Assembly (NCBI GenBank): GCA_027620495.1
Contig: JAQCEA010000018.1
Coordinates: 1-38,490 of the forward strand
Length of the DNA stretch: 38,490 bases
Direction: 5' to 3'
DNA from: Pseudomonadota bacterium
Lineage (GTDB): Bacteria; Pseudomonadota; Alphaproteobacteria; Puniceispirillales; Puniceispirillaceae
A program made the translations under genes and the position numbers. Every line of letters starts with the position of its first letter. Position 1 is the first letter of the stretch. Shown here piece by piece: positions 1-38,490 of the stretch. The notes below the pieces were generated by a model. It saw only the letters and a list, made by a program, of their open reading frames with translations, made no database searches and had not been told where the DNA came from.

Positions 1-69
<69 letters not shown>

Positions 70-162
70 AACAGGGAAGTTTGATAGCGCGTTTTTAGCA
101 TGGTTTTCGTTGCGGGCAACCCCAAAATTCAACAAAAAACCTGCAGAAATAAAAAAAGGAAT

Positions 163-186
163 AAAAAAACAGGCCGTCAGGCCTGT
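163..186 (-). terminator. Rho-independent terminator after tRNA-Val
   Basis: A perfect 7-bp stem ACAGGCC / GGCCTGT with a 4-base loop lies at 169-186. On the minus strand it is followed by a run of T residues (163-169 are A on the plus strand). It lies 36 bases past the 3' end of tRNA-Val and would separate it from tRNA-Asp. Confidence 0.8.
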
Positions 187-221
187 GGTCATCAATAGAA
201 GCATACATTTCAGCACACTGA

Positions 222-297
222 TGGTGGGTGGTGAGGGGTTCGAACCCCCGACCTACTCGGTGTAAACGAGTTGCTCTCCCAGCTGAGCTAACCACCC
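222..297 (-). tRNA. tRNA-Val (TAC)
   Basis: Minus-strand cloverleaf of 76 bases. The acceptor is GGGTGGT paired with ACCACCC, the discriminator is A, and CCA is encoded (222-224). The anticodon stem ACTCG/CGAGT encloses loop TTTACAC, giving anticodon TAC. The T-arm contains GGTTCGAACC. It follows hup on the same strand. Confidence 0.97.
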
Positions 298-350
298 TTT
301 TCGATCAGCAAGCGCTTGTTACTGCTATTTCAATGCAAAAGCAAGCCCCC

Positions 351-385
351 AAAAACAAACGCCGACCCTTTTGATCAGGTCGGCG
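351..385 (-). terminator. Rho-independent terminator of hup
   Basis: An 8-bp stem CGCCGACC / GGTCGGCG (360-367 with 378-385) encloses a 10-base loop. On the minus strand it is followed by a T-rich tract (A-rich at 351-359 on the plus strand). It starts 17 bases past the hup stop codon. Confidence 0.85.
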
Positions 386-401
386 CTCATCTTATCAAAA
401 A

Positions 402-677
402 TTAGCTGTTAACAGCGTCTTTCAATGGCGCACCAGCCTTAAACTTTGGTTGCTTTGACGCCTTGATCTGGATTGTTTCACCAGTTCTTGGGTTGCGACC
501 AGTTGTTGCAGCGCGTTGTGCAACAGAAAATGTACCAAAACCAACAATACGAACATCACCACCAGACTTGAGTGCAGAAGCGATACTGTCAAAAACAGCG
601 TCAACTGCGCGACCAGCGTCGGCTTTGGTAAGGCCTGATGAGTCGGCAACTGCTGAGACAAGATCATTTTTATTCAT
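402..677 (-). CDS. hup: HU family DNA-binding protein
   Basis: A 91-residue nucleoid protein of the HU/IHF fold that binds and bends DNA as a dimer with little sequence preference. The N-terminal helices (MNKNDLVSAVAD...) and the family signature GFGTFSVAQRAATTGRNP at about residues 46-63 are intact; this forms the beta arm that intercalates at a conserved proline. Length equals the family norm of about 90. The start has a strong Shine-Dalgarno sequence (AGGGGG, 5 bases before ATG). It follows lon on the same strand after a 138-base gap that probably carries its own promoter, and it ends in a clear terminator. The lon-hup order is common in proteobacteria. Whether it is HU-alpha or HU-beta by E. 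coli naming cannot be decided; it is probably the only HU, which is an inference. Confidence 0.95.
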   Translation of the reverse strand: MNKNDLVSAVADSSGLTKADAGRAVDAVFDSIASALKSGGDVRIVGFGTFSVAQRAATTGRNPRTGETIQIKASKQPKFKAGAPLKDAVNS

Positions 678-815
678 GGGAACCCCCTGTAATTGGTGTG
701 GATAATCCAGTTAAACAATGCAGGAAATCTACACTCATAATGGTCATTGTCCTAGCAGAATTTACAAAAAACCCCAGATTTTAGCCATTTTTTGGGAAAA
801 ACTCCAAAATTAAAA

Positions 816-3236
816 CTAATGCGCGACAATGTCAGACGGATTTTCGCCTGAATCTGGAACTGTTGCCCCCGATTCTGTGGAAATATCAGCCATTCCAGAC
901 ATAACCAACGGCATTGGCTCTCTTACCAAAGCCGCAGACAAGGCTTCATCCACCATCGCCACTGGTATAATTTTCAGACTCGATTTCACGTTATCTGGTA
1001 TGTCGGCAAGATCTTTTTCATTGTCTTTAGGTATCAAAACGGTAGTTAATCCACCTCGCTGTGCGGCCAATAACTTTTCTTTCAACCCGCCAATTGGCAG
1101 TACCCGTCCGCGCAACGTAATCTCGCCAGTCATGGCAACGTCGCGCCGCACTTCGATGCCGGTGATCGCCGAAATGATGGATGTGGCCATACCGACACCG
1201 GCTGATGGCCCATCTTTCGGTGTGGCACCTTCTGGCACATGGACATGGACGTCATGCTTGGCCAATTCCGCTAGATCAATGCCATAAGATTGCGCCCGTG
1301 ATTTGATAAAGAATTCAGCGGCCTGAATCGATTCCTTCATCACCTCACCAAGCTTGCCTGTCGCTGTCACCTTGCCTTTGCCCGGCACTTTTACAGCTTC
1401 GATATTCAGCAATTCGCCGCCAACCTCGGTCCACGCCAATCCGGTGGTTACACCAATCTGATCGGCATCTTCAATCTCGCCAAAACGGAATCTTTTGACG
1501 CCAAGATAATCATCAAGATTTTCAGCCGTAACAGTGACTGAAGACGTTTTTCCACCAACAATTGCGGTGACGGTTTTCCGCGCAATTTTCGCAATTTCAC
1601 GTTCCAGATTACGCACCCCAGCTTCACGGGTATATAGACGAATGACATTGCGCAATGCATCATCCTCTATCACCAGTTCCCGGTCTTTCAAGCCGTGGTC
1701 TTTGATCTGTTTTGTTACAAGGTGCCGTTTGGCAATTTCTAGCTTTTCATCTTCGGTATAGCCAGACAAACGGATGATTTCCATGCGGTCCATCAATGGC
1801 TGCGGCATGTTCAAAGTGTTTGCCGTGGTGATGAACATCACATTTGAAAGGTCAAAATCAACTTCGAGGTAATGATCTTGAAAGCTGTTATTTTGCGCTG
1901 GGTCTAAAACCTCAAGAAGTGCAGATGTCGGATCGCCGCGCCAATCCGCGCCAAGTTTATCAACTTCGTCGAGCAAAAATAGTGGGTTTCTGGTGCCCGC
2001 TTTTTTCATACCTTGCAGAATTTTACCCGGCATTGACCCAATATAGGTGCGCCGATGTCCGCGAATTTCCGCCTCGTCACGCACACCGCCAAGCGCCATC
2101 CGCACATAATTACGCCCGGTGGCCTTGGCAATCGATTTGCCAAGCGAGGTCTTGCCAACGCCTGGCGGGCCGACCAAACATAAAATCGGGCCTTTCATCG
2201 TCTTTGTGCGCTGTTGCACGGCCAAAAATTCGACAATGCGGTCTTTTACTTTATCGAGACCATAATGATCTGCATCCAACACCGCACGTGCCGCATCAAT
2301 ATCTTTCTTCAACCGGCTAGATTTGCGCCATGGCAATGACAAAATCCAATCAAGATAATTACGCACCACCGTGGCTTCGGCGCTCATCGGCCCCATATTG
2401 CGTAGCTTTTTCAGCTCTGCCTCGCCCTTTTCAAGGGCGGCTTTTGGCATATTTAGGGCTTTGAGCTGGGTTTCAATTTCATCAAGCTCATTCACCCCGT
2501 CTTCGGTTTCACCAAGCTCTTTTTGAATGGCCTTCATTTGTTCATTCAAATAATATTCACGCTGGGTCTTTTCCATCTGGCGTTTGACCCGGTTCCGCAC
2601 CCGCTTTTCAACCTGCAGCGCCCCGATCTCACCTTCCATATAACCAAATACGCGCTCTAGCCGTGCATGGATATCAAGAGTCTCAAGAAGTTCTTGTTTT
2701 TCAGAAATTTTTATTGCCAGATGTGACGCAATCATATCGGCAATTTTGTCTGCCTCGTCAATTTGCTCGACAGCGTTTAACACTTCAGAGGCAATTTTCT
2801 TGTTAAGCTTGATATATTGTTCAAATTGTTGGGTGGTCGCCCGGCCAAGCGCTGTGGTTTCAGCGCCCAGATCACCAAATTGATCGGCAACTGACGCCTC
2901 AACAACAAGATAACCGTCATCATCACGCAAGCTATTGGCATCAAGCACAACGCGTTCGCCGCCTTCTACCAGCACTTTGACGGCCCCATCAGGCAGCTTT
3001 AATAACTGCAGGATCGTTCCGACCGTGCCAGTGCCAAAAAGGCCCGAGGCATCTGGGTCCTCAAGCGCCGCTTCTTTCTGTGTTACCAGAATGATTTGTT
3101 TGTCTTCCGCCATCACCGCTTCAAGCGCCTTGATGGACTTTTCACGCCCAACAAACAACGGAACAATCATATGTGGAAACACCACAATGTCACGAAGTGG
3201 CAAAACCGGAAGTGAAATAACAGGCGCGTCAGACAT
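816..3236 (-). CDS. lon: ATP-dependent protease Lon
   Basis: An 806-residue homohexameric cytosolic AAA+ serine protease that degrades misfolded and short-lived regulatory proteins. The N-terminal substrate-binding domain begins ISLPVLPLRDIVVFPHM. The Walker A motif GPPGVGKTS is near residue 356 and Walker B LFLLDEVDKL follows. The C-terminal protease domain carries the catalytic serine in PKDGPSAGVGM (Ser678, essentially the E. coli position) and the catalytic lysine in GGLKEKLLAA. The open frame reaches 3245 through a TTG, but the ATG at 3236 gives MSDAPV and sits about 9 bases after AAGGG, so I chose that start. It lies downstream of clpX and upstream of hup, in a classic quality-control cluster. 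A candidate heat-shock-type promoter and a palindrome lie just upstream. The tail after about residue 780 is acidic and low in complexity, as is usual. Confidence 0.97.
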   Translation of the reverse strand: MSDAPVISLPVLPLRDIVVFPHMIVPLFVGREKSIKALEAVMAEDKQIILVTQKEAALEDPDASGLFGTGTVGTILQLLKLPDGAVKVLVEGGERVVLDANSLRDDDGYLVVEASVADQFGDLGAETTALGRATTQQFEQYIKLNKKIASEVLNAVEQIDEADKIADMIASHLAIKISEKQELLETLDIHARLERVFGYMEGEIGALQVEKRVRNRVKRQMEKTQREYYLNEQMKAIQKELGETEDGVNELDEIETQLKALNMPKAALEKGEAELKKLRNMGPMSAEATVVRNYLDWILSLPWRKSSRLKKDIDAARAVLDADHYGLDKVKDRIVEFLAVQQRTKTMKGPILCLVGPPGVGKTSLGKSIAKATGRNYVRMALGGVRDEAEIRGHRRTYIGSMPGKILQGMKKAGTRNPLFLLDEVDKLGADWRGDPTSALLEVLDPAQNNSFQDHYLEVDFDLSNVMFITTANTLNMPQPLMDRMEIIRLSGYTEDEKLEIAKRHLVTKQIKDHGLKDRELVIEDDALRNVIRLYTREAGVRNLEREIAKIARKTVTAIVGGKTSSVTVTAENLDDYLGVKRFRFGEIEDADQIGVTTGLAWTEVGGELLNIEAVKVPGKGKVTATGKLGEVMKESIQAAEFFIKSRAQSYGIDLAELAKHDVHVHVPEGATPKDGPSAGVGMATSIISAITGIEVRRDVAMTGEITLRGRVLPIGGLKEKLLAAQRGGLTTVLIPKDNEKDLADIPDNVKSSLKIIPVAMVDEALSAALVREPMPLVMSGMADISTESGATVPDSGENPSDIVAH

Positions 3237-3264
3237 TGAAACCAACCCTTTTACAAACTGAATG

Positions 3265-3279
3265 CCAGCACCGTGCTGG
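3265..3279. promoter_or_regulatory. Perfect palindrome in the lon leader
   Basis: CCAGCAC-C-GTGCTGG is a perfect 7+1+7 inverted repeat, 28 bases upstream of the lon ATG. It has no T-tract, so it is not a terminator for clpX. It could be a repressor operator or a leader hairpin. The assignment is by position only. Confidence 0.4.
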
Positions 3280-3285
3280 TGCCTT

Positions 3286-3316
3286 AGATATGAGTATGCC
3301 CTGTGCCAAGATCAAG
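3286..3316 (-). promoter_or_regulatory. Candidate promoter of lon (heat-shock-like)
   Basis: On the minus strand CTTGAT (3311-3316) is followed after about 17 bases by TCATATCT (3286-3293). This resembles alphaproteobacterial RpoH promoters (CTTG, spacer, CATAT-type box). It is placed so that transcription would begin at or just inside the 3265-3279 palindrome. The match is by eye and weak. Confidence 0.3.
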
Positions 3317-3356
3317 ACGTCCACACACATCTATAAAGAAACCGGCGGCACGGGCG

Positions 3357-4619
3357 TTAGGCGCCCTGCTCAACCTCTTTTGGCTTTTTGGCGTGAACCA
3401 CCAGCGGTGCGGCACCGTTTTCAATGACATCACCATTGATCACGACTTCTTCGATATCCCCTGCGGTGGGAATATCAAACATTGGTTCCATCAGGATATT
3501 TTCCATGATGGAACGCAAACCCCGCGCACCTGTTTTCCGCGCGATTGCCTTTTTCGCAACAGCTCTTAGCGCATCTTCACGGAATTCAAGCCGCACATCA
3601 TCCATTTCAAACAATTTCTGATATTGTTTGATCAGCGCGTTTTTAGGTTCGGTTAAAATGCGGATCAGCGCGGCTTCATCCAAATCTTCCAAGGTCGCAA
3701 CAACGGGCAGACGGCCGACAAATTCTGGAATCAGGCCAAATTTGATCAAATCCTCTGGTTCAAGTTCAGCTAACAATTCACCAATTTTACGATCATCTGG
3801 ATCGCGCACCTCTGCGCCAAACCCAATGCCTGCCCCGGTATGGCGACCAGCAATCAATTTATCGAGGCCAGCAAACGCACCGCCACAAATGAACAGAATA
3901 TTTGTTGTATCAACCTGCAAAAATTCCTGTTGTGGATGTTTGCGCCCGCCTTGCGGTGGCACCGATGCAACGGTACCTTCCATTATTTTCAGCAATGCTT
4001 GTTGCACGCCCTCGCCCGACACATCACGGGTGATTGACGGATTGTCTGCTTTACGCGAAATTTTATCAACTTCGTCAATATAGACAATCCCGCGCTGTGC
4101 ACGTTCAACGTTATAGTCGGCCGCCTGCAACAATTTCAGGATGATGTTTTCGACATCTTCGCCCACATAACCAGCTTCGGTCAATGTGGTGGCATCCGCC
4201 ATAGTAAACGGCACATCCAACAGGCGTGCCAAGGTCTGGGCCAATAGCGTTTTGCCACAGCCAGTTGGTCCCACCAAAAGAATGTTGGATTTAGAAATTT
4301 CAACATCGCCGGTCCGACCGGCATTGGCTAGTCGTTTGTAATGGTTATGCACCGCCACCGCCAACATACGTTTGGCGCGGGCCTGACCAATCACATATTC
4401 GTCAAGAACGGCCTTGATGTCTGCTGGTGTCGGCACGCCATCATGGCTTTTTGCCAGCGCTGATTTATGCTCTTCACGTATAATATCCATGCAGAGTTCA
4501 ACACATTCATCACAAATGAAAACGGTCGGGCCGGCAATTAATTTGCGCACTTCATGCTGGCTCTTTCCACAAAAAGAGCAGAACAAAGTTCCCTTATCAC
4601 CATCTTCTTTTTTAGCCAT
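3357..4619 (-). CDS. clpX: ClpX, ATPase subunit of the ClpXP protease
   Basis: A 420-residue AAA+ unfoldase that recognises tagged substrates and threads them into ClpP. The N-terminal zinc-binding domain has Cys14, Cys17, Cys36 and Cys39. Walker A is [13 protein letters not shown] near residue 117, the pore loop is GYVGEDVE, Walker B is [10 protein letters not shown], the RKH loop is RKHPQQEF, the region with the ClpP-contact and sensor residues includes [12 protein letters not shown], and the sensor-2 motif is GARGLRSI. Length and every motif are canonical. It lies 141 bases downstream of clpP and upstream of lon on the same strand. In alphaproteobacteria ClpXP degrades CtrA, and a CtrA-like regulator is encoded at 32870, so a functional link is plausible but inferred. 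Confidence 0.98.
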
Positions 4620-4760
4620 TATATCGGCTCCTGTTTTGTCTTTGGCGGCAAGCCAGCCGTCGGTATCGCGCTTAGTCTAGAACCCTAACCGTTCTGGTTA
4701 CAAACAAAATTTGTGCCAACTAGCGGGTGATCGTCAGGCTCTTTACCGAAATTGCTGAAA

Positions 4761-5402
4761 TTAAACATCTTTATCTGGCACTGGCCGTTTAGTCACAACC
4801 TCGTCGATGAGCCCAAATGATTTGGCATCTTCAGCCGTCATAAAGGTATCGCGTTCCATGATCTTTTCGACCTGTTTCAAACTTTTACCGGTGTGATGTT
4901 CGTAAATACCGTTTAGTCGTTTGCGCAAATCCAGAATTTCCCGGGCATGGATTTCAATATCACTGGCCTGCCCCTGAAACCCGCCTGATGGCTGATGTGT
5001 CATGATCCGTGCATTTGGCAGCGCATAGCGTTTCCCCGCCGCACCCGCCATCAATAATAACGACCCCATTGAGGCGGCCTGTCCCATACAAACGGTCGAT
5101 ACATCTGGGCGGATATATTCCATCGTGTCGTATATTGCCAAGCCGGATGTCACAATGCCGCCCGGAGAGTTGATATACATCGAAATATCTTTTGTTGGAT
5201 TTTCCGATTCCAAAAATAACAATTGCGAACAAACAAGCGAGGCCACACCATCATCAATCGGGCCATTTAAAAAAATAATCCGTTCTTTGAGCAACCGCGA
5301 AAAAATGTCATAGGCCCGTTCACCACGGTTTGTCTGTTCGACCACCATCGGCACCAGATTAGCCTGTTCAGGGGTCATCCCACCTAGCCAATGTTCACTC
5401 AT
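4761..5402 (-). CDS. clpP: ClpP, proteolytic subunit of the Clp protease
   Basis: A 213-residue serine peptidase that forms the double heptameric chamber served by ClpX. The catalytic triad is visible at Ser111 (GQAASMGS), His136 (MTHQPSGG) and Asp185 ([10 protein letters not shown]), which are the E. coli numbers. The open frame extends to 5450, but ATG at 5402 is preceded by GAGGAG with 7-base spacing and gives canonical numbering, so the longer form is rejected. It lies between tig and clpX on the same strand. No separate terminator is visible before clpX, so clpP-clpX co-transcription is likely. Confidence 0.98.
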
Positions 5403-5564
5403 AAACAATCTCCTCGCATTTCGTGGAAAAGGGCCGTGGTCAACAGCCATTGAAAAAAACCGCTATCGGCAAAGCTGGCGGCATACCTTGACATTACGCC
5501 CTAGCATGCGCCCCCTCACTATATGGCGATAGGTGAAATGGGTTCAAGCCCAGAATAGACGATG

Positions 5565-5604
5565 ACAAAAGAAAATAGAGAGATGCCACAAGACACCTCT
5601 CTAT
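5565..5604 (-). terminator. Terminator of tig
   Basis: An 8-bp stem ATAGAGAG / CTCTCTAT (5575-5582 with 5597-5604) encloses a 14-base loop. It is followed on the minus strand by TTTTCTTTTG. It begins 57 bases past the tig stop codon and separates tig from clpP, which therefore probably has its own promoter in 5403-5565. Confidence 0.7.
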
Positions 5605-5660
5605 CATCAATTCAAGATTTGCGACAGATGACCAAAAGCACCGCGCAAACAGATCAGCAT

Positions 5661-7178
5661 TTATTTTTTGGCCGCTGCCTTTTTTGCTGCTGGCTTTTTT
5701 GCTGCTGGCTTTTTGGCGGCGGCTTTTTTTGCAGCCGGCGTTTTGGAATCGGCCTTTTTCGCTGATTTTTTAGCCGCCTTTTTCGCTGGTGCTGCATCGC
5801 TCTCATCAGCCTGATAGAGCGTATCTTTATTGATTACAACTTCTGACACCTTGGCCATTTCGAGAATAAAATCAATAACTTTATCTTCAAAAATAGGGCC
5901 AGCAATCTGTTGCATGGCTTGCGGGTTCTTCTGGAAATATTCCAGCACCATCTGTTCTTGACCGGGATAGCGGCGTGCTTCTTCAAATACCGCCTTGCGC
6001 GTGTCTTCCTCGGTCACATCAATATTATTGACGCGCCCAATTTCAGCAATCAACAAACCAAGGCGCACCCGGCGGGTGGCAATCTTTTGTGCCTCGTCCT
6101 TGTCGGCTTTGCTCATCCCCTCATCGGCAGCAGGATGATGATGGTCATGGTCGTGGTCATGGTCGTGGTCATGATCGTGGTCGTGGTCGTGGTCATGATG
6201 ATGCGCTTCGCTCGCATTCGGGTTCATCGCCCGGGCAACCGATTCATATTCCTGCTGAAATAATGATGGTGGCACGTCAAACGCTTCTCCATCAGCCAAC
6301 GCATCCAGAACATTTTTCTTTACCAACTGTCGCAACGCGGTCGCGTGCTGGCCGTTAATTTGCTGGCCAATGGCATCTTTCAATCCGTCAAGATCGTCAA
6401 ACCCAAGACGTTTTGCCAGCTCATCATCAATGCTGGCATCAGCTTTTTCCTGAATATCTTTCACGGTCACTTCAAACACCGCTAATTTGCCAGCAAGGTG
6501 CGCCGCCTGATATTCTTCGGGGAATGTCACCGGCACATCGCGGGTTTCATCGGTCTTGGCCCCAACCAGCCCATCTTCAAAGCCGGGAATAAAGCTGTTT
6601 GAGCCTAATTCCAGCGCATGACCTTCGGCGGCACCGCCCTCAAACGCTTCGCCGTCAATGCGTCCGACAAAATCAATCGTCACCACATCGCCAAGCTTCG
6701 CCGCACGCGGTTTCGCCAACGCAACAGTTGGACGATTTTCATCGGCAATGCGGCTTAACGCATCGTCAATTTCCTTAGAATCGCTCTCGATACGCGGCTT
6801 TTCAATCGCTAATTTAGCCAGATCTGGCATGGTGATCGCTGGCATCACTTCACAAGCTAAACTGGCTTCTAGATCCTTGTTTTCTTCATAGGATTTGATG
6901 TCGACTTTTGGTTGGCTGGCCAATTTCAAATCATTGCCTTCGATAGCTTGACGCGCGCCTTCATCAAGCGCCGTTTTGATCGCTTCGCCGCGTGCTTGGT
7001 CACCAAACCTTGTTTTGACCACCGATAATGGCACTTTGCCCGGCCGAAATCCCGGCATCTTGACTGTTGCTGCAATCTCTTGCAGTTTTTTCGTCACTTC
7101 CGTTTCAATTTCATCAGCCGTGATGACAATCTTATATTCACGAAGCAAACCGTCTGACTTGGTCTCAGAAACATTCAT
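5661..7178 (-). CDS. tig: Trigger factor, ribosome-associated chaperone and prolyl isomerase
   Basis: A 505-residue chaperone that docks at the ribosomal exit tunnel. The N-terminal ribosome-binding domain contains the signature GFRPGKVP at about residues 43-50. The FKBP-like domain is in the middle (GDVVTIDFVGRIDGEAFEGG) and a SurA-like helical domain follows. E. coli trigger factor has 432 residues. The excess here comes from an almost pure His-Asp run at about residues 325-348 and a C-terminal tail of about 45 residues made almost only of Lys, Ala, Pro and Ser. The start was set at ATG 7178 (MNVSETK) because the upstream extension to 7214 has no family counterpart and AAAGGA lies about 11 bases before this ATG. 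It follows tRNA-Leu on the same strand and ends with a terminator. The His-Asp run could bind metal, as the His-rich tail of SlyD does. That is inference. Confidence 0.96.
   Translation of the reverse strand: MNVSETKSDGLLREYKIVITADEIETEVTKKLQEIAATVKMPGFRPGKVPLSVVKTRFGDQARGEAIKTALDEGARQAIEGNDLKLASQPKVDIKSYEENKDLEASLACEVMPAITMPDLAKLAIEKPRIESDSKEIDDALSRIADENRPTVALAKPRAAKLGDVVTIDFVGRIDGEAFEGGAAEGHALELGSNSFIPGFEDGLVGAKTDETRDVPVTFPEEYQAAHLAGKLAVFEVTVKDIQEKADASIDDELAKRLGFDDLDGLKDAIGQQINGQHATALRQLVKKNVLDALADGEAFDVPPSLFQQEYESVARAMNPNASEAHHHDHDHDHDHDHDHDHDHDHHHPAADEGMSKADKDEAQKIATRRVRLGLLIAEIGRVNNIDVTEEDTRKAVFEEARRYPGQEQMVLEYFQKNPQAMQQIAGPIFEDKVIDFILEMAKVSEVVINKDTLYQADESDAAPAKKAAKKSAKKADSKTPAAKKAAAKKPAAKKPAAKKAAAKK
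6135..6206. repeat. Hexanucleotide repeat encoding a His-Asp run in trigger factor
   Basis: Near-perfect tandem copies of a 6-base unit (GGTCAT / GGTCGT on the plus strand, reading His-Asp on the minus strand) run for about 70 bases inside tig. Third-position C/T variation between copies shows the His-Asp alternation is kept while synonymous sites drift. Such a tract is also prone to in-frame slippage. Confidence 0.9.
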
Positions 7179-7304
7179 CGAACCATCAATCCTTTTATAG
7201 TTGCACGCGCGCATGAGGCAGAAAAACCTCTGCCGGGTTTGCGCGTTTTCGGCGACGCGTTTCGCGCCAAGCCATTACACCGTCAAAATGCCTGCAAGCA
7301 CCAA

Positions 7305-7389
7305 TGGTACGGGCGGAGGGACTTGAACCCCCACGACTTTCGCCACTGGTACCTAAAACCAGCGCGTCTACCAATTCCGCCACGCCCGC
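7305..7389 (-). tRNA. tRNA-Leu (TAG)
   Basis: Minus-strand cloverleaf of 85 bases with a long variable arm, as expected for a class II tRNA. The acceptor is GCGGGCG / CGCCCGT, the discriminator is A and CCA is encoded. The anticodon stem CTGGT/ACCAG encloses loop TTTAGGT, giving TAG. It lies upstream of tig on the same strand. Confidence 0.97.
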
Positions 7390-7482
7390 AAATAATCCAT
7401 TGCGGCTTGCGCTGTTATATCGGCTTGCGGACAGATGCCACGCATTATCCCTATCTTAACTTCGTTTTATTCAAACGAATGA

Positions 7483-7560
7483 TGGGGCGAGTGACCGGTT
7501 TCGAACCGGCGACCTCCAGTGCCACAAACTGGCGCTCTAACCAACTGAGCTACACCCGCC
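7483..7560 (-). tRNA. tRNA-His (GTG)
   Basis: Minus-strand cloverleaf with anticodon stem CCAGT/ACTGG around TTGTGGC, giving GTG. The acceptor GCGGGTG pairs with CACTCGC, and a genomic G at 7560 provides the G-1 that pairs with C73, the identity element of histidine tRNAs. CCA is encoded at 7483-7485. It lies 93 bases upstream of tRNA-Leu on the same strand. Confidence 0.96.
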
Positions 7561-7745
7561 ATCTGCCGATAAAAGCAAGGCGGCACCTTAGTCGAAGCGC
7601 TACGCGCTGGCAAGCCTGTTTTATGGGTGAATTTCCAAGAAAAATCTGCGGTAGGGGCAGCGCCGAAAGAGAAGCCATAAAATTTCACACCAGCCAATGA
7701 TAGCCGCGGTTATATTCCGCGCTTTTTCAAGGGTTGGGACAATGC

Positions 7746-8168
7746 CTATTGTAGCGGCCGACCGGGTTTAAAAACGCCGCTGGCGGCGGCGATGATACGT
7801 CCAGACGGGGCGCGCACCGTACCGTCTGCAAAAAACACCGATTTGCCGCCACCTGTGCGGCGTGCCTCGGCAATCAAATACCCGTCATCAAGGGTCGCGG
7901 CGGCAAGAAATTGCGTTGTCAGCGATAATGTCAGCCCCGGGATCAACGGATCAGGTGCGGGCCGGTAACTGCCAGTCATGGCGAGCGCCACATCCAGCAT
8001 CGCCGTATATAAACCGCCATGGACAAGCCGCATCGGATTGACGTGATGCGGTGTTATATCAACGCGCACAGCACCAAACCCATCATCCCACGCGGTCAGC
8101 ATGATGCCATTTTGCGCATTAAACCCGCCAGCGTCGTTCAAAATTTTCAACCGCCGATCATCTGTCAT
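7746..8168 (-). CDS. PaaI-family hotdog-fold thioesterase
   Basis: A 140-residue single-domain protein of the PaaI/YdiI thioesterase family, which hydrolyses acyl-CoA or aryl-CoA thioesters in the cytosol. The hotdog signature is visible: MRLVHGGLYTAMLDVALAMTG near the middle (the HGG loop followed by the central helix), then beta strands ending GRIIAAASGVFKPGR. Length matches the family. ATG 8168 is preceded by GGTGG at 8 bases. Alternative GTG starts at 8180 and 8186 are open and cannot be excluded. The substrate cannot be read from the sequence, and the neighbours (tRNA-His upstream-to-downstream, glnB divergent) give no pathway clue. Confidence 0.8.
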   Translation of the reverse strand: MTDDRRLKILNDAGGFNAQNGIMLTAWDDGFGAVRVDITPHHVNPMRLVHGGLYTAMLDVALAMTGSYRPAPDPLIPGLTLSLTTQFLAAATLDDGYLIAEARRTGGGKSVFFADGTVRAPSGRIIAAASGVFKPGRPLQ

Positions 8169-8299
8169 TGTCGGTTCCACCGCCACCCTTTGCCAGCTTA
8201 TTTGATATGACCATAGCCAACCGCGATCAAATTACAATGCGCAAGAACAGCAGGATACAAAAAGCCGCCGCATGAAAATATGCCTAAATTTTGTGCGTT

Positions 8300-8314
8300 T
8301 TGCATATTATGCAA
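8300..8314. promoter_or_regulatory. Perfect palindrome upstream of glnB
   Basis: TTGCATA-T-TATGCAA is a perfect 7+1+7 inverted repeat in an AT-rich stretch of the 300-base region between the divergent thioesterase and glnB genes, 155 bases before the glnB ATG. It contains TGCA half-sites but not the spacing of a classical NtrC site. It could control glnB, the thioesterase, or both. I see no small gene in 8169-8468. Confidence 0.4.
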
Positions 8315-8462
8315 GCAAAAATGTAGCTTTTTTTGATTTTAGCCGATCAAGCGAGATGGGTGACTTGAAACCGGCACGCCGCCGCCGCATAACCACGCCA
8401 TGAACCGGGCGGCAGCTGACAGCCGATGGCGATATGCTGTGTACCCCAAAACAACGAAGTGA

Positions 8463-8807
<345 letters not shown>

Positions 8808-8868
8808 CTTGGCTGAACGACATCGAACTTAAACGCTTTGCAACAGCAATTAATGGAAGGATACCCAA

Positions 8869-10278
8869 ATGTCTGACGCAAAAAAAATTATGGATATGAT
8901 CAAGGAAAACGACATCACTTTTGTCGATTTGCGGTTTACCGACCCGCGCGGCAAGATGCAGCACGTCACCCAACATATCGACACCATTGATGAAGAATCG
9001 CTGGCCGAAGGCTTTATGTTTGACGGTTCGTCAATCGCTGGCTGGAAGGCAATTAATGAATCAGACATGACATTGATGCCTGATTTATACCGCGCCTATA
9101 TTGACCCGTTCTTTGCCCAGCCAACCTTGGCTTTGTTCTGTGACGTGCTGGAACCATCAACTGGTGAAGCCTATTCACGCGACCCACGCGGTACAGCCAA
9201 AGCCGCACTGGCACATATGCAATCGCTTGGTGTTGGCGACACTGCCTATTTCGGCCCAGAGGCTGAATTCTTCATCTTTGAGGACGTTAAAATTGATGTG
9301 TCAATGAATAGAGCAATGTATGCCGTTGACAGTGTCGAAGGCCCTTACAATAGTGCAAAAAAATATGAAGAGGGCAACCTTGGCCACCGGCCTGGCGTCA
9401 AAGGGGGTTATTTTCCAGTTCCACCTGTCGACTCAGGACAAGATATCCGTTCCGAAATGCTGTCAGTAATGGCTGACATGGGCGTTCCTGTTGAAAAGCA
9501 TCACCACGAAGTGGCTCCTTCGCAGCATGAATTGGGTATGAAATTCGGCACACTAATCGAAACAGCTGATAATCTACAGCTTTACAAGTACGCAGTGCAT
9601 CAGGTTGCAAACGCATATGGTGTATCAGCCACTTTTATGCCAAAGCCGATTGCAGGAGATAACGGATCTGGCATGCATGTTCACCAGTCAATCTGGTCAA
9701 AAGGAAAGCCACTTTTCGCTGGCAACCAATATGCCGATTTGTCTGAAAATGCGCTGTTCTACATTGGTGGCATTATCAAACACGCCAAATCACTCAACGC
9801 ATTCACCAACCCGTCTACAAATAGCTACAAGCGTTTGATTCCGGGTTACGAGGCACCTGTGTTGCTGGCCTATTCATCACGTAACCGGTCAGCATCATGT
9901 CGCATTCCGCATGTGAACTCGCCAAACGGAAAGCGTGTTGAAGTGCGGTTCCCAGATGCAACAGCCAACCCTTATCTCGCATTTTCTGCCATGTTGATGG
10001 CCGGTCTTGATGGCATTTTGAACAAAATCCACCCGGGCGACGCCATGGATAAAGATTTGTATGATTTGCCACCAGAAGAACTAAGCCAGATCCCAACCGT
10101 TTGTGGATCACTGCGTGAGGCCCTCGAGTCGTTGAGCGAAGACCGTAGCTACCTTACCCAAGGCAATGTGTTCACTGATGAACAGATTGATGCCTACATT
10201 GAACTGAAAATGGAAGATGTGATCCGTCTGGACCACACACCACATCCGGTCGAGTTTGATATCTATTATTCATACTAA
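8869..10278 (+). CDS. glnA: Glutamine synthetase, type I
   Basis: A 469-residue dodecameric enzyme that makes glutamine from glutamate, ammonia and ATP. The beta-grasp domain near the N-terminus contains [10 protein letters not shown]. The catalytic core has the Glu/His metal ligands in [12 protein letters not shown], the ATP region in [10 protein letters not shown], and the adenylylation site in [10 protein letters not shown] with Tyr398 (397 without Met). The Tyr site and length identify the GSI-beta type regulated by GlnE and P-II. GGAAGGA lies 7 bases before the ATG. Downstream is a long, strong terminator, so the transcription unit is probably glnB-glnA alone. Confidence 0.98.
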
Positions 10279-10297
10279 GCCTAATACATGACCCAAC

Positions 10298-10335
10298 AAA
10301 ACCGGCCCTGAGAACAATCAGGGCCGGTTTTTTTG
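10298..10335 (+). terminator. Rho-independent terminator of glnBA
   Basis: A GC-rich perfect stem AACCGGCCCTGA / TCAGGGCCGGTT encloses loop GAACA and is followed by seven or more T residues. It begins about 20 bases past the glnA stop codon. Confidence 0.93.
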
Positions 10336-10340
10336 TGTTC

Positions 10341-10375
10341 AACCCACAATATATTATCCAAACCCACAATATATT
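10341..10375. repeat. Two 15-bp direct repeats upstream of parE
   Basis: AACCCACAATATATT occurs at 10341-10355 and again at 10361-10375, a spacing of exactly 20 bases or about two helical turns. The repeats lie between the glnA terminator and the parE start, 127 bases upstream of the latter. Same-face spacing suggests paired protein sites. Each copy also contains an AT-rich -10-like core. Confidence 0.6.
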
Positions 10376-10501
10376 GTTATGTCTCTTGGCTATATCGTCC
10401 AGATACGGTAGGACATAGAAGGTTCGACAAACCGGGTGATCACGCCGCATTGGCATCGTTTTATCATTTCGCCCGTCTGACACACGATAAAAGAGTAATA
10501 C

Positions 10502-12484
10502 ATGTCTGATTTATTTGGTACCGCCGCATCTAGTGATAGTTATGACGCCAGTAATATTGAGGTGTTGGAAGGCCTAGAGCCAGTCCGGCACCGCCCGGGC
10601 ATGTATATTGGCGGCACCGACGAACGCGCCTTGCATCATCTAGCGGCCGAAATTCTGGATAATGCGATGGATGAAGCCGTCGCCGGACATGCCAACCGGA
10701 TAGATTTTATTCTTGAATCAGCCACCACATTAACCATTCGCGATAATGGCCGCGGCATGCCGACAGGCAAGCACCCCAAATTCCCAGAAAAATCCGCTGT
10801 CGAAGTGATTATGACGACCCTGCATGCTGGCGGCAAATTTTCCGGTAAATCTTATGCCACTTCAGGCGGGTTGCATGGCGTTGGCGCCTCTGTTGTTAAT
10901 GCATTATCAAGCGCGCTGACGGTAGAAATCGCCCGCGAAAAACTGCTGTACCGGCAAGAATTTTCACGAGGCGCACCAGTGACAGCACTGAACGAAATTG
11001 GCACTGCCCCCAATCGGCGCGGCACCACAGTGACCTTTACACCTGACACTGAAATTTTTGGTGAAAATGCAAAATTTCGGGCGGCAACTTTATACCGTAT
11101 GGCACGATCAAAAGCCTATCTGTTTGCTGGCGTTGAAATCCGCTGGCGGTGCGATCCAGCCTTGCTTGCCAGCAACGACACCGTCCCGGCTGAAGCCAGC
11201 CTGCATTTTCCGGGCGGGCTTGCCGATGCGCTGAATGATGCCACACAAGACAAAGGGCTGATGATTTCCACGCCATTTGCCGAACTTGCCGAACTTGACG
11301 GACAAAAATTTGAATGGGCGATCACTTGGCTGGATGCAAGTGAAGATGGGTTTTTCAGCAGTTATTGCAACACCGTACCTACGCCATCGGGCGGCACGCA
11401 TGAAACAGGATTTAGACAAGCTATTGTGCGGGCATTGCGGGCCTTTGGTGAACTGGTAGGCAATAAAAAAGCGGCAGATATCAGTGCAGATGACGCCCTT
11501 GCCAATAGCGCTGTGATGCTATCTGTGTTCTTGCGTGACCCGCAATTTCAGGGCCAAACCAAAGACCGTTTGGTATCAGCTGATGCCACCCGTCTGACCG
11601 AACAGGCTGTGCGTGACCGGTTTGACCACTGGCTATCATCCGATACAGCGCGCGCCACCTATCTTTTGGAAACCGCTATTGACCGGGCTGAAGAGAGAAA
11701 GCGCCGTAAAAAAGAAAAAGAAGTGGCCCGCAAATCTGCAACCCGGCGGTTGCGCCTGCCCGGCAAATTGGCTGACTGCACGTCAAATGACAGCGAATTT
11801 ACCGAACTATTTTTGGTTGAGGGGGATTCAGCTGGCGGGTCGGCAAAACAGGCACGCGACCGAAAAACCCAAGCTGTTTTGCCGCTTCGAGGCAAAATCC
11901 TAAATGTGGCTAGTGCCTCATCTGAAAAGCTGACAGCCAATCAAGAATTGTCGGATTTGGCACTGGCGCTTGGGGTAAAACCCGGCAAAGATTTTAAACT
12001 GGATGACCTGCGCTATGGACGCATCATTATTATGACGGATGCCGATGTTGATGGGGCGCATATTGCGGCATTGCTGATGACCTATTTCTATCGCGAAATG
12101 CCGAATCTTGTCGAGGCTGGACGGTTGTTTCTAGCACAACCGCCGCTCTATCGTCTGACGCAGGGCGGCAAAACCGAATATGCGCTTGATGATGAACAGC
12201 GCGAAACCATCTTGGCCAAAAATTTTGACAAACGTAGCAAGGTTGAAATCAGCCGCTTTAAAGGGCTTGGCGAAATGCCGCCTGCCCAGTTAAAGGAAAC
12301 AACAATGAACCCAGCAAGCCGCCGGTTATTGCGCGTTGATTTGCCGATGCGCGATTCAGTTGGCGCCGATTTGCGCCGCCATACCGACCAGCTGGTCAAT
12401 ACATTAATGGGCAAAAAGGCCGAATTGCGGTTTGGCTATATCCGCGACCATGCTGATGATGTATTGGCAAGCCTTGATGTCTAA
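10502..12484 (+). CDS. parE: DNA topoisomerase IV subunit B
   Basis: A 660-residue ATPase subunit of the enzyme that decatenates daughter chromosomes. The GHKL ATP-binding domain shows EILDNAMDEAV, DNGRGMPTGKHPK and GGLHGVGASVVNALS. The TOPRIM domain shows FLVEGDSAGGSAKQARD, PLRGKILNV and DADVDGAHI, whose acidic residues bind magnesium. The C-terminus includes FKGLGEMPPAQLKETTM. Length and the PTGKHP loop fit ParE rather than GyrB (about 800 residues). No parC is in the window; the two subunits are often unlinked in alphaproteobacteria. A weak Shine-Dalgarno sequence (AGAG) precedes the ATG. Confidence 0.95.
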   Translation: MSDLFGTAASSDSYDASNIEVLEGLEPVRHRPGMYIGGTDERALHHLAAEILDNAMDEAVAGHANRIDFILESATTLTIRDNGRGMPTGKHPKFPEKSAVEVIMTTLHAGGKFSGKSYATSGGLHGVGASVVNALSSALTVEIAREKLLYRQEFSRGAPVTALNEIGTAPNRRGTTVTFTPDTEIFGENAKFRAATLYRMARSKAYLFAGVEIRWRCDPALLASNDTVPAEASLHFPGGLADALNDATQDKGLMISTPFAELAELDGQKFEWAITWLDASEDGFFSSYCNTVPTPSGGTHETGFRQAIVRALRAFGELVGNKKAADISADDALANSAVMLSVFLRDPQFQGQTKDRLVSADATRLTEQAVRDRFDHWLSSDTARATYLLETAIDRAEERKRRKKEKEVARKSATRRLRLPGKLADCTSNDSEFTELFLVEGDSAGGSAKQARDRKTQAVLPLRGKILNVASASSEKLTANQELSDLALALGVKPGKDFKLDDLRYGRIIIMTDADVDGAHIAALLMTYFYREMPNLVEAGRLFLAQPPLYRLTQGGKTEYALDDEQRETILAKNFDKRSKVEISRFKGLGEMPPAQLKETTMNPASRRLLRVDLPMRDSVGADLRRHTDQLVNTLMGKKAELRFGYIRDHADDVLASLDV

Positions 12485-12486
12485 GC

Positions 12487-12511
12487 TTGGCGCGGGTGGG
12501 CCAATTTTTTT
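12487..12511 (+). terminator. Possible weak terminator of parE
   Basis: A 5-bp stem TTGGC / GCCAA with an 8-base loop is followed by seven T residues at 12505-12511, right after the parE stop. The stem is short, so efficiency is uncertain. Confidence 0.4.
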
Positions 12512-12566
12512 GCCCTGCCAGCACCCTGCCCGTTTATCAGGCCGAGGGCGTATAAGAGCCTAGAGG

Positions 12567-13262
12567 TCAAAGCCTAGCCATTAGATCAACAAGGGCGTCA
12601 CGGCAGGCCTCAGCCGCTTCCAATGTCGATAAATGCCCCACATTAGGCAAAAGACGCAGATCAGCATGCGGTGCCAAATCGGCCATTTCCTGAGATAGAG
12701 CGGGCGGCGTCAGCGTGTCATTGATGCCGCAAACAATCGATAGCGGCACGTTTAATGACGCCAGCGTATCATGCTGGGCACGGCGCCCCAAAATGGCATG
12801 TTGCTGGCGTGCAAATGTGACACAGCCGATATCTGCCGCCATTGCTAGCACACCATCAACAAGGGCTGTGTCAGCCAATGCCCGCGGCGATAGAAACTTT
12901 CCCAAAAATTGGCGCGTAACACCCCGAAACCCGTCCTGCTGGGCCAATTTTATGGCCTGTTTACGATAGGCGCGTTGGGCGTCATTATCCTGACGGCAAT
13001 TGGTGCTAAACAACGCCATTGCGCTGATGCGCGCCGGGGCCAGCCGTGCCATTTCCAGCGCCACATAACCGCCCATAGACAGCCCAATCGGCACCAGTTG
13101 CCCGCTGGTTTGCGCCAACGCCGCTTCGGCCATTCCGGTGATGGTGTCATGTTGGCGCGTATCGGCAAATACCGCCGTACCAGACGCAATGTCAGCTTGT
13201 CCGTGAAACAACCATTCCGTGCATAATAAGCCGGGAATAAAAACAGGCGTGATATTGGCCAT
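12567..13262 (-). CDS. Alpha/beta-fold hydrolase
   Basis: A 231-residue serine hydrolase of unknown substrate. The nucleophile elbow GLSMGGYVALEMA carries the Ser, the acid is probably the Asp in CGINDTLTPP, and the His is in PNVGHLSTLE, so the triad is complete. The N-terminal strand and oxyanion loop are in PVFIPGLLCTEWLF. ATG 13262 was chosen over upstream TTG codons at 13265 and 13268; AAGGG is 10 bases before it. It is convergent with parE and divergent from the DEAD-box helicase gene. It resembles small esterases or BioH/MenH-like enzymes in layout, but I cannot assign a pathway. Confidence 0.82.
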   Translation of the reverse strand: MANITPVFIPGLLCTEWLFHGQADIASGTAVFADTRQHDTITGMAEAALAQTSGQLVPIGLSMGGYVALEMARLAPARISAMALFSTNCRQDNDAQRAYRKQAIKLAQQDGFRGVTRQFLGKFLSPRALADTALVDGVLAMAADIGCVTFARQQHAILGRRAQHDTLASLNVPLSIVCGINDTLTPPALSQEMADLAPHADLRLLPNVGHLSTLEAAEACRDALVDLMARL

Positions 13263-13397
13263 CAACAATTTACCCTTGCGCGAATGATATATTGACCTTG
13301 CGCACGTTACTATGTATCACCGTGTCACACAGTTGCCCGCCCGCTTTTGCAATTGTGGTTATACTGATGTTTCGAGAAATCACAAAGGACGCTATCC

Positions 13398-14741
13398 TTG
13401 AAATTTTCTGATCTCGGCCTGAGCAGCGAACTTAGTCGCGCAGTCGCCGACCTTGGGTATGAATCCCCAACGCCAATCCAAGAAAAATCTATCCCCGTGG
13501 TATTAATGGGACGCGATATATTAGGGTCAGCGCAAACTGGCACTGGCAAAACCGCATCCTTTACCCTACCAATGATTGACATTCTGGCATCAGGCCGGGC
13601 CAAGGCCCGCTTGCCGCGCAGCCTTATTTTGGCACCAACCCGCGAACTTGCGGCACAGGTGGCTGATTCTTTTGAAAAATTTTCGGTGAATAATAAATTA
13701 TCTATGGCGCTGTTAATTGGCGGCGTCAGCTTTGCGGACCAAAATGCCGCATTAAGCAAAGGCGTTGATGTGTTAATCGCCACGCCCGGCCGGCTTCTTG
13801 ACCATTTTGAACGCGGCAAGGTGCTGCTTAATGATGTCAAAATTCTGGTGATTGACGAAGCGGACCGGATGCTGGATATGGGATTTATTCCCGATGTTGA
13901 AAAAATTGTCAGCCTGTTGCCACGTATGCGGCAAACCTTGTTTTTTTCCGCAACATTGTCGGATGATATCCAGAAAATTGGCAGCAAATTCGTGATGAAT
14001 CCAAAGATCATCGAAGTGGCACCACCAGCCTCGACCGCTGAAACGGTGGCCCAGCATCTGATCTGGACAGACAGCAAGTCAAAACGTCAGGTGTTGCGTA
14101 ATTTGCTGGCTGTTGAACAAGTGAAAAATGCGGTGATTTTCTGTAACCGTAAACGTGATATTTCAACATTGGTTACATCACTTAAACGGCATGGGTTTTC
14201 GGCTGTGGCAATGCATGGCGATATGACCCAATCTGCCCGGCTTGACGCGCTACAAAAATTCAAAGATGGAGATGTACCGCTATTGATTGCGTCGGATGTT
14301 GCAGCACGCGGGCTGGATATTGCCGGGCTCAGCCATGTGTTTAATTTTGATGTACCGATGAGCGCAGAAGATTATGTACACCGTATTGGCCGGACCGGCC
14401 GGGCAGGCAAATCTGGCCGCGCATTCACCATTGCCGCTGGAAAAGACGACATTAAATATGTCGGTGCCATCGAAAAGCTGATTGGCAAAGCGATCCCACC
14501 GATTGAGTTAGATCAAACATCCGTGGTGAATGTCGCATCAGACGCGTCACCAGCCGCAGATGATCTGCAAGCGGAAAAGCCAAAGCAAAAACGCAAGGCA
14601 AAACCAGCCGAATCCGCCAAAAAATCAGCCGCCCCAGCCCGCAAAAACCGGAACAGGGATGATGAATTGCCATCACCGCCTGATTGTCAGGGCCGCACGA
14701 TGAGAGAAACCGGCCATATTCCGGCGTTTCTTACCCGCTGA
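13398..14741 (+). CDS. rhlE: DEAD-box RNA helicase, RhlE-like
   Basis: A 447-residue ATP-dependent RNA helicase acting in ribosome assembly or RNA turnover. All core motifs are present in order: Q motif SPTPIQEKSIP, motif I AQTGTGKT, Ia APTRELAAQ, Ib TPGRLLDH, II VIDEADRMLDMGF, III FFSATL, V SDVAARGLDI and VI HRIGRTGRAGK. The C-terminal 60 residues are Lys/Ala/Pro-rich and basic, typical of RhlE. The start is TTG at 13398, supported by AAAGGAC about 8 bases upstream and by the family N-terminus KFSDLGLSSEL. RhlE is the closest family by layout, but assignment within the DEAD-box group is tentative. Confidence 0.9.
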   Translation: MKFSDLGLSSELSRAVADLGYESPTPIQEKSIPVVLMGRDILGSAQTGTGKTASFTLPMIDILASGRAKARLPRSLILAPTRELAAQVADSFEKFSVNNKLSMALLIGGVSFADQNAALSKGVDVLIATPGRLLDHFERGKVLLNDVKILVIDEADRMLDMGFIPDVEKIVSLLPRMRQTLFFSATLSDDIQKIGSKFVMNPKIIEVAPPASTAETVAQHLIWTDSKSKRQVLRNLLAVEQVKNAVIFCNRKRDISTLVTSLKRHGFSAVAMHGDMTQSARLDALQKFKDGDVPLLIASDVAARGLDIAGLSHVFNFDVPMSAEDYVHRIGRTGRAGKSGRAFTIAAGKDDIKYVGAIEKLIGKAIPPIELDQTSVVNVASDASPAADDLQAEKPKQKRKAKPAESAKKSAAPARKNRNRDDELPSPPDCQGRTMRETGHIPAFLTR

Positions 14742-14764
14742 TCGGACCATCCATTTACTGACGG

Positions 14765-17383
14765 TTACGCCAAGGCTTTTTCGATAACTTCACTCAAATC
14801 GGTTGATTGCACCGCACCCTGCATGCGTTCCAGCGCCCGGCGCATTTGTTGCTGGCGGGGTTCACTATAGGCGCCCATACGGGTCAACGGCAACGCCATA
14901 CGGGCGGCTAGCTGTGGGTTGCGTTTGTCGATATCAATCAAACAATCAGCAATAAATTCAAATCCACTGCCATCTGCTGCATAGAATCTGACCGGGTTGC
15001 CGGTCATGAACGCGCCCAAAACCACCCGCAATTTATTCGGGTTTTTCGGATCAAATGCGGGATGCTGCATCAGCTGTTCAAGCCGTTCAATCCGGCCGCT
15101 GATCGAGGACATTGATTCAAACGAGAACCATTTTTCAAGCACCAGCGCATTATCCTGCCAGCGGTCATGAAAGGCCGCCAGCACCGTCTCACGAACAGCG
15201 GTAGGCCGGTTATTCACCGCCGCCAGCGCGCCTTGCGACAGGGTCATATTGGCGTCAAGAACCTGCGCCGCCGCCACATCATCAGCCGTCCTGTCGCCAG
15301 CCGCAACCGCCAGTGCCAACAGCCTGTTGCGCAATGCCCGCCCCCCGGCTGTCGCCGCCAGCGCCGCCGATTTTTGCGGATCTAGTGCTTGTTGATATTG
15401 TTCTTGCAGATGCTGACCAAGCGCCGCCTCAACAGCAAGCCGCGCGTTGAATAAATCGACCGGATCGGCGGGTGCCATACGGTTTTCTAGAACTGAAATG
15501 GCCGGCAGGGTCAAAATAGCCGCTTTGAAATAATCAAGGCATGATGAATCTGCCAAAATATGCCCAAAGCCATCAGCAAGCGCGGCAATGGATGCCGCAT
15601 TTACCGGCGCTGACGGATTTGCCGCCACCGCCAAAATTTCATCAGAAACCAAGGTTTGCGCACTATCCCAGCGGTTAAATAGATCGGTATCATAACGCAT
15701 GATGTGGCGCCGTTCATCACGGCTTAAATCATCGTCTATGGTCACCGGTGCGGAAAAATTTCGCAACATGCTTGGCGTCAGATCAGATGCATTTGCCGCG
15801 TAAATGGGCTGGTCTTGCTGGTCTTTTGTCAGCAAGATCACATGTTCCTCTTCGGCTGGTGCATCTTCTGCCAGCTTGGTTGGTACAATCGCACCTGTTG
15901 CATCTAAAAACGCAATCCGTATCGGAATGGGCAAGGCATGACGCGGCGTTTTAGCGGCGGTTTCCGGGGTATGCTGGGCCAATGCCAGCACCATTTGGTC
16001 TGAGCCGCTACCCGCACTGCGGCGCATGGTAATTTGCGGTGTGCCAGCCTGTTGATACCAGCGGCCGAAAGCATCTAGATTGACATGATTGGCATCCGCC
16101 ATTGCCGCAAGAAAATCATCACAGGTCACCGCATGGCCATCATGACGGGCAAAATACAAATCCATGCCCCGGCGAAACCCGTCCCGGCCCAAAAATCCAG
16201 CCAGCATGCGGATCACTTCGGCGCCCTTTTCATATACGGTTGCCGTGTAAAAATTATTGATTTCTTTATAGGTTTCAGGGCGAATAGGATGCGCGGTGGG
16301 GCCGCGATCTTCGGGAAATTGCGCCGCACGAAGAAGCGCCACATCTGTTGCCCGCTGCACCCCCGCATCATGCATATCTGCAGAAAAACATTGGTCGCGA
16401 AATACTGTAAGCCCCTCTTTCAGGGTCAGTTGAAACCAGTCTCGGCAGGTTACGCGGTTGCCGGTCCAATTGTGAAAATATTCATGCGCCACAATAGATT
16501 CAACACGGTGCAAATCTTCATCTGTCGCGGTTCTGGTATCGGCCAAGACAAATTTGCTGTTGAAAATATTGAGCCCCTTATTTTCCATCGCCCCCATATT
16601 GAAATGGCTGACCGCAACGATCTGAAACAAATCAAGATCATATTCAAGGCCATATTCCTGTTCATCCCAACGCATTGACCGGATCAGCGAGTCCATGGCA
16701 TGGGCTGTTAGGTTGGCATTTCCCTTTTCAACATAGATTTTTAGATCGACCTTGCGGCCAGATGCTGTGACATAGGGCGATGTCACAAAATCAAGATCAC
16801 CCACAACCACCGCAAATAAATAGCTAGGTTTTGGATGCGGGTCGTGCCAGATGGCAAAATGCCGATCAGGCCCGGCCATGCCGCTTTCGATCAGATTTCC
16901 ATTTGACAAAAGCTGGGGGAATTTTTGTGATGCCTCAATCCTGACGGTAAAGACGCTCATCACATCCGGGCGGTCCGGGAAAAACCCAATCCGGCGAAAG
17001 CCTTCCGGCTCGCATTGGGTGCAGTACATGCCGCCAGATAGATATAAACCTTCAAGCGCGGTGTTATGTTGTGGATAGCATCGTGATTGCACTTCAACCA
17101 CCGCTTCATCGCCTAGGCCAGCCACAGATAGGCCCTGATCGCCATGCGATAGATGATCAGGCAGTTCATCACCAAGCGGCAAATCAACAGAATCAATGAT
17201 AAGCCGCGTCAGTTCCAAATCCTGACCATCCAGCCATAAAGCGGCATCCGGGGCGGCGTCTTGGTTTCGGCGCAATTCCAGCTTGGTCGTTACGTCGGTG
17301 ACATCATCTTTAATATCTATGCTGATCGAAACCGAAGTCACCAAAAATGCGGGCGGCTGATAGTCCTGACGGCGTTTGAGCAT
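14765..17383 (-). CDS. pepN: Aminopeptidase N (M1 zinc metallopeptidase)
   Basis: An 872-residue cytosolic exopeptidase that removes N-terminal residues from peptides. It completes turnover of fragments made by Lon and Clp. The GAMEN exopeptidase motif appears as NMGAMENKGLN, and the zinc site as HEYFHNWTGNR (His300, Glu301, His304) with the third ligand Glu in LKEGLTVFRD. Length matches E. coli PepN (870). The open frame reaches 17440 only through a TTG; ATG 17383 gives the family-like start MLKRRQDYQPPAFLV. It lies 5 bases past the gcrA stop codon with no clear Shine-Dalgarno sequence of its own, which argues for translational coupling to gcrA. It is convergent with the DEAD-box gene. Confidence 0.95.
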   Translation of the reverse strand: MLKRRQDYQPPAFLVTSVSISIDIKDDVTDVTTKLELRRNQDAAPDAALWLDGQDLELTRLIIDSVDLPLGDELPDHLSHGDQGLSVAGLGDEAVVEVQSRCYPQHNTALEGLYLSGGMYCTQCEPEGFRRIGFFPDRPDVMSVFTVRIEASQKFPQLLSNGNLIESGMAGPDRHFAIWHDPHPKPSYLFAVVVGDLDFVTSPYVTASGRKVDLKIYVEKGNANLTAHAMDSLIRSMRWDEQEYGLEYDLDLFQIVAVSHFNMGAMENKGLNIFNSKFVLADTRTATDEDLHRVESIVAHEYFHNWTGNRVTCRDWFQLTLKEGLTVFRDQCFSADMHDAGVQRATDVALLRAAQFPEDRGPTAHPIRPETYKEINNFYTATVYEKGAEVIRMLAGFLGRDGFRRGMDLYFARHDGHAVTCDDFLAAMADANHVNLDAFGRWYQQAGTPQITMRRSAGSGSDQMVLALAQHTPETAAKTPRHALPIPIRIAFLDATGAIVPTKLAEDAPAEEEHVILLTKDQQDQPIYAANASDLTPSMLRNFSAPVTIDDDLSRDERRHIMRYDTDLFNRWDSAQTLVSDEILAVAANPSAPVNAASIAALADGFGHILADSSCLDYFKAAILTLPAISVLENRMAPADPVDLFNARLAVEAALGQHLQEQYQQALDPQKSAALAATAGGRALRNRLLALAVAAGDRTADDVAAAQVLDANMTLSQGALAAVNNRPTAVRETVLAAFHDRWQDNALVLEKWFSFESMSSISGRIERLEQLMQHPAFDPKNPNKLRVVLGAFMTGNPVRFYAADGSGFEFIADCLIDIDKRNPQLAARMALPLTRMGAYSEPRQQQMRRALERMQGAVQSTDLSEVIEKALA

Positions 17384-17388
17384 GTCGG

Positions 17389-17787
17389 CTAGCTGGCGTC
17401 GCGTGAGGTGGTATAGGCTTCTTGACAATGCGGCAGGCAATATGGCTTGCCCGGTACAACCGCGTCACCACAAAAAACAAAACCGTTTTTCTTTGGATCA
17501 CCGGTTGGCCAACAACATTTACTGCGCGACCATTCAAGCTGTCGCAATTCAAGACGCAATGGCAGGTCCTGTTCTTCTTCCACAATAACAGGTTCGACTT
17601 TTTCAGTTTTTGATTTGCTGATTGGCGATGGCCGTTTTGGCAGTCCCATCCGGTGCGCCTTGCCAGCAATAGCATTGCGCGATACGCCAAGTGCTTCGCC
17701 AATTTGTGATATAGACAAACCCTCGGCCCAAAGTTTTTTCAGCTCATCTAGCCGTTCATCCGTCCACACATTACCTGTGTCACTCAT
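17389..17787 (-). CDS. gcrA: GcrA-family cell-cycle regulator
   Basis: A 132-residue regulator found in alphaproteobacteria. In Caulobacter it binds sigma-70 RNA polymerase and activates promoters carrying CcrM-methylated GANTC sites. The N-terminal helix-turn-helix is clear: WTDERLDELKKLWAEGLS followed by ISQIGEALGVSRNAIAGKAH. A variable charged linker leads to the C-terminal cysteine/histidine block KCCWPTGD, FCGD and PYCLPHC that typifies the family. ATG 17787 has GAGGGA 5 bases upstream; the longer open frame to 17844 lacks homology. It is immediately followed by pepN. GANTC motifs occur upstream of the CtrA-like gene in this window (32625 and 32805). Confidence 0.93.
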   Translation of the reverse strand: MSDTGNVWTDERLDELKKLWAEGLSISQIGEALGVSRNAIAGKAHRMGLPKRPSPISKSKTEKVEPVIVEEEQDLPLRLELRQLEWSRSKCCWPTGDPKKNGFVFCGDAVVPGKPYCLPHCQEAYTTSRDAS

Positions 17788-17899
17788 CAAATCCCTCACT
17801 TCGCTTGCATCTGTCTGCATTTTTGCAGACCGGGGGTATATCACGGCCCGTTATAGCGGTCTAGCGCATTGAACTCAATGTCCGAATCATAACTGCCGG

Positions 17900-18736
17900 T
17901 CAAAATGCGCCGATAAACCGGCCAATCAAATCAATTTGGTAATCCAGCATATGGCGGCCATAATGCACAGCAAGGCCCCGCCGTGCGGCATCTTGTAGCC
18001 ATTTTGTTTCGGCTGGCACCATAATGATATCGGCAATGACCGTATCTTTGGACACGTGATCAAGTGCCAGCGGCATCGCATCATCGGCATGCAACCCAAG
18101 ACTGGTGCTGTTGATGATCATATCAACACCCACCCCATCAGTTTCGGCGAAGGGCTGGGCGGTGACGTTGGTGAACCCACCATCTGTGACCAGCAGATCA
18201 ACCAACTGTTGTGCGTTGGCCAAATTGCGGTTGGCAATGGTCAATTGGCCGACCCCAGCCTCGCATAAAGCGGCGGCAATCGCCCGCGCCGCGCCGCCCG
18301 CACCGAGCATCAAAACAGTCTTTCCGGTGACCTCAAAGCCATTGCCGCGGCAGCCAGCGACAAATCCGGCCCCGTCAAAATTATCCCCATATAGACGGCC
18401 ATCAGGATCAAACCGAACCGCGTTCACCGCCCCGGTTAGCCGCGCCACTGTCCCCAAATCGTCACATAATTCGGCCATCGCCAATTTGTGCGGAATGGTC
18501 ACGGCCAGACCGCCAAAATTTGGCATGTTTTGCAAGCCCCGTATGATGCTTTCCAGCGATTCTGGCGGGGCATCAATCGGCACCATAATATGACCAAGCC
18601 CAGCCGCCGCAAATCGCGGGTTAAACACCATGGGCGCGCGCACATGCGTGACCGGATGCGCGATCACTCCAAAAACCCGGCTATTACCGTCCACCCATGG
18701 CATCGGCTGTGCGGCAGATTCATCAAGTTTTGACAT
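17900..18736 (-). CDS. Shikimate dehydrogenase-like oxidoreductase with altered substrate motif
   Basis: A 278-residue protein of the AroE/YdiB family, NADP-dependent oxidoreductases acting on shikimate or quinate. The catalytic Lys84 (VTIPHKLA), Asn105 (GAVNAV) and Asp121 (DNFDGAGF) are present, and the Rossmann loop GAGGAARAIAAAL is intact. However, the substrate-carboxylate motif that reads H-S-x-S-P in true AroE is HVRAP here (residues 31-35), so both serines are replaced, by Val32 and Ala34. This makes it a paralogue with a different substrate, or an unusual AroE. GAGGGGG is 3 bases before the ATG. It lies upstream of gcrA on the same strand with a 112-base gap. Confidence 0.85.
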   Translation of the reverse strand: MSKLDESAAQPMPWVDGNSRVFGVIAHPVTHVRAPMVFNPRFAAAGLGHIMVPIDAPPESLESIIRGLQNMPNFGGLAVTIPHKLAMAELCDDLGTVARLTGAVNAVRFDPDGRLYGDNFDGAGFVAGCRGNGFEVTGKTVLMLGAGGAARAIAAALCEAGVGQLTIANRNLANAQQLVDLLVTDGGFTNVTAQPFAETDGVGVDMIINSTSLGLHADDAMPLALDHVSKDTVIADIIMVPAETKWLQDAARRGLAVHYGRHMLDYQIDLIGRFIGAF

Positions 18737-19043
18737 AGGCCCCCTCTGGCATCATCAAGCAACAGGCGCTTTGGCGCGGCAAAACTTTATCCCAGCTTTG
18801 CCGCGATGACCAGTATGCAGATGCGGCGCCACAAATCGCCCCCGCCGCCGCATGTCGTTATGGGCCTATCCCATGCGCAAAAAATCGAAAAATAGTCACA
18901 GCAATGCCCATTTTCAGCCGTTTTTCCCGCCTATCTCTGATCATGTCACCGGCGCTTGTTAAATCCTCACCCACTGTTTTGACAAGTGCTGGTGCGCCAA
19001 AGCTGAAAAAAAATCTTATGCCGTAAAACAGAAAGATCATCAG
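18737..19043. other. Intergenic region between aroE-like and EF-hand genes
   Basis: This 307-base divergent spacer must hold both promoters. I see no tRNA, terminator or convincing small gene. A hydrophobic 60-odd-codon frame on the minus strand (18858-19058) lacks a ribosome site and family features. Confidence 0.5.
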
Positions 19044-19430
19044 ATGAAACAACAACACACCCTGTCCATTATGACCGGATTTTTGGTCGTATCAGCAGCC
19101 CTGATCACAGGCCTAGCCAGCGCCGATATGGCGACCGATCGCAAAGATAAATCAATGATGCACGCCCAAAAACTCGACACCAATGACGATGGCGCGATCA
19201 GCCTTGATGAACTTACCGCGCGCCAAGATCGCCGCTTTGCCAAGCTGGATCGCGACGAAAACGGGATTATCGAAAAGCATGAATTTAATGCCCGCCTGAT
19301 CACCATGTTTCATCGGATGGATCGTGATGGCGATGGGGTGTTGCGGGGTGATGAATTACCGGGCCATCGCTATGGTGGCAAAAAACATCAGCATGGCGAC
19401 AAACCGTCAGACCCCACCAAAAACAGCTGA
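19044..19430 (+). CDS. Secreted EF-hand calcium-binding protein
   Basis: A 128-residue protein with an N-terminal signal peptide: a short basic start, a hydrophobic core, and a probable cleavage site after GLASA near residue 27. It has three EF-hand loops: DTNDDGAISLDE, DRDENGIIEKHE and DRDGDGVLRGDE, each with acidic residues at loop positions 1, 3, 5 and 12. The C-terminal 20 residues are His/Lys-rich. It is predicted to be periplasmic and to bind calcium. Proteins of this layout are common in marine alphaproteobacteria, and their role is generally unknown. It is monocistronic by layout, convergent with msrB. The Shine-Dalgarno sequence is weak. Confidence 0.85.
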   Translation: MKQQHTLSIMTGFLVVSAALITGLASADMATDRKDKSMMHAQKLDTNDDGAISLDELTARQDRRFAKLDRDENGIIEKHEFNARLITMFHRMDRDGDGVLRGDELPGHRYGGKKHQHGDKPSDPTKNS

Positions 19431-19572
19431 CGCGTCATTAGACGCCGCCCGCATGACCTGCGCTGGCCAAGTGACTCTCCCTGAACTTGATGGGGTGTTT
19501 CGTGGCCTCCTCCAGCCATCTGCCCATGCCAGTGCAGGTCAAAGCCGCCCTTATCTGGGAGAATCTTGCCGT

Positions 19573-19968
19573 TCACTCGTCTCTTTGAAAATTAAGTGAA
19601 GCCGAATTGATGCAATAGCGAAGCCCGGTCGGTTGCGGGCCATCTGGAAACACATGGCCAAGATGCGCATCACAGGCGCTGCAATGCACCTCGGTACGCC
19701 GCATGAAAAAGCTGTTATCTTCGGTTTCTTCGATTGGCGCTTGGTCCATTGGCGCGTAAAAGCTGGGCCAGCCAGACCCGGAATCAAATTTTGTCTGCGA
19801 GTCAAACAGCGCCGCACCGCAACACACACAATGGTAAATACCGTCATCATGCCGATCATAGAGGGCACCAGAAAATGCAGGCTCGGTGCCATGTTTGCGG
19901 GTCACACGAAATTGCTCTTCGGTCAGAATTTGCCGCCATTCATCGTCAGATTTGATGATTTTTTCCAT
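19573..19968 (-). CDS. msrB: Peptide-methionine (R)-S-oxide reductase
   Basis: A 131-residue repair enzyme that reduces the R epimer of methionine sulfoxide in proteins. The structural zinc site is formed by two CxxC pairs (CVCC near residue 47 and CSAC near residue 96). The substrate loop is [10 protein letters not shown], and the catalytic cysteine is in [11 protein letters not shown]. Its ATG follows the TAA of the upstream molybdenum-hydroxylase gene with no gap, so translation is almost certainly coupled. No thiol-specific oddities are visible and length is standard. It is the last gene of a five-gene minus-strand series. Confidence 0.96.
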
Positions 19969-22287
19969 TTACCCAGCCTTTCTATCAATCTGTTTATTAT
20001 GCAAAATATCAAAAATTTTCTGTGGTGTGACCGGCATGTCAACATGCTGTATGTCAAGCGCGTCACACACCGCACCAATAACCGCTTGCGGCGCGCCAAT
20101 CGCCCCGGCCTCTCCCGACCCTTTGATTCCCAAAATATTATTTTTGCAGGGCGTGTTATGCATGTGGATGTCTAGCGGCGGGAAATGATCTGCGCGCGGC
20201 ATCGCATAATCTAGAAATGATCCAGACAGGATTTGCCCGTCATCATCATACACCACATGTTCATAAAGGGCCTGTCCCACACCTTGGGCGATCCCGCCAT
20301 GGATTTGGCCAGACAGCATCTGCGGATTAATCACCAGACCAAAATCATCAACCACGGTAAAGCGTACCAGCGCCACCGCACAGGTAGCAGGGTCAATTTC
20401 AACCTCGGCAATATGACATCCATAGGGGTAAGTCGGCCCCGCGGTTTCATAGTTATGGGCAATATTTAGTGGATGCGGCTGGCCCACCACCGCCAGCTTT
20501 GTCACCAAATGTTCCAAATCAATGGAACGGTTGGTGTTTTGCGCGATATATAAGCCATCTTCAAATCGAATCTGGTCTTCGCTTGTTTCCAAAAATTGCG
20601 CCGCATAGGGCAAGGCGGTGGTGATGATTTTTGCCGCCGCCTCGGCGGTTGCCGACCCCAAAATAGCGGTCATGCGCGCGCCGCCGGTGGTACCGCGCAA
20701 ACCACGTGCTGAATCGCCCTGCATCACCGTTATTTTATCAGCGTCATAAGACAGCCTGTCAGATAAAATTTGTGTCAAAGTGGTGCGATGTCCCTGCCCG
20801 TTACATTGTTGCGCCGCATGTAAAATCACCCGCCCATCGTCAAAAAATTCAATTTCTACGCCGGAATCAGTGCCGCCACCACATTGTTCAAGATACATGC
20901 CAAAGCCAATGCCGCGCAGCCGCCCATTTGCCAAAGCCTGCTGTTTTCGTGCGGCAAATCCAGCAACATCTGCCCGGTCCACCGCCATATCCAGCAAGGC
21001 GGGCATATCGCCAGAATCAATTGTGCCACCAACTGGCATTTTATAGGGAATTTGCGACGCTTTGATCATATTTAGCTTGCGGATTTCAACCCGGCTCTTG
21101 CCGGTGATGCTGGCAATATGATCCAGCAGACGTTCCATCAGATAATTCGCTTCGGGGCGACCAGCACCGCGATAGGCATCGACAGCTGGCGTATTGGTCA
21201 CCACACCAATCACCCGCAAGCTGGTGGCTGGAATATCATAAATTGTGGTTAATGTACGACAGCCCGACATGGTGGGGATATAGGTCGAAAAATTTGATAG
21301 CCAGGCCCCCATATTGGCGTGCGCGGTAACTTTCATCGCATGGATTCGACCATGTTCATCAATCATCGCAGAGGCTTGTGATCGGTTATCACGCCCGTGA
21401 AGATCGGCAACAAATGCTTCTGACCGATGTTGCTGCCACCGCACCAACGCCCCAAGCCGCCGGGCCGCCCATGCCAAACAGATTTGTTCAGGGTGCAGGA
21501 AAATTTTAAATCCAAAGCTGCCGCCAACATCTGGCGTGCGCACTCGCACTTTATCCAATGGCATTGACAGGGCTGTGGCAATTTGTTCGGCAATGCCAAC
21601 AGGCCCTTGTGTACCGCACCAAATATCTAAACTATCAGGGGCATCACCCGGACCAGCCAGCATTGGCCGTGTTTCAATCGAATTAATCACCACGCGGCTA
21701 TTCACCACATCAATGTCAACACGTTGCCACCCGTTTTGTTTGGCCTGTGCAAACGCCGCGTTTGCACCCATGTGATTGCCAGCATGCCAGTCAAAAACGA
21801 TATTATTTTTATAGCAATCATAAAGTTGCGGCGCACCATCTGCCATCGCCGCATAGACATCAGTCACGGCTGGCAGGGGGTCAAAAGATGCCGCGATCAA
21901 TTCAACCGCATCATCGGCTTGGGTTTGCGTGTCGGCAACAACCATCGCCACAATATCGCCAGCGTTGCGATTGATATCGCGCACCATGGCTGGTTTTGTT
22001 GTCATTGGCATTTTGCTGCCATCAAAATTTTCAATTTGAAGCTGACAATGAATCTCGCCAATTTGATCAGCGTCAAGATCTGCCTGACTTGCCACAAGCC
22101 GGACCCCCGGGGCGATTTCAGCCGCGCTGTAATCAAGGCTTTTCAATCTGGCATGTGCATAAGGCGCGCGCAAAAATGCAACCCGCAACCCAGCGCCGGG
22201 ATCCACATCATCCGTGTAACACCCACTGCCGGTGATAAACCGTCTGTCCTCTACCCGCCCGACTGACTGACCAACGCCAAATTTCAT
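19969..22287 (-). CDS. Molybdenum hydroxylase large subunit, CoxL-like form II
   Basis: A 772-residue molybdopterin-cytosine-dinucleotide-binding subunit of the xanthine oxidase/aerobic CO dehydrogenase family. The small N-terminal domain starts GQSVGRVEDRRFITGSGCYTDD. The active-site loop is AYRGAGR, the form II signature rather than AYxCSFR of true CO dehydrogenase, so CO is unlikely to be the substrate. The catalytic Glu is in GSGEAGAIGAP. The C-terminal half contains QQCNGQGHRTT. GGGAG lies 7 bases before the ATG. These enzymes normally work as heterotrimers with an FAD subunit and a 2Fe-2S subunit encoded beside them; neither is present here. The neighbours are a CDP-alcohol phosphatidyltransferase upstream and msrB directly downstream. 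The substrate is unknown. Confidence 0.9.
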   Translation of the reverse strand: MKFGVGQSVGRVEDRRFITGSGCYTDDVDPGAGLRVAFLRAPYAHARLKSLDYSAAEIAPGVRLVASQADLDADQIGEIHCQLQIENFDGSKMPMTTKPAMVRDINRNAGDIVAMVVADTQTQADDAVELIAASFDPLPAVTDVYAAMADGAPQLYDCYKNNIVFDWHAGNHMGANAAFAQAKQNGWQRVDIDVVNSRVVINSIETRPMLAGPGDAPDSLDIWCGTQGPVGIAEQIATALSMPLDKVRVRTPDVGGSFGFKIFLHPEQICLAWAARRLGALVRWQQHRSEAFVADLHGRDNRSQASAMIDEHGRIHAMKVTAHANMGAWLSNFSTYIPTMSGCRTLTTIYDIPATSLRVIGVVTNTPAVDAYRGAGRPEANYLMERLLDHIASITGKSRVEIRKLNMIKASQIPYKMPVGGTIDSGDMPALLDMAVDRADVAGFAARKQQALANGRLRGIGFGMYLEQCGGGTDSGVEIEFFDDGRVILHAAQQCNGQGHRTTLTQILSDRLSYDADKITVMQGDSARGLRGTTGGARMTAILGSATAEAAAKIITTALPYAAQFLETSEDQIRFEDGLYIAQNTNRSIDLEHLVTKLAVVGQPHPLNIAHNYETAGPTYPYGCHIAEVEIDPATCAVALVRFTVVDDFGLVINPQMLSGQIHGGIAQGVGQALYEHVVYDDDGQILSGSFLDYAMPRADHFPPLDIHMHNTPCKNNILGIKGSGEAGAIGAPQAVIGAVCDALDIQHVDMPVTPQKIFDILHNKQIDRKAG

Positions 22288-22323
22288 CCAACAACTCCCA
22301 AACAGGCAAAAACAATATCGGGC

Positions 22324-22932
22324 CTAGCGTGCGGCAAACATGCTGTGGGCCATATAAATACGTGTGCCGGTTGTCACCCAGCAGAGCAAACCAAACCCCC
22401 ATGCCAAATAGGCAAAATAATTTGGCCATAATGCCATCGCACAAAGAAGCAAAATCGTCTCAAATCCCTCGGTCAATCCGCCAAGGTAATAAAATGCCTT
22501 TTTCCCGCGAATATCCGTTTCGATATTGTGTTTCGCCGCCAAAATTGCAACGCCTAAAAAGCTGCTAGCGGTGCCCATAAAGCTGACGCATAAGAAACAA
22601 GCCGCAATCGCATGGTCTGGATTGGCAATGGCGAATGCCAACGGCATGGCGCTGTAAAATATAAAATCCACCACCAAATCAAGATAACCGCCAAAATCAG
22701 TCTGGCCAGAGGCCCGGGCAACCGCGCCATCCAGCCCATCAGCCACACGGTTCAAAATGATCATCCAAAGGCCAATAAAGGCCAGATCAACAGCAATAAA
22801 GAGAAAAGCCAGCAGACCAAAACCAGCCCCAGCAACCGTGACATGATTGGCAGTGATCCCAAAGCCAGCAAGCCAGCGGCCAATGGGGTCCAAACCGCGA
22901 TCAATCCATGGTCGAAGTTTGGCATCAAACAT
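22324..22932 (-). CDS. CDP-alcohol phosphatidyltransferase family membrane protein
   Basis: A 202-residue integral membrane enzyme that transfers a phosphatidyl or similar group from a CDP-alcohol to a second alcohol. The metal-binding motif reads DGAVAR then a 7-residue spacer, G81, Asp85 and Asp89 (DG-x2-AR-x7-G-x3-D-x3-D), one residue shorter than the textbook spacer of eight. About five or six hydrophobic segments are visible. ATG 22932 (MFDAKLRPWID) starts 2 bases past the stop of the Psd-like gene, so they are translationally coupled. Position next to a psd homologue suggests phosphatidylserine synthase, but the N-terminus does not resemble the usual PssA. The acceptor alcohol is therefore undecided. 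Confidence 0.85.
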   Translation of the reverse strand: MFDAKLRPWIDRGLDPIGRWLAGFGITANHVTVAGAGFGLLAFLFIAVDLAFIGLWMIILNRVADGLDGAVARASGQTDFGGYLDLVVDFIFYSAMPLAFAIANPDHAIAACFLCVSFMGTASSFLGVAILAAKHNIETDIRGKKAFYYLGGLTEGFETILLLCAMALWPNYFAYLAWGFGLLCWVTTGTRIYMAHSMFAAR

Positions 22933-22934
22933 TT

Positions 22935-23648
22935 TTATGCCCCGGCAGGCACGGATGATGGCAGACGTGCCAAAATTGTTTCGGCGGCAACAACATGCTG
23001 GCCAATGGCCATATCGCTGATACTGGCCGCCGGGACATAGATATCCGTCACCCCGGCAAGACGTGCCATACCGATGGGATCGGCCACCGCAAGATGTTTG
23101 CCCTCTGACAGGCGGCACACCAGCTGGCGCGCTGTTTTGGTAGCAAGCTGAACCATCACCACCTCATGGCCTTGTGCGTGGCGCAGGGTGATTTCACGTC
23201 GTTCATTCAAGCGGCGCACATCTTCCCAGCTATCTTGATGGCGGTCATGATTGGCTTGATCAATATCTGGCCAGGGCGCAAACAGCCCGGGAAACAAGCA
23301 ATTATCAATAAGATGGCCGGTTATCGGGCTGATTTGCAACTGTGTATCGGATAATTTTGTGCGGATGGTTATTCGTACAGCATCATATGACAGCGGCATA
23401 ACACCGGTATCTGCCGGACAATGTTTAATCTGGACAATACGGCCATCAACCGGGGCAACAACCACATCGTCACCCGGTGGCGGCAGGCGGTTTGGCACCC
23501 GCAATATATGCGCCAACCACATCATAACACCAAGCAGAAAACAGCCAACTGGCAAGGCCACAAAACTGACAAGGATCGTCACCGCACCAGCCACCGCCAG
23601 TACCGGCCACCCTTCAACAGCAATGTCAACATTTGTAAGACGGTTCAT
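22935..23648 (-). CDS. Phosphatidylserine decarboxylase-like protein lacking the pyruvoyl site
   Basis: A 237-residue protein with the layout of short-form phosphatidylserine decarboxylase (Psd). It has two hydrophobic N-terminal segments (about 13-48), then LRVPNRLPPP and APVDGRIV (Psd: FRDPxR and SPADGRV), with the Asp kept at 68. The His of the Psd DVHVNRSP motif is Gln103 in DTQLQISP. The Gly-Ser pair where Psd cleaves itself to form the pyruvoyl group (RFGSRVD) is replaced by Ala198-Gly199 in RLAGVTD. I checked the codons there and saw no frameshift. By family knowledge the protein should not mature or decarboxylate, so it may be a pseudoenzyme or have a new role. It is coupled to the phosphatidyltransferase gene downstream. 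The Shine-Dalgarno sequence is weak. Confidence 0.82.
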   Translation of the reverse strand: MNRLTNVDIAVEGWPVLAVAGAVTILVSFVALPVGCFLLGVMMWLAHILRVPNRLPPPGDDVVVAPVDGRIVQIKHCPADTGVMPLSYDAVRITIRTKLSDTQLQISPITGHLIDNCLFPGLFAPWPDIDQANHDRHQDSWEDVRRLNERREITLRHAQGHEVVMVQLATKTARQLVCRLSEGKHLAVADPIGMARLAGVTDIYVPAASISDMAIGQHVVAAETILARLPSSVPAGA

Positions 23649-23716
23649 TGATCACACTTTGCATGACAGATCGTGAATATCAAATCGTGCCGCCACCAAT
23701 CGACGCGGCGGCCCAC

Positions 23717-24799
23717 CTAATTTGTGGCACCAGGTTTTGGTAGCGCAAAAATCTGGTTCGGGTAAATCAGGTCAGGATTATCAATATCGCCGGTATTGTT
23801 TCGGACAATATCAATATAGCGCACACCTTTGCCAAAGCTGCGATAGGCAATCCGCCACAAGGCATCGCCCTTATTCACAACAACAAGCTGTGACCCATCC
23901 AGTCCCTTTTGCAAATCACGGGTACGTACCGGCAACAGATAGCGCGCCACTGCTTGCCCAGCATTATCAACCAGCACAAATTCAAGACGGTGGGTGTTGC
24001 GGTTCTGATCAACCTGTCCAGTCACCTGCCAACTGCCATCTGCCAAGACCAACGCGTCACCAAAAAAGGTGCCGTTTGTGCTGACCGTAACACGCACCCC
24101 ACCGCGTGATTGGCCGCCAATTGATAACTTGGTTTCGTCCTGCCAGACCAGACTGCGCGGGCCAATTTGCGCCACTGTGCTTGTTGGTGCGGCATCAGAG
24201 GTGCTTGTTTCTGTTTCATCATCCGGAGACTGCAGCAAAACCGGCATTTCTGTCTGGTTTTCAGGCAATAATGCCACCAATGGTTTGGTGGATTGGTCGG
24301 CATAAATCTCTATCGCAATACTGGTTTCAGCCATAATTGCGCCGCCATCTTTAAGTTCTGCCGCGACCGATATCAGATGCTGGCCGGGGCCAAGACGTTT
24401 TTCCAGAACAACGACCCATTCGCCATTGGCATCAGCGGTGGTTTTGCCAAGCAGGATTTTATCTTCAAACACGCTGATCACTGCCCCCGGCGGCGCACTG
24501 CCCGCCACCACCGCCGCCCCATCAGGTTTGACCCGTGCAATCTCTATGCTGAGCGTAGGTTCGGCACTTGGTTGCGTATCCAATGCGGGCGATTCAGGCG
24601 TCGCCAGATCGACTTGTGATGCGGGGGCATTGTTGTCGGCCGCGTTTGCCGGTTCATCAACTGGTTTACTTGATAGATCAATTGACTGGGTTTGTGGTGC
24701 CACTTCAGCGGTTTCATCATCACCAAAAAAAACCACACCAAGCGCCAGCGCGACAAGCACACCACCAACACCAAAGAGCATGTAGAGAATAAAGCGCAC
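23717..24799 (-). CDS. Membrane-anchored LysM protein with Ig-like repeats
   Basis: A 360-residue envelope protein. It has an N-terminal membrane segment (FILYMLFGVGGVLVALALGV), then an acidic, Ala/Pro/Thr-rich linker to about residue 80. Two similar beta-rich modules follow that resemble bacterial Ig-like domains (GAVISVFEDKILLGKTTADANGEW and a second with GTFFGDALVLADGSW). A C-terminal LysM domain (VVNKGDALWRIAYRSFGKG ... NPDLIYPNQIFALPK) should bind peptidoglycan. The start is GTG at 24799 with GGAAG 7 bases upstream. Proteins of this build are frequent in alphaproteobacteria, with no fixed function. It is the first gene of the presumed operon with the Psd-like gene, 68 bases upstream of it. 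Confidence 0.85.
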   Translation of the reverse strand: MRFILYMLFGVGGVLVALALGVVFFGDDETAEVAPQTQSIDLSSKPVDEPANAADNNAPASQVDLATPESPALDTQPSAEPTLSIEIARVKPDGAAVVAGSAPPGAVISVFEDKILLGKTTADANGEWVVVLEKRLGPGQHLISVAAELKDGGAIMAETSIAIEIYADQSTKPLVALLPENQTEMPVLLQSPDDETETSTSDAAPTSTVAQIGPRSLVWQDETKLSIGGQSRGGVRVTVSTNGTFFGDALVLADGSWQVTGQVDQNRNTHRLEFVLVDNAGQAVARYLLPVRTRDLQKGLDGSQLVVVNKGDALWRIAYRSFGKGVRYIDIVRNNTGDIDNPDLIYPNQIFALPKPGATN

Positions 24800-24912
24800 C
24801 GTCTAGCTTCCATTTTTCTGGCTTTTGAATGCTACAAACGTAATGGTAAAATAGTCCCGGTTCAATGACACAGGGTCATATTTTTAAGAATAGAGCATTT
24901 TAAGGAAAAATG

Positions 24913-25485
24913 ATGAAAAAATTATGTGTTTTTACTGGTGCCGCCACAGGCAGTGACCCAAGATTTGCTGAGGCCGCGCATCAACTGGGCCAGATATTGG
25001 CATCGCGCAATCTGGGTTTGGTATATGGTGGCGGTAAAAGCGGTCTGATGGGCAAAATTGCCGATGCCGTCATCGCATCAGATGGGCATGCCACCGGAAT
25101 CATTCCTAAATTTCTGGATAATGTGGAAATCGCGCATCGGGGGCTGACCGATCTTCATGTTATAGACACCATGCATGAACGCAAAAACATGATGTATGAT
25201 ATTGCTGATGGCTTTATCATCATGCCGGGCGGTCTTGGCACGCTTGACGAAACCATGGAAATCATCACTTGGCGGCAACTTGGCCTGCATCGCAAACCGA
25301 TCATCATCGCCAATTTATATGGCTATTGGGATCATATGCTTTTGCTGTTTCAAAACATCATTGACGAAGGCTTCATGCATCATGGCCATACTGGCCATTT
25401 TGAACATGTGAATGATATGGATGAACTTGCCGACAGGCTAGATTCATATTTTCCATCCAGCCACAGCGCCGCCAGTCAAATCTAG
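24913..25485 (+). CDS. LOG family protein (TIGR00730), cytokinin riboside 5'-monophosphate phosphoribohydrolase type
   Basis: A 190-residue Rossmann-like protein. The family motifs are GGGKSGLMGKIADAV near residue 39 and PGGLGTLDETMEIITWRQLG near residue 98 (PGGxGTxxE), with the conserved Arg in HERKNMMYD. Members hydrolyse the N-glycosidic bond of nucleoside 5'-monophosphates, releasing the base and ribose 5-phosphate. In bacteria without cytokinin signalling the natural substrate is usually unproven. Two adjacent ATGs exist (24910 and 24913); AAGGA at 24902-24906 is 6 bases from the second, which I chose. A 7-bp inverted repeat ATCTAGC / GCTAGAT overlaps the stop codon (25480-25500) but has no T-run. 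It is convergent with icd. Confidence 0.9.
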   Translation: MKKLCVFTGAATGSDPRFAEAAHQLGQILASRNLGLVYGGGKSGLMGKIADAVIASDGHATGIIPKFLDNVEIAHRGLTDLHVIDTMHERKNMMYDIADGFIIMPGGLGTLDETMEIITWRQLGLHRKPIIIANLYGYWDHMLLLFQNIIDEGFMHHGHTGHFEHVNDMDELADRLDSYFPSSHSAASQI

Positions 25486-25552
25486 CTATTCTTGCTAGAT
25501 CCAGACATCGCGAAACTCGCCGCATCAAATGCCGACCAAGGAACGATCAGCG

Positions 25553-27769
25553 TTATCCGATAATCCGATTAAAGGTGGCGCTTGGCCGCATAATTTTTGC
25601 GACAAGATCCGCATTTGGCCGGTAATAGCCGCCTAAATCACATGGCTGACCTTGCGTTGACGCAAGTTCGTCAACAATCTGGCTTTCATGCGATTCTATT
25701 TCGCGTGCCATGGCGGCAAATGTCGCTGCCATCTCGGCATCGTCAGTTTGTGCGGCAACAGCCTGCGCCCAATAGAGCGCAAAATAAAAATGGCTGTCTC
25801 TTGTATCTGTTTCGCCAACGCCGCGCCGTGGGGATTTGTCATGCGTTAAAATATTTTGCGTGGCCGCATCAACCGCCCAGCCCAAAATCGCCGCTTTGTC
25901 ATTATGCAACAATTCAGACGCAAACATAAAAGATTCGCCAAGAGCGCAAAATTCACCAAGCGAATCCCAACGTAAATGCCCCTTTTCAACTAGTTGTTGG
26001 ACATGTTTTGGTGCCGATCCACCCGCGCCAGTTTCAAACAAACCACCGCCATTCATCAATTTCACAATCGACAGCATTTTGGCAGATGTACCAAGCTCAA
26101 GAATCGGAAATAAATCGGTCAAATAATCCCGCAACACATTTCCGGTGATCGAAATACAATCTTTTCCAGCGGTAATCGTTTTTAGTGTGAAATTGGTCGC
26201 CTGACGCGGTGCCAGAATATGGATGGCACTGCGGTCAACATGGTCCTCGGCCAAAATCTTTTCAACATATCTGATCAATTCTGCGTCATGGGCGCGGTCG
26301 GGGTTTAACCAGAATACCGCATCTGCGCCGGTGGCCTTTTGCCGGGCCACACCAAGCCTGACCCAATCGGCAATAGGCGCTGGCTTGGTTGTTGCCATAC
26401 GCCAGATATCGCCAGCAGCAACACGGTGTTCATGAAGCACATCGCCATTGGCCGCCATAACCCGCATAACGCCAGCTTCAGACATTTCAAAAGTGGTGGG
26501 ATGCGAGCCATATTCTTCAGCCTTTTGCGCCATCAAACCAACATTAGAGACAGTGCCACAGCTTGTTGGATCAAGCGCGCCATGCGCCTTGAAAAAATTA
26601 ATCGATTCATCATAAATCGGCGCATAGGAATTATCGGGGATAACACATTTACAATCAGCTTCCTGACCATCTGGCCCCCACGCCCGGCCACCAGCCCGGA
26701 TCAATGCCGGCATCGATGCATCAATAATCACATCAGACGAAACGTGCAAATTATTGATTCCCCGATCAGAATCGACCATATAGAGACGTGGCTGATCGGC
26801 CAAACTAGCCGCTAGGTCGCTTTCCAATTCAGATCTTTGATCAGCTGGCAACCCGGCAAGGCGCTGTTCAAGGTCAACCAGCCCCAGATTAGGGTTGAAC
26901 CCGATACTGTCCAAAACGGTTTGATGTTTGGCGACAAAATCTTGCAACAACACCGATACCACATGGCCAAAAATGATCGGGTCTGCCACTTTCATCATGG
27001 TGGCCTTTAAATGCACCGAAAACAGAATGTCTTTTGCCTTGGCATCAGCAAGCTGTTCAGCAATAAAATGGCGCAGGGTCTCAACATGCATAAAGGCCGC
27101 ATCGACAACCGTACCGGCGGTGATATCCAACCCCTGTTTTAACACGGTTTGCTGGCCTTGCTGGTTTTCAAAGACAATTTTGAATGATCCAGCCTGTTCA
27201 TCTGATATGGTCGCCGACGTTTCGTTTGACACAAAATCATCAGCCGACATTGAGACAACATGCGTTGCCGAATCTTTTTGCCAGACTCCCATCTTATGTG
27301 GATTTTGCATGGCATAGTTTTTCACCGCACGGGCCGCACGGCGATCAGAATTGCCCTCGCGCAATACTGGGTTGACGGCACTGCCCTTGACCGCATCATA
27401 GCGGTCGCGTGCCGACTGTTCTGTATCATTTTGCGGTGTGTCAGGGTAATCAGGCAGCGCATAGCCCTGTGATTGCAATTCGCTGATCGCGGCCTTTAAT
27501 TGTGGCACTGATGCAGAAATATTTGGCAGTTTAATAACATTGGCTTGCGGTGTTTTTACTAAATTACCCAAAGCCGCCAAATCATCACTATGGCGTTGCG
27601 CATTTGTCAGAATTTCTGGAAACATAGCGATGATCCGGCCAGCCAGTGAAATATCACGCTTTTCAATATGCAAGCCCGCCGCTGACGCAAATTTCCTGAT
27701 AATCGGCAACAGCGATGCACTTGCCAGCTCAGGCGCTTCATCAACAGTCGTGTAAATAATGTCAGCCAT
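25553..27769 (-). CDS. icd: Isocitrate dehydrogenase, NADP-dependent, monomeric type
   Basis: A 738-residue TCA-cycle enzyme that oxidises isocitrate to 2-oxoglutarate with NADP. It belongs to the monomeric class (about 740 residues), unrelated in length to the dimeric type of about 410. The N-terminus MADIIYTTVDEAPELASASLLPI is typical of the class. Substrate and cofactor regions such as NVIKLPNISASVPQLK, KGSAVNPVLREGNSDRRA and MNGGGLFETGAGGSAPKH are intact. ATG 27769 matches the family start; ATG 27778 three codons upstream is an alternative. It follows alaS by 48 bases on the same strand and may be co-transcribed. Its product, 2-oxoglutarate, is also the ligand of the P-II protein encoded at 8469. 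Confidence 0.96.
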   Translation of the reverse strand: MADIIYTTVDEAPELASASLLPIIRKFASAAGLHIEKRDISLAGRIIAMFPEILTNAQRHSDDLAALGNLVKTPQANVIKLPNISASVPQLKAAISELQSQGYALPDYPDTPQNDTEQSARDRYDAVKGSAVNPVLREGNSDRRAARAVKNYAMQNPHKMGVWQKDSATHVVSMSADDFVSNETSATISDEQAGSFKIVFENQQGQQTVLKQGLDITAGTVVDAAFMHVETLRHFIAEQLADAKAKDILFSVHLKATMMKVADPIIFGHVVSVLLQDFVAKHQTVLDSIGFNPNLGLVDLEQRLAGLPADQRSELESDLAASLADQPRLYMVDSDRGINNLHVSSDVIIDASMPALIRAGGRAWGPDGQEADCKCVIPDNSYAPIYDESINFFKAHGALDPTSCGTVSNVGLMAQKAEEYGSHPTTFEMSEAGVMRVMAANGDVLHEHRVAAGDIWRMATTKPAPIADWVRLGVARQKATGADAVFWLNPDRAHDAELIRYVEKILAEDHVDRSAIHILAPRQATNFTLKTITAGKDCISITGNVLRDYLTDLFPILELGTSAKMLSIVKLMNGGGLFETGAGGSAPKHVQQLVEKGHLRWDSLGEFCALGESFMFASELLHNDKAAILGWAVDAATQNILTHDKSPRRGVGETDTRDSHFYFALYWAQAVAAQTDDAEMAATFAAMAREIESHESQIVDELASTQGQPCDLGGYYRPNADLVAKIMRPSATFNRIIG

Positions 27770-27817
27770 GTTCCCCATCCATTCCCATTTATGCTGTAGG
27801 CGTTACATTTTACCAGA

Positions 27818-30454
27818 TTACAACGCCGCTGCCACGGCATCTATGGCCGCTTGTGCGTCATCTGCATTCGGCCCACCGGCTTGCGCCATGTCAGGTCGTC
27901 CACCGCCGCCACTGCCGCCAAGAGCCGCCGCACCAAGCCGAACCAAATCAACAGCGCTTTTTGTATCTGTCAAATCATCAGTGACAGCCACCACAACAGA
28001 CGCTTTACCAGCTTCTGTCGCCACCAAACAAATCACCGCATTATTGAGCGATGATTTGATTTCATCTGCCATTGATTTGAGTTCGCGTGCCGGGGTGTCT
28101 TCGAGCAGACATCCGACAAATTGCACCCCATTGATCACATCACCCGCAGTTGCCGCGCCTGTCCCAGCGGCCAATTTGCGGCGCAGTTGCGACAGATCAC
28201 GTTCGCTCTTTTTGCGTTCTTCCAGCAATTGTGCCACCCGATCAGCAAGCTGATCAGGCGTGATTTTCAGCAGATCAGCGGCTTTTGATAAAATCTGATC
28301 GCGTGTTTCAATCCATTCCAATGCACCAGATTGGGTTACCGCCTCAATCCGGCGTACCCCGCCTGCAACAGCTGATTCAGAAACGATTTTCAGCAGCGCA
28401 ATATCGCCAGTGCGGGTGACATGCGTGCCGCCGCATAATTCAACCGACCAGGCTTTATCACTGCCATTTTCGGCCGGGCCACCCATCTGTACGACCCGCA
28501 CCTCTTCGCCGTATTTTTCGCCAAATAGTGCCAATGCCCCCAGCTTAATCGCCGCATCAGGGGTCATAATCCGTGTTGAAACATCACTATTCATGCGAAT
28601 ACGTTCATTCACAATGCTTTGAACCCGGGCCAATTCGGCGGGGCTAACGGCCTTTGGGTGCGAAAAGTCAAACCGCAATCTATCTGCCGAAACCATCGAT
28701 CCTTTTTGCGCCACATGGTCACCAAGAACATGGCGCAATGCTTCATGCAATAAATGTGTCGCCGAATGATTGGCACGGAGCCGCGACCGGCGCGTAATAT
28801 CAATTTCCAGCCGCACCGCCATATTCATTTTTAAAACCCCGTCCATCACCTCAAGATGATGCACAAATAATCCAGATGGGGTTTTCACCGTATCCAGCAC
28901 CTTAGCCTGTCCACCATCCCAAGACACTGTGCCGGTATCACCGATCTGGCCGCCTGACTCGGCATAAAACGGGGTTTGATTGACCACCATGCGGACACGT
29001 GCCCCCGCATTCACCGCGTCGATTTCACCAGAATCATCAACCAGTGCCACCACAACAGCTTCGGCCGTATTGGCTGTATATCCTAAAAATTCGGTTGGTT
29101 CGAGACGTTGCCCTAAATCAAGCCAGATGCTCTCTGTCGCGGCGTCACCTGACCCGCTCCACGCCCGGCGTGCGGCGGCTTTTTGTGCTTGCATGGCCGC
29201 ATCAAACCCGTCTAGATCGACCTGCCAGCCATAGCCCCGCATAAAATCCTGTGTCAAATCAAGTGGAAACCCATAGGTATCATAAAGCTTAAACGCGGTG
29301 GCCCCATCCAGCGTGCCTGATGATGCTTTGCCAGCAACTTCATCCTGCAGAATCCGCAGGCCGCGATCCAAGGTTTCTTTAAATCGTGTCTCTTCGAGTT
29401 TTAATGTTTCGGTGATCAGCGACTGGGCCCGGCCAAGTTCCGCATATTGCCCGCCCATTTCCAATACCAAAGCTGGCACCAATTTATACATGGTGGGATC
29501 AACGCATCCCATCTGATGGATATGGCGCATCGCCCGCCGCATGATCCGCCGCAACACATAGCCGCGTCCCTCGTTTGACGGCAGTACCCCATCAGCAATC
29601 AAAAAAGATGACGCCCGCAGATGGTCAGCAACAACCCGGTGCGAAATATTATGTTCGCCATCAGCATCTGTTGCCGATGCATCCGCCGATGCCAGAATCA
29701 AATTACGCATTAAATCGATATCATAATTATCGTGCTTGCCTTGCAAAACCGCGGCAATGCGTTCAAGCCCCATCCCTGTGTCGATTGATGGCTTTGGCAG
29801 CGACAAACGTTCAGTTGCGGTTTGTTCAAACTGCATAAACACCAGATTCCAAATTTCAATAAATCGGTCACCATCCTCGTCTGGCGAACCTGGCGGCCCG
29901 CCCGGAATATGGTCGCCATGATCATAGAAAATTTCTGAACACGGCCCACAAGGCCCGGTATCGCCCATTGCCCAAAAATTGTCAGATGTGGCAATGCGGA
30001 TAATCCGGTCATCTCCAAGACCGGCAATTTTCCCCCATAGTGCCGCGGCGTCATCATCTTCATGATAGACAGTGACAAGAAGTTTTTTCGGATCAAGACC
30101 AAATTCGGTGGTGATCAATCGCCATGCAAGCTCAATGGCATTTTCCTTGAAATAATCACCAAATGAAAAATTGCCAAGCATTTCAAAAAATGTGTGGTGA
30201 CGTGCTGTATAGCCGACATTTTCAAGGTCATTATGCTTGCCGCCAGCCCGCACGCATTTTTGCGAAGTTGTAGCCCGTTTATAGGCGCGGGTTTCCACCC
30301 CAGTGAACAGATTTTTGAACTGTACCATGCCAGAATTAGCAAACATCAGCGTTGGATCATTTTGCGGTACCAACGGACTTGACTCGACAACCTCATGGCC
30401 GTTCTTTGCAAAATAGCTCAAGAAACCAGAGCGGATATCATTAACGCTAGACAT
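27818..30454 (-). CDS. alaS: Alanyl-tRNA synthetase
   Basis: An 878-residue class II synthetase that charges tRNA-Ala and proofreads Ser and Gly. The catalytic domain starts [17 protein letters not shown]. Motif regions [25 protein letters not shown] and [17 protein letters not shown] are clear. The editing domain has the metal ligands in [11 protein letters not shown] and CGGTH. The C-terminal domain ends [15 protein letters not shown]. Start ATG 30454 ([11 protein letters not shown]) was chosen because the open frame to 30619 has no family counterpart. The recA-alaS order is widely conserved. The recA terminator at 30629-30662 implies a promoter for alaS in 30455-30628. Confidence 0.97.
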
Positions 30455-30628
30455 ATCAATCATCCCAATTTTTAGGCGGAGCCGGACATCATTGGTCGGC
30501 TCTTGACGCCAGATATATCTGTCTAACCCAAAACAGGCCAAACAGAGGCTCTTATGTAGCCGTGCAGACCCTGTTATGTCCAGATGAAGTTGCACCAAAG
30601 CCGGGTAAAAATTACGCAAATATGCTGT

Positions 30629-30662
30629 AAAAAACCCCGCCCAAATTTTTCATCAGGCAGGG
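30629..30662 (-). terminator. Rho-independent terminator of recA
   Basis: On the minus strand CCCTGCC pairs with GGCGGGG (one G-T pair), with a 14-base loop, followed by six T residues (A-run at 30629-30634 on the plus strand). It starts about 30 bases past the recA stop. Confidence 0.8.
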
Positions 30663-30691
30663 CGATCGAAGAATATGTGACCCAGAATGAT

Positions 30692-31801
30692 TTAGCTGAC
30701 ATCACTCTCGGGCAAGTCTGGCGAATCTGGCACCTCCGCCTCGGCACTCTCGGCAATTGAATTATCCAGCATCTGGTCACCAACCAGACCTGCATTTTGC
30801 CGGATGGCGGCTTCGATTTCATAGGCAATTTGCGGATTTTCCCGCAAAAATGTTTTCGCGTTTTCACGGCCCTGCCCGATACGCTGGCCATTATAGGAAA
30901 TCCACGCACCTGATTTATCGACAATGCCCGCGGCCACCCCAAGATCAAGTAATTCACCCATCTTTGAAATACCTTCGCCATACATAATGTCGAATTCAAT
31001 GGTGCGGAATGGCGCCGCCACCTTGTTTTTGACAACTTTTACACGGGTTTGGTTGCCAACAACCTCATCACGGTCTTTAATCGCCCCAATACGGCGGATA
31101 TCAAGCCGAACAGATGCGTAGAATTTCAGCGCATTGCCGCCTGTTGTGGTTTCCGGGTTACCAAACATCACGCCAATTTTCAGACGAATCTGATTGATGA
31201 AAATGACCAAGCAATTTGAGCGGGCGATTGATGATGTCAGCTTGCGCAATGCCTGGCTCATTAACCGTGCATGCAGACCCACATGATGATCGCCCATTTC
31301 CCCTTCGAGTTCAGCGCGCGGCACAAGTGCGGCAACAGAATCGACCACCAAAACATCAATCGCACCAGAACGCACCAACGTATCTGCGATTTCTAGGGCC
31401 TGTTCACCAGCATCAGGTTGCGAAATCAACAACTCATCAATATTGACGCCAAGCTTGCGGGCATAAACCGGATCAAGCGCATGTTCGGCATCGACAAAGG
31501 CACATGTCCCACCTTCTTTTTGCGCTTCAGCCACGGCATGTAACGCCAATGTGGTTTTTCCTGACGATTCTGGCCCATAGACCTCTACGATGCGCCCTTT
31601 GGGAAAGCCGCCAATGCCAAGCCCGATATCCAGCCCTAGCGAACCAGTTGATATTGCCTGTATATCAATCGCAGATTCGCGTTGGCCAAGCTTCATCACT
31701 GAGCCTTTGCCAAAGGCCTTTTCAATCTGCCCAATGGCCGCTTCAAGCGCCTTGTTTTTATCGTCACTTTTCATTTTCATATCCACTACAACACCCGCCA
31801 T
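30692..31801 (-). CDS. recA: RecA recombinase
   Basis: A 369-residue strand-exchange ATPase and LexA co-protease. The core begins [20 protein letters not shown]. Walker A is [13 protein letters not shown], Walker B is near [16 protein letters not shown]1 follows, and L2 is [19 protein letters not shown]. The C-terminus is acidic. AAGGAGG lies 6 bases before ATG 31801 and only 3 before ATG 31804, so I took the former ([11 protein letters not shown]); the open frame to 31855 is not used. It is separated from alaS downstream by a terminator. A LexA-like site lies 93 bases upstream of the start. Confidence 0.98.
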
Positions 31802-31893
31802 CATATGCCTCCTTAGTTGCATATCAAGGGGCCACTGTCCATGTGGGAATGCCACTAATCTGGCCCCTTTTCAAATTATCTAGGCGTTATGAT

Positions 31894-31908
31894 GTACTTG
31901 TTTTGTTC
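31894..31908. promoter_or_regulatory. Possible LexA (SOS) box upstream of recA
   Basis: GTAC-N7-GTTC on the plus strand matches the alphaproteobacterial LexA consensus GTTC-N7-GTTC with one mismatch. It lies about 93 bases upstream of the recA ATG, in the 207-base spacer to dksA. The motif is short and chance matches are common. Confidence 0.35.
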
Positions 31909-32008
31909 TTTTTGCAAGAATATTTTCACGGTTTGTTCTTGTTGGCCAAAATGGCCGATAAAATGCGTCTTTTGTTCGCGATCACCAGCGGTAGGATAAT
32001 GTGAAAGG

Positions 32009-32551
32009 TTAATCGTCGCGATGGACACGTTCCATACGTTCATGCCGTTCTTGTGCATGCAGGCTGAGCGATGCAATCGGCCGGGCCTCCAGCCGCAGCA
32101 AGCTAATTGGCTCATCCGTTTCGACACAATACCCATAGCTGCCATCGTCTATGCGGCGCAACGCTGATTCGATTTTTTGCAGCAATTTACGTTCACGGTC
32201 ACGCGTGCGCAAATCAAGCGCTGCGTTACTTTCAATTTGCGCCCGGTCCATCTGATCAGGCTGGTGTAAATTTTCCTGCGACAAGCCAGTGATTGTCTCG
32301 CTGGCATCATCCAGCAATTCAGCCTTCCACGCTTCTAATTTTTTGCGGAAATACAGCAACTGCATCGGATTCATGAATTCTTCTGATTCGCTGGGCTGAT
32401 AGTCGGCTGGCAACATGGTCGGGGCAATGTTAGAAGTCTTTTCCATGGCTCGGCTTTTGCCTTTAGCTATCGTGGGTTTTGCCTGCTGCGCTGTGTCATC
32501 ATCACTGCCAGCATCCTGTTCAAAGACCAATGCGTCATTTGTCTTCTTCAT
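32009..32551 (-). CDS. dksA: DksA/TraR family transcription factor, single-cysteine type
   Basis: A 180-residue RNA polymerase-binding factor that works with ppGpp to repress rRNA and activate amino-acid genes. The N-terminal 50 residues are low in complexity and acidic. The coiled coil spans about 65-135 (LLYFRKKLEAWKAELLDD ... RDRERKLLQKIESALRRID), with the DxxDRA tip as QMDRAQIE. The globular end reads YGYCVETDEPISLLRLEARP then ASLSLHAQERHER. Only one of the four zinc cysteines of E. coli DksA is kept, which is the usual state in alphaproteobacteria and means no zinc finger. It is upstream of recA on the same strand. Confidence 0.93.
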   Translation of the reverse strand: MKKTNDALVFEQDAGSDDDTAQQAKPTIAKGKSRAMEKTSNIAPTMLPADYQPSESEEFMNPMQLLYFRKKLEAWKAELLDDASETITGLSQENLHQPDQMDRAQIESNAALDLRTRDRERKLLQKIESALRRIDDGSYGYCVETDEPISLLRLEARPIASLSLHAQERHERMERVHRDD

Positions 32552-32869
32552 GTCATCACCATTACATCGGCGGGCCAGTCACCCAGGGTTGGGGCATGTT
32601 CAAACAAGGCGGCACTGTTACACCGATTCAGACCATTTCGCAAGGCGTTTTTTGTCGCATTCTGGAAGACATCCATAAGCGCCCGCGCCCCATTTCATTA
32701 TTAAACCGTTAATCACGCATATGTGATTTGTTCTGATGTTTTGACGCGCCTACCCTGACATCCATAGGGCGAAGTCAGCGCGTCGCCACTATTGTTAAAG
32801 TTTTGATTCTGTTGCGCAGCAAATTGAGTGAGGAACGTAACCACAGTTTTTAATATAGAGGTCTAGATC
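32552..32869. promoter_or_regulatory. Divergent regulatory spacer between dksA and the ctrA-like gene
   Basis: This spacer of about 318 bases holds no gene I can support. It contains an inverted repeat AATCAC-N6-GTGATT at 32711-32728, TTAAACCGTTAA at 32701-32712, and two GANTC (CcrM-type) motifs, GATTC at 32625-32629 and 32805-32809. The second GANTC lies about 61 bases before the CtrA-like ATG. AGAGGT at about 7 bases from the ATG serves as ribosome site. Confidence 0.5.
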
Positions 32870-33574
32870 ATGCATATTCTTGTTGTTGAAGATGATCCGA
32901 TTGTTGCCGATATCCTTGGCATGACATTAGAAGAAGCTGGATATTTTAAAACCACTGCCAACACGATAGAGACTGCTCTATTTGAATTAAAACACAGCCA
33001 AATTGATACGGTATTACTAGATATCAATTTGCCAGATGGAGACGGCACCAGACTGGCCCGCCTGATCCGCAAAAATCATATGCCGGTGCCAATTTTGGTG
33101 GTCTCTGGCAATAGTGGCATTGATGATAAAATCACCGCTATTGGTGCGGGTGCCGATGGCTATTTGACAAAATCATTTGATCGCTATGAATTGGTCGCCA
33201 ATCTTGAGGCGATTATCCGGCGCACACATGGCCATAGTTCTGCCACGGTAAATGTTGGCAATCTGATTGTTGATCTCAGCCGCAATTACGCAAAAATCGG
33301 CGATACAAGGCTTGATTTAACCGCCAAAGAATTCCGTATCATCGAATTTCTGGCGTTACGGAAAGGCGCAGTTTTGAGCAAGGATGCATTTTTAAATCAT
33401 CTTTATGGCGGAATTGATCAGCCTGAACCAAAAATCATTGATGTATTTATGTGCAAATTGCGCCGTAAAATTGCCGATGCTGGCGCGAGTGGTGTGGTGA
33501 TTGATACCATTTGGGGGCAAGGCTATATTCTGCGCGAAATGCGCGATTATGATGCAATGACCATCAGCGCCTGA
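32870..33574 (+). CDS. ctrA: CtrA-like OmpR-family response regulator
   Basis: A 234-residue regulator with an N-terminal receiver (Asp8/Asp9 pocket, phospho-acceptor Asp51 in LLDINLPDGDG, switch Ser79, Lys101) and a C-terminal winged helix (about 125-228). The DNA-binding part is strikingly like Caulobacter CtrA, the master cell-cycle regulator: ALRKGAVLSKDAFLNHLYGG then PKIIDVFMCKLRRKI. The receiver is more divergent, and the Pro that normally follows the conserved Lys is Ser102 (TKSF). It ends in ISA, a small nonpolar C-terminus; Caulobacter CtrA ends in Ala-Ala and is degraded by ClpXP. It could be the CtrA orthologue or a close paralogue; a genome-wide search would settle this. Confidence 0.8.
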   Translation: MHILVVEDDPIVADILGMTLEEAGYFKTTANTIETALFELKHSQIDTVLLDINLPDGDGTRLARLIRKNHMPVPILVVSGNSGIDDKITAIGAGADGYLTKSFDRYELVANLEAIIRRTHGHSSATVNVGNLIVDLSRNYAKIGDTRLDLTAKEFRIIEFLALRKGAVLSKDAFLNHLYGGIDQPEPKIIDVFMCKLRRKIADAGASGVVIDTIWGQGYILREMRDYDAMTISA

Positions 33575-33619
33575 CCGCGGGTGTTATAACGCCGAAAAAT
33601 ATCTTTAAAAAACTTACAG

Positions 33620-33644
33620 CCAATCGCGCAATATTCGTGATTGG
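33620..33644 (+). terminator. Hairpin after the ctrA-like gene
   Basis: CCAATCGCG pairs with CGTGATTGG (9 bp with one G-T) around a 7-base loop, 46 bases past the stop codon. The downstream T content is low (TTGGTGCTT), so this is either a weak terminator or another structured element. Confidence 0.45.
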
Positions 33645-33729
33645 TTGGTGCTTAATACGCACTTGTGCATTGCTCTGTTTGCGGCGCTGTGGCACATAGG
33701 GCCTGCAGCTTCAAGCATGTGAGGTGTAG

Positions 33730-33909
33730 ATGTTATATTTCAGCCTAGGCGATTTTGTTGCACATCCAGACCAGCCCGATTGGGGACCGGGTCAGGTGCA
33801 GTCCATTGTTGGCACAAATGTAACAGTGAATTTTGAACATGCTGGCAAACAAATGATTAATTGCCAGATTATTAATCTTGTCAAAGTCACCAGCCCCCAA
33901 CGTAATTGA
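33730..33909 (+). CDS. Small DUF3553 protein
   Basis: A 59-residue protein too short for routine gene calls. It reads MLYFSLGDFVAHP, then DQPDWGPGQVQSIVG, then TVNFEHAGKQMIN. This matches the DUF3553 pattern: a small beta-barrel with GDxVxHPxxPDWGxGQVxS and VNFEHAGK. The family is widespread in alphaproteobacteria and has no known function; the fold recalls small nucleic-acid-binding or Tudor-like barrels, which is inference. GAGG lies 5 bases before the ATG, a good ribosome site. It is plus strand, between the ctrA-like gene (155 bases upstream) and hemA (184 bases downstream). Confidence 0.85.
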   Translation: MLYFSLGDFVAHPDQPDWGPGQVQSIVGTNVTVNFEHAGKQMINCQIINLVKVTSPQRN

Positions 33910-34093
33910 GGGTAAGCGTAATTGACCCTCAGTATGATTGCACTTTCTGCATGTTGTTTTTAGGTGTTTTGCATGTATTGCGATCATCGCTACGAGTTGT
34001 CGAATCGCCTTTTAAATGTTTTTGTGGCATCGATTTGTGCTAATAGATGACCATCTGACAGGTCTGTCAGACAATGGGCGCAGGAGCTTTATA

Positions 34094-35314
34094 GTGCATT
34101 ACCGCGATCAATTTAAAAATCGCTTAAACCAGTTGAAAAGCGAAAACCGGTATCGCAGTTTTGTCGAGCTTGAACGACATGTTGGCCGTCATCCCTATGC
34201 CACATGGAACAGCCCAGCTGGCCCACAAGATGTGGTGATCTGGTGTTCGAATGATTATCTGGGTATGGGGCAACATCCGGCGGTCATAGACGCCATGCAA
34301 TCTGCCATTGTTCATTCAGGAAGCGGCGCTGGCGGCACCCGCAACATTTCTGGGACAAGCACGGCGATTGTGGAATTGGAAAAAGCCCTCGCCGCGCTTC
34401 ACCACAAATCTCGCGCACTTGTTCTGACCAGCGGTTATGTCGCCAATGAGGCAAGCATCAGCGCGTTGGCCGGACTGCTTGATGATGTGGTGATTTTTTC
34501 AGACGAGATGAATCACGCCTCAATCATTTCGGGTATTCGCTATGTACGATGCGAAAAAGTGATTTTCCGGCATAATGATTGTGTCCATCTTGAAACGTTG
34601 TTACAGGCCCAACCGCTTGATCGCCCGAAAATCATCATTTTTGAATCGGTCTATTCAATGGATGGCGATACCAGCCCAATTGCCGAAATTGCTGACTTGG
34701 CGCAAAAATACAACGCCTTGACCTATCTTGATGAAGTGCATGCGGTTGGCATGTATGGGGAACAAGGCGGCGGGGTTGCCCAGATGCGCGGGGTTGCCGA
34801 TAGGATAGATGTGATCCAAGGTACGCTTGGCAAAGCCTTTGGCGTAGTGGGCGGCTATATCGCCGCGGATGATGTGATTTGCGACGCTGTACGCAGCTTT
34901 GGATCAGGTTTTATCTTCACAACGGCCTTGCCACCAGCCCTGGCATATGGGGCATTGGCATCGGTGCAATATCTCCAGTCAAGCACGATTGAGCGCGACC
35001 GCCAGAAACAGCAAGCCGAAACATTGAAACAAAAGCTGCGCAGGGCCAATCTACCGATACTTGAGGGGGATACGCATATTGTGCCGGTCATGGTCAATGA
35101 CGCCGACAATTGCACGCGAATCTGCCAGTTTCTGCTGAATGAACATCAAATTTATGTTCAACCGATCAATTACCCAACCGTACCAAAAGGTACCGAAAGG
35201 CTGCGCCTGACCCCCGGGCCATTTCACAGTGATCGCATGATTGATGATCTGGTTGACGCGTTGCAATCGGCGTTTAGTCATGTCGAGGCAGAAACAAGCC
35301 AGCAGACCGGCTAG
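34094..35314 (+). CDS. hemA: 5-aminolevulinate synthase
   Basis: A 406-residue PLP enzyme that condenses glycine and succinyl-CoA to 5-aminolevulinate, the first step of the C4 haem route used by alphaproteobacteria. The N-terminal region [21 protein letters not shown], the glycine-rich [14 protein letters not shown], the aspartate in [12 protein letters not shown] and the PLP lysine Lys247 in GTLGKAFG are all canonical. The start is GTG at 34094 with AGGAG 7 bases upstream. The longer open frame from 34016 adds 26 residues with no family match. It is followed by hemH after 154 bases, so the first and last enzymes of the pathway are neighbours. Confidence 0.97.
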
Positions 35315-35331
35315 CCAGATCTGCCAAAAAA

Positions 35332-35347
35332 CGCACCCGCGGGTGCG
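35332..35347. promoter_or_regulatory. 16-bp perfect palindrome between hemA and hemH
   Basis: CGCACCCG / CGGGTGCG is a gapless perfect inverted repeat just past the hemA stop codon. It has no downstream T-run on the plus strand. It could be a weak terminator stem or a protein site controlling hemH. Confidence 0.4.
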
Positions 35348-35468
35348 ATCTGCTGGGGAAAAATCTCTCTGTCATGCTGGAACTTTCCACCTTCACTCCC
35401 TAAATAGAACATCTGGATTAACCACCGCGACGCAATTTGTGATTTTAATTTGTAATTGAGGGTTTGCT

Positions 35469-36608
35469 ATGCCGATAAATTCCATGCCAAAGGATCACCC
35501 GCATTTTCCGAAACGTGGCAAAACGGGCCTTTTGCTGGTCAATCTAGGCACACCTGATGGCACCGACACCCCATCAATGCGCCGCTATCTCAAGCAATTT
35601 TTATCAGACCGGCGGGTGATTGAAGTGCCCCGGCTTTTATGGTGGATCATCCTTAATGGTATCATTTTGAATGTCCGCCCTCGCAAATCTGGTGACGCTT
35701 ATGCCCGCATCTGGCTAAAAGACGATCCAGACGGGTCGCCATTGCGCCGCATCACCAGACTACAGGCCGAACATGTTGCCAGCCGTTTTCAAAGTGATAA
35801 TTTAATCGTCGATTACGCAATGCGCTATGGCCAGCCAGCCATCCAGTCACAAATGCAAAAGCTTCAAGATGCCGGATGTAGCCAGATTGTGGTGATGCCG
35901 CTCTACCCGCAATATGCCGCCTCAACCACCGCGACAGTAAATGATGAAGTGTTCAAATGGGCGCTGGATTTACGTTGGCAACCGGCCATTCGTACCGTTC
36001 CGCCGTGGCATGATCACAAAAGCTATATTGACGCTTTGGCCGCATCAGTTAGGGCCGCTGTTAAAAAATCGGGCAAGCCGGATGATCTAGTAATTTCCTT
36101 TCACGGCATCCCAAAAAGCTATTTTGTCGCTGGTGACCCCTATCACTGCCAATGTATGAAAACCGCCCGTCTTTTGCGTGAAGCCCTGCAGTGGGACGAG
36201 CAGCATTTCCACGCCACCTTCCAATCACGCTTTGGGTCTGAACCATGGCTGCAGCCCTATACCGATAAGACGGTCGTTAAACTGGCTGAATCAGGCAGCA
36301 AACATGTGGCGATTATGGCACCCGGTTTTGTTGCAGATTGTCTGGAAACACTTGATGAACTCGATATTGAATTACATGAAGAATTTATCGAACATGGCGG
36401 CGAAACATTCACCTATATCCCATGTCTGAATGATAGCGCAGATGGCATGCGGGTGATCGAAGAGGTCGCTATCGAAAATTTACGTGGGTGGGTTGACGTT
36501 GCGCCATCTGCCGTCAAACCGCCCAAAAATAACGCCTCAAAAAAACGCCCGAAAAAACGCCCAAAAAAACACCCGGCAAAAGGCAAAATAGTCAACACCA
36601 ACAGCTAG
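35469..36608 (+). CDS. hemH: Ferrochelatase
   Basis: A 379-residue enzyme that inserts Fe2+ into protoporphyrin IX at the membrane surface, the last step of haem synthesis. The N-terminal KTGLLLVNLGTPDGTD, the catalytic His in VISFHGIPKSYF and the Glu in FVADCLETLDELD are intact. GDPYHCQC supplies cysteines in a position where some ferrochelatases hold a 2Fe-2S cluster, but no cluster can be claimed. The C-terminal 35 residues are Lys/Pro-rich (KKRPKKRPKKHPAKGK), coded by an imperfect 12-base repeat at about 36538-36573. GAGGG lies 7 bases before the ATG. It is convergent with the large P-loop gene, with only 3 bases between the stop codons. Confidence 0.95.
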   Translation: MPINSMPKDHPHFPKRGKTGLLLVNLGTPDGTDTPSMRRYLKQFLSDRRVIEVPRLLWWIILNGIILNVRPRKSGDAYARIWLKDDPDGSPLRRITRLQAEHVASRFQSDNLIVDYAMRYGQPAIQSQMQKLQDAGCSQIVVMPLYPQYAASTTATVNDEVFKWALDLRWQPAIRTVPPWHDHKSYIDALAASVRAAVKKSGKPDDLVISFHGIPKSYFVAGDPYHCQCMKTARLLREALQWDEQHFHATFQSRFGSEPWLQPYTDKTVVKLAESGSKHVAIMAPGFVADCLETLDELDIELHEEFIEHGGETFTYIPCLNDSADGMRVIEEVAIENLRGWVDVAPSAVKPPKNNASKKRPKKRPKKHPAKGKIVNTNS

Positions 36609-36611
36609 TGC

Positions 36612-38366
36612 CTATCCATTATATGGATGGCGCGGCGCCCACGCCCCAATGGTCACCCGTTTTTCTGACGCCACATCAACCGTTGCGGTGACAAGATTTG
36701 TCGCCGCAGGCGGCTCATTCCAGCCAAGTGCTGACAAACAATTTCGGTCATCACCGCGGTGCGGGTAATGCGCCGCATTTTTATAGTGCCACGCACCCGA
36801 CTCAACACGCCCATAAATGGTTGCATCATCGTAATTAACAAAATCAATACGCGCAAAACTAGAAAAACACCGCCGGATGAAATCATGCGTTGGTTGCCAT
36901 GCTGGATCTAGCACCTCGTCAGGGCGCGTGGCCTTGGTATTGACCTGACGAAACCGGTCTATATTTCCCAGCGCTGACGGGTCCAAAATCGTCATATGGC
37001 CGTGCTGCCCATAGGCAATGGTGCGCGCCCGTTCGCCAAGCGGGACGTCATTATCCAAAAATTCAAAATAGACGGTCTTATCACCAATCCCCATCCAAGA
37101 AAAAAACAGTTCCGGGATGCCATTAAATGCCTCGATATTGTGATAAAGCAAATCATTGACGGCCTTATAGCGGGCTGTTGTCAAGCCACGCTGCCAGGCC
37201 CGTTCGACTGTTTGTGCAGGCGGTGTGATAATAAAGAACAAAAACACTGTCGCGCCAAAACGGCTGAGGAGTTTGCTTTGATAATCGCCATCATCGCCAA
37301 CTTTGAAACTGTCAAAACGGAACCGATCAAGCAACAAATGCGGCAGATTGTGCCGACGGGCCTTGGCCGCAACATAGCTATCTAATTTGCGATCAATGAT
37401 TTCTAATTCATGCCCAGTCATCATCGCCGCATATTTATAATCTTCGCCCATCGTTTCATAATCTAACAAATATTTACGCCAATAATCCGGGCTGATCAGG
37501 GCAAAATCTTCCCATTTGACGTTCATTTTTTCGGCCAGACGGCGCTGTTGCGGTCGAATTGTGCTTTTTCCGGATGCAGATGCCCCTTTTGTATTCATCA
37601 CAATCGGATGCGATTGGGCTGGCAGGAACCGATAGCCCTCCTTCGCCACCGCGTCATTAAACATGGGGCGGATAATACGGCCAATCTCGCGGCTACCAAA
37701 ATCATTCATGACAAGCCGCAAGCTGAGATCAACAACTAGATCGCGATCAGCCACAAGCCGGCCATGCTGGCCAATGATGCCGCCGATGATCGTGATTAAC
37801 GCCGATAAATAAGCATGTTCAACCGGGTCCTGCTGGCCGGGCAACGCCGCCTTCCATGCGGCCAGTGCGCCAATTTCCGGCAACGCCTTTTCATCATTTA
37901 CCGGGGTCGATTTTGTCCGCAAAAACCCAAAAATGCCACCTTTGGCCCGGCGTTTTTCACGGCGGAATATGTCGCGGTCTAACCGGGCATTGATCGCCTC
38001 AGCGGCGTGGTTTTTGATGATCTCAAATTCAGCCGTTATATCGGCTAAATTTGGCAATACATACTGGTCGCAAATCCGCCCAACCATAGAGCGCAATGAA
38101 ATGCCAAGATATTCATAGCTTGGCCCATCCGGCACTGACAAATCAGCCGTGACACGGATCAAAACTTCATGAATGATCAGCCGCTTGACCGAGAGCCCGC
38201 ATAATGTTTCAGCAGAAAGGCCACAGAAATCTGCGGCCTCTTTTGCTTGTTGATAGGGCACTGTCCCATTTTCTGGCCGGAACAGGGTGATCAGGGAGAG
38301 CAGATGCGGTGGTATGGTCGAAGTCAGACCCGGATTCCACGCATTATAGTCATCACCGCTGTTCAT
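36612..38366 (-). CDS. Unrecognised P-loop NTPase or kinase-like protein
   Basis: A 584-residue soluble protein I cannot assign. The N-terminal 250 residues look helical with no motif I know. A Walker A loop KGASASGKST lies at residues 260-269 (Lys267). It is followed by ALISPDYWRKYLLDYETMG, a segment with LLLDRFRFDSF that could hold a Walker B-like Asp, and ITPPAQTVERAWQRG with basic residues that might act as a lid. The spacing resembles zeta-toxin-like or polynucleotide-kinase-like P-loop kinases, an inference from layout only. The C-terminal region (FLDNDVPLGERARTIAYG, then DRFRQVNTKA) is unfamiliar. There is no signal peptide. A weak AAGG precedes the ATG. It is intact and in frame throughout, with base use like the neighbours. 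Confidence 0.8.
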   Translation of the reverse strand: MNSGDDYNAWNPGLTSTIPPHLLSLITLFRPENGTVPYQQAKEAADFCGLSAETLCGLSVKRLIIHEVLIRVTADLSVPDGPSYEYLGISLRSMVGRICDQYVLPNLADITAEFEIIKNHAAEAINARLDRDIFRREKRRAKGGIFGFLRTKSTPVNDEKALPEIGALAAWKAALPGQQDPVEHAYLSALITIIGGIIGQHGRLVADRDLVVDLSLRLVMNDFGSREIGRIIRPMFNDAVAKEGYRFLPAQSHPIVMNTKGASASGKSTIRPQQRRLAEKMNVKWEDFALISPDYWRKYLLDYETMGEDYKYAAMMTGHELEIIDRKLDSYVAAKARRHNLPHLLLDRFRFDSFKVGDDGDYQSKLLSRFGATVFLFFIITPPAQTVERAWQRGLTTARYKAVNDLLYHNIEAFNGIPELFFSWMGIGDKTVYFEFLDNDVPLGERARTIAYGQHGHMTILDPSALGNIDRFRQVNTKATRPDEVLDPAWQPTHDFIRRCFSSFARIDFVNYDDATIYGRVESGAWHYKNAAHYPHRGDDRNCLSALGWNEPPAATNLVTATVDVASEKRVTIGAWAPRHPYNG

Positions 38367-38434
38367 GTTACTGCAAACCTTCTCACCTCACGCAATCGGA
38401 TATGCAAAGCCAGAATTATGCTGATCTTAGCAAA

Positions 38435-38490
38435 TTAGAACAGGCCTTCGATTTTGCCCTTATCATTGATCCGGATGGTTTCTGCGGCTG
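38435..38490 (-). CDS. C-terminal end of an unidentified gene, cut by window edge
   Basis: On the minus strand a frame open to the window edge encodes AAETIRINDKGKIEGLF followed by TAA (38435-38437). The tail looks like a real protein end, and the 68-base spacing to the next gene is sensible. The product cannot be named from 18 codons. Confidence 0.4.
   Translation of the reverse strand, partial: AAETIRINDKGKIEGLF

Follow-up and report, generated by a model that had tools for sequence, protein, structure and literature searches.

The window, by which we mean the whole analysed stretch of 38,490 nucleotides, belongs to the SAR116/Puniceispirillum group (family f1) and carries on its minus strand three neighbouring genes that we call lysM, psdX and cdpX. 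The central gene psdX (22935..23648) encodes a polypeptide of 237 amino acids which, judged by its open reading frame, Pfam score, alignment and structural model, is a paralogue of phosphatidylserine decarboxylase (Psd) that is predicted to be catalytically dead. Upstream lies lysM (23717..24799), which was recognised by Pfam and neighbourhood comparison as the gene for an Ig-like and LysM protein. Downstream lies cdpX (22324..22932), which according to its open reading frame, Pfam score and alignment encodes a CDP-alcohol phosphatidyltransferase of 202 amino acids with the motif DGLDGAVAR...GGYLDLVVD. In the window, the stop codon of psdX is followed by 2 bases and then by the ATG of cdpX, and 68 bases separate psdX from lysM; in some genera the gap between psdX and cdpX reaches about 70 bases.

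The lysM gene is located directly upstream of psdX in 48 of 48 genomes. The gene order alaS, a 741-amino acid gene (where found), LOG, lysM, psdX, cdpX, xdh, msrB, EF-hand and aroE occurs family-wide, with gaps; the names alaS, xdh, msrB and aroE are our assumptions from the look of the sequences. The large-subunit gene which follows cdpX in most of the family loci read (19969-22287 in the window, minus strand) is a second variable gene of the cluster, and we take its product to be a xanthine-dehydrogenase-like large subunit. It is absent after cdpX at L040, L051, L210-L213 and L215 and at the loci of the sister families.

CdpX matches PF01066 with 37.7 bits (cut-off 22) and its catalytic motif is intact, with D65, G66, D68, G69, A72, G81, D85 and D89 invariant in 13 of 13 aligned proteins. 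By profile, the solved structures nearest to it are those of AF2299 and of PI(P) synthases (E 1e-8 to 2e-6), and the catalytic motif is shared with the CDP-alcohol phosphatidyltransferases of the PIPS/AIPS type. Unlike these, CdpX scores below every NCBIfam cut-off (the PgsA model gives only 20 bits) and its own genome contains no match to the inositol-phosphate synthase family, which leaves a role as PI synthase unsupported. According to the accessible text of PMC3378450, CDP-alcohol-type cardiolipin synthases occur in Alphaproteobacteria, with PGP synthases as outgroup. A role of CdpX as cardiolipin synthase is not supported: among 289 genomes of the class, 65 have CdpX, 94 have a PLD match (not necessarily all synthases) and 23 have both, so that no anticorrelation is seen (Fisher p 0.65). 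No PLD-type cardiolipin synthase was matched in the window's own genome (G000); its sole PLD-domain match resembles another enzyme, presumably a polyphosphate kinase.

Psd homology and predicted fold of PsdX

Residues 48-226 of PsdX match PF02666 (PS_Dcarbxylase) with 62.6 bits (Pfam cut-off 22, E 5.3e-17), and the protein remains below all NCBIfam equivalog cut-offs for Psd, the best score being 113.8 bits versus 252. An AlphaFold2 model built from 18 sequences (mean pLDDT 80.7, pTM 0.71) predicts a hydrophobic N-terminal helix (model residues 13-50) followed by the β fold of Psd; the input alignment for the structure comprised 17 of the 19 PsdX loci L061-L079, all except L065 and L078. The hydrophobic N-terminal segment is present in 41 of 41 PsdX proteins, with a maximum 19-residue hydropathy of 2.0-2.75.

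Five entries of E. coli Psd superpose on the model over 136-140 residues at 2.6 Å with Z scores of 9.9-11.4, the best of them being 7cnx (Z 11.4, 137 residues, 2.6 Å). The Psd homology claimed in the initial annotation is therefore borne out, both by the Pfam score and by a predicted fold like that of the E. coli enzyme. Chains of IIA-Glc are tied with E. coli Psd in this comparison (Z 11.9 and 11.4, respectively), so the model is informative about fold and not about function. Among the first 50 Foldseek matches are IIA-Glc and PsiD; E. coli Psd is not among them, and the A1 profile matched no solved structure by sequence. The likeness of the predicted domain to the IIA-Glc and M23/LytM fold comes with no demonstrated sequence relation and gives no functional hint.

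PsdX shares with the short-form Psd proteins (PF02666; PRK05305 set) the fold, the order of the motifs, the hydrophobic N-terminal segment, the Asp of APxDG and the C-terminal AGET. It differs from them in that the Gly-Ser pair is replaced (by Ala-Gly or Gly-Gly in most core members), the His is replaced in most members, other residues that canonical Psd keeps invariant are gone, and the NCBIfam equivalog cut-offs are all missed.

Loss of the catalytic residues

The PsdX motifs APVDG (Asp68), DTQLQISP (Gln103) and RLAGVTD (Ala198-Gly199) provide the residues that align to the Asp, His and Gly-Ser of canonical Psd, the latter two lying in DVHVNRAP and RFGSRVD. Counted from the ORF start at 23648 on the minus strand, the codons for Ala198-Gly199, in the place of the Gly-Ser self-cleavage pair, occupy 23052..23057, the codon for Gln103, in the place of the catalytic His, occupies 23340..23342, and that of the retained triad residue Asp68 lies at 23445..23447. 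The numbering of these residues in the initial annotation proved right when aligned with canonical Psd.

The sites were compared in an alignment covering 41 of the 48 PsdX genomes, which leaves out L038, L044, L052, L156 and the genomes behind L225, L240 and L243. A Gly-Ser pair is found at the cleavage site in none of these 41 proteins: position 199 is Gly in 33, Ser in three, Pro in three and Ala in two, and the three with Ser have no Gly before it. Position 103 is occupied by Gln in 29 proteins, by His in seven and by another residue in five, and position 68 by Asp in 38 and Glu in three. The PsdX proteins of L038, L044 and L052, outside the alignment, have Ala-Gly and Gln, and in that of L156 position 103 is His and the site again lacks Gly-Ser. 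Ser and His are present at these positions in all 119 other homologues, which comprise 58 canonical alphaproteobacterial proteins and 61 more distant ones from the best 80 of 110 relatives, obtained with search patterns that do not cover the cleavage site. Of the two replacements that orthologues were expected to share, the loss of Gly-Ser is common to the whole alignment, whereas Gln103 is not universal.

A sequencing error that hides a Gly-Ser pair can be ruled out, because the loss of the Ser at this site recurs in orthologues across the SAR116 family. An alternative pair at the cleavage point was rejected as well: Gly-Ser or Gly-Thr occurs at 198-199 in none of the 41 proteins, and the protein encoded in the window has no such pair within the region of about 185-212. 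Pairs of this type are found within that region in 14 of the 41 proteins; in 11 of these the pair occupies 189-190, some ten residues ahead of the site. The superposition on the E. coli Psd chains ends at PsdX model residues 197-198 (E. coli residue 252), next to the Gly253-Ser254 bond, and the predicted structure thus supports the placement of the lost cleavage site beside the equivalent of this bond.

Mutants of E. coli Psd indicate what such replacements would mean. The accessible part of the published study (PMC7952604) reports that S254A abolished cleavage, that H144A and H144N had no decarboxylase activity and still cleaved slowly, that G253A was about 70% cleaved after a longer time, and that D90 mutants kept activity. 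On these data, the loss of the Ser is the decisive change in PsdX. The equation of the His of the short-form DVH motif with His144 is based on motif order and not on residue-level superposition. The proposal that PsdX should be unable to mature or to decarboxylate in the way of Psd is supported by its residues together with these mutants, and its classification as a pseudoenzyme is well supported.

The changes extend beyond the catalytic positions. Phe48, Phe49, Phe96, Asn105, Arg106 and Arg175, which all 58 canonical alphaproteobacterial Psd proteins share without exception, are lost in PsdX. All 25 core PsdX proteins have gained Gly21, Ile25 and Gly40 in the hydrophobic segment as well as Arg145, Arg151 and Glu152, and position 152 is Glu or Asp in all 41.

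Distribution, origin and selection

Of 61 family genomes, 55 contain cdpX, among them all 28 with a completeness of at least 90% and a contamination of no more than 5%. Its flank was inspected in 49 of the 55, and a psdX-like ORF adjoins cdpX in 48; the remaining one, G028, has a partial match at which its contig stops. A group of orthologues without the catalytic pair, as considered in the initial annotation, is therefore found across the SAR116 family. The canonical psd that was to be looked for in the same genome (estimated 100% complete) is also present, with an intact RFGSRVD, at another location where it adjoins a pssA-like gene. In a set of 61 genomes that includes the window's own and also sister families, a Psd match occurs in 45, and many f1 genomes have a divergent second one.

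Among the best 80 of 110 relatives, 19 (L061-L079) encode PsdX and the remaining 61 have Ser at the cleavage site. The contigs of these 19 are labelled SAR116 or Puniceispirillum in 11 cases, Alphaproteobacteria only in seven and Rhodobiaceae in one (L075). In the search of 289 genomes of the class, 194 have a Psd match, and among the 30 loci listed the 28 outside the family are canonical. The genomes G077, G116, G138, G208 and G237 from this search have two Psd-like matches each, the second of which may be a further divergent paralogue. A published Psd pseudoenzyme of this kind, or a SAR116 Psd paralogue, was not found in the accessible parts of the open-access literature.

In the sister families f2-f4, cdpX is present in 20 of 24 genomes. 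Upstream sequence is available at 19 of these loci, and in all 19 the distance from the end of lysM to cdpX is -3 to 37 bases, without an intervening Psd gene. Since the sister families have lysM and cdpX with nothing between them, psdX was probably inserted there in the family ancestor; insertion at the base of the family, rather than loss elsewhere, is the simplest reading. Homologues of CdpX without PsdX occur in these sister families and elsewhere in Alphaproteobacteria. In nine of the 27 non-family alphaproteobacterial loci read (L143, L144, L146, L148, L150, L151, L164, L169 and L170), a canonical psd and a pssA-like gene stand directly ahead of cdpX. This arrangement suggests that psdX could be a direct remnant of an ancestral psd-pssA-cdpX cluster, an origin that we do not favour because the sister families have lysM-cdpX without Psd. 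Within the same order, no PF02666 match was found in the f2 genomes G040, G043, G049, G052, G056 and G058 (96-99% complete) or in the f3 genomes G038, G041, G044, G047 and G050 (61-88% complete), which may lack the phosphatidylserine decarboxylase route.

In a quick maximum-likelihood tree, 21 PsdX proteins form one clade with an SH-aLRT of 97, or 89 when five divergent members from the same locus are included. From L061-L079 the tree contains only L072, L073, L076 and L077, and L038, L044 and L052 were left out; it came with warnings about long branches and does not single out the psd that was duplicated to give psdX. Pairwise dN/dS values (Nei-Gojobori) are 0.076-0.219 for psdX (12 core pairs), 0.049-0.262 for cdpX (12 pairs) and 0.023-0.106 for canonical psd (six pairs), and the divergent PsdX give 0.10-0.36 (four pairs, one with dS above 2). 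The psdX gene is thus kept under purifying selection. Identities between the window's proteins and other same-genus copies are 48-51% for PsdX and 62-66% for CdpX, leaving aside the nearest copy, L040 (79% and 88%).

Two of the 48 genomes have a psdX whose reading frame seems to be broken. At L052 (4826-5446, psdX of G010) it ends early in a different C-terminus, in the manner of a frameshift, and at L038 (2487-3047, psdX of G015, same contig as L078) the N-terminus is not in frame, yet the match extends upstream. Both breaks look like frameshifts, due to assembly error or recent damage.

Genus g7 allows the proposed partners of PsdX to be told apart. A canonical Psd is found in none of its ten genomes, five of which have at least 90% completeness and no more than 5% contamination, the best Pfam score being 29 bits. 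With respect to CDP-alcohol phosphatidyltransferases, a high-scoring PgsA-like protein occurs in seven of the ten genomes, cdpX in all ten, and a third one in none. The psdX-cdpX pair is present in seven of seven inspected g7 genomes. Since it is kept without canonical Psd or PssA, PsdX seems to be independent of Psd and of PssA-made phosphatidylserine.

Seven of the ten g7 genomes (L222, L224, L226, L227, L228, L229 and L230) encode a second, separate Psd-like protein, which has FGG in place of FGS and Ser or Asn in place of the Asp of APxDG. The copy at L054 has its best score with a canonical Psd from SAR116, and one of its neighbours is related to a gene at a canonical psd locus (L029); on both grounds the protein looks like a canonical Psd that turned non-catalytic in place. 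Three pairs gave dN/dS values of 0.10, 0.26 and 0.82, the last with a dS of only 0.06.

Possible functions of PsdX

We favour, with moderate confidence, the explanation that PsdX is a retained non-catalytic membrane partner of CdpX, derived from an inserted Psd paralogue and devoid of cleavage and decarboxylation. At the base of the SAR116 family (Puniceispirillum and its kin), a Psd paralogue would have settled between lysM and cdpX and would have lost self-cleavage and decarboxylation, after which selection would have kept a non-catalytic membrane protein. PsdX would most likely stay uncleaved and anchored in the inner membrane through the hydrophobic segment at its N-terminus, and might serve CdpX as a subunit, stabiliser or lipid-presenting factor. 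The invariant residues gained and the canonical ones lost in core PsdX suggest new contact surfaces, for which CdpX would be the likeliest partner. Among the functions proposed in the initial annotation, the link to the phosphatidyltransferase is the best supported, through synteny, and a lipid-binding pseudoenzyme is compatible with the data.

Several observations count against a partnership with CdpX. PsdX is more variable than CdpX, and the gap of about 70 bases in some genera separates the two genes. CdpX does not need PsdX in general, since homologues occur without it, and because lysM (48 of 48 genomes) and other cluster genes are kept too, the partner of PsdX could be another protein. 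With respect to the loss of catalysis, seven of the 41 PsdX proteins keep His103, three have Ser199 and 11 have Gly-Ser or Gly-Thr at 189-190. We put forward only tentatively, as something short of probable, the wider proposal that the Psd scaffold is an obligate non-catalytic CdpX subunit throughout the family, that the canonical Psd of g7 independently became Gly-Ser-less, and that g7 has no phosphatidylserine route to phosphatidylethanolamine.

It is rather unlikely, though still plausible, that PsdX binds lipids or senses the membrane alone, or together with the LysM protein or another cluster product instead of CdpX. The hydrophobic segment in 41 of 41 proteins and the constant position of lysM directly upstream agree with such a role, whereas the loss of Phe48, Phe49, Phe96, Asn105, Arg106 and Arg175 makes a Psd-like binding of phosphatidylserine appear doubtful, and a pairing with LysM fits poorly with the spacing in the window, where 2 bases separate psdX from cdpX and 68 separate it from lysM.

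We consider it unlikely that PsdX acts as a prozyme-like helper that alters how the cell's own canonical Psd matures or works. The trypanosomatid S-adenosylmethionine decarboxylase (AdoMetDC) prozyme belongs to another family and another host. It resembles PsdX in being a dead paralogue of a self-cleaving pyruvoyl decarboxylase that stands beside an active one in the cell, and by analogy it is the nearest precedent in mechanism. In trypanosomes the dead AdoMetDC paralogue acts on its active partner, so that activation of a pyruvoyl decarboxylase by such a protein has been described, as reported in the accessible parts of PMC5201418 and PMC6221367. A canonical-scoring Psd (above 120 bits) that might be helped in this way is present in 28 of 37 family genomes. 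PsdX differs from the prozyme in that its genetic neighbour is a phosphatidyltransferase and in that it persists where no active paralogue is found: psdX-cdpX is kept in g7, with canonical Psd in none of ten genomes, and in G025 (94% complete), which has no PF02666 match. Moreover, neither cdpX nor lysM is found at any of 17 canonical psd loci of the family (flanks up to 1.5 kb).

New chemistry on the Psd scaffold, the remaining suggestion of the initial annotation, is very unlikely. The gained polar residues Arg145, Arg151 and Glu152 of the core proteins, with Glu or Asp at 152 throughout, might be taken to indicate it, but they lie in one stretch that could be a surface or folding motif, and the proposal has no positive support because neither a nucleophile nor a His is conserved among the 41 proteins and the former active site drifts among genera. 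That psdX is a decaying pseudogene on its way out can be practically dismissed, since a full-length open frame in most genomes and dN/dS values clearly below 1 in all 12 core pairs, and of 0.10-0.36 in four of four divergent pairs, outweigh its faster evolution relative to canonical psd and the two apparently broken frames.

Pseudoenzymes are known in many enzyme families. As a predicted non-catalytic partner of CdpX, PsdX offers a sharp and testable case of a dead lipid enzyme that would have been recruited beside a lipid synthase. Since Pfam scores psdX as a decarboxylase, the gene could be misassigned in metabolic models of the SAR116 ocean bacteria.
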